Shown one piece after another: positions 1-64,000 of a stretch of 64,000 nt of DNA. The stretch's first letter is position 1; every line of letters begins with the position of its first letter. The stretch is taken from NCBI RefSeq assembly GCF_013085255.1, contig NZ_JABFCX010000002.1, positions 1,602,501 to 1,666,500 of the forward strand. The letters are read 5' to 3'. The notes beneath the pieces are model-generated. The model worked only from the letters and a program-made list of their open reading frames with translations, was not told where the DNA came from and did not search any database. The DNA comes from Parvularcula mediterranea (lineage in GTDB: Bacteria; Pseudomonadota; Alphaproteobacteria; Caulobacterales; Parvularculaceae). Both the position numbers and the translations under genes were made by a program.

Positions 1-1
1 G

Positions 2-214
2 ATGCTCGAAACCCGGCAGGGAACGGCCATTGTCTACGAGAAGCTTGAGAAGAAGGCCGTCCGCTCTTGCCGCCAGATGACCTCGCGACTGCCCACCCAT
101 CTCAGGGCCTGCGAAGCTGACCTGATGGAGCAGTTCGTCGAGGACCTCGACCATCCGATGCTGACCGCCCATCACCGCGGAAAAGACGCTCCGCTCTACG
201 CCTCTCGCGGGTAA
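2..214 (+). CDS. UrcA-like small secreted protein, 5'-truncated by window edge
   Basis: The C-terminal 70 residues of a small protein whose start lies before the window. It aligns along its length with the next gene: both carry a G-T-x-x-V-Y-E-K/R-L-E segment, one Cys, a second Cys about 17 residues on, and a D-L-M-x-Q-x-V motif. Two cysteines in a short predicted-secreted protein is the UrcA-family pattern, and a disulfide is likely. The first ATG in view matches an internal Met of the neighbour, so it is not the true start. The gene is followed at once by a strong terminator. Cellular role is unknown. Confidence 0.6.
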   Translation: MLETRQGTAIVYEKLEKKAVRSCRQMTSRLPTHLRACEADLMEQFVEDLDHPMLTAHHRGKDAPLYASRG

Positions 215-577
215 AAACCTGAACTGCGCCCGAAGGTTGAGCCCGGCGGCTGGAGCGACACTCCAGCCGCCGGGCTCAAATTGATTCCCTTTTTCAGGTG
301 ATTACACCATAAACATTGATTCTGGCAGTGAAGTGCTCGTGATACAGAATCGATGCATAGTCACGTGCTCACGAAAAATCGGCAGCGCTCGATCCGATTT
401 TGTCTTGAACCCCACCAAACAAAGAACACATGGATCCCGTCAGAACGACGCATAACAGTTTCGATAGAGGCCAGAAATGCCACTACTATACATGATGCAG
501 GTCGTGATGACGTTTGAAGTAGTTCAGTATTGTTTCGCAAGTCTTGGAATTGGGATCAAGGGAAAAGGACAAGAGCC
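215..577. other. 363-bp intergenic stretch, AT-richer than surroundings
   Basis: Beyond the terminator at 239-283, it holds a second inverted repeat, AAAATCGG (375-382) and CCGATTTT (394-401) with an 11-nt spacer. No convincing ORF is seen. It has lower GC than the genes on both sides, which fits a promoter region for the downstream UrcA-like gene, but no clear -35/-10 pair can be assigned. Confidence 0.5.
239..283 (+). terminator. Rho-independent-type terminator after UrcA-like gene
   Basis: A perfect 17-bp stem (239-255 with 261-277) closes a 5-nt loop (cgaca), 24 bases after the stop codon. The T-rich stretch follows only after a short gap, so it may end transcription less cleanly than a canonical terminator. 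Confidence 0.75.
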
Positions 578-889
578 ATGCGTAAGATCACACTTGCCGT
601 CGCAGCCACAGTCGCCGCCTCCATGGCAGCACCTGCGCAAGCCGGGGACGTGAAGTTCTCGTTCGAGCGCTGGATGCTCGGCTCCGACGAAGGGACCCAT
701 GCCGTCTACGAAAGGCTGGAACGGGTCACGAAACGCGCCTGCACCTTCATGCCGGGAGCAAAGTCCCAGCAGCTGAAAGAAGAGTGCCGCGATGATCTGA
801 TGACGCAGCTCGTCACCAAGATCGACAACCCGAAGCTGACGCTGCTCCACCTGGAAGGGGGCGCCGTCCGCTACGCCAAGCTCCAATAG
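578..889 (+). CDS. UrcA-like family small secreted protein
   Basis: 103 residues. The start is the ATG at 578, because it begins a clean signal peptide (M-R-K, then an Ala/Val-rich core ending A-x-A near residue 20); the longer upstream reading is not signal-like. The mature part has two cysteines about 17 residues apart, as in UrcA-family proteins, which are small alphaproteobacterial secreted proteins of unknown function. It is a paralogue of the partial gene at the left edge, in tandem. A strong terminator follows at 912-971, so it is probably transcribed alone. Confidence 0.65.
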   Translation: MRKITLAVAATVAASMAAPAQAGDVKFSFERWMLGSDEGTHAVYERLERVTKRACTFMPGAKSQQLKEECRDDLMTQLVTKIDNPKLTLLHLEGGAVRYAKLQ

Positions 890-911
890 GTCGCCGCGAG
901 GCCGATCGCAG

Positions 912-971
912 GAGCGCTTCTTCGGACAGGGGGCACGCCTCCTGCCCACCGTCCGCAAGAAGCGCTCTTTT
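912..971 (+). terminator. Rho-independent terminator after second UrcA-like gene
   Basis: GAGCGCTTCTT (912-922) pairs with AAGAAGCGCTC (957-967). The stem is extended inward by CGGAC (923-927) with GTCCG (951-955), and the inner part can form another small hairpin. TTTT follows directly at 968-971. Confidence 0.85.
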
Positions 972-1104
972 CAAGGCCCTGGCGCTGCCCCGCCGGTGGC
1001 CGACCCCCCTCGCGAGCTTAGGGGAGCGGGACTTCATGCAGGGGCGTGAAGTTTCGTGAGGGGAGTGGTGACGCCGCGTCTGCCATCAGCTATGGCGGCG
1101 CGGC

Positions 1105-1178
1105 GTCCCCTTAGCTCATCAGGATAGAGCGACAGATTCCTAATCTGTAGGTAGCAGGTTCGAGTCCTGCAGGGGACA
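1105..1178 (+). tRNA. tRNA-Arg (anticodon CCT)
   Basis: Full cloverleaf. Acceptor GTCCCCT (1105-1111) pairs with AGGGGAC (1171-1177). The anticodon stem ACAGA/TCTGT encloses TTCCTAA, so the anticodon is CCT, reading AGG. The T arm has GCAGG-TTCGAGT-CCTGC. CCA is not encoded. tRNA-Arg(CCT) genes are frequent integration targets, but no integrase or duplicated 3' end is seen here. Confidence 0.95.
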
Positions 1179-1274
1179 CGCTCTTCAGTTTTGTCTGTAT
1201 GGCCGCTTCGCTAATAGGGCGCAGCGCGCTAGCAACGGCTGGTAGGCCGTGTTGTGGCAGAGGGAGCAGCGCAC

Positions 1275-3422
1275 ATGCTCGGACGGTTCATGTCGGAGAT
1301 ACGCCGTCGGCGCGTTCTCAACCTTTTCACGCCTTATCTCGTCGCCGTCTGGCTGGTGATCCAGATTGTCGTGGCGATCGGGCCGACGCTCGGGTTTCCT
1401 GACTGGATCGCGACCCTCGTGGTTGTGGCGTCGATCGTCGGGGTGCCAGCGGCGTTCTATGTGGCCTGGTTCTTCGATTTCACCTCGGAAGGGGTCGTCC
1501 GCACGCCGAGCCGAGAGCGGGCGGAGGTGATCGAGCCTCTTGGCCCCGCCCATTATGCGGGTCTGGCAGCGACGCTATTGTTCGCGGCGCTGGCCGGATG
1601 GCTCTCTTTTGGCATTATCGTCAACAGGACAGACAATCCGCCCACGGCCTCGCGATCCATCGAGAACAAGTCCGTGGCGGTCATGCCGTTCGATGATTTG
1701 AGCCCCACCCAGGAGCTGAACTACCTCGCGCAGGGTCTTGCCGAGGAGATCACCGTGGCGCTGGGCAAGCTCGGCAATATCCGCATCTCCGCGCCTTCAT
1801 CGGCATTCCGGGCGACAGAGCAGGCAGGTTCCGCCGTCGAGATCGGACGCCTCCTGAATGTCGGCGCGATCCTGCAAGGGAGCGTGCGCCTGGCGGGTGA
1901 CCAGCTCCGCGTGACGGCTTCCCTCGTAAGCACCTCCGACGGGCTGACCATCTGGTCCGATGCGTTCAGCAGGTCGCTCTCTGAGTCGGTCCTGATGGAG
2001 GAACAGATCGCAAGGTCGATCCTCGGGATCATGCTCGACCGTTTTCTGACCGACGAAGACGAGATCCTTCTCGACCGCCCGAATGCTGCGGATGCCTATC
2101 AGTTCTACTTGCGTGGCCGTGAGAAGATGCGCATACGGACGGCAGAATCGCTGGGCGAGGCGCGGGCTTTCTTCGAGCAGACGATCGCTGCCGATCCTGA
2201 ATATGCTCCGGGCTATGCGGGCCTTGCTGCGGTTCTTCTGCTGCTCGGGGAGGGGACGGAGAATTTCGGCACAATCGACAAGTCGATTGCGGCGCAGCTC
2301 GCTACGGCCAATGGCGAGAAGGCGCTGCTGCGCCAGCCGAACCTTGCCGAAGCCCATGCCGTGATGGGCCGTGCGGCAGCCTTCAGGGGCGAGGGGGAAG
2401 CGGCGCTTGCAGCCTACGACAAGGCCATCGCGATCAATCCGAGCTATGCCGACGCCCATCTCTGGAAGTCGAACCTTCTCTCCCGGCAGGGGGACCTCGA
2501 CGGTGCGGCAGCCAGCCTCGAAGATGCCTTCAAGCTCGATCCGCTTTCGCCGGTGATCCTCTACAACAAGGGGTTCCAGCAGGTGCGGCGCGGCCGCTTC
2601 GCTGAGGCCAAGGCGTTTTACGAAACGCTTCTCGACCTCGAGCCCAATTCGCCGCTCGGGCATCGGGGCCTTGCTGACGTGGCGCGGAGGCAGGGGGACC
2701 TCGCCTCGAGCGCGAAGGCCTGGAAGCGGGCGCTCGATAACTCGCCCAATTCTGTTCAGTATAGGGAGAGCCTGGTTGGGGCTCTGCTGACCCTGGAAGC
2801 CGGAGAGGCTGCGCGCCTCTTTGCTTCGCCTGACTATGAGACGAACCTGCGGATTGCGGCGGGGGATTTTGATGGCGCCATCGAGAAAGTCCGCTTCGAC
2901 TATGCTGCGTCCCCTGACGATGCATGGATGGCGTTCGAAGCGGGGTGGACGGAGCTTCTCTATGGTGACGAAGAGCGGGCCTATGACGCACTGATCAGGT
3001 CTGATGCCGCGCTTGGCGAGGAGGATCAGTTTGCCATGCCTTACTGCTCTCCTGCCATCGAGGCCGCGTGGGCGCTGCGCCAGCGGGGTGCCGAGCAGGA
3101 GGCGGCCGCGCGGATCGAGCGATGCCGCGCCGCCCGGGAGGAAGCCTTGGCGGGGGGACAGCGCTCCATTGAGCTCGACTATCTCGGGGCGAGACTGGCT
3201 GCGCTCGGCGGCAACGAAATCGAAGCGGTCCGCCTGCTGACGAAAGCCTACGAAGGCGGCTGGCGGGAGCCTTGGTCAGCCCACGACCCTCTGCTTCGCC
3301 CCGGCGGGGAAACGGATGGCCGTGTATCAGCAGTCCTGGACGAGATCGCCAAAGACCTCGCGCGGCAGCGTCTCGAAATCGCAAGCGAGATCGAGGCATG
3401 GAAGGCGAGCGCAGGAGACTAG
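1275..3422 (+). CDS. Membrane-anchored TolB-like/TPR protein with cyclase-type N-terminus
   Basis: 715 residues. The N-terminus (S-E-I-R-R-R-R-V, two hydrophobic segments at about residues 18-65, then W-F-F-D-F-T-S-E-G) is the module found in front of many adenylate-cyclase/TPR proteins. A further TM segment lies near residues 98-120. A TolB/FlgO-like domain follows at about 130-265 (S-V-A-V-M-P-F-D-D-L), then a TPR array at about 280-510. No nucleotide cyclase domain is present. The ATG at 1275 is preferred over the GTG at 1254 because AGGGAG sits 9 bases before it. Likely a periplasm-facing scaffold or regulatory protein. Its stop overlaps that of the convergent next gene in a shared CTAG. 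Confidence 0.75.
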   Translation: MLGRFMSEIRRRRVLNLFTPYLVAVWLVIQIVVAIGPTLGFPDWIATLVVVASIVGVPAAFYVAWFFDFTSEGVVRTPSRERAEVIEPLGPAHYAGLAATLLFAALAGWLSFGIIVNRTDNPPTASRSIENKSVAVMPFDDLSPTQELNYLAQGLAEEITVALGKLGNIRISAPSSAFRATEQAGSAVEIGRLLNVGAILQGSVRLAGDQLRVTASLVSTSDGLTIWSDAFSRSLSESVLMEEQIARSILGIMLDRFLTDEDEILLDRPNAADAYQFYLRGREKMRIRTAESLGEARAFFEQTIAADPEYAPGYAGLAAVLLLLGEGTENFGTIDKSIAAQLATANGEKALLRQPNLAEAHAVMGRAAAFRGEGEAALAAYDKAIAINPSYADAHLWKSNLLSRQGDLDGAAASLEDAFKLDPLSPVILYNKGFQQVRRGRFAEAKAFYETLLDLEPNSPLGHRGLADVARRQGDLASSAKAWKRALDNSPNSVQYRESLVGALLTLEAGEAARLFASPDYETNLRIAAGDFDGAIEKVRFDYAASPDDAWMAFEAGWTELLYGDEERAYDALIRSDAALGEEDQFAMPYCSPAIEAAWALRQRGAEQEAAARIERCRAAREEALAGGQRSIELDYLGARLAALGGNEIEAVRLLTKAYEGGWREPWSAHDPLLRPGGETDGRVSAVLDEIAKDLARQRLEIASEIEAWKASAGD

Positions 3423-4120
3423 CGCTTCGTCGCCCCGCGGATGCCGACTGCGCCGCCAAGGCCTGTCAGCATGAGGAGGGCGCCTGCCGGTAACGGGATC
3501 TCCGAAATCGGCCCGGTGCCTTCGAAGAACACCGCGGCGCGTTCGCCGCCGAAGACGATGGGGGTCAGATTATCCCGCCGCGCACCGCGGGTCGTACAGT
3601 CACTGTCAGCGCAGTCGAAGAATGCGTTTCCCTCGCTCGGCGTGAAGGTGACAGTCAATGACAGGAGGAGATTGTAGGTGTCGGGAAGGAAAAGGCTGTC
3701 CGGGATGTCGAAGGTGGGGTTGAGCGTATCGGACGTGAAGGTGAAGCCGCCTATCTCCCATTCGATCAACGCATCGAGCCCGGATGCGGGCTCGAGCTCG
3801 CCGTCCTGCCCGACCTGAAGGAAATCAAAGGCCGTGCCTTCACGGACCGCAAAGAATTCAAACTGCTCACCGAGCGCAAAGGTGTAGAAGACATCGTTGC
3901 GGTAGCTTCCGTCGGGAAGCGGGATGAAGGCGCCCTCATCGAGCGGCTCGAAAACGAAGGATGCGCCCGTGCTTGTGCCTTCTTCAAAGACGCCGACGCC
4001 GGTGCCAAAGAACCGGTTGTAGTTATCGCACTGACCGCTATCACCGCTCGATCCACCGGAGCGGACGACCCTTGCGTCTGCGGTGTTGAGAGCGGTTGCC
4101 GCCACACCGGCCGACAGCAA
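3419..4120 (-). CDS. VPLPA-CTERM surface protein, signal peptide probably frameshifted
   Basis: About 233 residues, ending in P-L-P-A-G-A-L-L-M-L-T-G-L-G-G and a basic tail, the VPLPA variant of the PEP-CTERM sorting signal recognised by exosortases. The body is acidic with several Cys and resembles other anchored surface proteins; function unknown. The open frame has only a TTG start at 4120 and no basic N-terminus. An ATG at 4149 in the neighbouring frame reads M-K-S-L-G-F-M then stops; one added base would join it to V-A-S-L-L-S-A-G and restore a normal signal peptide. The coordinates therefore mark the intact frame only. It could be a broken gene or a sequencing error. Confidence 0.6.
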   Translation of the reverse strand: MLSAGVAATALNTADARVVRSGGSSGDSGQCDNYNRFFGTGVGVFEEGTSTGASFVFEPLDEGAFIPLPDGSYRNDVFYTFALGEQFEFFAVREGTAFDFLQVGQDGELEPASGLDALIEWEIGGFTFTSDTLNPTFDIPDSLFLPDTYNLLLSLTVTFTPSEGNAFFDCADSDCTTRGARRDNLTPIVFGGERAAVFFEGTGPISEIPLPAGALLMLTGLGGAVGIRGATKR

Positions 4121-4296
4121 GCTGGCTACATGAACCCGAGTGATTTCATGTCTCTACCCCCGTCTAAGGGTCCGTTCTATCATCATTGCCGGACAGGCAA
4201 CACGGCGATCCCACGCCCTGCCTGACTGCAGAAAAAGGTTCCCCTTCGCGGCGACCGTGGCAGCGTGACCACAGGCAGATTACAGGGGACCGACCC

Positions 4297-4683
4297 ATGA
4301 AAATGTACATCAAGAGCGTCATGGTCGACGACCAGCAGAAGGCGCTGGACTTCTACACCGGCAAGCTCGGCTTTGAGGTGAAGCATGACATTCCGATGGG
4401 GCAGTTTCGCTGGCTGACCCTTGTGTCGCCCGAGGAGCGTGGCGGGACCGAGCTGGCGCTTGAGCCGAACCAGCACGACGTTGCGCGCCAGTGCCAGGAA
4501 GCGATGAAGAAGGATGGCATCCCCTGGACCGCCTTCAGCACCGATGACATCGAGGGCGAGGTTGCCCGCCTGAAGCGGGAAGGGGTCGGGTTCACCGTGC
4601 CGCCGACCAAGGCTGGCGATGTGACCATGGCGATCCTCGACGACACCTGCGGTAACCTCATCCAGCTGATCCAGCTCAGCTGA
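4297..4683 (+). CDS. VOC-superfamily (glyoxalase-like) protein
   Basis: 128 residues. Single vicinal-oxygen-chelate module: opening strand M-Y-I-K-S-V-M-V-D-D-Q-x-K-A-L-D-F-Y, a central T-E-L-A-L-E-P segment, and a closing D-D-T-C-G-N-L-I-Q-L-I-Q metal-site strand. VOC proteins of this kind include glyoxalase-I-like lyases and antibiotic-binding proteins, so the substrate cannot be named. The ATG at 4297 is chosen over longer readings because AGGGGA lies 8 bases upstream and the VOC fold starts at once. Confidence 0.8.
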   Translation: MKMYIKSVMVDDQQKALDFYTGKLGFEVKHDIPMGQFRWLTLVSPEERGGTELALEPNQHDVARQCQEAMKKDGIPWTAFSTDDIEGEVARLKREGVGFTVPPTKAGDVTMAILDDTCGNLIQLIQLS

Positions 4684-4690
4684 TAGGAAG

Positions 4691-4737
4691 GGCCGGAGAG
4701 TGAACACGGCTCCGTGAAGGGCGGTCTCCCGGCCTTT
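4691..4737 (+). terminator. Probable terminator hairpin after VOC gene
   Basis: GGCCGGAGA (4691-4699) pairs with TCTCCCGGCC (4725-4734) with one bulge. A small inner hairpin CACGG-ctc-CGTG sits in the loop, and TTT follows at 4735-4737. The T run is short. Confidence 0.5.
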
Positions 4738-4855
4738 CACGCAGCGCACAATTTTGCCAATGGCACTCGGCTCGCTGGCAATCTCTGCCAGCGGCGGCGC
4801 GCAGTGCACACAGCTGCCTTGCGCGCCATACGACGTCTCAAACAGGGAGTTTCCC

Positions 4856-7612
4856 TTGGACCAAGATCTTAGCCTCGATGCCCTCCGTGCGCGCCTCGCA
4901 GACCTGCGTGCGCAGCTGGAGAACGACCCGCTCGCCAACCCTGTCCGCCGCATGGCCCACGACCTGTCGCGTGCCATCGAAGCAGGGCGCCTGACACTGG
5001 ACGATACGGAGGCGATGATCTCCGAGCTTGCGTGCGAGGCGGCACGGCAAAGGAAAGAGCGGGGCGCGGCCTATCTTGCGGAGAGCGGGACGCTTAGCGA
5101 GGCGATCAGCCTGCTGACGGATGGGGTGAAGGAGCCTGAGGAGTTTGCCCGGCGGCTGGAGAAGCCGCTGGAGACCATCGTCTTCACGGGCCACCCGACC
5201 TTTGCGATGGATGAGGATGGCGGCTTTGCCTTGCGCGGGAAGAGGGACATCGCCGAGGCGACCACGATCCGCACAGGGATTACCCTTGCCGAAGAACACC
5301 GCGAGGCGCGGCGCGCGCTGGCTGCGGGTGCAGATGCCATCGTTGCGGCGAGCCGTGAGGCGCTCAAGCTGGCTTCGGAGCGGTATGGCGATGCCTACAA
5401 GGACATGCTGCCTCTGCCGGTGAGCCTTGCGACCTGGGTCGGTTATGATCTCGACGGGCGCCAGGATATCAGCTGGACACGGATCTTCTGCCACCGCCTG
5501 ATCGAGAAGGCGGAGGCGCTTGCTGACTATATTGCGCGGCTTGATGGGTTTGCATCTGTCGAGGGAGTGGCTGAGGTGAAGGCCCGGCTGCAGGCTTCGC
5601 TGGACCGGTCGCAGAAGCTGGCTGAGATCTTCAGCGATGATGAGAACCTCAAGGATCCGCAGGACATTGCCGCCGCTGCGAACCGTCTGACGGCGGATGA
5701 TGCGGAGCGGCTTGTGTCGCTGAGGCTGCTGATCGCTGACCTGCGGAAGGCGGCGAAGGGCGCGGGCGATCAGGAGACGACGATCGGTCTTCTCGGTGTT
5801 GCGGCACTGATGAAGGCGCGGGGGCTTGGTCTCGGCGAGATCCACTTCCGCCTCAACGCCTCGCAGATCAGGAACGCCTCGCGGGCGCTCATCCCGATCA
5901 GTCGCGATGCTGACCTTTTCGGCCATACGGCCCTGCAACAGGTCAATGAAGCGATCGCAGGTGTGGTGCCGGTTCGGGTGAACTTTGGCAGCCTCGCGAC
6001 GGAGACGAGCTCCGCGCGACGCATCGCTATCGCCGCAGCACAGATAACCAAGCATATCGACGGTGACACACCGATCCGCCTGCTGATTGCCGAGTGCGAA
6101 AACCCGGTAACGGTGCTGACCGCGATCTACCTCTCCCGCCGCTATGGTGCCGACAAGCTCGTGGACGTTTGCCCGCTCTTCGAAACGGCAAAGAGCTTTG
6201 ACCGCTCACGGAGGATCCTCGACGTTCTCCTCGCGCAGCCTGCCTATCGTGAGCAGGTGGAGCAGCGGGGCAGGGTCTCGATCGAGGCGGGCTTCTCCGA
6301 TGCGGGCCGGTTCATGGGGCAGCTTTCCGCCACACTGGCGATCGAGCGACTACAGGTTCAGCTTGCTGACGAAATGGAGCGCAATGGGCTCGGCCACCTC
6401 GAAGCGGTGATCTTCAACACCCACGGTGAGAGCATGGGCCGGGGCGGGCATCCGACCTCGATCCTCGACCGCAGCCGTTATGCCATGAGCCCTTATGCGC
6501 GGAAGAGCTTCGAGAACCGGGGCATCAGGCTTTGCCATGAGATCAGCTTCCAGGGCGGCGACGGCTATTCCTGGTTTGCTTCTGATGAGGCGGCCGAGGC
6601 TGTTGTCGCAGGCCTGCTGCGAGCGCTGACGGGCAATCCGGACCCGGACAAAGACCCGTTCTATGAGCGCTACGAGGCCAGCCTCGATTTCTACAATACG
6701 GTGCGTAAGGAGCAGATCGACCTCTTCGAGGAAGAGGCGATGGCGACCGTGGCCATGGGGCCGGGGCTGTCGCTCCTGCCGCCTGCTGGTTCGCGCAAGA
6801 CCAAACGCCAGTTCGAGCGTTCGGGCGAGGAAGAGATCAGCCTGCGCCGTATCCGTGCGATTTCGCACAATGGTTCGCTGCAGCAGATCGGTTATGTCGC
6901 CAATATCCATGCTGGTGTCGGCGAGGCGATTTCTACCGAGCCTGAAGCCTATGAGGATATGGCGGAGACTTCTGACCGTTTCCGTAGGCTGATGAAGCTG
7001 GTCGCTCGCGCGGCGCAGCTCTCGGATATGAAGACGCTGATCGCCTATATGAAGCTCTATGACGGCAGCTTCTGGGCGACCCGGCCGATTTCTGGCGGTG
7101 AACCGCAGATTGAGAAGGCCTGCGGTGACCTCGCAACGCATCTCGTCGGGGACCGGCGGTACTTCGCTGCGCTGGAACTTGCAGCCCGGCTGCGGCCCGG
7201 GGCGATCACGCTCAAATGGGGGTTGAAGTCGATGGGCTTCGAGGACCTCGACCGTGCCCCTGCGAACCTTGATCTGCTCCATGCGCTGAGGATCGCGCTG
7301 ATGCAGCACATGTTCCTCCTCGGCGCGCGGCTGCCTTCGTTTGCGCGGGCAGGTGGGTTCTCACGGCCTGAGGTGCTGGACGAGATTCTGGCGCTTGACG
7401 TGGACCGGGCGGTGCAACAGCTCCGCGAGGGCTTCCCGCAACGTCAGGATACGGAGATCATGAAGCTCTTCGACGAGCCTGCCGATGATGACGGCTCGGA
7501 GACGGGCTACGCTGCAATTGAGCGGGACACGATTGCGCCGCTCGAGCGTACCTTCAATCAGTGCCGGAGGATCAGCCTCGCCGTGGCGCACCATTTTGGG
7601 GCACATGGGTAA
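4856..7612 (+). CDS. Divergent phosphoenolpyruvate carboxylase-like protein
   Basis: About 918 residues from a TTG start at 4856, with GGGAG six bases upstream; longer readings add sequence unlike the family. Order and spacing match PEP carboxylase, which makes oxaloacetate from PEP and bicarbonate: T-G-H-P-T near residue 105 (family T-A-H-P-T-E), A-G-F-S-D in place of G-Y-S-D-S, M-G-R-G-G-H-P, and G-S-R-K-x-K-R with R-R-I-R-A-I. The F-H-G-R-G-G half of the usual loop is replaced by N-T-H-G-E-S, so the catalytic Arg there is missing, and the typical C-terminal N-T-G tail is absent. It may have altered or no PEPC activity. Followed by a dispersed repeat; the convergent neighbour is cobS. Confidence 0.6.
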   Translation: MDQDLSLDALRARLADLRAQLENDPLANPVRRMAHDLSRAIEAGRLTLDDTEAMISELACEAARQRKERGAAYLAESGTLSEAISLLTDGVKEPEEFARRLEKPLETIVFTGHPTFAMDEDGGFALRGKRDIAEATTIRTGITLAEEHREARRALAAGADAIVAASREALKLASERYGDAYKDMLPLPVSLATWVGYDLDGRQDISWTRIFCHRLIEKAEALADYIARLDGFASVEGVAEVKARLQASLDRSQKLAEIFSDDENLKDPQDIAAAANRLTADDAERLVSLRLLIADLRKAAKGAGDQETTIGLLGVAALMKARGLGLGEIHFRLNASQIRNASRALIPISRDADLFGHTALQQVNEAIAGVVPVRVNFGSLATETSSARRIAIAAAQITKHIDGDTPIRLLIAECENPVTVLTAIYLSRRYGADKLVDVCPLFETAKSFDRSRRILDVLLAQPAYREQVEQRGRVSIEAGFSDAGRFMGQLSATLAIERLQVQLADEMERNGLGHLEAVIFNTHGESMGRGGHPTSILDRSRYAMSPYARKSFENRGIRLCHEISFQGGDGYSWFASDEAAEAVVAGLLRALTGNPDPDKDPFYERYEASLDFYNTVRKEQIDLFEEEAMATVAMGPGLSLLPPAGSRKTKRQFERSGEEEISLRRIRAISHNGSLQQIGYVANIHAGVGEAISTEPEAYEDMAETSDRFRRLMKLVARAAQLSDMKTLIAYMKLYDGSFWATRPISGGEPQIEKACGDLATHLVGDRRYFAALELAARLRPGAITLKWGLKSMGFEDLDRAPANLDLLHALRIALMQHMFLLGARLPSFARAGGFSRPEVLDEILALDVDRAVQQLREGFPQRQDTEIMKLFDEPADDDGSETGYAAIERDTIAPLERTFNQCRRISLAVAHHFGAHG

Positions 7613-7634
7613 GCGGAGCATTTGGCTTGGATCA

Positions 7635-7753
7635 CCTCTCCCTTGGGAGAGGTCTGAGGCTGCTTTAGCAGGCTCAGGGTGAGGGCGGGCTAGGTCCTGC
7701 TCTCGAAGCCCTCACCCGAAATCATAGATTTCGACCTCTCCCAGAGGGAGAGG
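7635..7753. repeat. Dispersed CCTCTCCC...GGGAGAGG repeat, copy A
   Basis: Both ends carry a hairpin of CCTCTCCC and GGGAGAGG, and inside are CCCTCACCCGAAATC and a matching GGGTGAGGG arm. Copies B (38830-38951) and C (51331-51452) share the arms; copy A is in the opposite orientation. It fills the gap between convergent genes (PEPC-like and cobS) and may act as a bidirectional terminator. Confidence 0.85.
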
Positions 7754-7781
7754 TTGGGCGCTGCGCTAGAAATCCGTCTGT

Positions 7782-8762
7782 CTACGCAACATCAATGAGG
7801 TGGCTCGCTTCAGGCAGGTCCTCGCCAAAGGCGCGCTGGTAGAACTCCGCGACCAGGGGCCGTTCAAGCTCGTCGCACTTGTTGAGGAACGTCACGCGGA
7901 AGGCGTAGCCGATGTCGCCGAAGATTTCGGCGTTCTGAGCCCAGGTGATGACCGTCCGCGGGCTCATCACGGTGGAGATGTCGCCAGCCATCAGCGCGTT
8001 GCGGGTCATGTCAGCGACACGGACCATCGCGTCGAGGGTCTTCTGGCCCTCTTCGTTCTGGTAGCCGGGAAGCTTGCCGGAGACGATCTTCGTCTCTTCC
8101 TCATGCGCAAGATAGTTCAGTGTGGTGACGATTGACCAGCGGTCCATCTGGCCCTGGTTGATCTGCTGGGTGCCGTGATAGAGGCCCGTCGTGTCACCTA
8201 GGCCGATCGTGTTGGTCGTGGCGAAGAGGCGGAAGCTCGGATGGGGCTTCAGGACCTTGTTTTGGTCGAGGAGGGTGAGCTTGCCCTCGGCCTCGAGGAC
8301 CCGCTGGATCACGAACATAACGTCAGGGCGGCCTGCATCATACTCGTCGAAGACGAGCGCGACAGGACGTTGGAACGCCCACGGAAGAATGCCCTCCTTG
8401 AAGGAGGTGATCTGCTTGCCGTCTTCGATGGTGATGGCGTCCTTGCCGATCATGTCGATGCGGCTGACGTGGCTGTCGAGGTTCACCCGGACGCAGGGCC
8501 AGTTGAGGCGCGAGGCGATCTGCTCGATGTGGGTCGACTTGCCCGTGCCGTGATAGCCTTGGACCATCACCCGGCGATTGTGGGCGAAGCCTGCGAGGAT
8601 CGCGAGGGTCGTCTGCGGATCGAAGCGGTAGGAGGGGTCGGCCTCAGGCACGTGGTCGCCGCCCTCGGAGAAAGCAGGCACCTGCATGTTCGACTTGATG
8701 CCGAAGGTCTCGGCTACGGACACGGTGATGTCAGGTTCGCGTGCGGGATCGACGTCGCTCAT
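7782..8762 (-). CDS. cobS: Aerobic cobaltochelatase subunit CobS
   Basis: 326 residues, the usual CobS length. CobS is the AAA+ motor that, with CobT, drives cobalt insertion by CobN into hydrogenobyrinate a,c-diamide in aerobic cobalamin synthesis. Walker A is G-Y-H-G-T-G-K-S-T and Walker B is L-V-F-D-E-Y-D-A-G; the N-terminal V-A-E-T-F-G-I block is typical. No cobT lies next to it: upstream is an unrelated oxygenase, downstream a repeat and the PEPC-like gene. A lone CobS-type AAA+ protein could serve another chelatase-like system, but the sequence is canonical. Confidence 0.9.
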
Positions 8763-8791
8763 TCATTCTCCTCGGGCGAACGCTGGCGTGT

Positions 8792-9634
8792 TCAGCGAAA
8801 CACCTTGCTCAGGACTTTCCGGGTGGGCCGCATAAGAATTGGCGGCAGGATTTGTTCCAGCGTTTCGTTGGTCCTGACTTTCCAGTCAACGCGGTCGTTG
8901 GTCCCTTTGCGAACTTTGAACTGCGTCGTTTTCTCAATCTGATCATCCTGCCAGGTCGCCGTGTAGTAATAGAGGGCGATCGAGCGTCGAGGCTTGAGAT
9001 CTGGATGAGCCACGGGTTCGGGATGCCCATGCCAGCTGTTACCCGTGGTCGAGAAGATGACGCAGCGGCTTGCTACCGGAGCGATCCTCTGACGGCACTC
9101 CTTCATTTTCTCGTCCCACAGCTCGAGGTTTCCGCCGTAGCTCTCGTCCCAGTCATCATTCAGATAGATCAGGACGTTGACCCTGCGCTCAAGCCCGAGT
9201 GGCTTGTGGTGGTTGAAGTCCGCATGCATCGACAGATGCCCGCCTTGCCTCGTCTCGTGGAAACCACCTCCGAGAAAGTATGGGTCCGGAATGAGCCCCT
9301 TGATCCCAGTAATACGTTCGACAAGTTGGAGGAACGGTAGGCTATTGAACGTGTGAAACAGAGACCTGAGCTTAAGGTCGTCAAGCTCATCAGGGCGGAA
9401 ACTTCGTTTGAAGCGCTCCTGATCCCGGTCGAACTGGTTGCCCCCTTCGCGAATCTCGCCCGGGAAGTTCTGCTGACAGTAATCGACGACCCCCCGCGGG
9501 AGGAAGTCCTCGATGACTGTATGAGGAAAGGGGTCGGCGGCCTGATAGGCCGCCGAGAGCTCATCACCTCTCGCACGGATGGCATCCACGTCGAGCGAGA
9601 AGGGTGGTTGGTGACGGATCGGCAAATAGGACAT
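8792..9634 (-). CDS. 2OG-Fe(II) oxygenase (prolyl-hydroxylase-like)
   Basis: 280 residues from the ATG at 9634, with AGAGG about eight bases upstream; a longer reading to 9703 adds Cys/Arg-rich sequence unlike the fold. The double-stranded beta-helix signature is visible: H137-A-D139 as first iron ligands, distal His in W-H-G-H-P-E-P (202-204), and Arg in R-R-S-I-A (216-217) for 2-oxoglutarate. L-I-Y-L-N-D-D-W and G-G-N-L-E-L-W are typical of this oxygenase subgroup in glycan and sugar clusters. Substrate unknown. Same strand as cobS with a 29-bp gap, so possibly co-transcribed. Confidence 0.8.
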   Translation of the reverse strand: MSYLPIRHQPPFSLDVDAIRARGDELSAAYQAADPFPHTVIEDFLPRGVVDYCQQNFPGEIREGGNQFDRDQERFKRSFRPDELDDLKLRSLFHTFNSLPFLQLVERITGIKGLIPDPYFLGGGFHETRQGGHLSMHADFNHHKPLGLERRVNVLIYLNDDWDESYGGNLELWDEKMKECRQRIAPVASRCVIFSTTGNSWHGHPEPVAHPDLKPRRSIALYYYTATWQDDQIEKTTQFKVRKGTNDRVDWKVRTNETLEQILPPILMRPTRKVLSKVFR

Positions 9635-9713
9635 CGCTGGGCCTCTGGGCTTTTCGCGTGAACATCTGCAAGCACTGTTCCGCGAGAACAGCACTTTTTG
9701 CAATGCACCTAAA

Positions 9714-11423
9714 TCAGTCTCGAGCGGTTCCTTCAGCCATCTGCGCGTCGCGGATGGCTTTGAACTCGTTGCCTTCGTACCAGTTGGGGTAGGCTTCGGT
9801 GTTGGCCAGCTCGAGACCGGTGTCGCGCATGATGGTGAGGAGCTCGGTCATGCCGTCCCAGCGCCAGGTCGAGGGATGGTCCACCTCGTCCGTGACGTTG
9901 TGATAGGGGCCCGAGGAGTAGGCATTGCCTGCTGCGGTACCTGCAGCTTCGCCACCTTCAATCAGGTCGACGCCGTTATCGACGTAGAGCATCGGCACGC
10001 CGCGCTTGGCGAACTCCACATGGTCCGAGCGGTAGAAATAGCCGCGCTCAGGCGTCGGGTCGGGGCGGAGGACCTTGTCCGCGGCGGCTGCGACCTCGGC
10101 GAGGATGTCCTCAAGCTCTGAACTGCCGAACCCGACGACGGTGAGGTCACGGGCAGGGCCGGTGGGGAGGATGGCGTCGATGTTGATGCCCCCGACGATG
10201 GAGGAAAGCGGGACGGGCGGGTTCTCTGCGAAGGCTTTCGAGCCGAGGAGCCCTGACTCTTCCGCCGTCACGGCGAGGAAGATCTGAGAACGCGCCGGGC
10301 GGTAGCCTGCTTCGACGTAGGTCTCGGCAATGGCGAGGATGCCGCCTGTGCCCGTCGCATTGTCCACGGCGCCATTGTAAACGCCGTCCTCGCCCTCATC
10401 GAGGCGTGCCTGGTCGACGCCGAGATGGTCCCAGTGCGCGGTGTAGATGACATACTCATCCGGCCGCTCAGTGCCCGGCAGGACGCCAGCGACGTTGGCG
10501 CTTTCGGTCTCTTCGAGGCTCTGGGTGATCTTGGCGGAGAAAGTGATCTCGCCGATCGGCTGAGGGGTGAAGCCAGCCATGGTGGCAGCTTCTTCCATGC
10601 CTTCGAGGTCCATGCCGGCTTGCTCGAAGAGCATTTCGGCTTTCTCTTGGGTGATCCAGCCTTCGAGCATCACGGGCGGTGTGTCGTTCGGGTTCCGCGG
10701 CAGGTTGAGCTGCGGCCCTGACCAGGAGCCGGAGACGACGCCCCAGCCGTAGGAGGCGGGCGCCGTCTGGTGGATGATGATGGCCGCGGCTGCGCCCTGG
10801 CGGGCGGCCTCTTCGTACTTGTAGGTCCAGCGGCCGTAGTAGGTCATCGAGTTGCCGCCGAAGATCTCGCCCTGCTGGCGGAAGCCCGGATCGTTGATGA
10901 GCATGACGACCGTCTTCCCGGCGGCGTCAATGCCTGCGTAATCGTCCCAGCCATATTCAGGCGCCACGACGCCGTGGCCGACGAAGACGACTTCTGAGTC
11001 GTTGATGGTGATCTCGGTGTCGTCGAGCTTGGTCCAGAAGACGGTCTCCGGGCCGTATTCGAGGTCATCGACGAGCGTATCGGAGTAATTGAAGCCGGCC
11101 GAGGACTGGGCCGGGTCGAGGGCGCGGCTGACCAAGGTCACCTTGTGCTCGAAGCTGTCGCCGATGGGCTCAAGGCCGAGGCGCTCCATCTCTCCGACGA
11201 GGTATTCGCGGGTCATCATGCCGCCAGCTGTGCCGGGAGCGCGGCCTTCGAAGCTGTCGTCCGCCATGGTGATGACGTGGCGCTTGAGCGTCTCATCGGA
11301 GACCGGGGGCAGAGCGACGGAGGTCTCGACCTCCGGTCCAGCCGATTCGGTCGGGGCGTCTTCGCCTCCACAAGCTGCCAGAGCGATAATCGTTATGCCG
11401 AGGAGCGCCTTTGCGTGCGTCAT
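9714..11423 (-). CDS. M28-family zinc aminopeptidase lipoprotein with PA domain
   Basis: 569 residues from the ATG at 11423, which has AGGA upstream and opens a lipoprotein signal peptide with lipobox L-A-A-C at residues 15-18. A protease-associated insert (about 120-330) precedes the M28 catalytic core. Zinc ligands and catalytic acids are in place: A-H-W-D-H-L-G, Y-N-G-A-V-D-N-A-T-G, A-E-E-S-G-L-L-G, G-G-I-N-I-D-A and Y-R-S-D-H-V-E-F. It is expected to cleave N-terminal residues from peptides at the cell envelope. Transcribed divergently from the flavoprotein gene at 11512. Confidence 0.85.
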   Translation of the reverse strand: MTHAKALLGITIIALAACGGEDAPTESAGPEVETSVALPPVSDETLKRHVITMADDSFEGRAPGTAGGMMTREYLVGEMERLGLEPIGDSFEHKVTLVSRALDPAQSSAGFNYSDTLVDDLEYGPETVFWTKLDDTEITINDSEVVFVGHGVVAPEYGWDDYAGIDAAGKTVVMLINDPGFRQQGEIFGGNSMTYYGRWTYKYEEAARQGAAAAIIIHQTAPASYGWGVVSGSWSGPQLNLPRNPNDTPPVMLEGWITQEKAEMLFEQAGMDLEGMEEAATMAGFTPQPIGEITFSAKITQSLEETESANVAGVLPGTERPDEYVIYTAHWDHLGVDQARLDEGEDGVYNGAVDNATGTGGILAIAETYVEAGYRPARSQIFLAVTAEESGLLGSKAFAENPPVPLSSIVGGINIDAILPTGPARDLTVVGFGSSELEDILAEVAAAADKVLRPDPTPERGYFYRSDHVEFAKRGVPMLYVDNGVDLIEGGEAAGTAAGNAYSSGPYHNVTDEVDHPSTWRWDGMTELLTIMRDTGLELANTEAYPNWYEGNEFKAIRDAQMAEGTARD

Positions 11424-11511
11424 GTTTCCTGCTCTTCTTTTGTCTCGAAACGCTGGATAATCGCGCCGGACGCCGGGAACAAGGCAAGAAGCGCGAACTA
11501 AGGGATGAGAC

Positions 11512-13008
11512 ATGGCTGAGGAAACCTGTGACGTTGTCGTCATCGGGGCAGGGCTGTCAGGCGTAGGGGCCGCCTCGAGGCTGAAGATTCACCACCCGAA
11601 CCTGTCGGTTAGGATCTTTGAAGCGCGTGAGGATCTGGGCGGGACCTGGGACCTTTTCCGCTATCCCGGCATCCGGTCGGACAGCGACATGTACACCCTC
11701 GGCTATCCCTTCAGGCCCTGGCACCTGCCCAAGTCCCTGACCGATGGCCCGTCGATCAAGAACTACATCCGGGAGACGGCCGAGGAATACGGCGTCTATG
11801 AGCGGATCGAGTTTCAGACGCGCGTTACGGAGATGAGCTTCAACTCCGACGAGGCGATGTGGACCACGAAGATCAGGCGGGATGACGGCTCGACCGAGAC
11901 TGTCCGGTCGCGTTTCGTCATCTCGGGCGTTGGCTATTACGACTATGAACGCGGCCACGTCCCGATGATGGGCGGGGAAGAGGATTTCAAAGGCGAGATC
12001 CTCGAGCCGCAGTTCTGGCCTGAAGACCTCGACTTCCAAGACAAGAAGATCGCCGTGATCGGCTCAGGCGCGACGGCGGTGACGATTGTCCCGGCGATGG
12101 CGGAGCAGGGGGCGGGCTTTGTCACCATGGTGCAGCGCTCGCCGACCTACATCGCCAGCCTTCCTGCGAAGGACCCGTGGTTCGATACGGTGAGCAAGGT
12201 GTTGCCTTCGAAGGCGACCTACAAATTCTTCCGTATCAAGAGATTGCTGATGGGCACCGCGACCTACCAGCTCTCGCGTCGCTACCCTCAGTGGATGAAA
12301 AAGCAGATCAGGAAAGCGACCGAAGAGGCGCTCGACGGCAAGCTGCCGGTCGAGCCACATTTCACGCCGACCTACAACCCGTGGGACCAGCGTTTCTGCC
12401 TCGTGCCGGACAATGATCTCTTCGAAGCGATCAAGAAGGACAAGGCGACGGTCGTCACTGGCGGTATTGATCGGTTTACGGAAGACGGCCTCCTCATGGA
12501 GGACGGAACGAAGATTGAAGCCGACATCGTCGTCAAGGCGACCGGCCTGAAGCTCAAGCCGCTCTCGGGGATGAACATCTTTGTCGACGGCGAGCGTTTC
12601 GTCTTTGGCGACAGCTATATCTATAAGGGCTTCATGTTCTCAGGTATCCCGAACTTTGCGGGGATGTTCGGCTATACGAATGCTTCGTGGACACTGAAGA
12701 CGGACCTTGCGAGCCGGTACTTCTGTAGGCTGATCGATGAGATGAAGGCCAAGGGGGCGGAGATCATCGTGCCGGATTATGGCTCGGAGAGGCCAGACCC
12801 GCATCCCGCGATTGACCTGATGGCGAGCTACGTCAACCGCGACATCGACCAGTTCCCCAAGCAGGGCGGCGAACGTCCGTGGAGGAACCACCAGTCCTAC
12901 ATTGCGGACTATTTCGACATGAAATTCTCGAAGCTCGACGATGGCGTCATGGCCTTCCGACAGCGCTCGCCGCAGTCTGAACTCGTGATGAAGGAAGCTG
13001 CAGAGTGA
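11512..13008 (+). CDS. EthA-like flavin monooxygenase (Baeyer-Villiger type) lacking the fingerprint His
   Basis: 498 residues. FAD-binding G-x-G-x-x-G (V-I-G-A-G-L-S-G, residues 10-17), G-G-T-W-D near 43-47, and NADPH-binding G-S-G-A-T-A-V near 183-189 identify a class B flavoprotein related to EthA-type ketone monooxygenases. The F-x-G-x-x-x-H-x-x-x-W-P fingerprint reads F-K-G-E-I-L-E-P-Q-F-W-P, with Glu in place of His. Translationally coupled to the downstream dehydrogenase (GTGA overlap), suggesting an alcohol-ketone-ester pathway. Substrate unknown. Confidence 0.8.
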   Translation: MAEETCDVVVIGAGLSGVGAASRLKIHHPNLSVRIFEAREDLGGTWDLFRYPGIRSDSDMYTLGYPFRPWHLPKSLTDGPSIKNYIRETAEEYGVYERIEFQTRVTEMSFNSDEAMWTTKIRRDDGSTETVRSRFVISGVGYYDYERGHVPMMGGEEDFKGEILEPQFWPEDLDFQDKKIAVIGSGATAVTIVPAMAEQGAGFVTMVQRSPTYIASLPAKDPWFDTVSKVLPSKATYKFFRIKRLLMGTATYQLSRRYPQWMKKQIRKATEEALDGKLPVEPHFTPTYNPWDQRFCLVPDNDLFEAIKKDKATVVTGGIDRFTEDGLLMEDGTKIEADIVVKATGLKLKPLSGMNIFVDGERFVFGDSYIYKGFMFSGIPNFAGMFGYTNASWTLKTDLASRYFCRLIDEMKAKGAEIIVPDYGSERPDPHPAIDLMASYVNRDIDQFPKQGGERPWRNHQSYIADYFDMKFSKLDDGVMAFRQRSPQSELVMKEAAE

Positions 13009-13853
13009 GCGGCAAGGGTACCGCCGTCATCACAGGCGCAGGCAGCGGCATCGGCCGTGCACTGACAGCGCTTTGCGCCAGCAGAGGCTATGATCTCGCG
13101 CTGTTCGATATCAACTCAGAAGAGCTGGAAGAGGCTGGCGAAGAGGGGCGGGCACTTGGGGCGAAGGTCCTGACGCGCAGGCTTGATGTCTCCGATCCTC
13201 AGGCCTGCGATCAGGCGGCGGAAGAAGTCGCGCAGGGTTGTGGGCCTGTGTCCCTCGTCATCAACAATGCGGGTGTCGCGCTGGGCGGCTACTTCGATGA
13301 AGCCTCGCCGGAAGACTTCCGCTGGCTGACGGAAATCAACTATTTCGGCGTGGTCAACATGACCCGCGCGTTTCTGCCAATGCTTCAGGCGCATCCCGTG
13401 CACGGACAGCTCGTCAATGTCAGCTCCGTTTTCGGGATGATCGCGCCTGCCGGCCAGACGGCCTATTGCGGCGCCAAGTTCGCAGTGCGCGGGTTTTCCG
13501 AAGCGCTCCGGCACGAGCTGCAGGGAACGTCCGTAGGCGTCACAGTCGTCCATCCCGGCGGCGTCGCGACCAACATTGCGAAGCGCGCACGTATCTCGAA
13601 GGGGATCGGGATCGAGCGCCTAGAAGCAGCACGTGAGCAGGCGGAGAAGAGCCTGAGCATGCCGCCTGAAAAGGCTGCGCAGATCATCCTCGACGCTGCT
13701 GAGCGTAGGTCTCAGCGATGCATCGTCGGTAATGACGCACGGATGCTCGAAGCGATCCAGCGTGTCCTTCCCATCAACTACTACGCGATCCTAAAAATGC
13801 TGGGTCTCTCGGCCCCGCCGCCGAAACCTGCAGAGAAGTCAACGGCTTCCTGA
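13005..13853 (+). CDS. Short-chain dehydrogenase/reductase (SDR)
   Basis: 282 residues from a GTG overlapping the upstream stop (GTGA). T-G-A-G-S-G-I-G is the Rossmann cofactor motif, D-x-N after strand 2 (L-F-D-I-N) suggests NAD preference, and N-N-A-G, V-S-S-V-F-G and Y-C-G-A-K give the Asn-Ser-Tyr-Lys tetrad. The C-terminus (about 225-282) carries an extra Pro/Ser-rich tail typical of SDRs in monooxygenase operons. Likely oxidises an alcohol or reduces a ketone that feeds the flavin monooxygenase. Confidence 0.85.
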   Translation: MSGKGTAVITGAGSGIGRALTALCASRGYDLALFDINSEELEEAGEEGRALGAKVLTRRLDVSDPQACDQAAEEVAQGCGPVSLVINNAGVALGGYFDEASPEDFRWLTEINYFGVVNMTRAFLPMLQAHPVHGQLVNVSSVFGMIAPAGQTAYCGAKFAVRGFSEALRHELQGTSVGVTVVHPGGVATNIAKRARISKGIGIERLEAAREQAEKSLSMPPEKAAQIILDAAERRSQRCIVGNDARMLEAIQRVLPINYYAILKMLGLSAPPPKPAEKSTAS

Positions 13854-13893
13854 CAACGTAGGTCAGTTTATGACACAGGTCTCACGCTCAAGA

Positions 13894-13919
13894 GTTCCAA
13901 GGCATGATAGTCTTGGAAC
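13894..13919 (+). promoter_or_regulatory. Perfect inverted repeat upstream of Arg/Asp-repeat gene
   Basis: GTTCCAAG (13894-13901) and CTTGGAAC (13912-13919) with a 10-nt spacer, 27 bases before the next ATG. The symmetry suits a dimeric regulator's operator or an mRNA hairpin. The halves are inverted, so it is not the direct-repeat LexA box. Confidence 0.5.
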
Positions 13920-13946
13920 AAATGGGGGCTGGTAAAGGAGGCCATA

Positions 13947-14726
13947 ATGGGCACCAAACCTTGGATTGCAGCACTCGCTGCTGGCCTGTCGTTAAGTCTA
14001 GGCGGCGCTGCACTTGCGGACCGCGGCGGACCCGACATCGATGTTGGGGTTCGTCTTGATGGCGCGAATTTCTCTGCGCTGATCGGGACCGACGGGTTCC
14101 GTTATTGGAACGATTTCTACCCGCGGCACCACGGCTATTTTGGCCGGGGCTACAGGACCGACACCTTCATCACGCGTGGCGGCTACATCGAGCGGGTCTA
14201 TTACCGCCGTGGCCGGATCGTGGATAGCGTGATCATCGGGCGCGTCGACCGGTGGGGTAACCACCGCTACTGGAACGTCCGTGACCGGTATGGTCGGTAC
14301 CATGATTATCGCGGCTGGAACCGTCGCCACGCGCGCTGGGACGACCGCTGGGATCGCCGGGACAGGCGCTATGACTGGCGCGATGACCGCCGTGACCGCA
14401 GACGCGACTGGCGCGATCACCGGTATGACGATCGCCGGGATCGTCGTGACCGCCGTGATGATCGGTATGATGACCGCCGTGACCGCAGGGACGACCGCTA
14501 TGACGATCGTCGGGACAGGCGTGACGACCGTCGCGACAACCGCAGGGACCGCCGCGATAGCCGTTACGATAGTCCCTATCGCGGTGACCAGGGCAGCACA
14601 GGTGTTCGTGCACGGACGGATGTCCTTAAGAACCCTGAGAAGTACCTGAAGGACGATGACGGCTTGATAATCCGCAGCGAAAGCGGCGTCGTCGGTCGCC
14701 TCGTGAAGGAGAAAAAGGACGACTGA
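13947..14726 (+). CDS. Secreted protein with Arg/Asp mixed-charge repeats
   Basis: 259 residues, with AGGAGG eight bases before the ATG. Signal peptide about residues 1-24 (A-L-A cleavage), then a structured Tyr/Gly/Arg region to about 125. Residues about 128-210 are a low-complexity array of D-R-R-D and D-D-R-Y-D-D-R-R units, and a conserved-looking 45-residue tail ends in a basic-acidic K-E-K-K-D-D. The array is highly charged but near neutral and likely disordered. The N-terminal part resembles RcnB/nickel-efflux-type periplasmic proteins in its Tyr/Arg/Trp spacing, but I cannot assign it. Followed by a terminator shared with convergent uvrD. Confidence 0.7.
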   Translation: MGTKPWIAALAAGLSLSLGGAALADRGGPDIDVGVRLDGANFSALIGTDGFRYWNDFYPRHHGYFGRGYRTDTFITRGGYIERVYYRRGRIVDSVIIGRVDRWGNHRYWNVRDRYGRYHDYRGWNRRHARWDDRWDRRDRRYDWRDDRRDRRRDWRDHRYDDRRDRRDRRDDRYDDRRDRRDDRYDDRRDRRDDRRDNRRDRRDSRYDSPYRGDQGSTGVRARTDVLKNPEKYLKDDDGLIIRSESGVVGRLVKEKKDD

Positions 14727-14753
14727 CCCGTCCTCTATCTAACGACAGAGAAG

Positions 14754-14781
14754 GCCGGAGCCGCAGGGCTCCGGCGTTTTT
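14754..14781 (+). terminator. Rho-independent terminator between Arg/Asp-repeat gene and uvrD
   Basis: GCCGGAGCC (14754-14762) pairs with GGCTCCGGC (14767-14775) around a gcag loop, followed by GTTTTT. The convergent uvrD stop codon lies at its far edge. Confidence 0.85.
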
Positions 14782-17093
14782 CATTCCGCGAGCTCGAGGA
14801 AGCTCGCGATGACTTTCTTGTCGCCGACATCGTCGAACTCGACCTCGAGCTTGTTGCCCTCGGCGCGCAGGACCGTGCCTTCGCCGAACTTCGCATGACG
14901 CACGCGTTCGCCGGCCGAGAAGGTCTCTTCTCCGGGTGCGGAGGATGCAACAAGGCGTGCGTGGCCGTCGATGGCAGGCTCACTGACCCGCCGCTGGCCA
15001 TACTCGCGGGCACGCTTCCAACCCGGGGTCTGGTAGCGGTTGGCGCTATCCTCGAGCACGAGGTCCGCAAAGCGCGACTGGGCCGGGGTGTCCTTGGCTG
15101 AGACGCCGTAGAGGCCGGGTTCAGAGATCACGTCGACCTCCTCCTCGGGCAGCTCATCGACAAAGCGTGAGGGCAGGGCGTTCTGCCATCGTCCGTACAC
15201 TTGCCTGTTGGCCGCGAAGCTGATGCGGCAGCTCTCCCGCGCGCGGGTGATGCCGACATAGGCGAGGCGACGCTCTTCCTCGAGGCCGACCTTCCCGTTC
15301 TCGTCGAGACTGCGCTTCGAGGGGAAGATCTCTTCCTCCCAGCCGGGTAGGAAGACGACCGGGTATTCGAGGCCCTTCGCCGCGTGGAGGGTCATCAGCC
15401 AGACCTGTCCGTCTTCGGACTCTTCAGAGCGCTCGGCCACGAGGCTGACATGATCGAGATAGCCTGCGAGGGTTTCAAACTCTGATGCTGCGTTGACGAG
15501 CTCTTTCAGGTTCTCAAGCTTCGAGGGGGCCTGGACGTTCTTGGAGTTCTTCCAATAGTCTGTGTAGCCCGCTTCCTCCAGAACCATCTCGGCGAGGGGC
15601 GCGGGCGCCATCGCTTCGGCCTCGTTCTGCCAGCGCTGGAGGGAGGCAAGGAAGGTGCCCATCGCCGCCTTGGCCTTGCCCTTCAGCTCATTCGTTTCGA
15701 GCATGAGCTGGCCTGCCGCCACGAGAGACATGCGGTTCTGGCGCGCGATGACGTTCAGCTGCTGCAGCGTCTTGTCGCCAAAGCCACGGCGCGGCTTGTT
15801 GATGATCCGCGAGAAGCTGAGATCGTCCTCGGCGTTCCTGACGAGCCGCAGGTAGGCCAGGGCGTCGCGGGTTTCCTCACGCTCGTAGAAGCGGGGACCA
15901 CCGACGACCCGATAAGCGATGCCTTGCGTGTTGAAGCGCTCTTCGAAGCTGCGCATCTGGAAGGACGCACGGACGAGGACGGCCATGTCCGAAAGGGAGC
16001 GGCCCTTCATTTGCTCGCTCTCGATATCCTCCGCAATCTGACGGGCTTCCTCCTCGCCGTCCCAGACGCCGCGCAGTTTGATCAGCTCACCGCCTTCCTG
16101 CTCGGTCCAGAGGTCCTTGCCGAGGCGGTCAGTGTTGTTGGATATGATCGCGCCTGCCGCGTTCAGGATCGCCTGGGTCGAGCGGTAGTTCTGCTCAAGC
16201 CTGATGACCTTTGCGCCGGGGAAATCCTTCTCGAAGCGGAGGATGTTCTCGACCTCGGCGCCGCGCCAGCCATAGATCGACTGGTCGTCATCACCCACCA
16301 CGCAGATGTTCGCCGGGTCGCCTTCCTTGCCTTGGGCGAGGAGGCGCAGCCAGAGATATTGCGCAACGTTCGTGTCCTGATACTCGTCCACCAGCATGTA
16401 GCGGAAGCGGCGGTGATACTCCGCCCTGATCTCTGGTTCGCGCTGGAAGATCGTGAGGTTGTGGACCAAGAGATCGCCGAAGTCCGCAGCGTTGAGATCG
16501 ATCAGGCGCTGCTGGTAGTCCCTGTACAGAGAAACAGCCTTGCCATCGCCGAAGACGTCCCCATCATGGGCCTTGAGGTCTGCGGGGGTCAGGCCCTTGT
16601 TCTTCCATCCGTCGATGACCGCGGCCATGCCGCGGCCTGACCAGCGTTTCTCATCGAGGCCAGACGATTCGATCACCTGCTTGCAGAGCCGGACCTGGTC
16701 GTCGGTATCGATGATCGTGAAGCTAGGCTTGAGGCCAACGATCTCCGCGTGGCGGCGCAGGATCTGCGCGGCGACCGAGTGGAAGGTGCCCATCCAGCGC
16801 AGGCCTTCGACCACCTCGCCGACGAGGGCACCGACGCGCTCCTTCATCTCGCGGGCAGCCTTGTTGGTGAAGGTCACGGCCAGCACTTCCCAGGGCTGGG
16901 CTTTGCCAGCGGCGAGGAGGTGGGCGATCCGCGTCGTCAGCGCCTTAGTCTTGCCGGTCCCCGCGCCAGCGAGCATCAGCACCGGCCCCTCGGTAGTGAG
17001 GACCGCTTCGGCCTGCTTGTCGTTGAGGCCGTCGAGATAGGAGCTGTTCTGGGGCGCAGCCGTGGCGCGCGCGCGCTGGGAGAGAGAAGCCAT
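14781..17093 (-). CDS. uvrD: UvrD/PcrA-type superfamily 1 DNA helicase
   Basis: 770 residues. The UvrD/PcrA 3'-5' helicase unwinds DNA in nucleotide excision and mismatch repair and clears RecA. All SF1A motifs are present in order: G-A-G-T-G-K-T (Walker A), T-F-T-N-K-A-A-R-E-M, D-E-Y-Q-D-T-N, G-D-D-D-Q-S-I-Y-G-W-R-G, L-E-Q-N-Y-R-S-T, T-L-H-A-A-K-G-L-E and Y-V-G-I-T-R-A-R. A C-terminal Tudor-like domain (V-R-H-A-K-F-G-E-G-T-V) binds RNA polymerase in homologues. The start at 17093 is chosen because the LexA box at 17115-17129 would otherwise lie inside the coding region; the ATG at 17102 is also possible. Confidence 0.95.
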   Translation of the reverse strand: MASLSQRARATAAPQNSSYLDGLNDKQAEAVLTTEGPVLMLAGAGTGKTKALTTRIAHLLAAGKAQPWEVLAVTFTNKAAREMKERVGALVGEVVEGLRWMGTFHSVAAQILRRHAEIVGLKPSFTIIDTDDQVRLCKQVIESSGLDEKRWSGRGMAAVIDGWKNKGLTPADLKAHDGDVFGDGKAVSLYRDYQQRLIDLNAADFGDLLVHNLTIFQREPEIRAEYHRRFRYMLVDEYQDTNVAQYLWLRLLAQGKEGDPANICVVGDDDQSIYGWRGAEVENILRFEKDFPGAKVIRLEQNYRSTQAILNAAGAIISNNTDRLGKDLWTEQEGGELIKLRGVWDGEEEARQIAEDIESEQMKGRSLSDMAVLVRASFQMRSFEERFNTQGIAYRVVGGPRFYEREETRDALAYLRLVRNAEDDLSFSRIINKPRRGFGDKTLQQLNVIARQNRMSLVAAGQLMLETNELKGKAKAAMGTFLASLQRWQNEAEAMAPAPLAEMVLEEAGYTDYWKNSKNVQAPSKLENLKELVNAASEFETLAGYLDHVSLVAERSEESEDGQVWLMTLHAAKGLEYPVVFLPGWEEEIFPSKRSLDENGKVGLEEERRLAYVGITRARESCRISFAANRQVYGRWQNALPSRFVDELPEEEVDVISEPGLYGVSAKDTPAQSRFADLVLEDSANRYQTPGWKRAREYGQRRVSEPAIDGHARLVASSAPGEETFSAGERVRHAKFGEGTVLRAEGNKLEVEFDDVGDKKVIASFLELAE

Positions 17094-17114
17094 CCACCGC
17101 ATATAGAAGAGTCG

Positions 17115-17129
17115 GAACGCTTCGGGAAC
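17115..17129 (-). promoter_or_regulatory. LexA-type SOS box upstream of uvrD
   Basis: On the minus strand this reads GTTC-N7-GTTC (GTTCCCGAAGCGTTC), the direct-repeat operator of alphaproteobacterial LexA. It lies 22 bases before the uvrD ATG at 17093, with TATAT between box and start. uvrD is a known SOS gene in many bacteria. Confidence 0.75.
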
Positions 17130-17291
17130 GGCGGAAGCCGCCGCAGGGCATCTCTTCTTCTCCATCTAGGCATGTGGAAAACGGCCTCGGTGACGTGAAC
17201 ACGGCAAGATCACTGGGCTTGGGGGATCAGCTGCGCCTGAAATACACAGCGATTGTGCGAAATTTGATGAAAGGTCTTGATTTGTTCTCCC

Positions 17292-17314
17292 TAAAATGGG
17301 AACAGGAAAAGAAC
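17292..17314 (+). promoter_or_regulatory. Promoter with LexA-type SOS box ahead of microprotein and dnaE
   Basis: A -10-like TAAAAT (17292-17297) is followed by GAACAGGAAAAGAAC (17300-17314), an exact GAAC-N7-GAAC direct repeat, the alphaproteobacterial LexA operator. It would cover the transcription start, 16 bases before the small ORF's ATG. Confidence 0.75.
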
Positions 17315-17330
17315 AAAGAGGGAGCGAACT

Positions 17331-17408
17331 ATGTCCTTGCTGAAAGATCTCGCCGGATTCACCATCGTTATCAGTGTCATCGCCACGGCGATCACCGTCA
17401 TCGGCTAA
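17331..17408 (+). CDS. 25-residue single-TM microprotein, SidA-like SOS peptide
   Basis: ATG at 17331 with a strong GAGGGAG ribosome binding site six bases upstream, stop at 17406-17408. Residues 1-8 are short and mildly charged (Lys5, Asp6); residues 9-25 are an unbroken run of Ile, Val, Ala and Thr, enough to span the inner membrane. A LexA box precedes it. This matches the description of SidA, the 29-aa SOS-induced inner-membrane division inhibitor of Caulobacter, which acts on FtsW/FtsN. Homology cannot be shown at this length, so the role is inferred. dnaE starts 64 bases later and may be co-transcribed. Confidence 0.6.
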   Translation: MSLLKDLAGFTIVISVIATAITVIG

Positions 17409-17472
17409 GGCCGCGCTCCCTGTGGAGAATGAGGGTGCGCAGGGGGCTCCTGAATCGCCTACCGTATGGGCG

Positions 17473-20931
<3,459 letters not shown>

Positions 20932-20934
20932 GAA

Positions 20935-21043
20935 GCAACCCGCGGAGGGAGAGTTCCCTCAAGGGGTGGCAAACCCCGCGCCAGCGGCTAACTCACGGCG
21001 GTGTGGGCAGCCCGACGGCGGGTTGCCTTATCTTACGTAAGGA
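20935..21043 (+). promoter_or_regulatory. Possible structured RNA leader before fasciclin gene
   Basis: A 9-bp closing stem GCAACCCGC (20935-20943) with GCGGGTTGC (21018-21026) encloses two perfect hairpins: GAGGGA-gagt-TCCCTC (20945-20960) and GGGGT-ggcaa-ACCCC (20963-20977). It is followed by a palindrome CTTACGTAAG (21032-21041), where TAAGG of the ribosome binding site can pair with CCTTA (21026-21030). It matches no riboswitch class I can recognise. Confidence 0.4.
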
Positions 21044-21049
21044 TGCGCT

Positions 21050-21613
21050 ATGACCCCGTTTCGCCTGCTGTTTGCTTCGCTTCTCGCCCTTGGCGTCGCC
21101 GCCTGTGGAGGGTCCTCTGACGAGGCGAGCGATGCGGCCCAGGCCGGCGTCGCGGAAGAGCCTGCTGAGGAGCAGCTCGCTTCGACGCTCCTAGAGATCA
21201 TCCAGAGTGAAGCGCGTTTTTCCACCCTTGCAGCCGCATTGGATGCCGCTGACCTCGAGACGACCTTCGATACGGAAGGTCCTCTGACCCTGTTCGCACC
21301 AAGTAATGATGCATTTGGCAGCCTGCCCACAGGTTTCTCCGTGGACGTCCTGACGGCGCCTGAGAACCAGGCGCTGCTTCAACAGATCCTCGCCTACCAC
21401 GTGCTCGGCGAGCGTGTGACGTCGAGCGATATCACTGGTCAGCAGACGGAGGTACCGACTGTGGGCGGACCGATGCTGCGGATCGACGCTTCGGGCGAGA
21501 TCGTCATCATCGGCAGCGAACCCGCCACGGCGCTCGTCGTCGTGCCTGACATCGAGGCGCGCAATGGCGTCATTCACATCATCGACGGCGTGCTTCTTCC
21601 GCCTGCCGAGTAA
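21050..21613 (+). CDS. Fasciclin (FAS1)-domain lipoprotein
   Basis: 187 residues. The lipoprotein signal has lipobox V-A-A-C (residues 16-19), then an acidic Ala/Glu linker, then one FAS1 domain (about 45-187): F-S-T-L-A-A-A-L-D-A-A-D-L, T-L-F-A-P-S-N-D-A-F, I-L-A-Y-H-V-L-G and N-G-V-I-H-I-I-D-G-V-L-L-P. FAS1 domains mediate adhesion and matrix contacts at the cell surface. AAGGA lies six bases before the ATG. Its stop codon abuts that of the convergent purN. Confidence 0.9.
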   Translation: MTPFRLLFASLLALGVAACGGSSDEASDAAQAGVAEEPAEEQLASTLLEIIQSEARFSTLAAALDAADLETTFDTEGPLTLFAPSNDAFGSLPTGFSVDVLTAPENQALLQQILAYHVLGERVTSSDITGQQTEVPTVGGPMLRIDASGEIVIIGSEPATALVVVPDIEARNGVIHIIDGVLLPPAE

Positions 21614-22228
21614 TCAGACTTCGCGAAATGCGATGAGTATGCCGGGTTGGGGCAGGACATTTCCTGCTCCGCCAAGGCAGCGTGCGAGCGCGGCTGGGTA
21701 GAGGATGTGCTCGGCCTTCTGCACGCGCTCGGCGAGGGTGTCCGGCGTGTCGCCGGGCTCCACAGGCACGACGGCCTGACCGACGATCGGACCACCATCA
21801 AGCTCGGGCGTGACGTAGTGGACGGTGCAGCCCGAAACGGCGACCCGCGCTTCCAGCGCCTGCTCGTGGACGTGGAGGCCACGGAAGAGCGGCAGGAGCG
21901 AGGGGTGGATGTTCAGCATGCGCCCCGACCAGGCCTCGACGAAGCCTTGCGAGAGGACCCGCATGAACCCTGCGAGGCAGACGAACTCTGCGCCCGCGTG
22001 GATCAGTTCTTCCTGTACGGAAGCCTCGAAATCTTCACGGCTTTTGCCCTTGCTCGGGACCACGGCGACAGGGATGCCCGCATCGCTCGCGGTCTGAAGG
22101 CCAGCCGCATCGGCGCGGTTGGAAAGGACCAGTGCAACCTCGGCGGGGACCTCGCCGCGCTTTATCGCATCGAGGATGACGGCCATGTTCGAGCCGCGGC
22201 CTGAGATCAGGATGGCGATCTTCTTCAT
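21614..22228 (-). CDS. purN: Phosphoribosylglycinamide formyltransferase PurN
   Basis: 204 residues. It transfers formyl from 10-formyl-THF to GAR in de novo purine synthesis. The start [12 protein letters not shown] is the phosphate-binding strand, and N-I-H-P-S-L-L-P holds the catalytic Asn-His; G-C-T-V-H-Y-V and L-D-G-G-P-I follow. Its ATG overlaps the purM stop (ATGA), so the two are translationally coupled. Confidence 0.95.
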
Positions 22229-23217
22229 GCGTCTGTCAGCGTACCGATCACGAAGGAGCCCTCGGCTTTGGCGAGGACCTCGTCCGCCTTCTCCGCCGAC
22301 GCGATCAGGACCATGCCGACGCCGCAGTTGAAGACGGTCCTGAGCTCGGTATCCGACAGGTCGCCCGCCTTTTGCAGCCACTCGAAGAGCGGTGGCTTGG
22401 GCAATTTCTCGTCATCGAACGATGCCGCAAGACCGTCAGTCAGGACCCGCGGGACGTTCTCGATGAGGCCGCCACCGGTGATGTGCGCCATGCCCTTGAG
22501 GAGCCCGCCAGCGAGCAGGGGCTTGACCGCCTCAGCATAGATGATCGTCGGCGCAAGGAGCGCATCGCCCCAATTCTCACCCCACGGAGCGTCGGCGGAG
22601 AGGTCCACGTTCTGCTCCGCGATCAGCTTGCGTATGAGGCTGTAGCCGTTGGAGTGGGCACCGGAGGAGGAGAGCGCGATCATGACATCGCCCGCCTTCA
22701 TCTGATCCATCACGGGCAGAATGGCAGAGCGTTCGACCGCGCCGACGCAGAAGCCTGACAGGTCGAAGTGTCCGTCTGCGTAAAAGCCGGGCATCTCGGC
22801 CGTCTCACCGCCGATCAGCGCAGCGCCTGCCTGGCGGCAGCCCTCAGCGACCGAACCGATGACGGAGGAGGCTGCGTCCTGGTCGAGCTTACCCGTCGCA
22901 AAATAGTCGAGGAAGAAGAGCGGCTCTGCGCCCTGAACGAGGACGTCATTGGCGCACATGGCGACGAGGTCGATGCCGATGCCGTCCAGCTTCCCGGTTT
23001 CGATCGCGAGGAGCAGCTTCGTGCCCACGCCGTCGGTACCAGAGACAAGAATCGGATCGTCGAACCCAGCGGCTTTCAAGTCGAAAAGTCCGCCAAACCC
23101 GCCGAGATCGGCGGCGGCGCCGGGACGGCGCGTGGCGGCTGCTAAGGGGCTGATGCGCTTCACGAGCGCATTGCCGGCGTCGATGTCGACACCGGCCTTT
23201 TTGTAGGCATCGGTCAT
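22225..23217 (-). CDS. purM: Phosphoribosylformylglycinamidine cyclo-ligase PurM
   Basis: 330 residues. An ATP-dependent AIR synthetase making aminoimidazole ribotide. Family blocks are seen in order: [48 protein letters not shown] and [10 protein letters not shown]. First gene of the purM-purN pair; divergent from the DUF2066 gene across 116 bp. Confidence 0.95.
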
Positions 23218-23333
23218 GGCGCCCGATAGGCGGAAACGGCCCCCTCGTGAAGACCTGTCAAACTGGCTGTTAGCAGTCGCCCTTTAGGGCAGGCGGTGCT
23301 AGAGGAGGACAGGATCGCTCCGGGGACCGCTTG

Positions 23334-24746
23334 ATGCTGCGTTTTTTCGCCCTTTTTTCCGTTGTTTTGAGCCTTCTGCCTGCCTTTGCGCAGGACGTTT
23401 TCACCGTCGCGGAGGTGCCTGTGGCTGCGCAGGCGAAGTCCGCTGCGGAGGCCCAGGAACAGGCCCGTGACCTTGGACGCAGGCAGGCGCTGGACCTTCT
23501 GCTGCGCCGTCTCGTGTCGGAAGAGGACTGGATCTACCTGCCGAACCTCGCTGAGGAGCTTGAGGCCGAGGCAGTTACGACCCCGCGGGCCGAGACTTAC
23601 GACATCTACGATCCCAATTCGGTCGAGGCGCAGCTTCCGACGAAGCAGCCGCTCTCCCTAACGGAGCAGCAGATTCGCTCGTTCGAGATGGAGACCAACG
23701 TCTTCAACGAAAAGTCGTCGGGAACGACCTACCGGGCGCAGATCACCTACCGGTTCAAGCCCGATGCGATTCGAAACATCCTGCGCGGCGCGCGGCTTCC
23801 TTACTCTGAGGAGCAAGCGCGACGGGTGTTGATCCTGCCGGTGCTGAGGACCGCGAACGACACCTATCTCTGGGAAGCGAAGAACCCCTGGGCGCGGGCG
23901 TGGCTGGCAAGACCGCTGGTCAACGAGCTGACGCCTATGGAGCTGCCTCAGGGCGACGTCATCGACACCCAAGCGATTACCGCTGACGAAGCTGCGAACC
24001 TGAACGGCGCTGCGCTGCGGGCATTTGCTGAGCGCTATACCGCCAGCAAGATCTACCTCGCCAAGGGCGACCTTCAGGAAGTGAACGGTGAGTTCCGCCT
24101 GCGAGTCCGCCTGATCGATGCCACGCCGCCCTCGCTCAATGCCTCAGGCCCTCAGACCTCGGCCATCGGAACAGAGGTCGTGGACCTCTTCTTCCGGGGC
24201 AAGGATGACGATTTCCCTGCGCTCGCCCGCCGTGCGGTGGAGAGCACCGTGGCCCGCCACTCGGCAAGCTGGAAGCGCCGGACGCTGGTCGACTACAGCC
24301 AGCAGCGGACCTTCGACCTCACGGCCTGGTTCAACACCCAGGCCGCCTGGTCGCACATTCAGGACGCGATCAACGATTCCGCGCTGGTTCAGGATGCTGA
24401 GACCCAGGCCTTCAGCAACGCGAACGCGATCATGATGCTGACGGTCGTCGGCGCCGAAGAGCAGTTCTCCCTCGCCATGCGTGAGCGTGACCTGACCGTC
24501 TGGCAGGACCGCTCTGAGCGCTGGCACATCGCCGAGACAGATCTTGCTTCGGTCCTGATGACGCGGACCGAGCCGCTGACCACGGACATCGACGAGGAAG
24601 TCGAGCGTCGCCGGGGTCTTGGCCGCTTCTTCGGTCGCCGGGGCAATCGCGATGACCGGGCCGATGAGCCAGAAGCCGAGGACACGTCCGAGGCTGAAAT
24701 CCCCGAGCTCCCCGACGATCTCTTCGGTGATGACGGCGGACGATAA
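23334..24746 (+). CDS. DUF2066 exported protein
   Basis: 470 residues. Signal peptide about 1-20 (M-L-R-F-F-A-L-F core, F-A-Q end), then the DUF2066 fold with an R-R-Q-A-L-D-L-L-L-R-R-L-V motif, and a C-terminal acidic/basic linker after residue 425. DUF2066 proteins sit upstream of hdaA in many alphaproteobacteria; function unknown, periplasmic. Both TTG (23331) and ATG (23334) are possible; the ATG is preferred. Begins a run continuing with hdaA, ppk and ppx. Confidence 0.8.
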   Translation: MLRFFALFSVVLSLLPAFAQDVFTVAEVPVAAQAKSAAEAQEQARDLGRRQALDLLLRRLVSEEDWIYLPNLAEELEAEAVTTPRAETYDIYDPNSVEAQLPTKQPLSLTEQQIRSFEMETNVFNEKSSGTTYRAQITYRFKPDAIRNILRGARLPYSEEQARRVLILPVLRTANDTYLWEAKNPWARAWLARPLVNELTPMELPQGDVIDTQAITADEAANLNGAALRAFAERYTASKIYLAKGDLQEVNGEFRLRVRLIDATPPSLNASGPQTSAIGTEVVDLFFRGKDDDFPALARRAVESTVARHSASWKRRTLVDYSQQRTFDLTAWFNTQAAWSHIQDAINDSALVQDAETQAFSNANAIMMLTVVGAEEQFSLAMRERDLTVWQDRSERWHIAETDLASVLMTRTEPLTTDIDEEVERRRGLGRFFGRRGNRDDRADEPEAEDTSEAEIPELPDDLFGDDGGR

Positions 24747-24747
24747 G

Positions 24748-25398
24748 ATGGGGGCGGCAGTGCAACCCGCGCTGCCCTTCAAGCCGCGTATCGACGAGCA
24801 GCCGCCTTATCGGCCGAGCCCGCAGCAGCTGGCTGCCGAGAGCGGCCTACTCCGTCAGTTCGAGGCTTTCGGCAGGGCGGTTGGCGGCCTGACTTCGGTC
24901 ATTCTGACAGGCCCGGCAGAGGCCGGGAAAACGCGCCTCCTCGAGGAGCTCCTGCTCTCCGGCCGCGCGACGGAGTTCGAGGTGCTGACCGTCGCCGAAG
25001 TCGCGCCGCTGGAGCTTTTCGCTGAGATCAACCGCTGCGCCTCGGCGGGGATGGCGCTCGTGCTCGAAGCGCGCCAGCCGGTCAGCCGTTGGTATCAGGA
25101 CCGCGAAGACGAAGTGCCGCCTGACCTGACCTCACGCCTTGGCGCGCTGCCGGTCGTCACCGTCGAGCGTCCCGGAGTGGAGGGCTTGCTGCCGGCGCTC
25201 GTCGCTGACCTCGACGCGCATGGGCATCGGCTGAACGAGAGCGAGGCCGCATGGGTTGCAGGCGAGCTTCCCCGCTCCATGGCTGCGCCTCGCCGTTTCT
25301 GTCGCGCTCTTGATCGTGCAGGGGGCAAGGAACCCCGTCGGGCCCTGTTGCAGTGGGCGGTGGAACAAGCTCATCTCCGCCCCGAATCACCAGACTGA
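24748..25398 (+). CDS. hdaA: HdaA, DnaA regulatory-inactivation AAA+ protein
   Basis: 216 residues. HdaA with the beta clamp promotes DnaA-ATP hydrolysis and prevents over-initiation of replication. The N-terminus has Q-P-A-L-P-F, matching the clamp-binding Q-x-x-L-x-F peptide; Walker A is [15 protein letters not shown] and a C-terminal four-helix lid follow. The Walker B region reads L-V-L-E-A-R, weaker than usual, as in other Hda proteins. Starts just after the DUF2066 stop; an ATG at 24730 overlapping that gene is the alternative. Confidence 0.8.
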
Positions 25399-25412
25399 GA
25401 ACGAGGATTGAC

Positions 25413-27584
25413 GTGAGCGCCACGCCGAATGACCAGCAACCAGCCGCCATCACGATGGAAAGCCCTGAGCGCTTCATCAACCGGGAGCTGAGCTGGCTCG
25501 ATTTCAACGATCGGGTGCTCGACGAAGCGAACAATGAGAACCAGCCTCTTCTGGAGCGCCTGCGGTTCCTTTCGATCTCGGCCAGCAACCTCGATGAGTT
25601 CTTCATGGTGCGCGTTGCAGGCCTCGCGGGACAGGTCTCGAGCGGGGTCACGAGCCGCAGCAAGGAAGGCTACAGCCCCTCGCGGCAACTGCGCCTGATC
25701 AACGAGCGGGCCGGCCAGCTGATGGGACGCCAGCAAGACACCTGGCGCGACCTGCGCGGGCAGCTCGCCGCGGAGGGCGTGGAGCTTGTTGGGCCCGAAG
25801 GTCTAACGGTAGAGGAAGCGGCGTGGCTGGAAGAGGAGTTCCTCGGGAACATCTTCCCTGTGCTAACGCCACTGGCCCTCGACCCAGCGCATCCGTTTCC
25901 GTTCATCCCGAACCTTGGCTTCGTGCTCTGCTATGAGCTCAAGGGTCAGATGGGCGATCTGACGGCGCTCATCCCTGTACCGAGCAAAGTCAAGCGTTTC
26001 GTCCGCCTGCCGAACGTCTCCGAACGGACGGACGGCAAGCCGCGGGTGCGGTTCATCACCCTTGAAAAGACCATCTCGCACTTCCTCCACCACGTCTTCC
26101 CCGAGCGCTCCATCGCCGCCTCTGGTGCATTCCGCGTGATCCGGGACAGCGATGTCGAGATCGAGGATGAGGCCGAAGATCTCGTCCAGCAGTTCGAAAC
26201 CATGCTGCGCCGCCGGCGCAGGGGCGACGTCATTCGCCTGACCATGGACAAGGAGATGCCCGAAGAGCTGCGCGAGCTCGTCGGCTCGAAGCTCGATGTC
26301 GAGAGCAGCGCCTTCGTGCTTGTCGATGGGCTTCTGGGCCTCGCGCAAACCTCGGAGATGATCCCTTCGGACAGGCAGGACCTGCTGTTCGAACCCTTCG
26401 AGGCGAGGTTCCCCGAGCGGATCCGCGAGCACAATATGGACTGCTTCTCGGCTATCCGTGCCAAGGATATTGTTGTCCACCATCCGTATGAAGACTTTGA
26501 TGTTGTCGTGCAGTTCCTCAAACAGGCCGCCGCCGACCCGAACGTCATCGCGATCAAGCAGACACTCTACAGGACGTCGAAGGACTCACCCATCATCAGT
26601 GCCCTGGTCGAAGCGGCTGAGTCCGGAAAGAACGTGACCGCCCTTGTCGAGCTGAAGGCCCGGTTTGACGAGGAAGCAAACATCCAGTGGGCGCGGGCGC
26701 TCGAACGCGCCGGGGTCAACGTGGTCTACGGTTTCGTCGACTACAAGACCCACAGCAAGCTGAGCTATGTCGTCCGCCGGGAGGGGGAGCAGACCCGCTC
26801 CTACGTCCATATCGGCACCGGCAACTATCACCAGTTTACGGCCAAGGTGTATACGGACATTTCGCTCTTCACCTGCGACGAGCGTATCGCCAAGGACACG
26901 GCGCGTGTCTTCAACTACGTCACAGGTTACGCCGCTCCCAAGGAGTTCGAGCACTTCGCCATCGCGCCGGTGAACCTGCGCGAGACCTTCGAGCAGCTGA
27001 TTGCCGACGAGATCGAGCATGTGCGCGCCGGTCGCCCCGGCGGGATCTGGGCAAAGATGAACTCGCTGGTCGATGGCGACATGATCGATCGCCTTTACGA
27101 AGCGAGCCAGGCCGGGGTTCAGATCGATCTGATCATCAGGGGTATCTGCTGCCTTCGCCCCGGCGTTCCGGGTCTCTCCGAGAACATCAGGGTCAAGAGT
27201 ATTGTCGGTCGTTACCTCGAGCACTCGCGGATCTTCTGTTTTGGCGCGGGAGAGCCTCTCCCGTCTGATGATGCGAAGGTGTTTATCTCATCAGCGGACT
27301 GGATGCCGCGTAACCTCAACCGCCGGGTTGAAGTCCTCTGTCCTGTGACCAACGAAACGACGCACAACCAGATCCTCGACCAGATCATGGTCGCGAACCT
27401 CAAGGATAATGTGCAGAGCTGGACGCTAGGATCTGATGGTCAGTACACCCGCGTCCAACCTGAAGAGGGCCGTGAGCCGTTCAGTACGCAAGACCACTTC
27501 ATGACCAACCCGTCTCTCTCAGGTCGCGGCACAGCGCTCAAGGAACGCCCGCCTATGGCCTTGAAAGTGAGGAGCGATAGCTGA
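25413..27584 (+). CDS. ppk: Polyphosphate kinase 1
   Basis: 723 residues from a GTG at 25413 with GAGGA six bases upstream. PPK1 makes polyphosphate from ATP. The opening [29 protein letters not shown], and [10 protein letters not shown] (with the phosphorylated His) are typical, as is [13 protein letters not shown] near the end. It ends within the ppx start (TGATG), so synthesis and breakdown enzymes are coupled. Confidence 0.95.
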
Positions 27585-29092
27585 TGCCCCACTGGCCGCG
27601 CCGCGCCGTCGTTGATATCGGATCCAACTCGGTCCGCCTCGTGATCTTTTCCGGCCCTCCGAGGGTACCGGTGACCATCACCAACGAGAAAGCGCTTTGC
27701 GGCCTAGGCGACAGGGAATCGGACACGGGCAACTTGCGAGCCGACGCCATGGAGCGAGCGCTGGCGATCCTCCGACGGTTCCGGGTCCTGGTCGAGACGG
27801 AAGCGCCAGAGACCCTCGAAGTGTTTGCGACGGCAGCTGTTCGAGATGCTCCGAACGGGGAGGGCTTCCTCCAGGCTATCCGCAAGATCGGGTTTTCGCC
27901 GCGTCTTCTTCCGGGTGAGGAGGAAGCGCGGCTTGCGGGCCTCGGTATCCTCTGTAGCGCACCAGAAATCCTTAGGGAGGGCCGTCCTGCCATCGGTGGC
28001 GACCTCGGCGGCGGTAGCCTCGATATGAGCCTTCTGGGCGGTGATGCGGGAGATGTGACGGAGACAACGAGCCTCCCCATCGGATCCCTGCGTATGCTGA
28101 CGGAATTCGGTGACGATCACGACGCAGCGCGGAAGCTTGCGCAGCGCAATTTTGGGGAGATGCCGTGGCTCAAGAGCCTTCGCGATCCACGTCTCTATGT
28201 CGTTGGTGGATCCTGGCGGGCGATTGCTCGCGTCGCGATGCATCAGGCCGAGCACCCGGTCCCGATACTCGACCACTACACGATGTCGGCGGATCAGGCG
28301 CTCGAGGTTTGTCGCCTCGTCGAGGAGACCGATCCTGAAGACCTCGGCAAGATCAGCGGTGTGCAGAAGAAACGCGTCCCGACCCTTCCGATGGCGGCCA
28401 TCGTGCTGCGTGAACTGATCAACTACGCAGAGGCGTCGGACGTTTGCGTCAGTGCGTGCGGCGTTCGTGAAGGCCTTCTGTTCGACCGGCTGCCGGGGAC
28501 ACTGCGTGCTACGGAACCGCTTTTTGCGCTCGCAGACGATCTGGCGGACAGGCTTTCCGGTGGGCGCAAGCCCCGAGCGAGCGCAGTCTGCAGCTTCGTC
28601 GATCCACTTTTTGAAGACAGCGAAGCCATGCGCAGGCTGCGTGTTGCGAGCGCCAAGATGATCCGCATGGGGAACATGACGCACCCTGACCGCCGGTCAG
28701 ATCATGCAGCCGCGACGATCATGGCTGGACCATTCCTAGGCATTGATCATCTTGAAAGGGCGCTCCTGACCGTGATGGTCAAGTCGCGGTTCCAAGGATC
28801 GATATCGAAGTCGGACCCTGTCGTGCCTATCGACCTGATCAGTGATGAGCTCATGGACTACGCCGTCCGTGTCGGGCTCGCTCACCGGCTTGCTGCATCG
28901 CTCCGCATGCCGCTCTTTCAGGAGGAGAGCGGCTTCAGGATCGAGCGGCTTGATGACCGGATCGTCCTGCATGTGGATGATGACGTCGCGGACTTCGTGG
29001 CCGAGACTGCTGTCAAAGACTTCGACAAGCTCGCCTCGGCTTTCTCCTTGCCCGGAGAGATCGTCAATCAGTCTGGTGATCGACGAGTTTGA
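27584..29092 (+). CDS. ppx: Ppx/GppA-family exopolyphosphatase
   Basis: 502 residues, overlapping the ppk stop by one base. It removes phosphate from polyphosphate and/or pppGpp. ASKHA-fold blocks: V-V-D-I-G-S-N-S-V-R-L-V, A-T-A-A-V-R-D-A, G-D-L-G-G-G-S-L-D, V-G-G-S-W-R-A-I-A-R, G-V-R-E-G-L-L; a C-terminal HD-like helical region follows. The last 29 bases overlap the 3' end of convergent rnd, so the two transcripts are antisense there. Confidence 0.9.
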   Translation: MPHWPRRAVVDIGSNSVRLVIFSGPPRVPVTITNEKALCGLGDRESDTGNLRADAMERALAILRRFRVLVETEAPETLEVFATAAVRDAPNGEGFLQAIRKIGFSPRLLPGEEEARLAGLGILCSAPEILREGRPAIGGDLGGGSLDMSLLGGDAGDVTETTSLPIGSLRMLTEFGDDHDAARKLAQRNFGEMPWLKSLRDPRLYVVGGSWRAIARVAMHQAEHPVPILDHYTMSADQALEVCRLVEETDPEDLGKISGVQKKRVPTLPMAAIVLRELINYAEASDVCVSACGVREGLLFDRLPGTLRATEPLFALADDLADRLSGGRKPRASAVCSFVDPLFEDSEAMRRLRVASAKMIRMGNMTHPDRRSDHAAATIMAGPFLGIDHLERALLTVMVKSRFQGSISKSDPVVPIDLISDELMDYAVRVGLAHRLAASLRMPLFQEESGFRIERLDDRIVLHVDDDVADFVAETAVKDFDKLASAFSLPGEIVNQSGDRRV

Positions 29093-30218
29093 CGCGCCGG
29101 CCATCAAGGCTGAGTGCAAGTTCGCCGTTCTTGAGGCGCAGCGCCATCTCGCCGAACACCTCGTGCCGCCAGCCCTTGAGGGCGGGGATATCGGCCTGAT
29201 CACTGAGCGCGAGTGCGTCGAGATCAGAGGAGCTTGCAAGCAGCTTCGGCGCCACCTCATGCTTCTCGCATTGACGCTTCAGCAGCACGCGGAGGAGGTC
29301 GACGACATCCGGCGGGGCCTGCTCGCGTGAGCGGGTCGCAAGCTTCGGTAGTTCTTCGTGCGGAATGGCGATGCCTTCCGCCACAGCCTCGAGGAGCCCT
29401 TTGGCCATCGCCGAGCGCTCGAAACCCTGGGGTACAGAACGCAGAGCGCCTAGCTCCTTGACCGAGCCTGGCCGGGCCCGACCAACTTCGAAAATGACGT
29501 CGTCCTTGATGATCCGTGCACGGGGGACGTTGCGCTGCTGCGCTTCGCGTTCGCGCCACTCGGCGATCTTCATCAGGGGGCCGAGTTCTTTTGGCCTCAC
29601 GTTGCGCATCTTGAGACGCTTCCATGCCTCGGTGGGCTCCGTGCGGTAGAGCTCGATGTCGTAGAGCTGCTGCAGCTCCTCCTCGACCCACGGACTGCGG
29701 CCGGTCTCGTCGAGGCGCTTGCGCAGGGCCTCGTAGACATCGCGAAGGTGCGTGACATCGCCGAGGGCATAGGTGAGCTGCTTGTCCGACAGCGGCCTGC
29801 GCGACCAGTCGGTGAACCGGCTGCCCTTGTCGACTTGGTGGCCGGTCAGATCACGGACGAGCGGCTCGTAACCGACCTGGTCACCGAAGCCGAAGACCAT
29901 CGCTGCGATCTGTGTGTCGAAGAGTGGCTTGGGGATTTCCCCTGAGAGGTGGACGAAGATTTCGAGGTCCTGCCTTGCGGCGTGGAAGACCTTCACCGTC
30001 GCTTCGTGCTGCATCAGCTCGAAGAAGGAAGCGAGGTCGATGCCTTCCGCCAGCGGGTCAATGATGACGGCTTCGTTCGTCGTCGCCGCCTGAATGAGAC
30101 AGAGCTGGGCGTAGTAAGTCTTTTCACGGAGGAATTCGGTGTCCACCGTGACGTAGTCGAACGATTTTGCGCGCTCGCAGAAGCCTTTCAGCTCCTCCGT
30201 GTCGGTGATGACTTTCAT
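29064..30218 (-). CDS. rnd: Ribonuclease D
   Basis: 384 residues. A 3'-5' exonuclease of tRNA and stable-RNA ends. DEDD residues: V-D-T-E-F near 26-29, H-A-A-R-Q-D in the second block and Y-A-L-G-D-V with its downstream Asp; HRDC domains follow. Last gene of a tyrS-prmA-rnd run with 4-base ATGA overlaps, and convergent with ppx. Confidence 0.95.
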   Translation of the reverse strand: MKVITDTEELKGFCERAKSFDYVTVDTEFLREKTYYAQLCLIQAATTNEAVIIDPLAEGIDLASFFELMQHEATVKVFHAARQDLEIFVHLSGEIPKPLFDTQIAAMVFGFGDQVGYEPLVRDLTGHQVDKGSRFTDWSRRPLSDKQLTYALGDVTHLRDVYEALRKRLDETGRSPWVEEELQQLYDIELYRTEPTEAWKRLKMRNVRPKELGPLMKIAEWREREAQQRNVPRARIIKDDVIFEVGRARPGSVKELGALRSVPQGFERSAMAKGLLEAVAEGIAIPHEELPKLATRSREQAPPDVVDLLRVLLKRQCEKHEVAPKLLASSSDLDALALSDQADIPALKGWRHEVFGEMALRLKNGELALSLDGRRVKLVDHQTD

Positions 30219-31093
30219 GCTGTCTTTCTGATGGTGAGGATGAGAACCGGCCAGCGTTCAGTGCCGCGGACATCGCGGAGCTTAAAGCCGTTCTCTTCGT
30301 AGACGGATTGAACAGAAGCCATCTGCTCATCAAGAAGGCCCGCAAGGATCACGGTCGCGTTGTCCGCAGCGACAGCTGCGATGTCTGGCGACAGCTCCTT
30401 CAGCGGGCCAGCGAGGATGTTAGCGAAGATGAGGTCGTAGGGGGCGTTGTCCTGAATGAGAGGACTGTCCGTACCCGCTGCGATCCCGAACCGGACACGG
30501 GGCGTGCCGTTGGTGGTCGCGTTCACTTCGGCGATGGCCACCGAAGGTTCGTCGATGTCGGTCGCGACAATCAGCGCTTCTTCGTAAAGGCGGCGCGCAG
30601 CGATGGCGAGGACGCCTGAGCCTGTGCCGATGTCGAGGACTTTCGTCGGCGCGGTGAGGAGATGGTCGAAGGCTTCGAGGCAACCTGCCGTGGTCGGATG
30701 ATGCCCGGTACCGAAGGCCTGGTTCGCTTCGATCTGAAGGGGAATCCCGTCGCGGCCCTCGATTTTGTCCGCGTCGTGACTGCCATAGAGGAGGAAGGGG
30801 CCTGCTTCGACGATGCCGAGCCCCTCGAGCGAATGGGCGACCCAGTCGCGGTCTTCCAGCTCTTCTTCCTCAGGCTTCGGCGTGCCTTCGGGAAGGATGG
30901 CGAGGATATCGCGGGAGATCTTGTCCTCCGTGTAGACGTGAAGCAGCCACGGGGCGTCTTCGGGCTCCGCGCTCGCATCATCGTCCCGCACGAGGGATAC
31001 GGCGTCCACGGAGGGCATGGCGACCTCGGTGAGGATCGTTTCAATCTGTTCGAGGAGGGCGCGGTCGCCGCTCCATGTCGTCTTCCAGATCAT
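30215..31093 (-). CDS. prmA: Ribosomal protein L11 methyltransferase
   Basis: 292 residues. It trimethylates L11. The N-terminal substrate-recognition domain is followed by [22 protein letters not shown] (SAM site) and the F-A-N-I-L-A-G-P-L motif IV. Its ATG overlaps the tyrS stop by four bases and its stop overlaps the rnd start. Confidence 0.95.
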
Positions 31094-32361
31094 GAGGCCA
31101 CCTTGACGAGGCCGTGCTTCTTCTTGCCGATGGAGAGTTTGATCGCGCCATCACGGAGGTCGTCCGTGGACAGAGGGCGTTCTTCCTTCAGAGCTTCGTC
31201 GTTCACCTTGAGGGCGCCAGCCTTAATGTGACGACGGCCTTCGCCGTTGCTCTTGATCAGGCCGAGCTCGCTGAAGGGGCCGAAGAGGGGCAGGCCCGCG
31301 GAAAGCTCCGCCTCGGAGGCGGTCACAGAGGGCAAGTCAGCGGATGCTGCGCCTTGCTCGAAGGTCTGGCGCGCGGTTTCGGCGGCCTCTTCCGCAGCCT
31401 GACGTCCGTGGAGGAGGGCTGTGGCTTCGGTCGCAAGGATCTTCTTCGCCTCGTTGATCTCGCCGCCTTCGAGGGTTTCGAGGCGCTGGACCTCATCGAT
31501 CGGGAGGAGCGTGAAGCGGCGCAGCATCGTGCCGACATCGGCATCGTCCGTGTTCCGCCAGAACTGCCAGTAGTCGTAGGGACTGAAACGCTCTGCGTTC
31601 AGCCAGACGGCGCCTTTCTCCGTCTTGCCCATTTTCTTGCCGCTGGCGGTGGTCAGGAGCGGCGTGGTCAGGCCAAAGGCGTGGAGCTGCTGGTCGTCGG
31701 TCGCGCCGACGCGGCGGATAAGTTCTACGCCATTGACAATGTTCCCCCACTGATCACTACCGCCCATCTGCAGGACGCAGCCGTAACGGCGCTGCAGCTC
31801 GAGGAAGTCGTAGGCCTGCATGAGCATGTAGTTGAATTCAAGGAACGTCATCGGTTGCTCGCGATCAAGGCGCAGCTTGACCGAGTCGAAGGTCAGCATG
31901 CGGTTGATCGTGAAGTGCACGCCGTAGTCGCGCAGGAACTGGACGTAGCCTAGCTCAGACAGCCACTCGTCATTGTTGACCATCATCGCATCGGATGGTC
32001 CGTCGCCAAAGGTCAGGAACGGGTCGAAGGCTTTCTTGATGCCTGCGATGTTCGCTTGAATGTCCGCATCTGAGAGAAGCTTACGCTGTTCGTCCTTGCC
32101 CGTCGGGTCACCGACCTTGGTCGTGCCGCCGCCCATCAGGACGATAGGCTTGTGCCCTGCCGCCTGCAGGTGGTGGAGCATCATAATCTGGACCAGCGAA
32201 CCCACATGAAGGCTGTCCGCCGTCGCATCGAAACCGATATAGGCCGACACAGGTCCCTTCAGCAACGCTTCGTCGAGCGCGCCAGGGTCCGTGGTCTGAT
32301 GAATGAAGCCGCGCTCCTCAAGGGTGCGCAGGAAGTCCGAACGAAAACCGGACGTGGTCAT
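31090..32361 (-). CDS. tyrS: Tyrosyl-tRNA synthetase
   Basis: 423 residues. Class I aminoacyl-tRNA synthetase charging tRNA-Tyr. [16 protein letters not shown] carries the HIGH-equivalent, [10 protein letters not shown] the tyrosine site, and K-K-M-G-K the KMSKS-like loop; an S4 RNA-binding tail closes it. AAGGATAG precedes the ATG. It follows the DUF885 gene by 12 bases. Confidence 0.97.
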
Positions 32362-32373
32362 AGGTCTATCCTT

Positions 32374-34197
32374 CTAGCTACGCTCGCTCTCGATCCACCG
32401 GTCGATCTCCTTTTCGAGGAGGTCGAGGGGGAGGGGCCCCGTGCGCAGAATGGTGTCGTGGAAGCCGCGGACATCGAAATTCTCACCGAGTTCGGCCTTG
32501 GCCTTCTCGCGGAGTTCGATGATGCGCAGCATACCGATCTTGTAAGCGGTGGCCTGGCCGGGAAGGACGATGTAGCGCTCGATGGCCTTCACCGAGTCGC
32601 CGTCCGGGTTTGGCGTGTTCTCCTGGAGGTAGGCGATGGCCTCGTCCATCGTCCAGCCTTTGGCGTGAAGGCCCGTGTCGACCACGAGGCGCGCCGCGCG
32701 CCAAAGCTCCATCGCGAGGCGGCCGAAGTCCGAATAGGGATCTTCGTAGAAGCCGATTTCCTTGGGCAGAAGCTCTGAATAGAGGCCCCAGCCTTCCGTA
32801 TACGCTGTTGCGCTGCCGAAGCGGCGGAACATGGGCAGGCCCGTCTGCTCGATCTGTAGCGCACGCTGCATATGGTGGCCCGGGATCGCCTCGTGATAGA
32901 CGAGCGCCTCGAGCTGGTAGGTCGGCATATCCTCCATGCGCATCAGGTTCGCATAGAAGTAGCCGGGACGCGTGCCCTCTTCATCCGGCTGAGAGTAGAA
33001 GGCCTTGCCAGCGCTCCGCTCACGGAAGGGCTCGACGCGGCGGACTTCGACGGAGGCTTCAGGCTGGATCGTGAAGAGCTCGTCGATCTTCGGCCGGAAG
33101 CCTTCGATATAGTCGCGAGCCAGCTGCAGATAGGCCTCTCGACCTTCAGCGGTGTTCGGCAGGTAGAAGCGTTCGTCCGTGCGCATCGCGTCGAAGAACT
33201 CTTCGAGCGTACCTTCGAACCCGACGGTCGCCATGATGCCGCGCATCTCTTCATGGATACGTGCGACCTCGGCGAGGCCCGTCTCATGGATCTCGTCAGC
33301 TGTCAGATCGGTCGTGGTGTAGTTGGCGAGCAGAGCGGCGTAGAGCGCACCGTCTTCGTCAAAGCGGGTGACGCCGAGGTTTTCCTCGTCCGCCGTAAGC
33401 TCGGCCAGCGCATCGACGCGGGCTGCGAAGCGTTCATAGCCCTCTGTGTAGGGACCGAAGAGCGCCTGTTCGAGCTCGGCCTTCAGTGCGTCAGCATTCT
33501 CGAGCCCGGCTTCACCGACCTTCTCCGCAAAGTCGTCGCGAACGGCGTCGCCCGAGCGAGCGTTCCGCGCGGCCTCAGCGATCAGGGGATAGGAGAAGGA
33601 CGGAAGCGTCGCGCCAGCTTCCGCTCCGGCTTCTAGCTGCGAGGCGGCCTGGTCCAGCACCTCGTCCACCTTGCTGACCCGGGCGATGTACGCCTTCGCG
33701 TCGGCCTCGTTGTCGATCACGTGGTAGTTCGACAGGAACACCGGGATCGAGCTGTGAATGCCGCTGAACTGGCTGAGCGGATAGCGCTTCAGGCGGAAGG
33801 CATCGAGGGCGAGGCTGTTCTCGGACTGCGCGATGAACAGGTCGTAGTTGAGCTGACCTTCCGTGCTCAGAGCATCGCGGTTGATATCTTCGCGGAGAAC
33901 GGCGATCTGACGGCGCATGAGCTCCGCTTCCAGCTCGTCAGCCTCAGGCGTGCGCGGGGTCCACTGGTCGTAGTTGGTCTTGCGGCCGAGGCGCGTCTGA
34001 TACTCCGGGTCCAGCGCAACGCGGGCTTCCCAGAAGGCGTCCAGCATCTCCACCAGCCGGGCGTCTGCAGCCGCCATCTCCGCCGAGAACTCAGGCGGAG
34101 GCGGCGGTAGCTCGGTTGTTTCGGGGGCAGGGACGCTCCCCTGTCCGCAGGCGGCGAGGAGAGCGCAGAGCGCGGCGAGAGAGGTGGAGCGTCGCAT
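32374..34197 (-). CDS. DUF885-family lipoprotein, putative metallopeptidase
   Basis: 607 residues from the ATG at 34197 (GGGAC upstream), which opens a lipoprotein signal with L-A-A-C. A Pro-rich linker (about 30-40) leads to the long alpha-helical DUF885 domain, whose H-E-A-I-P-G-H-H signature is the predicted zinc motif. Homologues are annotated as putative envelope peptidases; the substrate is not known. Likely first in the operon with tyrS, prmA and rnd. The alternative start at 34209 lacks a ribosome binding site. Confidence 0.8.
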   Translation of the reverse strand: MRRSTSLAALCALLAACGQGSVPAPETTELPPPPPEFSAEMAAADARLVEMLDAFWEARVALDPEYQTRLGRKTNYDQWTPRTPEADELEAELMRRQIAVLREDINRDALSTEGQLNYDLFIAQSENSLALDAFRLKRYPLSQFSGIHSSIPVFLSNYHVIDNEADAKAYIARVSKVDEVLDQAASQLEAGAEAGATLPSFSYPLIAEAARNARSGDAVRDDFAEKVGEAGLENADALKAELEQALFGPYTEGYERFAARVDALAELTADEENLGVTRFDEDGALYAALLANYTTTDLTADEIHETGLAEVARIHEEMRGIMATVGFEGTLEEFFDAMRTDERFYLPNTAEGREAYLQLARDYIEGFRPKIDELFTIQPEASVEVRRVEPFRERSAGKAFYSQPDEEGTRPGYFYANLMRMEDMPTYQLEALVYHEAIPGHHMQRALQIEQTGLPMFRRFGSATAYTEGWGLYSELLPKEIGFYEDPYSDFGRLAMELWRAARLVVDTGLHAKGWTMDEAIAYLQENTPNPDGDSVKAIERYIVLPGQATAYKIGMLRIIELREKAKAELGENFDVRGFHDTILRTGPLPLDLLEKEIDRWIESERS

Positions 34198-34220
34198 ACC
34201 CTGTCCCATAGAAGAGCCGT

Positions 34221-37169
34221 TTACTCCGCAGCCTGACCGGTCTGCATTTCCGGGCGGCCGTGGCAGTGCTTGAACTTCTTGCCCGAGCCGCATGGGCAGG
34301 GCGCATTGCGGCTGACCCGGCCCCACGTGGAGGGGTCGTCCTGCCGCACTTCCTGGCTCATCCTCTGGGCACGGATCGATGAAGCGCCGACCGCCTGGCC
34401 GTAGCCGCGGCGGGGAGCTTCAGGATTGCCGTGGCCAGCGTCATTGATGCCGGTCGTCGCGTCGATATGCTCCTCACGGAGCTTCGACGGGTCGAGCGCG
34501 CCTTTCTGCTGGAGCTCCGCGATGAGGCGCTTGGCTTCTTCGACATCGAGCTGCGGGGCCTCCGGCTGACGGATCTGCACGTGGAAGAGGCTGCGCGTCA
34601 CGTCGCGGCGCAGGCCGTCGAGCAGGAACTGGAAGAGCGCGAAGGCCTCGGTCTTGAACTCGTTCAGCGGGTCACGCTGGCCGACGCCGCGCAGGCCGAC
34701 GATTGAGCGGAGCTGGTCAAGCTGCTGCAGGTGCTCGCGCCAGTTCTTGTCGATGGTCTGGAGGAGAATGGCCTTCTCGACCCGGCGAGCGTTTTCCTCA
34801 CCGAATTCAGCCGTCTTCTCTGCCCATTTTTTCTCGGCAGCTTCGCGCACGCGCTCAGCGATCTCATCGTCGGCAACGCCTTCTTCGGCGGCCCAGTCCT
34901 GAACCGGCAGGTCGAGGCCGAGCACCTCGATCAGGTCCTCGCGCAGGCCGTCCGTGTCCCATTGCTCTGCATACGAACGCTCGGGGATGAAGGTGCGGAC
35001 GATGTCGTCAATGATCGTCTCGCGCATGTCCGCGACAATGTCAGCGACATCGTCCGTATCCATGAACTCGATACGCTGCTCGAAGATCGCCTTGCGCTGG
35101 TCGTTCATCACGTCGTCATATTTGAGGACGTTCTTACGGATGTCGAAGTTGCGCTGCTCGATCTTCTTCTGGGCGTTCTCGACAGCCTTGGTGAACCAGG
35201 GGTGCTCGATCGATTCGTCAGGCTTGATTCCGAAGCGCTTCAGCATCTTCTCCATACCGGAGCCGAAAATGCGCATCAGATCGTCTTCGAGGGAGAGGTA
35301 GAACTTGGTCGTCCCCGGGTCGCCCTGACGGCCTGAGCGGCCGCGCAGCTGGTTGTCGATCCGGCGGCTTTCGTGACGCTCCGTAGCCAGAACGTAGAGG
35401 CCGCCTGCTTCAAGAGCCTTCTGTTTCTGATCAGCGATCTTCGCCTCGATTTCGGCACGCTTGCGGGCGATGGTTTCTGCGTCGTCCTCGTCGGTGAGGT
35501 GCTGGACGATCTCCATGTCGACCGAGCCACCGAGCTGAATGTCCGTACCCCGACCAGCCATGTTGGTGGCGATGGTCACGGCGCCGGGCTCGCCTGCCTT
35601 CGCGACGATCTCGGCTTCCTGTTCGTGGAAGCGGGCGTTGAGAACGCTGTGCGGGACAGGGATCGGCCGGCGTGCCATGGCCTCGACTTCGCCTGCCAGC
35701 TTGACCAGCTCTTCCTTCGCTTCGACTTCCTTGTCCTTCAGGTTATCAGCCTGCTGACGGAGATCGGCGGCGACGTCTTTCCAGAACTTCTTGTCGGAAA
35801 GCAGTTGCGAGAGGTACTCGGACTTCTCGATCGAAACCGTGCCGACGAGCACCGGCTGTCCCTTGAGGTGGCAGCGCGCGATCTCCTTGGCGATGGCGCG
35901 GTACTTCTCCGCTGCCGACATGTAGAGCTCGTCGTCGAAGTCTTCGCGGGCGATGGGGCGATTGGTCGGGATTTCGTAGACATCGAGCTTGTAGATGTCC
36001 TGAAACTCGCCTTCCTCCGTGATCGCTGTACCGGTCATGCCGGAAAGCTTCTTGTACAGACGGAAATAGTTCTGGAACGTGATCGAGGCCATCGTCACGT
36101 TTTCAGGTTTGATATCGACGCCTTCCTTGGCCTCGACAGCCTGGTGCAGGCCATCGGACCAGCGACGGCCATCCATCATGCGGCCGGTGAACTCGTCGAT
36201 GATGACGACCTTGCCGTCCTTGACGATGTAGTCCTTGTCTCGCGTGAACATCTTGTGCGCACGCAGAGCATTCTGGACGTGGTGGACGACCGAGACGTTC
36301 TCGGCCTCGTATAGCGCTTCGCCCTGCAGAAGGTCGGCCTCGCGGAGGAGGTCTTCCATCCGCTCATTGCCTTCCTCGGTGAGGATGATCGTGCGCTTCT
36401 TCTCGTCGATCTCGTAGTCTTCTTCCTCGAGCTGAGGGATCAGCTTGTCGACCGCGATGTAGAGCTCGGACTTGTCGTCCGTCGGTCCACTGATGATCAG
36501 CGGCGTCCGTGCTTCGTCGATCAGGATCGAGTCCACTTCGTCGACGATGGCGTAGGCGTGGCCGCGTTGGACCATCTCTTCCTTCGTCTGCTTCATGTTA
36601 TCGCGCAGATAATCGAAGCCGAGCTCGTTGTTCGTCGCGTAGGTGATATCGCAGGCGTAGGCCTCACGGCGCTGGTTGTCGTCGAGCTCGTTGGCGATGA
36701 CGCCGGTGGTCATGCCAAGCTGGGCGAAGACCTTGCCCATCCATTCCGCGTCACGCTTGGCGAGGTAGTCGTTGACGGTGACGACGTGGACGCCTTCGCC
36801 GGTCAACGCGTTGAGGTAGGCGGGCAGGGTGGCGACAAGCGTCTTGCCCTCACCGGTCTTCATCTCGGAGATGTTGCCGCCATTGAGGACCATGCCGCCG
36901 ACGAGCTGCACGTCATAGGGGCGAAGGCCGAGGGCGCGCTGGGCGGCCTCACGGACCAGGGCGAACGCTTCATCGAGGAGCTGGTCGAGGGTCTCGCCGT
37001 CCTTAAAGCGTTGCTTGAACTCCTCAGTCTTGGCGATAATTGCCTCGTCCGAGAGGGCCTGCATCTCCTCTTCGAGACCGCCGATCTTTTTCGCGCGCTT
37101 CATCATCGGCTTCAGACGCCTGTCGTTGGCGGAGCCGAAGATGCGCTGCGCGAGCGATTTTTTTGCCAT
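34221..37169 (-). CDS. secA: Preprotein translocase ATPase SecA
   Basis: 982 residues, slightly long for SecA. The motor of Sec-dependent export. Walker A is M-K-T-G-E-G-K-T (103-110); [11 protein letters not shown] is motif [11 protein letters not shown] and [10 protein letters not shown] complete the ATPase. The C-terminus has the [13 protein letters not shown] zinc tail that binds SecB. Start at 37169 chosen for the standard K-K-S-L-A-Q-R-I-F opening. Divergent from the peptidyl-prolyl isomerase across 237 bp. Confidence 0.97.
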
Positions 37170-37362
37170 TATTCCAAGCCTTTTCGAACTTTTCACGTTG
37201 CCCGCCACCGGCGTGCTGGGCGCACGAACAAGGGTCCGCGCCCGGCGGCTGCTGGGGGCTTTCGCAGATAGGTAGGTCCCGCCGCCGCTGTCAAATGGAG
37301 AGGTGTCTGGACAGTTGGCACTTGTCTCGCACTGGAGAATTCGTCACTGGCGTTCTCAACCC

Positions 37363-37378
37363 TTAATGACCAGTTAAC
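37363..37378 (+). promoter_or_regulatory. CtrA-type binding site
   Basis: TTAATGACCAGTTAAC matches TTAA-N7-TTAAC exactly, the consensus for the alphaproteobacterial cell-cycle regulator CtrA. It lies 29 bases before the isomerase ATG and 194 bases before secA. Confidence 0.65.
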
Positions 37379-37406
37379 GGGGACGACCAGGGGGACGGAG
37401 ACAAAT

Positions 37407-38417
37407 ATGACGCAACTTTCCTCTAAAGCGGGCGTGGGGGCGCCTTCTTCGCTGGGTTTCCAGGCGAAGGTGATGGGATCGTTCCTGCGTGATTTCGATG
37501 CGCGCACGGCTCTGCGGGCCATTTTCTGCGGGGTTCTGGTGAGTGCAGCCGCTGCGGAAGCTATCCGTTTCGGTGTCGTGGAGCGCCCGCTGTCGCTCTA
37601 CGCCAACTATGAAGAAGTCGATCCCGTCGTGGCCCGTGTGGGTGACGATGTGCTCCGCGTTTCGGATGCCATGGCCCACGCCATGTACACCGGCGTTGAT
37701 GCCGAGACCGCCGCGGATGTCCCGAAACTGATCGCCACCGGCACCGTTGAGGATGCTGTGGACCATCTCGCTCTGGCACAGATGGCGCGCGATGCAGGTA
37801 TCGCTGATGCCCTCGAGATCCGCGCTGCCGTTGCGCTGGCTGAGCGCCAGATCCTCGCTGAGGCGTTCCTCGACACCATTGCCCGCGATGCTGCGTCGGA
37901 AGACAAGATCGTCGCTCGCTACGAGGCTGAGAAAGCCACGCTCGAGCGCGACAGCCTGATGCGCCTTTCCAAGATCGTCGTGGAAACGGAAGACGAGGCG
38001 AAAGCCCTCGCTGCCCGTTTGCCGCGCGCCAACTTCGCAACCCTCGCCAAGCAGAAGTCGCTGCACCGCCAGACCGGCGAGAATGGCGGCGCCATGGAAG
38101 AGCGTCAGATCGCTGAGCTTGGTCCTGAGCTGACCGAAGCCCTCGCGACCCTGCCGATCGGCGGCGTGACCGAGCCGGTTCAGACCGAAGAAGGCTGGAC
38201 CCTCGTGAAACTCGAAAGCCGCCGCACCCTGCGTCTGGCTCCGCTTTCGGAGCGCCGTGAGGCGATTGCCAAGGCTCTCCGCGAGGAAGCCATTGCCGCT
38301 GCGATGGACAAGTCCCGCGACGAGTTTCCGACTCAGGTGCGGTCCGCCGAAGCGATCATCGAAGCTGCGCCGGACTTCCCGGCTGGCATGATCGCCGCTG
38401 CCCGCATCAAGAACTGA
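37407..38417 (+). CDS. PpiC/SurA-type peptidyl-prolyl isomerase, membrane-anchored
   Basis: 336 residues, GGAG upstream of the ATG. One N-terminal hydrophobic segment (about 37-54, after a basic, cytoplasmic-looking stretch) suggests an uncleaved anchor. A SurA-like helical N-domain follows, then a parvulin domain at about 170-290 (L-M-R-L-S-K-I-V-V-E-T-E-D-E-A, L-G-P-E-L-T-E-A-L). It probably folds exported proteins, fitting its place opposite secA. Confidence 0.85.
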   Translation: MTQLSSKAGVGAPSSLGFQAKVMGSFLRDFDARTALRAIFCGVLVSAAAAEAIRFGVVERPLSLYANYEEVDPVVARVGDDVLRVSDAMAHAMYTGVDAETAADVPKLIATGTVEDAVDHLALAQMARDAGIADALEIRAAVALAERQILAEAFLDTIARDAASEDKIVARYEAEKATLERDSLMRLSKIVVETEDEAKALAARLPRANFATLAKQKSLHRQTGENGGAMEERQIAELGPELTEALATLPIGGVTEPVQTEEGWTLVKLESRRTLRLAPLSERREAIAKALREEAIAAAMDKSRDEFPTQVRSAEAIIEAAPDFPAGMIAAARIKN

Positions 38418-38427
38418 ACAGCGAGGC

Positions 38428-38811
38428 GTGCTGGTCGTCTCCGCCTGCGCGCTCATTGACCGCGCAGGCCAGGTCCTCCTGACACAACGACCTCCCGGCA
38501 AGGCCCATCAGGGCCTCTGGGAATTCCCCGGCGGCAAGGTCGAGGAGGGCGAAGACCCTGCCGAGGCTCTGATCCGCGAACTCCGAGAGGAGCTGGGGAT
38601 CGACACGCAGACGAGCTGTCTGGCGCCGCTGGCGTTCAATGCGGTCGATGACCTGCTGCTGCTTCTCTTCGTGTGCAGGAAGTACAAGGGCATCCCAGCC
38701 CCGCTCGAAGGGCAGGGGCTTGCTTGGACCGCGCCGGGGGATCTCTTGAGCGCCGACCTCGTCCCCGCTGACATACCGTTGGCCGCTGCTGTCCGCGACT
38801 TGCTGAGCTAG
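38428..38811 (+). CDS. NUDIX hydrolase, MutT-type (8-oxo-dGTP diphosphatase)
   Basis: 127 residues from a GTG at 38428. The NUDIX box is G-G-K-V-E-E-G-E-x5-A-L-x-R-E-L-x-E-E-L-G, complete, preceded by L-W-E-F-P. MutT removes oxidised dGTP. Short spacing (10 bp) from the isomerase suggests an operon. Followed by repeat copy B. Confidence 0.85.
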   Translation: MLVVSACALIDRAGQVLLTQRPPGKAHQGLWEFPGGKVEEGEDPAEALIRELREELGIDTQTSCLAPLAFNAVDDLLLLLFVCRKYKGIPAPLEGQGLAWTAPGDLLSADLVPADIPLAAAVRDLLS

Positions 38812-38829
38812 CAGTCGGCGCGGCCTCTA

Positions 38830-38951
38830 CCTCTCCCTCCGGGAGAGGTCGAAATCTGCAGATTTCGGGTGAGGGCAGGCTACGTTCCGCCTCGAATTCC
38901 CTCACCCGAAGCCTTCCGCAGGAAGCCTTCGACCTCTCCCCGAGGGAGAGG
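38830..38951. repeat. Dispersed CCTCTCCC...GGGAGAGG repeat, copy B
   Basis: Same arms as copies A and C, orientation of copy C: CCTCTCCC-TCC-GGGAGAGG then GTCGAAATCT and GATTTCGGGTGAGGG, ending with a second such hairpin. It fills the gap between convergent genes. Confidence 0.85.
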
Positions 38952-38956
38952 TGAAA

Positions 38957-39823
38957 TCACTCATCCTGCATCCGTTGCACCGCATCGGCGAGCGATGCCT
39001 TCGCACTTCCTGGCTTCAGAGGCTTGGGCTGGCTCGGATGGGGCGTCCATCCTGTGAGCACGCCGAACTCGAAGAGTGTTTCCTGACCTTCCAGCTCCGC
39101 CATGGCCGTTGCCAGCACATCCCGCCTCAATGGCGGCCCCGGCTTCTTCAGCGCCAGCGTCTCCCCCATGCCACGAAGATCCTTGAGCAGCGTCAGTGGC
39201 TGGCGATACCGGACCTTCACCGGCTGCACGTCGACCACTGGGAGGGCGAATCCTGCGCGTTGGAGGAGGGCTCCTGCGTCCTTGATCTGCACGAAAGGCG
39301 CAACGCGGGGCGCGACCCCTCCGGTCAGCGCAGCCTCGGCGTTTCGCAGGGCTTGCCTCAGGCCCATCAGCGTCTGCTCCGCCGGGAAGCTGCCGATGAA
39401 GAGGCCGTCGGGCTCTAGCACCCGCCGCGCCTCCATGAGCGCGCCGGGGAGATCATCCTCAGCGTGGAGGCTCATCAGCGAGACCACGAGGTCGAAGCTG
39501 TCGTCCTCAAAGGGCAAGGCTGTCGCGCTCGCCTCGATGGGATCAGCTGCCCCGCGTGCGTTGAGGAAGGCGCCGCTCTCGCCAGCGATCGTCACCTTCC
39601 CAACGTCGGCTGCATCGGTCAGCAGCTCTGCCAGAAGCGGTGCCGCCGGACCGTAGAACAGCGCATTTTCGAACCGCTTCTGCACCGTCTCCAGACGGTC
39701 GAGAGCATCCTCGGCCACGCGGCGGTGGAGGAAGTCATGCTCAGAAAAGTTGCGTGCCGCACGGGTTAGGCGCAGCTTCCTCACGTGGGGCGCGAAGACT
39801 GAGGGCGGCTTTTGATGGACCAT
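38957..39823 (-). CDS. BioC/NDUFAF5-like SAM-dependent methyltransferase
   Basis: 288 residues from the ATG at 39823. The first part (F-A-P-H-V-R-K-L-R-L-T-R-A-A-R-N-F) and D-F-L-H-R-R-V-A are typical of bacterial homologues of NDUFAF5, a complex I assembly protein; A-T-A-L-P-F-E-D-D-S-F-D-L-V-V-S-L is methyltransferase motif II. The GxGxG motif is weak (T-I-A-G-E-S-G-A-F-L), so activity may differ from classical methylation. Its start overlaps head-to-head with comF. Confidence 0.75.
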   Translation of the reverse strand: MVHQKPPSVFAPHVRKLRLTRAARNFSEHDFLHRRVAEDALDRLETVQKRFENALFYGPAAPLLAELLTDAADVGKVTIAGESGAFLNARGAADPIEASATALPFEDDSFDLVVSLMSLHAEDDLPGALMEARRVLEPDGLFIGSFPAEQTLMGLRQALRNAEAALTGGVAPRVAPFVQIKDAGALLQRAGFALPVVDVQPVKVRYRQPLTLLKDLRGMGETLALKKPGPPLRRDVLATAMAELEGQETLFEFGVLTGWTPHPSQPKPLKPGSAKASLADAVQRMQDE

Positions 39824-40654
39824 CGGGGCGCTGTTCCTCTGGGGCTCTCCGCCATTTGGCAGAGATTGAGCCTGCGCCAAGCCCTTGGCCGCTCTAAGCG
39901 ACTGAGTGAAGCGCTTCTCTTCCCCGCGTCGTGCCCCCTGACCGGCGAACCCTTGGCCGACGCAGGTGAGTTTTCTGCTGAGGGCTGGGCCAAGCTGGAG
40001 CATAGCTCAGACAGAGGGTGCACCCTCTGCGGCGGTCCTGTCCCGGCGGAGCGCGATGGCCCCCTTTGCGGGCCCTGCGCGGCGCCCGACCGCTATCCCC
40101 GGAACCTTTGCGGTAAGGGGCGGCTCGACCGGCTCAGGAGCGGCGTGGTCTATGGCGAGGCCGTCGCGAAGCTGATCCTTGAGCTCAAATATGCCGACCG
40201 GCACGACGTTGCGGCCCCGCTCGCTGCACTCCTGAGGCAGGCGGTGACAGAGCTCGATCCACCGAAAGACGCCATCCTCGTCCCCGTTCCCCTGCACCCG
40301 CAAAGGCTGCGGCAGCGCCGCTATAACCAGGCGCTGGTCCTCGCACGGGCGCTCGGCAAACGCTCAGGCCACCTGGTCGAGGCCGAATTCCTCTTCCGGC
40401 GAAAGGCGACGCCGCAGCAGAAGGGCCTCGGCTTCGACGCCCGCTTCCGCAACCTGACCGGCGCTTTCGAGGCGAGCGATAGAGCGAAGGGCCGGAACAT
40501 CGTCATCGTCGACGATGTTCTCACCTCGGGAGCGACCCTTGTCGGCTGCGCCCGCGCGCTGAGGCGCAATGGTGCGCGATCTGTGATGGCTGTAACCGTT
40601 GCGAGGGTTTTCCCGGATAGCAAAGACGCTCAAGTGGAGCTGCCCGAGATCTAG
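39815..40654 (+). CDS. ComF-family phosphoribosyltransferase-like protein
   Basis: 279 residues. The N-terminal zinc finger has C-T-L-C-G-G and C-G-P-C; the PRT fold carries V-P-V-P-L-H, R-R-Y-N-Q-A-L, and the PRPP loop I-V-I-V-D-D-V-L-T-S-G-A-T. ComF supports DNA uptake in competent bacteria; its role elsewhere is unclear. The ATG at 39815 overlaps the divergent methyltransferase start by nine bases; a TTG at 39866 just before the conserved start is an alternative. Confidence 0.85.
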   Translation: MDHRGAVPLGLSAIWQRLSLRQALGRSKRLSEALLFPASCPLTGEPLADAGEFSAEGWAKLEHSSDRGCTLCGGPVPAERDGPLCGPCAAPDRYPRNLCGKGRLDRLRSGVVYGEAVAKLILELKYADRHDVAAPLAALLRQAVTELDPPKDAILVPVPLHPQRLRQRRYNQALVLARALGKRSGHLVEAEFLFRRKATPQQKGLGFDARFRNLTGAFEASDRAKGRNIVIVDDVLTSGATLVGCARALRRNGARSVMAVTVARVFPDSKDAQVELPEI

Positions 40655-40664
40655 GAGACCGACC

Positions 40665-40922
40665 TTGGCCAAAGTGACCGTCTACACGAAGATGATGTGC
40701 CCCTACTGCATCCGCGCGCTCGATGTTCTGAAAAAGAAGGGCGCCGAGATCGAGGACATTCCGGCCGCCTTCGACAAGGCGAAGAAGCAGGAGATGATCG
40801 AGCGATCGGGAGGTCGCATGACCTTCCCGCAGATCTTCATCAATGATGAGCATATCGGCGGCTGCGACGACCTTCTCGCTCTCGACCGCGCAGGCAAGCT
40901 CGACGCAAAGCTCGCCGCCTAG
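40665..40922 (+). CDS. grxC: Glutaredoxin 3 (GrxC)
   Basis: 85 residues from a TTG at 40665 (AGGAG seven bases upstream; first sense codon GCC). Dithiol site C-P-Y-C, T-F-P-Q-I-F-I cis-Pro motif and G-G-C-D-D-L. Reduces disulfides and glutathionylated proteins. Between comF and the nitrilase gene with 10-bp and 2-bp gaps, so an operon. Confidence 0.9.
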   Translation: MAKVTVYTKMMCPYCIRALDVLKKKGAEIEDIPAAFDKAKKQEMIERSGGRMTFPQIFINDEHIGGCDDLLALDRAGKLDAKLAA

Positions 40923-40924
40923 GC

Positions 40925-41749
40925 ATGCGCGTCGCGGCGGTGCAGATGCGCTCCGGCATCGACCGGGCAAGCAACCTCGAGGCAGCCGAGGCGCTGATCC
41001 GCAAGGCTGCCAGCGAGGGCGCGAGCTTCATCGCGACACCGGAAATGACGACGCTTGTCGATCAGAACCGCAAGCGCATCCTCGCCTCCGTCGCTGAGCC
41101 TTCGCCTGACGAAGAGAGCGCCCTCTGTGCCCTGTCGCAGGAGCTGGGCGTCACCCTCTCGATAGGCTCGATGCCGGTGATGGGCGAGAAAGAGGGGATG
41201 CTGCGCAACCGTCAGCTTCTCGTCTCCGAAGGCCGGGTCGTGGCGACCTATGACAAGGTGCACCTCTTCGACGTGGACCTCGACACCGGGGAGAGCTGGA
41301 AGGAATCGAGCCTCTACGAACCGGGCGAGGAGGCGGTGGTGGCGGACCTTGGCGGGGTGAAGCTCGGCCTCACGGTCTGCTTCGATCTTCGCTTCCCCAA
41401 GCTCTACCGCCAGCTTGCCGAAGCCGGGGCGCAGGTCTTCACCGTGCCCGCCGCCTTCACCGTGCCAACCGGCAAGGCCCACTGGCTGACCCTCCTCAAG
41501 GCGCGAGCCATCGAGACAGGCAGCTTCGTGATCGCCCCTGCGCAAGGCGGAGAGCATGAGGACGGCCGCAGGACCTATGGCCACTCCGCCATTATCAGCC
41601 CCTGGGGCGAGGTGCTGGACGAGCTGCAGCATGACGAGCCGGGCATCGCCTACGCCGATATCGACTTTGCGAAGGTGGCGGACATGCGGTCGCGCATCCC
41701 GACCCTCGACCTTGCGCGCGACGCCAAGCTCCGCATCTATAAGGCGTGA
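40925..41749 (+). CDS. Carbon-nitrogen hydrolase (Nit1/Nit2-like amidase)
   Basis: 274 residues. The catalytic triad is Glu in T-P-E-M, Lys in Y-D-K-V-H-L-F, Cys in V-C-F-D-L-R-F-P. Such proteins deaminate oxidised glutathione or omega-amides; Nit1-type repair of deaminated glutathione would fit its position beside glutaredoxin. Stop and next start share TGATG. Confidence 0.85.
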   Translation: MRVAAVQMRSGIDRASNLEAAEALIRKAASEGASFIATPEMTTLVDQNRKRILASVAEPSPDEESALCALSQELGVTLSIGSMPVMGEKEGMLRNRQLLVSEGRVVATYDKVHLFDVDLDTGESWKESSLYEPGEEAVVADLGGVKLGLTVCFDLRFPKLYRQLAEAGAQVFTVPAAFTVPTGKAHWLTLLKARAIETGSFVIAPAQGGEHEDGRRTYGHSAIISPWGEVLDELQHDEPGIAYADIDFAKVADMRSRIPTLDLARDAKLRIYKA

Positions 41750-42189
41750 TGAAGTACTCCCTGCGTTGTTCCGACGGCCACCAGTTCGAAGGCTGGTTCT
41801 CCTCCTCCGCCGACTATGACCGGCAGAAGGAAGAGGGCCTGCTCGAGTGTCCCGTCTGCGGCACCGATGAGGTGCAGAAGGCGCTGATGGCTCCTGCCGT
41901 GAGGACCAGCCGGCGCGCCGAGAGCTCCCGCGCCATGGAAACCTTCCGACGGGAATGGAACGAAACGGCGAAGAAGGCGCAGGTCTACGTCGAGAAGAAC
42001 TTCGAGAATGTCGGCAAGCGCTTCCCCGAGGAGGCGCGCAAGATCCACTATGGCGAAGTCGAGGCCAAGCAGATCTACGGCGAGGCTTCTCCGAAAGAGG
42101 TGAAGGAGCTGAAGGAGGAGGGAGTCACTGTCGCTCCCGTTCCCCAGCCCGTGCCTGAGCCCTCCGAGGCCAAGAAGAAGCTCAACTGA
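41749..42189 (+). CDS. DUF1178 protein
   Basis: 146 residues, sharing the nitrilase stop. C-S-D-G-H and C-P-V-C-G give a small zinc-ribbon N-terminus; a central E-E-A-R-K-I-H-Y-G-E block is the DUF1178 hallmark; the tail is Pro/Lys-rich. Its function is unknown. Conserved after nitrilase genes in alphaproteobacteria. Confidence 0.85.
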   Translation: MKYSLRCSDGHQFEGWFSSSADYDRQKEEGLLECPVCGTDEVQKALMAPAVRTSRRAESSRAMETFRREWNETAKKAQVYVEKNFENVGKRFPEEARKIHYGEVEAKQIYGEASPKEVKELKEEGVTVAPVPQPVPEPSEAKKKLN

Positions 42190-42203
42190 GTCGAATTGAC
42201 TCA
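42187..42203. promoter_or_regulatory. Paired GANTC sites in an inverted repeat before recJ
   Basis: TGAGTC-gaatt-GACTCA, holding GAGTC and GACTC, both GANTC targets of the CcrM methylase of alphaproteobacteria. It starts within the DUF1178 stop. Confidence 0.4.
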
Positions 42204-42254
42204 CTGGGGAAAGCGAGCGCGCTGGCGGCGGTCAGTCCGTGTTAAGCTTTTCCC

Positions 42255-44057
42255 ATGCCACTTGATTCGCCAGCCCTTGCCGATGCGCCGCTCCTCGGGG
42301 TCGAACACTCCGCCAAGGGACAGGTCTGGAAGCAGCGGCCCATCTGTCGCCGCTCGGCCGATCTGGCGGTCCAGCGCTATGGCGTAGATCCTCTGCTGGC
42401 TGACGTTCTTGTCGGCAGGGGTGTCGAGGTCGAGGAGCTGAAGGCGTATCTTTCGCCGAGCCTCAAGAGCTCGATGCCTGACCCGTCGGTTCTTCTTGAG
42501 ATGGATGAGGCCGCAGCGCGGATCGCTGATGCCGTCGAGCGTGGCGAAACCATCGGCATCTTCGGTGACTATGACGTGGACGGAACGAGCGCGGCATCGC
42601 TGCTCTTCCGTTACTTCCGCGAGCTTGGCACCGAGCCGGTTGTTCATCTCCCTGACCGCTTCACTGAAGGCTACGGGCCATCCACGGAAGGCTTCCGCAA
42701 CCTGGAAGAGCGCGGAGCGAGCCTGATCCTGACCGTCGACTGCGGCTCGAACCACGGCGATGTGGTCGGTCGTTCGTCTGCAGACGTCATTGTTCTCGAT
42801 CACCATTTGATGGGCGAGCGTCCCGACGTCTTCGCGCTGGTGAATCCGCAGAGGGAAGGGGACCATTCCGGCCTCACCGGGCTGTCGGCAGGCGGCGTGG
42901 CCTTCATGGCTGCGGTCGCGACCAACCGCGAGCTGCGCAAGCGCGGCGCGTTTGAGACCAAGCTTGAGCCGAAGCTCATGCGGCTCCTCGACCTTGTGGC
43001 CCTGTCTCTCGTTGGTGACGTGATGCCCCTGCGCGGGCTGACGCGGGTGCTGGTCGCCCAGGGCCTGAGGCTCATCGGTACGTTCGAGGAAGGCGGCGGA
43101 AATGCTGGCCTGCGCGCACTCGCCGAAGTCGCAGGACTCTCGGGGCAGGCGCAGGTCTCGCATCTTGGCTTCCAGATCGGCCCACGGATCAATGCCGCTG
43201 GCCGGATCGGCCATGCGCGGATTGCCTTCGATCTTCTGACCACGGACGAGCCCTCCCGCGCTGCCTCTATCGCCCAGAAGCTGGAGGCCCTCAACAAGGA
43301 ACGCCGCCGCATCGAGGACGCCGTCCGCCGCGAGGCGCAGGCGCAGGTGGACGCTCAGATCGAGGCGGGCCAGCTCCCCGAAGGCGCAGCTATCGTCGCG
43401 GCGGGCGAAGGCTGGCACCCAGGCGTCGTCGGCATCGTCGCGGGCAGGCTGAAGGAGCGCTATCACCGTCCTGCCTTCTGCATCGCCATGGAAGGCGGAA
43501 AGGGCACAGGCTCTGGCCGCTCGCTCACTGGCGTCGACCTCGGCTCAGCAGTCTCAGCGGCTGCTGCTGCAGGGGTCATCGACGGCGGAGGCGGCCACGC
43601 CATGGCGGCTGGCCTTTCCTTGCGCGAGGAGCAGATCGACGGCTTCCGCGCCTTCCTCGCTGACCGCCTCAGCCAAGACGTCACCATGGCCACCGAAGAG
43701 CGCCCCCTGACCATAGACGCGGTCGTCAGCGTCGGTGCCATCCATGGCCGCACGTGCAAAGCCGTTGCTCCGGCAGGTCCTTTCGGAGCTGGCCACCCCG
43801 AGCCGCGCTTCGCCGTTGCCGACGTCGTCATCCGTCACGCAAGACAGGTTGGCGACCGCCACCTAGCCATCACCATCGAAGATGCCGTGGGCAACACAGC
43901 GAGGGGGATCGCTTTCGGGGTCATCGGCGAGCCGATCGGCGATCTTCTCCAGTCCGGCGACCGCACCCGCCTCCACCTCGCAGGCCGGATCACTCCTGAT
44001 ACATGGAGGGGCGGGGAGGCTGCACAGTTCGAACTCGACGACGCCGCAGAGGCCTGA
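42255..44057 (+). CDS. recJ: Single-stranded-DNA exonuclease RecJ
   Basis: 600 residues. 5'-3' ssDNA exonuclease of recombination and mismatch repair. DHH motifs: G-D-Y-D-V-D-G-T-S-A, V-D-C-G-S-N-H, L-D-H-H-L; the DHHA1 part has G-T-G-S-G-R-S and G-G-G-G-H-A-M-A-A-G; an OB-like C-terminal domain (I-T-P-D-T-W-R-G) closes it. Start ATG at 42255. Confidence 0.95.
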   Translation: MPLDSPALADAPLLGVEHSAKGQVWKQRPICRRSADLAVQRYGVDPLLADVLVGRGVEVEELKAYLSPSLKSSMPDPSVLLEMDEAAARIADAVERGETIGIFGDYDVDGTSAASLLFRYFRELGTEPVVHLPDRFTEGYGPSTEGFRNLEERGASLILTVDCGSNHGDVVGRSSADVIVLDHHLMGERPDVFALVNPQREGDHSGLTGLSAGGVAFMAAVATNRELRKRGAFETKLEPKLMRLLDLVALSLVGDVMPLRGLTRVLVAQGLRLIGTFEEGGGNAGLRALAEVAGLSGQAQVSHLGFQIGPRINAAGRIGHARIAFDLLTTDEPSRAASIAQKLEALNKERRRIEDAVRREAQAQVDAQIEAGQLPEGAAIVAAGEGWHPGVVGIVAGRLKERYHRPAFCIAMEGGKGTGSGRSLTGVDLGSAVSAAAAAGVIDGGGGHAMAAGLSLREEQIDGFRAFLADRLSQDVTMATEERPLTIDAVVSVGAIHGRTCKAVAPAGPFGAGHPEPRFAVADVVIRHARQVGDRHLAITIEDAVGNTARGIAFGVIGEPIGDLLQSGDRTRLHLAGRITPDTWRGGEAAQFELDDAAEA

Positions 44058-44169
44058 TCGGGACCGATGGGGAAAAGTTGCGCGACAGCAAGGCACAGAC
44101 CCCAAAAAAGGGGTTGATCGCCCCCTCCCGATTTTCTATGTGCGGCTTTCCGAGCGCTACGGCTCATGC

Positions 44170-44244
44170 GCTCCCTTCGTCTATCGGTTAGGACGCCAGG
44201 TTTTCAACCTGGAAAGAGGGGTTCGATTCCCCTAGGGAGTGCCA
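44170..44244 (+). tRNA. tRNA-Glu (anticodon TTC)
   Basis: Acceptor GCTCCCT pairs with AGGGAGT (G-T at the end). The anticodon stem CCAGG/CCTGG holds TTTTCAA, anticodon TTC. The T arm is GGGG-TTCGATT-CCCC. CCA is encoded at 44242-44244. Confidence 0.96.
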
Positions 44245-44366
44245 CTTTTCCCTGCTATTGGAGTGGCCTGAGCTTGTCCACGGCACGCTGCTGCCTGTCT
44301 GAAACTGTTCCCAGTTTTTCGAGCTGTCTGGACGGGGGCGCTGCCCTTCGATAGCTCCACCACGCT

Positions 44367-45287
44367 ATGTCCCAGACCCATGTTGCCGCACTCTACCATT
44401 TCGCGCCGCTCGATGAGCTTGAGCGCCGCCGCGAGGAGCTGTTCTCGCGGCTTGGGCAGTTGGGCATTCGCGGGACGCTGCTGATCGCCCCTGAGGGGAT
44501 CAACGGGACGATCGCAGGCCTGCGCGACGGGCTGGATCAGGTCGTCGCGCAGATCCGCTCCTTTCCCGGCTTTGAGGATCTCGAGGTCAAGTGGAGCACG
44601 GCTGACGAGCAGCCTTTCCTGCGCACGAAGGTCCGTATCAAGAAGGAAATCGTCACCATGGGCGTTCCGGGAATCGACCCGACGCTGAAAGTGGGGCGCT
44701 ATGTCGAGGCGCGGGACTGGAACAAGGTGCTCCAGGATCCTGACACGATCGTTGTTGATACGCGTAATGACTATGAGGTTGAGATCGGCACTTTCACAGG
44801 TGCGATCAATCCGGACATTGAGAGCTTTCGTGAGTTCCCAGCCTGGTTCGACGCCCTGAAGGCTGAGAACCCGGACAAGCGGATCGCCATGTTCTGCACG
44901 GGCGGCATCCGCTGTGAGAAGTCGACGTCCTATGCCATTCAGCAGGGTGCGGAGGATGTCGTGCACCTCAAGGGCGGGATCCTCAAATATCTCGAGCATG
45001 TCGATCAAGCCGATAGCCAGTGGGAAGGCGAGTGCTTCGTCTTCGACGGGCGCGTCGCGGTCCGGCACGGGCTAGAGGAGGGGACCTACGACCTCTGCCA
45101 TGCCTGTCGGCGCCCAATCGACGAAGAGATGAAAGCAGACGCGCGCTACGTGCCTGGTGTCTCCTGCCCACACTGCGTTGATGCGGTTACGGATGAAAAG
45201 CGGGAACGCTTCGCTGAACGCCAGAAGCAGATGGAGCTGGCCAAGGCCCGCGGGACCCAGCACCTAGGCGTCAAGCAGGACGGCTGA
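44367..45287 (+). CDS. trhO: tRNA uridine(34) hydroxylase TrhO
   Basis: 306 residues. The O2-dependent enzyme makes ho5U34 in tRNA. A small N-terminal domain (L-I-A-P-E-G-I-N-G-T) is followed by a rhodanese domain: V-D-T-R-N-D-Y-E and catalytic Cys in M-F-C-T-G-G-I-R-C-E-K. The C-terminus has C-H-A-C and C-P-H-C zinc-type pairs. Followed closely by a GST gene. Confidence 0.93.
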   Translation: MSQTHVAALYHFAPLDELERRREELFSRLGQLGIRGTLLIAPEGINGTIAGLRDGLDQVVAQIRSFPGFEDLEVKWSTADEQPFLRTKVRIKKEIVTMGVPGIDPTLKVGRYVEARDWNKVLQDPDTIVVDTRNDYEVEIGTFTGAINPDIESFREFPAWFDALKAENPDKRIAMFCTGGIRCEKSTSYAIQQGAEDVVHLKGGILKYLEHVDQADSQWEGECFVFDGRVAVRHGLEEGTYDLCHACRRPIDEEMKADARYVPGVSCPHCVDAVTDEKRERFAERQKQMELAKARGTQHLGVKQDG

Positions 45288-45289
45288 TC

Positions 45290-45937
45290 ATGGGTGAGAC
45301 TCTCCCGACGCTCTACTCCTTCCGCCGCTGCCCGTACGCCATGCGCGCAAGGATGGCTTTGGTCGTGACGGGTCAGCGGGTGATGCTCCGTGAGCTGATC
45401 CTTCGTGACAAGCCTCCCGAGATGCTGGCAGCCTCGCCTAAAGGAACCGTCCCAGTTCTGGTGCTTCCTAATGGTGAGGTGATTGATGAAAGCCTCGCGG
45501 TCATGGATTGGGCGGCGAGCAAAGCGCCCGACGCGTTCGGGTTGCCGACGCCAGACGGCGCCCAGCTGATCGAGCGAAATGATGGTCAGTTCAAGCGCGA
45601 CCTCGATCGGTACAAGTACCCGACCCGCTACGAAGACGTAGACCCGCTCGAGCACCGCGCCTCAGGAGCAGAGTTTCTCACCGCGATTGACGAGGCTCTT
45701 TCAGGCACGGGCCAGCTTCAGGGGCAGGAAGCTGGGTACACGGACTACGCAGTCTTCCCCTTTATCAGGCAGTTCCGCATCGCCGATCCTGAATGGTTCG
45801 ACGCACAACCGTGGCCGCAGCTGCATCCCTGGCTCCAAGCGCACATCACCTCCGACCTGTTCAAGCAGATCATGCGCAAATACTCTCTCTTCGCGGAGAC
45901 GGGCGAGGAGCATGAATTCGGCTGTCCTTCTTCTTGA
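45290..45937 (+). CDS. Glutathione S-transferase / Grx2-like protein
   Basis: 215 residues, two bases after trhO. Thioredoxin-like N-domain with C-P-Y-A and K-G-T-V-P-V-L-V, then an all-helical C-domain. The C-P-Y-x form is shared with GST omega/Grx2-type proteins, which act as glutathione-dependent reductases. Substrate unknown. Confidence 0.85.
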   Translation: MGETLPTLYSFRRCPYAMRARMALVVTGQRVMLRELILRDKPPEMLAASPKGTVPVLVLPNGEVIDESLAVMDWAASKAPDAFGLPTPDGAQLIERNDGQFKRDLDRYKYPTRYEDVDPLEHRASGAEFLTAIDEALSGTGQLQGQEAGYTDYAVFPFIRQFRIADPEWFDAQPWPQLHPWLQAHITSDLFKQIMRKYSLFAETGEEHEFGCPSS

Positions 45938-46007
45938 ACCTGCGGTTCTACGCTCCGTGCACGGCAAACTTCACCTGGTCGTGACCCAGCGCGCAACCTT
46001 AACGGGA

Positions 46008-46051
46008 CTTCACCCGAACGGGATCTCCTCCAGCCCGTTCGTTAGGTGAAG
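46008..46051 (+). promoter_or_regulatory. Long hairpin in the leader of the DUF892 gene
   Basis: CTTCACC (46008-46014) pairs with GGTGAAG (46045-46051) and CGAACGGG (46015-46022) with CCCGTTCG (46034-46041), with a 3-nt bulge. No T run follows, so it looks like an mRNA leader structure or an operator rather than a terminator. Confidence 0.5.
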
Positions 46052-46091
46052 CTGCTTTCGAGCGGCGCGAAAAAATACAAGGAGGCATATT

Positions 46092-46592
46092 ATGAGCAAT
46101 TTTGGCACGCTGAAGGAACTCTACGTCGACCAGCTGCAGGATAACTATTCTGCCAACAAACAAATGGCATCGATCCTTGCCGATTTTGAAGGGGTCGTGG
46201 AGACGCCGAAGCTGAAGCAGTACCTGCGCAACAGCCATGACAAGATCGTCGAGCACCAGACGACGCTTGAAACGGTCATCAAGAGCCATGACGCAGACCC
46301 CAATGGCGAGCACTGCAAAGGCATGCAGGGTCTCGTCCGTGAGGGCCGCGCCCATGGTCTCGAGCCGGAGTTTTCGGACAAGAAGGTCCAGGAAGCCGCG
46401 ATCATTGCGCAGCTGAACCGCATGAACCACTACGGTCTCGCAGGCTACGGTACGACGAAAGCAATGGCCCAGGAGCTTGGTCTCGAACGCGACCAGCAGC
46501 TCATCCAGAAGGGTCTGGACGACATCTATGATGGCGACCGCTTCGTCAGTTTCCTCGCAGAGGAACGCATCAACGAACAGGCCGCAGCCTAA
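46092..46592 (+). CDS. DUF892 (YciE/YciF-type) ferritin-like stress protein
   Basis: 166 residues. AAGGAGG precedes the ATG. All-helical ferritin-like fold with L-K-E-L-Y-V-D-Q-L-Q-D, H-D-K-I-V-E-H and the metal-site-like E-A-A-I-I-A-Q-L-N-R-M-N-H-Y-G. Homologues are induced by general stress; the exact role is unknown. Ends before a strong terminator. Confidence 0.85.
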   Translation: MSNFGTLKELYVDQLQDNYSANKQMASILADFEGVVETPKLKQYLRNSHDKIVEHQTTLETVIKSHDADPNGEHCKGMQGLVREGRAHGLEPEFSDKKVQEAAIIAQLNRMNHYGLAGYGTTKAMAQELGLERDQQLIQKGLDDIYDGDRFVSFLAEERINEQAAA

Positions 46593-46619
46593 CAGTCAGG
46601 CAGCTGAGTAACTTGAAAG

Positions 46620-46646
46620 GGCCGTCCCTACCGGGGCGGCCTTTTT
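46620..46646 (+). terminator. Rho-independent terminator after DUF892 gene
   Basis: GGCCGTCCC (46620-46628) pairs with GGGGCGGCC (46633-46641) around tacc, then TTTTT. Confidence 0.9.
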
Positions 46647-46737
46647 CGTGCGCGACACTTTGCGACAAAGATCGCGTGGCTGGGGACACTTCTGGGACAG
46701 CGAACTCTGATCCTTGAGGGGCGAAAGGAGACATCCC

Positions 46738-47088
46738 ATGCGAAACGTCCTGATCCTTGCCCTGACCACCTTTGCGGTTGCTGCTTGCGCCAGCAGCCAG
46801 GCGAATGCCGGGTGGCGATTGAACCCCGCGCTCTGCCCCGACCTGCGGGAGGATGTGAGGGATCGAGCCGTGACGCGCGGCGTGCGTGATCTTCGCGAAG
46901 ACCGGCGGGACGAGCGGGTGGTGAACTGTCCGCGTTCGGCTTTCGTCTACACGGATGCCCGCGGCAGGGCCCTCAGAAATCCCCCCGTCCTGCCGCGTGC
47001 CTATGGCCGGGTCTATCTCGGTCCGCGCGGTGCTTATTACACCGTGTACGGCGGACGGCGCCGATCCCTCGCCGTCATTCGCCTCTAG
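46738..47088 (+). CDS. Small Arg-rich lipoprotein or exported protein
   Basis: 116 residues. AAAGGAG precedes the ATG at 46738. The N-terminus has a hydrophobic core ending V-A-A-C (14-17), a likely lipobox, followed by A-S-S-Q. The rest is rich in Arg, Asp and Tyr with two further Cys (L-C-P and N-C-P). I do not recognise the family. Convergent with the ABC-F gene four bases on. Confidence 0.6.
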   Translation: MRNVLILALTTFAVAACASSQANAGWRLNPALCPDLREDVRDRAVTRGVRDLREDRRDERVVNCPRSAFVYTDARGRALRNPPVLPRAYGRVYLGPRGAYYTVYGGRRRSLAVIRL

Positions 47089-47092
47089 GAGC

Positions 47093-48901
47093 TCAGCCCT
47101 CGAGCTCCTCCCGTTTCATCTCGAGCTCGAGCCATTGCTCTTCCGCCGCGGCCAGGTCTTCCTGCGCCGCGGTCAGGCCTTTCTGGGCCTTGTCGAAGGC
47201 TGCCGGGTCCTTGGTGAAGAGGTCTGGATCAGAAAGGGCAGCCTCATGCTTGGCGATAGATACCTCGAGTTCTTCCATCCGTGAGGGGAGGGTTTCGAGG
47301 GCGTGCTTGTCCTTGAAGCTGAGCTTTCCGGACGGTTTCTTCTTCTGAGGGGCCGAGCCGCCGGTTTTCTTCGCGGCGGGCGCGGCATCTTTGGGCACGG
47401 TAGCGCCTTTGCGCTGGGCCATCATGTCGTCATAGCCGCCGGGATATTCGCGCCAGCGTCCAGGGCCTTCTTCAGGGACAGGGGTCAGAGTGCTGGTGAC
47501 CACCCGGTCGAGGAAATCCCGGTCGTGGCTGACCAGCATCAACGTACCCTGATAATTCGCCAGCGCCTCTTCGAGAACGTCGAGCGTCTCGAGGTCGAGA
47601 TCGTTGGTCGGCTCGTCTAGGACGAGAAGGTTCGACGGCTTGGCCAGCGCGATGGCGAGGGCCAGCCTGCCACGCTCACCGCCCGACAGCGCACCGATCG
47701 GCTGGCGCGCCTGCTCGGGCGAGAAGAGGAAATCCTTGAGATAGCTGAGCGCATGGCGCGGCTGGCCGCCGATGGTGATCTGGTCGCCGCGACCTTCGGT
47801 CAGCGCATCCATGAGGCGGGTGTTGTCTTTCAGGCCCGCGCGTTCCTGATCGAGGCCAACGATTTCGAGCTTCGTTCCGTGCCGCACGCTTCCCTCATCA
47901 GCCTGCTGCTGATCGAGAAGGAGGCGGAGGAGGGTGGTCTTGCCCGCGCCATTGGGTCCGACCAAGCCCAGCCTGTCACCCCGGGCGAGCTTGAGGTTCA
48001 GGTCTTTGACAATAGGCCTGTCGCCATAAGCGAAGCTGATGCCCTTCGCCTCGATGACGAGCTTGCCTGACGCTTCTGCCTCGCTGACGGAGAGGTCGAC
48101 CGAGCCCTGTGGGCCGCGCCATTCTGCGCGCTGCTGGCGCAAGTAGCCGAGTTCCGCCAGCCTACGGACATTCCGCTTACGTCGTCCGCTGACCCCATGG
48201 CGAAGCCAATGCTCCTCGCGCACGATCTTGCGGTCGAGCTTGTGGGCGGCGAGTTCTTCCTCTTCGAAGACTTGATCGCGCCAGTCTTCGAAGCCTTTGA
48301 ACCCCTTGTCCCGGTGCTTCGTCTCGCCACGGTCGAGCCAGACGGTCTCGCGGGTGATGTTCTCGAGGAAGCGCCGGTCGTGGCTGATCAGGACGATGGC
48401 CGACCGCAGCCGCGCCAGCTCGCCTTCAAGCCAGAGGATTGTGTCGAGGTCGAGGTGGTTGGTCGGCTCATCCAGCAGCAGAACCTCCGGCTGCGGAGCA
48501 AGTGCGCGGGCAATGGCCACACGGCGCTTCTCCCCACCGGAGAGGGGCTTGGGATCGGACTGCGGATCGACGCCGAGTTCCGCCAGCAGCCTCCCCACTT
48601 CTCCCGGGTCATCGGTTGGCGCCAGGCCGTCCAGCACCACGTCCTCTGCCGTTGCGAAACGCGAGAAGTCCGGGTCCTGTTCGAGATAACGGAAGGTGGT
48701 GCCGGACTTGACCGTGCGCTCGCCGCCGTCGGGTTCGACGATGCCTGCCGCGATCTTGAGGAAGGTCGACTTGCCGGAGCCGTTGCGTCCGACGAGCGCG
48801 ATCCTCGCGCCCTGGTGAACGATCATCTCCGCCGACGTGAGGAGTGGGTCGCCTCCAAACGTGAGCGCAATATCTTTGAGCGAGAGAAGAGGCGCTGCCA
48901 T
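47093..48901 (-). CDS. uup: ABC-F ATPase, Uup-type
   Basis: 602 residues. Two ABC domains with G-R-N-G-S-G-K-S and G-P-N-G-A-G-K-T Walker A motifs, L-S-G-G-E-K-R-R and L-S-G-G-E-R-G-R signatures, and D-E-P-T-N-H-L-D and D-E-P-T-N-D-L-D Walker B motifs. The long linker and a C-terminal coiled coil (about 530-600) mark Uup rather than EttA. It acts on the ribosome or on branched DNA. Confidence 0.9.
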   Translation of the reverse strand: MAAPLLSLKDIALTFGGDPLLTSAEMIVHQGARIALVGRNGSGKSTFLKIAAGIVEPDGGERTVKSGTTFRYLEQDPDFSRFATAEDVVLDGLAPTDDPGEVGRLLAELGVDPQSDPKPLSGGEKRRVAIARALAPQPEVLLLDEPTNHLDLDTILWLEGELARLRSAIVLISHDRRFLENITRETVWLDRGETKHRDKGFKGFEDWRDQVFEEEELAAHKLDRKIVREEHWLRHGVSGRRKRNVRRLAELGYLRQQRAEWRGPQGSVDLSVSEAEASGKLVIEAKGISFAYGDRPIVKDLNLKLARGDRLGLVGPNGAGKTTLLRLLLDQQQADEGSVRHGTKLEIVGLDQERAGLKDNTRLMDALTEGRGDQITIGGQPRHALSYLKDFLFSPEQARQPIGALSGGERGRLALAIALAKPSNLLVLDEPTNDLDLETLDVLEEALANYQGTLMLVSHDRDFLDRVVTSTLTPVPEEGPGRWREYPGGYDDMMAQRKGATVPKDAAPAAKKTGGSAPQKKKPSGKLSFKDKHALETLPSRMEELEVSIAKHEAALSDPDLFTKDPAAFDKAQKGLTAAQEDLAAAEEQWLELEMKREELEG

Positions 48902-48965
48902 CTGCCGGGGCTAACCGCCGTCAGGCCCGGATGCAATCACCGCCCGAACCTGCAAAGGGAAAACC

Positions 48966-49676
48966 ATGTTGAGAATCGTTGCCATCGCCTTCGCCCTCAT
49001 ATCCGCGGCTTCGGCCCAGAATACGGCGGGCGTATTCGGGCCCAAGATCAACCGTGACCACAAGCTCGCCGAGTACCGGTTCTCGTCAGGGGAAATCTTC
49101 GATGAGCTGACCCCCTGGGCCCAGCGGATCTTCTATGAGCAGGCCTTCACCGACAACATGATGTGGCGGGTCGAGTACCAGTGGCGTGACACGTCTGAGT
49201 TCACCGACGCCGAGTTCGACTTTGTCCGCGGCATGCTCTGGATCGACGCAGGTCAGATCACCGAAAACTGGCACACAGGTTTCCGGCTTGATGCACGGAT
49301 CAGAGATGGTGCACGGCCCGACGATTTCGCGACCAGTTGGTCGAACCAGTTCAATATCTCCGACACGGTCTTCGCGCGGTTCGTCGTCATGGGTTTCTTC
49401 AATGTCGGCGATGGCGTGGACTCAACGCCGATCATCGAGACCCGGTCGAGCCTCTACAAAAGCCTCTCCAGCGGCCACAGCATCGGTGTCGAGCTCTACG
49501 ACAATTTCGGCCGGGCCAATGATTTCCGCTCCTTCGATGAAGGCCGACACGAGATTGCTCCCGTCGTCACCTGGCCGATCCCGGGGCCCTACACGCTCTA
49601 CACCAGCGTGGCGTTCGGACTCTCCGATCCGATGCCCGACTATGGCCTGCGTCTGAGGGTCGGTCGGCGTTTCTGA
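48966..49676 (+). CDS. Exported hypothetical protein, beta-barrel-like
   Basis: 236 residues. Signal peptide about 1-17 (A-S-A end). The mature part is alternating aromatic and charged strands ending in R-V-G-R-R-F, with a terminal Phe as in outer-membrane barrels. Resembles small porin-like proteins of the group; family not recognised. Confidence 0.6.
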   Translation: MLRIVAIAFALISAASAQNTAGVFGPKINRDHKLAEYRFSSGEIFDELTPWAQRIFYEQAFTDNMMWRVEYQWRDTSEFTDAEFDFVRGMLWIDAGQITENWHTGFRLDARIRDGARPDDFATSWSNQFNISDTVFARFVVMGFFNVGDGVDSTPIIETRSSLYKSLSSGHSIGVELYDNFGRANDFRSFDEGRHEIAPVVTWPIPGPYTLYTSVAFGLSDPMPDYGLRLRVGRRF

Positions 49677-49769
49677 CGCTCGCATGGGTTGAGGGGAGAG
49701 CAGAGCTTTCTCCTCGCTTCCGAGCGCTTGGGCGCTAGGCTCCCCCTTGTCTGAAGACGAGGTCACGCC

Positions 49770-51320
49770 ATGCTTTTCTCCCTAACCGCCGCCCTGATGC
49801 TCTCCGCCGCTGCGGTGGACGACCACGCCGCTGAAGCGCCCAAGGCGACTTCGCAATCCAAGGTCAGCCAAGCGCACAGCGAAACGGTCATGACCTGGTC
49901 AGCAGGCGGGACGCGCTTCGACTACACGGTGCGCGCGGGGTTCCTCCCGCTGGGCCCGGAAGGGGCGCCGGACGTTGAAATCTTCCACACGGCTTATTTG
50001 AAGCAGGACATCGACCCGGCCGAGCGCCCGATCACCTTCGTCTTCAATGGCGGCCCGGGCGCGGCGTCGGTCTACCTGCACATGGGCTCACTCGGCCCAA
50101 AGCGGATCGGCTTCACCGAGGATGGCGACCTCAAGGCACCGCCCGCGACCGTCGAGGACAATCCCGACAGCTGGCTCCCCTATACGGATCTCGTCTTCAT
50201 CGACCCCGTAGGCACAGGCTTCTCCCGCTTCGTCGGCGAGGCTGCGGAGATGGAAGGCGGTGAGCCGAAGGGCGCCAAGGACTATCAATCCGTAGACGGA
50301 GACCTGCGGGCGCTCGGCGAGTTCATCGAGCGCTGGCTGGCCGAGAACAAGCGATTCCGCTCGCCCGTCGTCGTCGCCGGTGAGAGCTATGGCGGCTTCC
50401 GCGCGGCGATGCTGGCGCAGCTGCTGCCGAAGAGCCACGACGTGCCGCTCTCCGGCTCCGTGCTCATCTCGCCGAAGTTCGACCTCTTCGGGGGCAGGAG
50501 CGACGGCCTCCACCCTGCGCCGTGGCTGACCCGCGTGCCGAGCTACGCCGCCAGCGCCGCAAGCCAGGGCAGGGGGCTAGCCGACGAGAAGATCACGACG
50601 CTTGAGGGGATGGAGGACATCCTCAACGAAGCCGAAGCTTTCGCGGTGGGCGACTTCACACGGTACCTCGTGCAAGGCGAGCTGATGCCGCTGCCCGAGC
50701 AGGCCGACATCCTGAAGCGCTTTGCAGAGATTACAGGACTGCCTGAAGACTTCGTCCGTATGCAGCGCGGACGGGTATCGCAGTCGGAATATGCCAGCGC
50801 GCTCCTCAGGGACAAAGGCGAGCTGGTCGGCATCTACGATGCGACCATTGCTGTAACGGACCCGGAGCCTGAGGATTTCGAGAGCGGCTACGCCTCGGAT
50901 CCACTTTTCGTCCTGTCCGGGCCCTATCGCGCGGGGCTGATCAGCTTCCTGTCCGAAGAGGTCGGATTCGAGATGCCTGACCGCCGGTACGACAGCCTCT
51001 CAGGCTCGGTGAGCTCAGCATGGCGCTACTATGTCGGCTCCGCCAAACGGCCCCAGCCGCCCGCCGCCGCCATGGCGATGCGCGAAGGGCTGAGCATGAA
51101 CAAGCACCTGAAGGTCTGGATCACCCACGGCGCCATGGACCTGCAGACGCCTTATTTTGAGACGGCGTATGTTGTGGCCAACATGGGCATCCCTGAGGCC
51201 GTGCGCGAGAATGTGACGCTCACCAACTATTATGGCGGGCACATGTACTACATGCACCCTCAGTCATCGGAACAATTCGCCGAGGATACCGCCGAGTTCT
51301 TCGAAAGCTTGGGGGAATAG
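49770..51320 (+). CDS. S10-family serine carboxypeptidase-like protein
   Basis: 516 residues. Signal peptide about 1-15. Catalytic Ser in G-E-S-Y-G-G, Asp in H-G-A-M-D-L-Q-T-P, His in G-G-H-M-Y-Y; oxyanion block F-N-G-G-P-G-A-A-S. Expected to release C-terminal residues in the periplasm or outside. Ends before repeat copy C. Confidence 0.9.
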   Translation: MLFSLTAALMLSAAAVDDHAAEAPKATSQSKVSQAHSETVMTWSAGGTRFDYTVRAGFLPLGPEGAPDVEIFHTAYLKQDIDPAERPITFVFNGGPGAASVYLHMGSLGPKRIGFTEDGDLKAPPATVEDNPDSWLPYTDLVFIDPVGTGFSRFVGEAAEMEGGEPKGAKDYQSVDGDLRALGEFIERWLAENKRFRSPVVVAGESYGGFRAAMLAQLLPKSHDVPLSGSVLISPKFDLFGGRSDGLHPAPWLTRVPSYAASAASQGRGLADEKITTLEGMEDILNEAEAFAVGDFTRYLVQGELMPLPEQADILKRFAEITGLPEDFVRMQRGRVSQSEYASALLRDKGELVGIYDATIAVTDPEPEDFESGYASDPLFVLSGPYRAGLISFLSEEVGFEMPDRRYDSLSGSVSSAWRYYVGSAKRPQPPAAAMAMREGLSMNKHLKVWITHGAMDLQTPYFETAYVVANMGIPEAVRENVTLTNYYGGHMYYMHPQSSEQFAEDTAEFFESLGE

Positions 51321-51330
51321 GGACCCCTTA

Positions 51331-51452
51331 CCTCTCCCTTCGGGAGAGGTCGAAATCTATCTGATTTCGGGTGAGGGTGAATGGAGTGCGACGTTGCTCG
51401 CCCTCACCCAAAGCCTGCTGGCGCAGCCTTTGACCTCTCCCGGAGGGAGAGG
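51331..51452. repeat. Dispersed CCTCTCCC...GGGAGAGG repeat, copy C
   Basis: CCTCTCCC-TT-CGGGAGAGG, then GTCGAAATCT and GATTTCGGGTGAGGG, ending in CCTCTCCC-GGA-GGGAGAGG. Fills the gap between convergent S10 peptidase and prs. Confidence 0.85.
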
Positions 51453-51467
51453 TGGTCAACGCTTCGA

Positions 51468-52412
51468 TCAATCAAAAAGGCTTGAAACCGACTCTTCATT
51501 CGCGATCCGGCGGATCGCTTCGGAGAGGAGCCGGTCGATCGACACGACTTCGATCTTCTTCGCCCCATCCCGGCGACCGTCATTGCCGATCGTGTCGGTG
51601 ATCACGAGGCGCTTCAGGTGCTCAGACGTCTCGACGCGCTCGACGGCTTTGCCCGAGAGAACACCGTGGGAGACGTAGGCTTCAACGGACTTGGCGCCCT
51701 TATTCATCAGCGCGGTCGCTGCGTTGACGAGCGTGCCGCCCGAATCGGCGATGTCGTCGAACAGGATGCACTCCATCCCCTTCACGTCACCGATGATGTT
51801 CATGACTTCCGAGACGCCGGCCTTCTCCCGTCGCTTGTCGACGATAGCGAGAGGCGCATCGCCGAGGCGCTTCGAGAGCGCGCGGGCGCGGACAACGCCG
51901 CCGACGTCCGGCGAGACGACGCAGACATTGGAGAGGTCGTCCTGACGCTGGCGGCGGATGTGATCCTCCATCACCGGGGTCGCGTAGAGGTTGTCGGTCG
52001 GGATATCGAAGAAGCCCTGGATCTGCCCGGCGTGGAGATCCATCGTCAGCACACGGTCAGCACCTGCCGTGGTGATGAGGTTAGCCGCCAGCTTCGCCGT
52101 GATCGGGGTGCGGGGACCCGCTTTCCGGTCCTGCCTTGCATAGCCGAAATAGGGAATCACCGCCGTGATCCGGCTGGCCGACGCGCGGGCGAGGGCGTCG
52201 ATCATGATGAGCAGTTCCATCATGTGATCGTTTGCCGGGTTCGACGTCGACTGGATGACGAAGACGTCCTCGCCGCGGACATTCTCTTGAATTTCCACGT
52301 GAACTTCGGAGTCGTTGAAGCGCTTCACATGCGCTTTTGCGACGGGGACATCGAGGCGTTTCGAGATGGCTTCGGCAAGGGGAAGGTTCGAGTTGCCGGC
52401 GAGGATTTTCAT
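51468..52412 (-). CDS. prs: Ribose-phosphate pyrophosphokinase
   Basis: 314 residues, normal length. Makes PRPP from ribose-5-phosphate and ATP for nucleotide, His and Trp synthesis. [28 protein letters not shown] and the PRPP loop [10 protein letters not shown] are all present. Separated by 51 bp from pgeF. Confidence 0.97.
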
Positions 52413-52463
52413 GGCGCTGGGCTCCTGGACGCTGGCGCGTTTGTGACCCTCCCGTGACAGGAG

Positions 52464-53231
52464 TCAAGCAGGCCGAGCGACGCCCGGGACAATAGCCGAC
52501 AGGTTGTGCCCGAACTGCTTCTCACCAGCGTGGCAGGCGGCGCGGTACGAGAAGAAACGCTGAGGCTCCGCCAACGTGTTGCCGCCCGTATCCGCGATCA
52601 GGTCGTCACTGATTCCCGCCTCGATCAGCCGGGCGCGCACGAAGCCGGTGTGGTCGTAGTGCCAGTGCTCGGCGTCCTTTTTCGTGAAGAACTGATCTGC
52701 GTCCGGATATTTTGCAGTGACTTCCGAAAGAAGGTCTTCCCGAACCTCGAAATGGCTGCCGCGCAGGTGGGGCCCAATCGCCGCGCGCAGGTTCTCCCGC
52801 GCCACGCCTTCGGCTTCCATCAGCGCTACGGTGGCTTCGAGGATGCCGCCGAGGCTCCCTCTCCAACCGGCGTGGGCCGCCGCAACAAGATCGCCACCAT
52901 CGAACAGCACAGGCACGCAGTCAGCCGCGAGAACACCGACCGCAAGACCGGCCTTGCCCGTCACCAGCGCATCGGCTTCGGGCCGCTGATCTGGGGGGAA
53001 GGGCTCCCCCACGAGGATCGCCCGAGCCGAATGGGTCTGCTTCGCGGTCAGCACATGCTCAGCACCGAGAGCTTCTGTCATACGTTGCCGATTCTCGGTG
53101 ACGGGCTCTAGCTCGTCGCCCGAATGAAGGCTGCCGTTGAGGGAGGCGAAGATTCCCTCCGACACACCGCCTTCACGCCCGAAGAACCCGTGGGGCGCAT
53201 TGAGGAGATTACTCGTCAGTCTCGGGATCAT
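52464..53231 (-). CDS. pgeF: PgeF/YfiH laccase-domain protein
   Basis: 255 residues. Three metal-ligand blocks: K-Q-T-H-S, A-A-D-C-V-P-V, A-A-H-A-G-W-R-G. The family edits peptidoglycan precursors in E. coli (PgeF) and has purine-nucleoside phosphorylase-like activity in other members. Four-base overlap with midA; together with lgt it forms a conserved alphaproteobacterial trio. Confidence 0.9.
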   Translation of the reverse strand: MIPRLTSNLLNAPHGFFGREGGVSEGIFASLNGSLHSGDELEPVTENRQRMTEALGAEHVLTAKQTHSARAILVGEPFPPDQRPEADALVTGKAGLAVGVLAADCVPVLFDGGDLVAAAHAGWRGSLGGILEATVALMEAEGVARENLRAAIGPHLRGSHFEVREDLLSEVTAKYPDADQFFTKKDAEHWHYDHTGFVRARLIEAGISDDLIADTGGNTLAEPQRFFSYRAACHAGEKQFGHNLSAIVPGVARPA

Positions 53232-54337
53232 TCAAAACCCGGCGGAACGTCAGCACCCTTGGGGCTGAGGCACAGGACCTTAAACAGAGAGCCCATCCCA
53301 TCCCGGTCGATCAGGCGGAGCGCGCCCGACCGGAAGAGCTCGCGCTTCTCCTTGTCCTTGATGCCTTTCTCGACAGCCTCGAGGCGGATCTTGAGGCCGA
53401 GGCGTTCCAGGAAGTCACCCTGCCTGACGGGGCCATCGACGCGCATGTCCTGCTGGCGTCCCTGCCGCGCGAGGGCCGCGAAATCGACATGGGCGGTGAT
53501 GTCAGCAAGGCCCGGCTTCTCGAGCACCGGCCAGAACTTATGCCCCTTCATCGCCTGCAGCGTGTCGCCATAGCCTGAACGGCCGTGGCCGTAGTCGATG
53601 ATCAGGGCACGGCCCTTATGCTCACGCAGGCGGTGGCTGATTTCCGCCACGACTTCGCCCGCTGCGGTGCAGACTTCGAAGACGCTTTCGGGCTGGGCGC
53701 CGGGAGGCATCCCCGTTTGCTCGCCATAGGTCTGCTCTGAAAGGACGAAGGCCAGCTTTCCGTCATCGCCGAGGCCGACAAGACGCTCCCTCCACGGAGC
53801 ATCATCGCGCGCCGAGGTCCTTACGAATTGCCGGATAGGCAGGCAGTCGAAAAACTCGTTGCCCACGAGGAGGAGGGGACCTGGCGGCACATCGTCGAGC
53901 TTGTCGGCCCAGGTAATCCTGACACCAGCATCGGCAAGAAGCCGCTTCTGGGCATAGCGCATCCTGCCGGATGCCTCGATCATGTAGACGTGGGCCGCCT
54001 TAAGGAACCGCGGCCTGACCTTCGCGACACGAAGGATGTCGTTCATCAGCGTACCGCGGCCGGGGCCCAGTTCGACAAGGTTGAACGCTGAGGGCGCGCC
54101 GATCGCTTCCCAGCTGTGCACGAGCCACGAGCCGATCAGCTCACCGAAGATCTGGCTGATCTCAGGCGAGGTCGTGAAATCGCCCTTCGTGCCCAGAGCT
54201 TCCTGCGTCGCGTAATAGCCATGCTGGGGATGGACCAGTGCATCGGTCATGAAGTCCCCGACACGGATCGGTCCGTGGTCGCGGATCAGGTCGACAAGCC
54301 TTGTCTCCAGCGGTGTGGGTTCGTGGGCCTCGCTCAC
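53228..54337 (-). CDS. NDUFAF7/MidA-type SAM-dependent methyltransferase
   Basis: 369 residues. It opens with P-L-E-T-R-L-V-D-L-I-R and G-D-F-M-T-D-A-L; G-D-F-T-T-S-P-E-I-S-Q and L-V-E-L-G-P-G-R-G-T are the SAM motifs; I-I-D-Y-G-H marks the family. NDUFAF7 methylates a complex I subunit. Overlaps lgt and pgeF by four bases each. Confidence 0.9.
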   Translation of the reverse strand: MSEAHEPTPLETRLVDLIRDHGPIRVGDFMTDALVHPQHGYYATQEALGTKGDFTTSPEISQIFGELIGSWLVHSWEAIGAPSAFNLVELGPGRGTLMNDILRVAKVRPRFLKAAHVYMIEASGRMRYAQKRLLADAGVRITWADKLDDVPPGPLLLVGNEFFDCLPIRQFVRTSARDDAPWRERLVGLGDDGKLAFVLSEQTYGEQTGMPPGAQPESVFEVCTAAGEVVAEISHRLREHKGRALIIDYGHGRSGYGDTLQAMKGHKFWPVLEKPGLADITAHVDFAALARQGRQQDMRVDGPVRQGDFLERLGLKIRLEAVEKGIKDKEKRELFRSGALRLIDRDGMGSLFKVLCLSPKGADVPPGFE

Positions 54338-55248
54338 GCCGCGCTCCTCGCGGGGCCTCCGAGCTTCGGATGCACCCGGTAGAAGAGGAACGCTCCGAGC
54401 AGCACCATCGGAAGCGACAGCAGCATCCCGCGCGTCAGGAAGCCAAGTGTCGCCGCATAGGTGTCGGGCTCGCGGAAGAACTCCACGAAGAACCGGCTCG
54501 CGCCATATCCGAGGAGGAAGAGACCGGTGGCTGCGCCCCGGAACCTGAGGATGCGGAACCGGGTCACCGCGATGCGGATCACTATGAAGAGGACGAGGCC
54601 CTCGAGCGCTGCCTCATAAAGCTGGCTGGGGTGCCGGGGAACGGCGTCAGCGGCGTAGACCCACTCGCCAGAGGCACGGTCGTAATATTGCGGGAAGCGC
54701 ATGCCGATCCAGCTGTCCGTCGCGCGGCCATAGAGCTCGGCATTGATGAAGTTGGCGAGCCTTCCGAAGAAGAGCCCGATGGGCGCTGCGCAGGCAAGGA
54801 GGTCGCCGATCCGCAAAGGGTCTGTGCCGCGCTTCTTCGCAAACAGCACCGTCACGATGGCCACGCCGATCAGCCCGCCATGGAAGCTCATGCCGCCGGT
54901 CCAGACGGCCAAAGGCGGCCAGATTGGCACCGTGCCTAGAAGCTGCGGCCACTCTGACAGGCTCTGCCACATCAGCTCAGGCCGGTAGAACAGGACGAAC
55001 CCCAGCCTGCCGCCGAGGATCACGCCTAGGATGATCCAGCTCACAAAATCGTCGAGCTTTTCCTTGTCGAGGGGCGGCGTCTCGGGGTTCTTGATCGACC
55101 CCCGCGCGTTCCAAAGCGGCTGCTGCTTGAGGAGGCGGTTCAGGTAGATCCAACCGAGCGCAATTCCCGCCAGATAGGCAAGGGCATACCAGCGGATCGG
55201 AAGCGGTCCGAGATGGAAGAAGACTGGGTCAATCTCAGGAAAGGACAT
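54334..55248 (-). CDS. lgt: Prolipoprotein diacylglyceryl transferase Lgt
   Basis: 304 residues from the ATG at 55248. First step of lipoprotein maturation, in the inner membrane, with about seven TM segments. Family landmarks: M-S-F-H-G-G-L-I-G and G-R-L-A-N-F-I-N-A-E-L-Y-G-R. First gene of the lgt-midA-pgeF operon; the window encodes at least four of its likely lipoprotein substrates. Confidence 0.95.
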   Translation of the reverse strand: MSFPEIDPVFFHLGPLPIRWYALAYLAGIALGWIYLNRLLKQQPLWNARGSIKNPETPPLDKEKLDDFVSWIILGVILGGRLGFVLFYRPELMWQSLSEWPQLLGTVPIWPPLAVWTGGMSFHGGLIGVAIVTVLFAKKRGTDPLRIGDLLACAAPIGLFFGRLANFINAELYGRATDSWIGMRFPQYYDRASGEWVYAADAVPRHPSQLYEAALEGLVLFIVIRIAVTRFRILRFRGAATGLFLLGYGASRFFVEFFREPDTYAATLGFLTRGMLLSLPMVLLGAFLFYRVHPKLGGPARSAA

Positions 55249-55410
55249 GGGAGGGGCCTTAGTGCGTTTGTGCGGGGAGCAACAGGGCTTCGTAGCCAGT
55301 CCGCGCAGCGGATCAAAACCTCCGGGGGAGGTTTTGAAGGCGAAGAAGGCCACGGCAGTGGCTCAGGTGCTTTCTGTTGAAAGCATCTTGGATGCCTCGC
55401 TGACGCTCGC

Positions 55411-55495
55411 GATGGATCCTGGATCAAGTCCAGGATGACGAGAATCGCGAGCTGGTCTCTCCGCCCGTCATCCTGGACTTGATCCAGGACCCATC
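55411..55495. repeat. Inverted pair of ATCCTGGA...TCCAGGAT palindromes
   Basis: TCCTGGA-tcaag-TCCAGGA near 55427-55435 and its inverted copy TCCTGGA-cttga-TCCAGGA near 55471-55489, flanked by GATGACG and CGTCATC, so the pair can form a long hairpin of about 25 bp. The 353-bp gap (55249-55601) between divergent lgt and ubiK also holds CAAAACCTCC-ggg-GGAGGTTTTG (55314-55336) and TGCTTTC-tgtt-GAAAGCA (55368-55385). Confidence 0.8.
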
Positions 55496-55601
55496 AAAAA
55501 AGAAAAGCGTGCGAAACACACCACCCCCGCGACCCTGCTGGCGCTTGACCTAGGAGGCTTTTCGGCGCCTACCTGCCCCAGAACTTCAGGAGGCCCCGGC
55601 C

Positions 55602-55844
55602 ATGCAGACCAAATCACCTGTTTTCGACGGTATGGCGAAGATCATCGCCGAGGCTGCAGGCACGGTCGACGGCGTCCGTCGCGAGGCGGAAACGGCGCTC
55701 TCCAGCCAGCTCCAGCGGTTCCTCGCTGAGCAGGACCTTGTCACCCGCGAGGAGTTCGAGACGGTCGAGGACATGGCCAGATCCCTTAAGGAAGAGGTCG
55801 AAGCGCTGAAGGCTGAGATCGCCGCCCTCAAGTCAAGCGACTGA
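55602..55844 (+). CDS. ubiK: UbiK/BMFP-domain ubiquinone accessory protein
   Basis: 80 residues. AGGAGG precedes the ATG. N-terminal amphipathic helix (F-D-G-M-A-K-I-I-A-E-A-A) then a C-terminal coiled coil (V-T-R-E-E-F-E-T-V-E-D-M). UbiK supports aerobic ubiquinone synthesis at the membrane. Confidence 0.85.
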   Translation: MQTKSPVFDGMAKIIAEAAGTVDGVRREAETALSSQLQRFLAEQDLVTREEFETVEDMARSLKEEVEALKAEIAALKSSD

Positions 55845-56047
55845 TTCGCCCACGGAGCGTCATGCGCTGCAGCGATTGTGGATAGGGTGGAAAACTACCC
55901 CCTTGCCGCTGCCAGCTGATTCGCGGCTCGTTTCGTTTTCAAGATCGACTGCGGTCTTTCCCGATCCCGCTTGGCGACCCTTGCGAGTCATCCCCTCATA
56001 GGCTCACCGGGCGAGGCGCTTTGCTCTCGCGTGAATTGGAGGTGGCC

Positions 56048-56551
56048 ATGTCCCTGTACGAGCCGAGCTTGGAGACCGAGATCGCTGATCCGATCGACAT
56101 GATCGAAACCCTTGCGCGTTCCCAGGACATGGAAACCCAGCGTGTCGACGACACTGAAGTGCATCTCTGCCTTTCAGGTTCGTGGAAGGACATCTCGCTC
56201 TGGTTCTCCTGGCGAGCAGAAGCGCAGGTCCTCCAGATCGGCGCACCGCTCGAGCTTAAAGTGCCTGCACAGCGCAGGGCAGAAGTGCTCAACCTCCTTG
56301 CACGGATTAACGAGCGGCTCTTCATCGGCCACTTCGATATCTGGGGCGAGAGCGGAGAGATCGTCTACCGCAACGGCGCGGTTCTGGCGGAGCGTCAGGG
56401 CATTGCACCGGGTCAGGCAGAGGTCCTCCTGCGTAGCGCCATGGAGGCGTTTGAGCTCTACTACCCGGCCTTCAATTACGTGGTCTGGGCGGGGAAGACT
56501 GCCGAGGAAGCGATCACCGCGTCGATCCTCGAGCCGGTCGGCTCTGCTTAA
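56048..56551 (+). CDS. YbjN-domain protein
   Basis: 167 residues from the ATG at 56048 behind GGAGGT. The YbjN / type III-chaperone-like fold, with W-K-D-I-S-L-W-F-S-W and N-L-L-A-R-I-N-E-R-L-F-I-G-H-F. Role unknown. It shares a TTAA with the convergent transporter's stop. Confidence 0.85.
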   Translation: MSLYEPSLETEIADPIDMIETLARSQDMETQRVDDTEVHLCLSGSWKDISLWFSWRAEAQVLQIGAPLELKVPAQRRAEVLNLLARINERLFIGHFDIWGESGEIVYRNGAVLAERQGIAPGQAEVLLRSAMEAFELYYPAFNYVVWAGKTAEEAITASILEPVGSA

Positions 56552-57264
56552 TCAGGGCCCGGAGCGTCGAACACCTCGACGCCCTCGGAGGCTTTCAGCG
56601 CACCGACCACCTTGTACGTCACCGGCGTCAGCAGGGCCTCCCACAGCACCTTCAACACATAGTTGGTCACCGCCACGGTGATCACGAGGCTGACCGGCCA
56701 GACGCCAAGGAAGGCGAGGGGATAGAAGAGAAGGCTGTCTACGCCTTGCCCCACGGCCGTTGAGCCAATGGTCCGCTGCCAGAGTTTCGAGGCTCCGCGC
56801 TTCACCTTCATAAGCGCCATGACCCGCGCATTTGCGATCTCACCGAAGAAGAGCGCAACCAGCGAAGCGGCCACGATCCGAGGCGCCTGGCCGAAATTGG
56901 CTTCGAAGGCCGTCTGCCGGTCAATCCCTCCGAGGTCTGAATTCCAGCTCCCCGCAGGCGGCATCCAGGTGATGACTCCTGCCATCAACGCAGCGAACAA
57001 CGCCGCCGCCGTCGCTGCCATGATCGCCCGCCGCGCCTTGGTGTACCCATAGACCTCTGTCAGCACGTCACCGAGGACGTAGGAGAGGGGGAAGAAGAGA
57101 ACCCCTGCGCCGAACGCAAAGCCGCCAACCTCTGCGACTTTCCCCGCACCGATGATGTTTGAGCAAACAACGATCACGCAGGTCGCGGCAAGCAGCAGGT
57201 CGAAATGCTTGTAGGCCCGCGACCCCGCAACATCGCCCCTGATCTGGGTGAGACCTTCCTGCAT
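56548..57264 (-). CDS. Queuosine precursor transporter (YhhQ family)
   Basis: 238 residues from the ATG at 57264, about six TM segments. V-C-S-N-I-I, F-P-L-S-Y-V-L-G-D-V-L-T-E-V-Y-G-Y and Q-G-V-D-S-L-L-F-Y are the DUF165/YhhQ blocks. Imports preQ0/preQ1 for tRNA queuosine. Divergent from proC. Confidence 0.9.
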   Translation of the reverse strand: MQEGLTQIRGDVAGSRAYKHFDLLLAATCVIVVCSNIIGAGKVAEVGGFAFGAGVLFFPLSYVLGDVLTEVYGYTKARRAIMAATAAALFAALMAGVITWMPPAGSWNSDLGGIDRQTAFEANFGQAPRIVAASLVALFFGEIANARVMALMKVKRGASKLWQRTIGSTAVGQGVDSLLFYPLAFLGVWPVSLVITVAVTNYVLKVLWEALLTPVTYKVVGALKASEGVEVFDAPGPD

Positions 57265-57392
57265 CGCCGTGCCCTCGTTCCGATCGCGGGGAGTTAGCGG
57301 CGGTCGGAGCTTTGGCCAAACGCGGAGCAGGCCAGCCTCACAATCGCTCCATCCCCCTTGGGTTTCCCGAAAGGTTCCCCTAGCCCCCTGCC

Positions 57393-58214
57393 ATGACCAG
57401 ACCGATTCGCATGATCCAAATCGGCGCAGGCTCCATGGGCGGCGCACTCCTGAAATCCTGGGTAGAGAGCGGCATCCTCGATGCAGCCAACTCTGCCGTC
57501 ATGGACCCGAACCCGCATCCCGAAATCGCTGAGCTCTGCGAGAAAGCAGGCCTGCCCATCAATCCTGAGGTGAAGGCCGATTACGACCTCTGCGTCCTCG
57601 GCATCAAACCGCAGATGTTCGGCGCGATCCTGCCGACCCTCGACTGGCCAAACTTCGGCGAGACACTGTTCGTCTCGATCGCTGCTGGCTTCACTGTCGA
57701 GGAGATCGGCATGCTCCTCAAAGAGCGTGCGGCCGAGCCCAAGGTGCTGCGCGTCATGCCGACCCTTCCGGCAAAGGTCCGCCGCGGCGTCTCGCTCCTC
57801 GCCGAGAACCCCGCGATCAGCGCCGAGCAACGCGCCATGGGCGAGCGCCTGATGGAAGCCGCTGGCGAGACGCAATGGTGCAAGGACGAGGACGAGCTCG
57901 ACCGCCTGATGGGCGTCACGGGTTGTGCACCAGCCTTCCTGCTCCGGGCCGTCGAGGGCCTCGCTGCCGCAGCCGAAGATCAGGGAGCGACCCCGGAAGC
58001 CGCGAGAAAGATGGCTGAAGAGACCTTCATCGCCACGGCCATGCTCCTCAATGAGGACGGCCGGGACGCCGGCTCCCTGCGCGAGGCCGTGACCAGCCCC
58101 GGTGGCACCACGGCCGCAGGGCTCGATGTCCTCAACGAACGCGGGCTGGTGGAGAGCTTCGTCGCCGCGGTGCAAGGCGCTTATAAGCGGGCCAAGGAGC
58201 TGGCGAAAGGATAA
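57393..58214 (+). CDS. proC: Pyrroline-5-carboxylate reductase
   Basis: 273 residues. Last step of proline synthesis. Rossmann G-A-G-S-M-G-G-A-L, I-K-P-Q, R-V-M-P-T-L-P, and S-P-G-G-T-T-A-A-G-L are canonical. Confidence 0.95.
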   Translation: MTRPIRMIQIGAGSMGGALLKSWVESGILDAANSAVMDPNPHPEIAELCEKAGLPINPEVKADYDLCVLGIKPQMFGAILPTLDWPNFGETLFVSIAAGFTVEEIGMLLKERAAEPKVLRVMPTLPAKVRRGVSLLAENPAISAEQRAMGERLMEAAGETQWCKDEDELDRLMGVTGCAPAFLLRAVEGLAAAAEDQGATPEAARKMAEETFIATAMLLNEDGRDAGSLREAVTSPGGTTAAGLDVLNERGLVESFVAAVQGAYKRAKELAKG

Positions 58215-58256
58215 GGGCTAGCCCCCTCGCTCAGCGCACCCTAAGAGCCTCTTTCG

Positions 58257-58895
58257 ATGACCGGAATGATCGTCACCGCGCGTCACGGGCGCCCCAATGT
58301 CGACCGCAGCGTGAAGATCACGGCGCGGGAGTACGGTTTCTGGTGGGCGAATTACGACAAGACCGGCCTCGCCCCCGGACAGACGCCGCCTGACGGCCTG
58401 GTCAACATCGCATCCGAGGCGGAGGTCGTGCTCTGCTCGACCCTGCCGAGGGCGATCGAGACCGCCGACCGCGTGACCAACGGCGCAAGGATCGTCCCTA
58501 GGGACGCGCTCTTCGTGGAAGCGCCGCTTCCGCCACCGCCTTTCTTTCCGGACTTCATCAAGCTGACGCCCACCACTTGGGGCGTGATCAGCCGGGCCTT
58601 CTGGTTCGTCGGCTACGCGCCTGAGGGCTGCGAAAGCCACCGCCGCGCCCGCCGCCGGGTGAAGAAGGTCGTGGAGCGCCTGACCTCCGAGGTGGACAAG
58701 GTGGACGGCGATGTCCTTCTTTGCGCCCACGGCTATCTCAACTGGATGGTCCACCGTGTGCTGATCAAGCGCGGGTGGAAGCTCGTCGATCACCAGGGCG
58801 GCAATGACTACTGGTCCCACAGGGCCTACCGCCGCCAGACCCCTCCCGCTGCCGCCTCCGGGCGCAGCACAGAAGCTACGATGGCTGCCGAATGA
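58257..58895 (+). CDS. Histidine phosphatase-family protein
   Basis: 212 residues. A-R-H-G-R-P carries the phospho-accepting His and C-A-H-G-Y the second His; S-T-L-P-R-A-I-E-T-A-D and the Pro-rich central loop fit. Substrate unknown. Its stop overlaps xseB (ATGA). Confidence 0.8.
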   Translation: MTGMIVTARHGRPNVDRSVKITAREYGFWWANYDKTGLAPGQTPPDGLVNIASEAEVVLCSTLPRAIETADRVTNGARIVPRDALFVEAPLPPPPFFPDFIKLTPTTWGVISRAFWFVGYAPEGCESHRRARRRVKKVVERLTSEVDKVDGDVLLCAHGYLNWMVHRVLIKRGWKLVDHQGGNDYWSHRAYRRQTPPAAASGRSTEATMAAE

Positions 58896-59143
58896 CAGAA
58901 CAGACCAAAGCCGCCCCCGTCGAAAGCCTCTCCTTCGAGGAGGCGCTGAAGCAGCTCGAAGCGATCATCGCCAAGCTCGAAAGCGGCGATGTGGCCCTCG
59001 AGCAGTCGATCTCCCTTTACGAACGCGGCGCTGCCCTCAAGGAGCACTGCGAGAATACCCTTGGCGCTGCTCGCGAGCGCATCGAAAAGATCGTCGAAGG
59101 GAGGGGCGGAGAGGTCTCCGCCGAGCCTGCAAGCTTCGAATAG
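58892..59143 (+). CDS. xseB: Exodeoxyribonuclease VII small subunit
   Basis: 83 residues. S-F-E-E-A-L-K-Q-L-E-A-I-I-A-K-L-E-S-G and L-E-Q-S-I-S-L-Y-E-R-G are the XseB signatures. Partner of XseA, which is not in the window. Confidence 0.95.
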   Translation: MTEQTKAAPVESLSFEEALKQLEAIIAKLESGDVALEQSISLYERGAALKEHCENTLGAARERIEKIVEGRGGEVSAEPASFE

Positions 59144-59205
59144 AGCCCGCGCACCCGCAGCAATGCTCGCTTGCCGCACCTCGCGGAACCAAGTAGCCCT
59201 ACGCG

Positions 59206-61182
59206 ATGACCACCACCCCCCTCCTAGACCGCGTCGTTTATCCTTCTGACCTCCGCACTTTGGCGAAGTCAGACCTTCGGCAGCTTTGTGATGAGCTTCG
59301 TTCGGAGGTGATTGATGCTGTGTCCTGCACGGGCGGGCATCTTGGCTCTGGGCTTGGTGTGGTCGAGCTGACGGCGGCTATCCATTATGTCTACGACACG
59401 CCTCGGGACCGGTTGATCTTTGACGTCGGGCACCAGTGCTATCCGCACAAGGTGCTCACCGGACGGCGGGAGCGGATCAGGACCCTGCGCCAGAAGGATG
59501 GCCTCTCGGGCTTCACCAAGCGCTCCGAGAGCCCCTACGACCCCTTCGGCGCGGCCCATGCGGCCACCTCGATCTCCGCGGCGCTCGGCATGGCCGTGGC
59601 GCGGGACCTCAAGGGGGAGCAGGACCGCAACAGCCCTGACGATGCGGCCACGGGCGGCGGCGCCAAGAATGACGACCGCCGGGTGATCGCGGTGATCGGC
59701 GATGGCTCCATGTCGGCGGGCATGGCCTATGAGGCGATGAACAATGCCGGGGACACAGGCGGACAGCTGACCGTCATCCTCAACGACAACGAGATGTCGA
59801 TCGCCCCGCCGGTGGGGGCCATGTCGGCCTATCTCGCAAGGGCTGCCAGCTCGGGCAGCTATCAGGGCTTCCGCAACCTCGCCAAGCAGCTGACCAAGCG
59901 CCTGCCTCCGCGCCTCCGGGACATGGCAGGCAAGGCGGAGGAGTATGGCCGCGCCATGGTCACCGGTGGTGGCACCCTCTTCGAGGAGCTGGGCTTTTAT
60001 TACGTGGGCCCGATCGACGGGCACAATCTCGACCACCTTCTGCCCGTGCTTGAGAACGTCAAGAACATCACCGACCGCCCCGTGCTGGTCCATGTCGTCA
60101 CGCAAAAGGGCAAGGGCTACCAGCTCACCGTCGACAAGGGTGACAAGCTCCACGCGGTCTCGAAGTTCGACGTCATCTCCGGCGAGGAGGTCAAGAAGAC
60201 CTCGAACGCGCCGAGCTACACAGGCGTCTTCGCAGGCCAGCTGATCGAAGAGGCCAAGAAGAACGAGCGCATCGTCGGCATCACCGCGGCCATGCCGTCG
60301 GGCACCGGCATCGACAAGTTCATGAAAGAGTTCCCTGACCGCACCTTCGATGTCGGCATCGCCGAGCAGCATGCGGTGACCTTTGCGGCGGGCTTGGCGG
60401 CCGAAGGCATGGTGCCCTTCTGCGCGCTCTACTCGACCTTCCTGCAGCGGGCTTACGATAGCGTCGTCCACGACGTGGCGCTTCAGAACCTGCCCGTGCG
60501 CTTTGCCATGGATAGGGCGGGGCTCGTCGGCAATGACGGCGCCACCCATGCGGGGGCCTATGACACGGCCTACTTGGGCTGCTTGCCGAACATGGTGCTG
60601 ATGGCCTGCGGCGACGAGGCCGAGCTCCAGGCGATGACCCGCACGGCGGCGGAGTTCGACGAGCACCCGATCGGCTTCAGGTTCCCGAGGGGCGAGGGCA
60701 TGGGCGTCGACATGTACGCGCCCGAAGACGTGCCGCTCCTCGAGATCGGCAAGGGCCGCATCGTGGCCGAGGGCACCAAGGTCTGCCTCCTGAACTTCGG
60801 CGGACGTTTGGGTGAATGCATGAAGGCCGCAGACCTTCTCGAGGCCCGCGGGCTCTCCACCACCGTCGCCGACGCCCGGTTCGCCAAGCCCCTGGACGAG
60901 GACCTGATCCGCAGGCTCGCCAAGGAGCACGAGGTCCTGATCTCCGTCGAAGAAGGCTCGATCGGCGGCTTCGGCTCCTTCGTCCTCGAGTTCCTGAACC
61001 GCGACGGCCTCCTCGATGCCGGCGCCCTCAAGGTCCGCACCATGCACCTCCCCGACATCTACCAGGACCAGGCCAGCCCCAAAGAAATGTACGAAGAAGC
61101 CCGCCTCCAGGCCGAACACATCACCGAACAGGCCCTCATGGCCTTCGGCCAAGCGGCTGCGGCTGCAGGTGACCGCGCCTAA
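59206..61182 (+). CDS. dxs: 1-deoxy-D-xylulose-5-phosphate synthase
   Basis: 658 residues, about 40 longer than E. coli Dxs. TPP-dependent first enzyme of the MEP isoprenoid pathway. G-G-H-L-G-S-G-L-G, the TPP motif [17 protein letters not shown], and [11 protein letters not shown] are present. An insertion near residues 132-160 (D-L-K-G-E-Q-D-R-N to G-G-A-K-N-D-D) is unusual. It follows xseB without the usual intervening ispA. Confidence 0.95.
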
Positions 61183-61186
61183 ACCC

Positions 61187-61924
61187 ATGCGGCTCGACCA
61201 GGCGCTCGTGGAGCGAGGCCTCGCGCCAAGCCGCTCCCGGGCGCAGGAGCTCATCAAGCTTGGCCATGTGTCCATCAGTGGGCAGACGGCTACAAAAGCC
61301 AGCGTGAGGGTCGATCCGCAGGCGGACTTCTCTATCAGCGACGACGCCCACGACTATGTCTCCCGCGCTGCGCTCAAGCTCGCGGGCGCCCTTGATGCGT
61401 TTCCAGTGGACCCGGCGGGGAAGGTCGCACTGGATCTCGGTAGCTCGACCGGCGGGTTCACTGAGGTTTTACTGCGACACGGCGCGGCAAAGGTCTATTC
61501 GGTGGATGTGGGGCGCGACCAGCTTCATCCATCACTTCGCAACAGGCCGGAGGTGGTGAGTCTCGAAGGAACTCACGCCAAGGACCTGACGCGAGAGCTC
61601 ATCCAAGAGCCGATCGACATCCTCGTCTGCGATGTCAGTTTCATCAGCATTCTGAAAGCCCTGCCGCCTGTGGCCGCATTGATGCGGAAGGGCGGCGACA
61701 TGATCACCCTCACCAAACCCCAGTTCGAGCTCGGCAAGGACGCCATCGGCAAGAACGGCCGAGTCCTGCCCTCGCCGGAAGAGCAGGAAGGCTTCATCAG
61801 GGAAACGATCCTGCCAGAGATTGCCAGCTGGGGCTTCACCATCCACGAGCTTATCAACAGCCCCATCCTCGGAGGTGAGGGCACCAAGGAATTCCTCCTC
61901 CATGCGACCAAGACGACCGACTAA
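61187..61924 (+). CDS. tlyA: TlyA-family rRNA methyltransferase with S4 domain
   Basis: 245 residues from the ATG at 61187 (a GTG at 61169, overlapping dxs, is the alternative). N-terminal S4 domain (M-R-L-D-Q-A-L-V-E-R-G-L), then a SAM fold with A-L-D-L-G-S-S-T-G-G-F-T. TlyA 2'-O-methylates rRNA. Overlaps the next gene by 23 bases. Confidence 0.9.
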   Translation: MRLDQALVERGLAPSRSRAQELIKLGHVSISGQTATKASVRVDPQADFSISDDAHDYVSRAALKLAGALDAFPVDPAGKVALDLGSSTGGFTEVLLRHGAAKVYSVDVGRDQLHPSLRNRPEVVSLEGTHAKDLTRELIQEPIDILVCDVSFISILKALPPVAALMRKGGDMITLTKPQFELGKDAIGKNGRVLPSPEEQEGFIRETILPEIASWGFTIHELINSPILGGEGTKEFLLHATKTTD

Positions 61925-63167
61925 GCGCCGCCGTCTCAAGACGGAAGTCCGCAAGCTGACCGTCGAGCGGCTGAACGCGGCTGGTGAAGGGCTCGCTGGC
62001 GACATCCGCGTGCCCTTTGCGCTGCCCGGCGAGGAGATCACGGCCACCGTCGAAGGTGGTCTCGCACGGGTGAAGGAGCGGCACACCGATGCTCCCTCAC
62101 GCACCAAAGCGCCGTGCAAGCATTTCGGCCTGCCTGGCGATGGGTGCGGCGGTTGCTCACTCCAGCACATGGGCGACGAGGATGCCTTGGCTCTCAAAGA
62201 AGACCAACTCCTCCGTGCCGTGAGGAGTGTCTATCCCGACGCTGAGATCTCCGCCACCCATCGCTCTCCCCCGCGCTCCCGTCGCCGGGCAAAGATCGCC
62301 GTCAGGCCTGAAGCGGCGGGCTTCTACCGCAAGGCCGCGCGCACGATCGTTCCGCTGACGGAGTGTCATGTGTTGAGGCCAGAGCTCTTCGCGATGCTGG
62401 GACCTCTGCGCGAGCTTTCCCGGAAGCTCGGCAAGCCTTTCGAGGCGCAGGTGACGATTACCGGTGATGGCCTCGATGCTGACCTGCAGGGCCTCGATGT
62501 GGCGGAGCTCGAGCTCCCTCAGCATGAAGCCCTCGCGGAGTTCTCCGAGAGCCAGTCCCTCGCGCGGTTATCGCTGGAAGGTTCGACCGTTGCCGAGCGT
62601 CGTCCGCCTACGGTGCGTCTGGGCGGTATCGAGACCCAGTTGCCCCACGGCGTCTTCCTGCAGGCGACGGAAGAAGGTGAGGCGGCGCTGGTGCAGGAGG
62701 TGCTCGCGGCGACGCAAGGCTATGACCGGGTCGCCGACCTTTTCAGCGGTATGGGCACCTTCGCGCTGCCGATCAGTCAGCATGCCGAGGTCTACGCCGC
62801 AGATGCGCAAGGGCCAGCAATCGTGTCGCTCGACCTGGCGGTGAAGGCGACGGAGCGCGCCATTACTGCCGAAGCGCGGGACCTCTTCAAGAGGCCGGTC
62901 ATGGCGAAGGATCTCGCGGCCTACAGCGCCATCGTCTTCGACCCGCCGCGGGCAGGGGCTCGGGAGCAGGCGCCAGAGATCGCGGGCAGCGGTGCCGCTC
63001 GCATTGTCGCGGTGAGCTGCAACCCCCAGACGCTGGCGCGGGACCTTCGCCATTTCGCTGCGACCTACGACCTCACCCGGCTCGTGCTGGTGGACCAGTT
63101 CGGCTGGTCTCCCCATGTTGAGGCGGTGGCGGTGCTCGACCGGAGGAGCGATGGGACTGGCGGCTAA
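61902..63167 (+). CDS. RNA m5U methyltransferase (TrmA/RlmD-type)
   Basis: 421 residues. N-terminal TRAM-like part, then C-K-H-F...C-G-G-C and a later E-C-H, which fit a [4Fe-4S] cluster. G-V-F-L-Q-A-T, D-L-F-S-G-M-G-T-F and the catalytic Cys in S-C-N-P-Q-T-L-A-R-D-L. Lacks recognised features that would separate RlmD from RlmC. Confidence 0.88.
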   Translation: MRPRRPTKRRRLKTEVRKLTVERLNAAGEGLAGDIRVPFALPGEEITATVEGGLARVKERHTDAPSRTKAPCKHFGLPGDGCGGCSLQHMGDEDALALKEDQLLRAVRSVYPDAEISATHRSPPRSRRRAKIAVRPEAAGFYRKAARTIVPLTECHVLRPELFAMLGPLRELSRKLGKPFEAQVTITGDGLDADLQGLDVAELELPQHEALAEFSESQSLARLSLEGSTVAERRPPTVRLGGIETQLPHGVFLQATEEGEAALVQEVLAATQGYDRVADLFSGMGTFALPISQHAEVYAADAQGPAIVSLDLAVKATERAITAEARDLFKRPVMAKDLAAYSAIVFDPPRAGAREQAPEIAGSGAARIVAVSCNPQTLARDLRHFAATYDLTRLVLVDQFGWSPHVEAVAVLDRRSDGTGG

Positions 63168-64000
63168 CATCGAAACGAAGCTTCGCGAGGCGCAGTATCG
63201 TGCTGCGACGACGGCGAAAGTCGGTTGGTTTACAAGCTTCTATGTGATGGGTCGCCATATCGTTGGCCCGCTGACTTCGCCCGGTGAGGTCCCCAAGGCG
63301 ACGCCCACCGAGGCCCCGAGCATGGGGGATATGCGGGCGTCCTTCTTCAAGCTGTTCGATGACGAATGGGCTGATGTGGAAGCAAAGCGCTACCGGATGC
63401 CGCGCGAGTTCCGCACCCGGCCTGACCCCGTGGCGGCTGTTCGTAAGGCGCGGAACTATCTCGATGAGGCGCGCGCCGTGGCCCGGCGTTCGAAGACCAA
63501 GGGCGGCGGGACCGAGGTGCGCGAGACGGCGCCTGATGGTCTGCCTGCGTATTATCGCCAGAACTTTCACTTCCAGTCCGATGGCTGGCTGTCCGAAGAA
63601 TCAGCCAGCGTCTACGACACGCAGGTCGAGGTGCTCTTCACCGGCTCTGCCGACGCGATGCGCCGACGGGCACTGCCGGCCATCTCAGAAGAGGTGCGGC
63701 GGCTCGTCCGTGAGCGGGGAAGCGAGAAGGACATCCATTTTGCTGACGTGGCTTGCGGGACCGGGCGGCTTCTCTCAGATGTGGCTGATAACTTCCCTGA
63801 GCTGACGGTTTCTGCGGTGGACCTCTCCGGGCCCTATCTTGAAAAGGCGCGCGCGAACAACGCCCATGCGAAAAACGCCAGCTTCATCGAGGCGGCGGCG
63901 GAGAAGCTCCCCTTCGAAGATGGCAGCGTCGATATTCTGACCACGGTCTATCTCTTTCACGAGCTGCCGCCGAAGGTGCGGCGCGAGGTGGCCGCTGAGG
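63151..64000 (+). CDS. SAM-dependent methyltransferase, 3'-truncated by window edge
   Basis: The first 283 residues are visible; the frame is open to the window end. AGGAG precedes the ATG at 63151, and it overlaps the upstream gene by 17 bases. A long N-terminal region (1-190) is not a recognised domain; then I-H-F-A-D-V-A-C-G-T-G-R-L-L and A-E-K-L-P-F-E-D-G-S-V-D are motifs I and II of a class I methyltransferase. Substrate unknown. Confidence 0.8.
   Translation, partial: MGLAANIETKLREAQYRAATTAKVGWFTSFYVMGRHIVGPLTSPGEVPKATPTEAPSMGDMRASFFKLFDDEWADVEAKRYRMPREFRTRPDPVAAVRKARNYLDEARAVARRSKTKGGGTEVRETAPDGLPAYYRQNFHFQSDGWLSEESASVYDTQVEVLFTGSADAMRRRALPAISEEVRRLVRERGSEKDIHFADVACGTGRLLSDVADNFPELTVSAVDLSGPYLEKARANNAHAKNASFIEAAAEKLPFEDGSVDILTTVYLFHELPPKVRREVAAE

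Follow-up and report, generated by a model that had tools for sequence, protein, structure and literature searches.

The 25-residue reading frame lying immediately before dnaE in Parvularcula mediterranea can be regarded with good confidence, on the basis of its sequence and by analogy, as a LexA-controlled single-pass inner-membrane microprotein, a shortened form within the broadly defined SidA family, which would act as an SOS inhibitor of cell division, probably via FtsW. The analysis was carried out on a window of 64,000 nucleotides, i.e., the whole stretch of DNA under study, which is contained in contig 1 of a genome of 3.2 Mb assembled in 3 contigs.

The locus upstream of dnaE

The reading frame, together with its box and ribosome site, is located between a divergent uvrD/pcrA-type helicase gene and dnaE. 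The features of the region are listed below by window position and strand.

14781-17165, minus strand: gene for a uvrD/pcrA-type helicase, transcribed divergently (coordinates of the longest frame; the true start is possibly further in)
17115-17129, plus strand: second exact GAAC-N7-GAAC box, near possible uvrD starts
17197-17211, plus strand: third box-like site, GAACACGGCAAGATC, a box-pattern match with one mismatch
17300-17314, plus strand: putative LexA operator, GAACAGGAAAAGAAC (GAAC-N7-GAAC), exact box, 16 nt gap to the ATG
17318-17324, plus strand: ribosome binding site GAGGGAG, 6 nt gap to the ATG
17331-17408, plus strand: sidA-like ORF of 25 aa, MSLLKDLAGFTIVISVIATAITVIG, with ATG at 17331 and TAA at 17406-17408
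17473-20931, plus strand: dnaE, replicative DNA polymerase III alpha subunit (Pfam PHP and DNA_pol3_alpha), ATG at 17473

The first-pass annotation had described an exact LexA box, a ribosome site, an ATG and a 25-residue hydrophobic ORF upstream of dnaE, and each of these elements was read in the window where it had been placed. The purine-rich ribosome site is also present in the three closest congeners of the window genome. The peptide consists of a short charged N-terminus (K5, D6) followed by a single hydrophobic segment of about residues 7-25, with 19 hydrophobic or small residues running from residue 7 up to the C-terminus; on the basis of the positive-inside rule, this layout suggests an N-in, C-out orientation with almost nothing outside. 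An ORF of this size is usually too short for the length limits of gene finders and is hence easily missed.

The GAAC-N7-GAAC spacing, which we take to be the form that the LexA box has in Alphaproteobacteria, suits the host, whose own lexA is preceded by two exact boxes within about 45 nt. The 300 nt upstream of recA contain one-mismatch LexA-type sites only and no exact one. For the pattern GAACN7GAAC, the window contains two occurrences where 1.69 would be expected, and the genome contains 89, compared with 78 of the reversed pattern; since its frequency is at or near chance, the box alone was not considered as evidence. The box at 17115-17129 has an exact counterpart at a similar distance from dnaE in the congeners G052 and G054, which also carry exact boxes at about the dnaE distance of the site at 17197-17211, and neither counterpart was seen in the congener G056. 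The two sites and their congener counterparts suggest that uvrD would be SOS-controlled here.

No sigma-70 promoter consensus was found at the ORF, nor any terminator-like site between the ORF and dnaE. A search for RNA families on both strands around the ORF gave none above the gathering score, an unknown antisense RNA lying outside the reach of that test, and a sub-threshold snoRNA match (E 0.064) was regarded as chance. A hairpin that would sequester the ribosome binding site (GGGAGCG with CGCTCCC after the stop) was noticed by eye in the window only; it is absent from three congeners and was rejected. Just 5' of dnaE, at 17452-17462, a GAATC followed by G(C/A)CTA is conserved in all four congeners. 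GANTC is the CcrM methylation site, and with this conserved GAATC dnaE may possess its own cell-cycle promoter. Further upstream, the window contains a 259-aa ORF at 13947-14726 with a long arginine/aspartate-rich repeat (RRDRRDDRYDDRRD...).

Conservation and selection in Parvularculaceae

The window peptide used as a query returned matches in five of the 62 genomes of the family, all within its own genus. A short hydrophobic ORF upstream of dnaE was present in every one of the 34 Parvularculaceae genomes read, and the 33 distinct peptides recovered from them were aligned as A1, where D6 and G9 are invariant in all 33 rows and a [KRQN]D-x2-G motif near the N-terminus is conserved. The A1 profile was then searched against 299 genomes of the order, a set that takes in 60 genomes of the family, without G003 and G029, and matches were obtained in 57 genomes. 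Parvularculaceae accounted for 53 of these (53 of 60 genomes, E at most 2.7e-6; 34 A1 sources and 19 held out), and the four matches outside the family had E values of 0.02 or worse and fell within long frames. Among the seven Parvularculaceae genomes lacking an A1 match, six also lacked a DnaE match and in the seventh, G030, the contig ends at dnaE.

In 52 of the 53 cases the DnaE match followed on the same strand, 16-284 nt (median 69) after the end of the A1 match. In G021 the box and the ORF occur together on contig C33, not at a contig edge and away from dnaE, which is located on C4 with neither box nor ORF in the 650 nt upstream. Of 50 Parvularculaceae loci, 45 have an exact box at most 120 nt 5' of the counterpart ORF, the others having one (three loci) or two mismatches (two loci); this count covers 50 of the 53 loci, G041, G002 and G005 having been left out. 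In a control of 3000 random 120-base pieces drawn from the window, 16 contained an exact box.

Comparison of the four congeners in six pairs gave dN values of 0.18-0.47 and dS values of 0.70-1.51, one pair being saturated. The pS/pN ratio was 1.8-4.1 in the frame of the ORF, near 1 in the +1 frame, where pS was slightly higher in five of six pairs; in the +2 frame all six pairs fell below 1. Purifying selection at the amino-acid level acts on the codons of the ORF.

When the window was cut into its 1577 stop-to-stop segments, a profile built without the window peptide and those of its three closest congeners placed the window ORF at the top with an E value of 1.6e-4, the next segment having 2.8. 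The ATG, the ribosome site, the hydrophobic frame and the LexA box, whose conservation in relatives the first-pass annotation had proposed to verify, were all found to be conserved. As judged from the sequence comparisons, the ORF is a genuine microprotein gene, conserved and preceded by an SOS operator sequence: it encodes a hydrophobic microprotein of the 25-35 aa class with one helix, predicted to insert into the membrane and under coding selection, it is located immediately before dnaE and it has a putative LexA operator directly in front.

Relation to SidA and breadth of the family

The NCBIfam SidA model NF033228 (div_inhib_SidA; 29 positions, curated cut-off 35 bits) scored above its cut-off in 33 of the 299 genomes of the order, and a Phenylobacterium peptide taken from the same position as the window ORF reached 65.6 bits. 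In 14 control genomes the model matched seven at E 1, including Caulobacter vibrioides, with one above the cut-off. In all 30 loci among the matches listed (33 genomes) the SidA start was located 130-191 nt before the FVHL/FIHL motif of the DnaE N-terminus, with an exact box at most 150 nt upstream in 21 loci and a single-mismatch box in the other 9. As sidA lies directly before dnaE in Caulobacteraceae, the window ORF is therefore the positional counterpart of sidA.

The likeness to SidA of Caulobacter put forward in the first-pass annotation is supported, and it turned out to extend to the genomic position; the peptide falls outside NF033228 and its homology is reached solely via intermediates. 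The window ORF and sidA of Caulobacter crescentus lie directly before dnaE with a LexA box in front, and both peptides have a charged N-terminus with [KR][DE] followed by one hydrophobic helix. With 25 aa against 29 aa, the window peptide falls 4 residues short of SidA, and most of its Parvularculaceae relatives exceed it by up to 6 residues. Unlike SidA, neither the window peptide nor the 33 A1 rows matched NF033228, which also gave no match with 23 Maricaulaceae rows or anywhere in the window genome at E 1. The FVWM-type core of SidA (with F17, W19 and M20 in every one of the 14 SidA rows of alignment A2) is absent from the window peptide, and its clade lacks both this core and the tryptophan of the wider family.

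A direct hhalign comparison of A1 with SidA gave a probability of 0.3% and was not significant; column-permuted controls scored as high in 14 of 150 cases against A4, an alignment of 15 Caulobacteraceae SidA rows including Brevundimonas, and in 58 of 150 against A2. Intermediates were available from Maricaulaceae, where all 37 dnaE upstream regions carry an ORF (26 recognised by a hydrophobicity filter and 11 by a match to the A6 profile described below), several of these loci being without an exact box. Alignment A3, consisting of 23 Maricaulaceae rows, matched A1 with a probability of 92.5 (P 4.9e-7, 29 columns) and A4 with a probability of 94.6 (P 6.9e-8, 22 columns), and none of 150 column-permuted controls scored as high in either comparison, also when the membrane columns alone were permuted.

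Alignment A5, made from 14 of the 20 available non-Caulobacterales peptides, gave probabilities of 97, 94 and 94 against A3, A1 and A4, and a rerun with all 20 peptides gave 97, 92 and 94, with 0 of 100 controls as high in each case. Alignment A6, whose 33 rows comprise no member of Parvularculaceae or Caulobacteraceae, scored 94.7 against A1 and 94.9 against SidA. Searched over the 299 genomes, A6 matched just 8 of 60 Parvularculaceae genomes, and its matches fell on the dnaE-upstream ORF in 7 of 8 genomes in this family and in 46 of 52 in Caulobacteraceae. Three weak A6 matches in family f4 (G072, G076 and G080; E 0.03-0.04) are also situated just 5' of dnaE.

No A6 match was obtained in the window genome; the window peptide is short and has no tryptophan. 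When the segments of the window were ranked, A3 placed the ORF first at E 0.23 and A6 third at E 2, and with A4 the ORF was not among the four best segments. Since the window peptide was missed or weakly ranked by A3, A4 and A6, its link to SidA runs through the family, via A1; the peptides were picked by position and hydrophobicity, and the profiles therefore share that selection. Profile comparison indicates a probable relation of the window peptide to SidA through intermediates. Position, operator, architecture and this bridged homology together point to a relative of SidA that has diverged and become shorter, and that lies outside the narrow NF033228 model.

The search was extended to the class. 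Among 80 named dnaE loci, 40 showed a box within 600 nt, accompanied by a hydrophobic ORF in 33 and, by the filter used, without an ORF in seven, including Parvibaculum, Tepidicaulis and Rhizobiales. Beyond Parvularculaceae, Maricaulaceae and Caulobacteraceae, records with both elements came from Pseudolabrys, Phreatobacter, Stappia, Rhizobiaceae and the PS1 clade. No box was found within 600 nt of dnaE at the loci of Rhizobium smilacinae, Mesorhizobium, Magnetospirillum and Pelagibius, nor at ten loci belonging by name to Rhodobacterales. From the rest of the class, leaving Caulobacterales aside, 89 regions upstream of dnaE were sampled: 15 contained the box, 13 of them together with an ORF, and 74 did not. 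The 1780 shuffled sequences contained the box in 20 cases and box plus ORF in none.

An A5 search of 387 genomes of the class matched 31. Among the matches listed, 30 loci were considered, 26 of which had an exact box at most 89 nt upstream and 24 had dnaE downstream; in two further boxed loci the dnaE side is interrupted by the end of a contig or by masked sequence, and the four loci without box and dnaE were counted as noise. After removal of the 8 genomes that had supplied the query, the box was present in 18 of 22 loci and dnaE in 16 of 22, again among the matches listed; the peptide of G402 is identical to the query peptide from G488. A [DE]-x16-W register occurs in 17 of 33 A1 rows, 19 of 23 A3 rows and 9 of 14 A5 rows against 0 of 15 A4 (SidA) rows, and A5 also contains other spacings (x17 in 5 of 14). 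At two loci outside the order, L372 and L373, a longer reading of 47 aa (MSKLIKKVEEEGGVSRWFQD...) was recorded, for which the choice of start is possibly wrong.

The genome collection places Parvularculaceae, Caulobacteraceae (f3) and Maricaulaceae (f5) in one order; NCBI gives Parvularculaceae an order of its own. Within the order of the collection, 11 loci of family f2 showed no forward LexA-type box before dnaE, and one of them (L059) has a LexA-type box in the opposite direction. The boxless f2 loci may reflect loss, move or replacement of the inhibitor.

As read from these upstream regions, units of putative LexA box and ORF are present before dnaE in several other alphaproteobacterial lineages, and a family wider than the named one is the main surprise of this work. 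A search of mainly open-access literature gave no description of SidA relatives outside Caulobacteraceae or of the link to dnaE. We consider it likely that SidA is one branch of an old alphaproteobacterial family of LexA-controlled one-helix microproteins, often with [DE]-x16-W, encoded before dnaE in Parvularculaceae, Maricaulaceae, Caulobacteraceae and lineages beyond, which would provide much of the class with its SOS checkpoint on division.

Candidate function, alternatives and meaning

SidA, for which Modell 2011 is said to be the source paper, provides the model for the function proposed here. LexA binding, induction, membrane insertion, FtsW as target and division arrest are all features that we infer for the window peptide by analogy, and they would follow one another in a simple scheme. 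In undamaged cells LexA would sit on 17300-17314 and repress the ORF; upon DNA damage RecA would become active and LexA would be cleaved, leading to immediate synthesis of the peptide from its short leader. The peptide would then span the membrane with its helix, leaving the charged N-terminus (K5/D6) on the cytoplasmic side, and would bind the septal cell-wall synthase complex, with FtsW as the first candidate by analogy with SidA, so that the bound complex would stay inactive until the damage is repaired.

According to the available parts of the sources cited, SidA is a trans-acting inhibitor in Caulobacter that interacts with FtsW and blocks division, resistance to the inhibitor is conferred by ftsW(F145L), ftsW(A246T) and ftsI(I45V), and the model proposed is that the inhibitor keeps the FtsW/FtsI/FtsN complex inactive (PMC4211646). 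In the same sense, sidA has been handled as an early SOS gene, and the filaments caused by lexA deletion fail to form once sidA is also deleted (PMC12700426); a lexA sidA double mutant was also used elsewhere (PMC13384398), and a review names FtsW as the SidA target (PMC9578287). SidA has been modelled, below high confidence, on transmembrane helix 7 of FtsW, as have YneA, SosA and ChiZ (PMC13396833, available part).

These proteins offer further terms of comparison. By description, DidA of Caulobacter is likewise a small single-helix inhibitor of late division acting after DNA damage; it differs in being 71 aa long and SOS-independent (DriD) and in interacting with FtsN (PMC4211646, available part). 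YneA of Bacillus, SosA of Staphylococcus and ChiZ of Mycobacterium are, again by description, damage-induced small membrane proteins blocking a late division step, but they are longer and belong to other bacterial groups, and SidA was modelled on the face of FtsW helix 7 opposite to theirs (PMC13396833, available part).

A different function, which we hold to be unlikely, is that of an SOS-induced membrane peptide of the TisB/DinQ type, which would slow growth via membrane disturbance and not by binding the divisome. E. coli does have very hydrophobic single-helix SOS peptides, TisB being one of them. DinQ is a further case (PMC3567139, available part). In favour of this reading, the window clade also lacks the aromatic residues typical of SidA and of much of the wider family. 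However, the [KRQN]D-x2-G motif, with D6 and G9 invariant, would be superfluous for bulk hydrophobicity, no RNA family scored above the gathering score on either strand (with the reservation made above for an unknown antisense RNA), and the peptide is related to SidA through intermediates; it is because of this homology that the membrane-disturbing peptide is the lesser bet.

The ORF might also be a leader peptide or upstream ORF tuning dnaE, so that the LexA box would serve dnaE and the peptide sequence would be incidental. The position before dnaE in 52 of 53 Parvularculaceae matches fits such a role, and with no terminator-like site in between a common transcript would be possible. Against it stand the selection at the amino-acid level, the variable gap to dnaE (16-284 nt), the separation in G021 of the box and ORF on C33 from a dnaE on C4 that has neither, and the trans-acting inhibition known for the Caulobacter counterpart (PMC4211646, available part), and we judge a leader function to be highly improbable. 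A chance ORF behind a chance box can be practically dismissed; the box alone does occur at or near chance in the window and the genome, but conservation across the family, selection and the 0 of 1780 shuffles with box and ORF together speak against it.

The preferred reading, an SOS-induced division inhibitor from the broadly defined SidA family, bears on a general matter, since we know of no account of how most Alphaproteobacteria halt division upon DNA damage. If the family acts like SidA, the missing inhibitor would have been overlooked in many genomes although it lies right in front of dnaE, and each such lineage would gain a concrete candidate gene. The family would also offer natural variants for mapping the inhibition of FtsW by a single helix, among them one of 25 aa that lacks the aromatic core, and there would be reason to ask why the gene stays beside dnaE.
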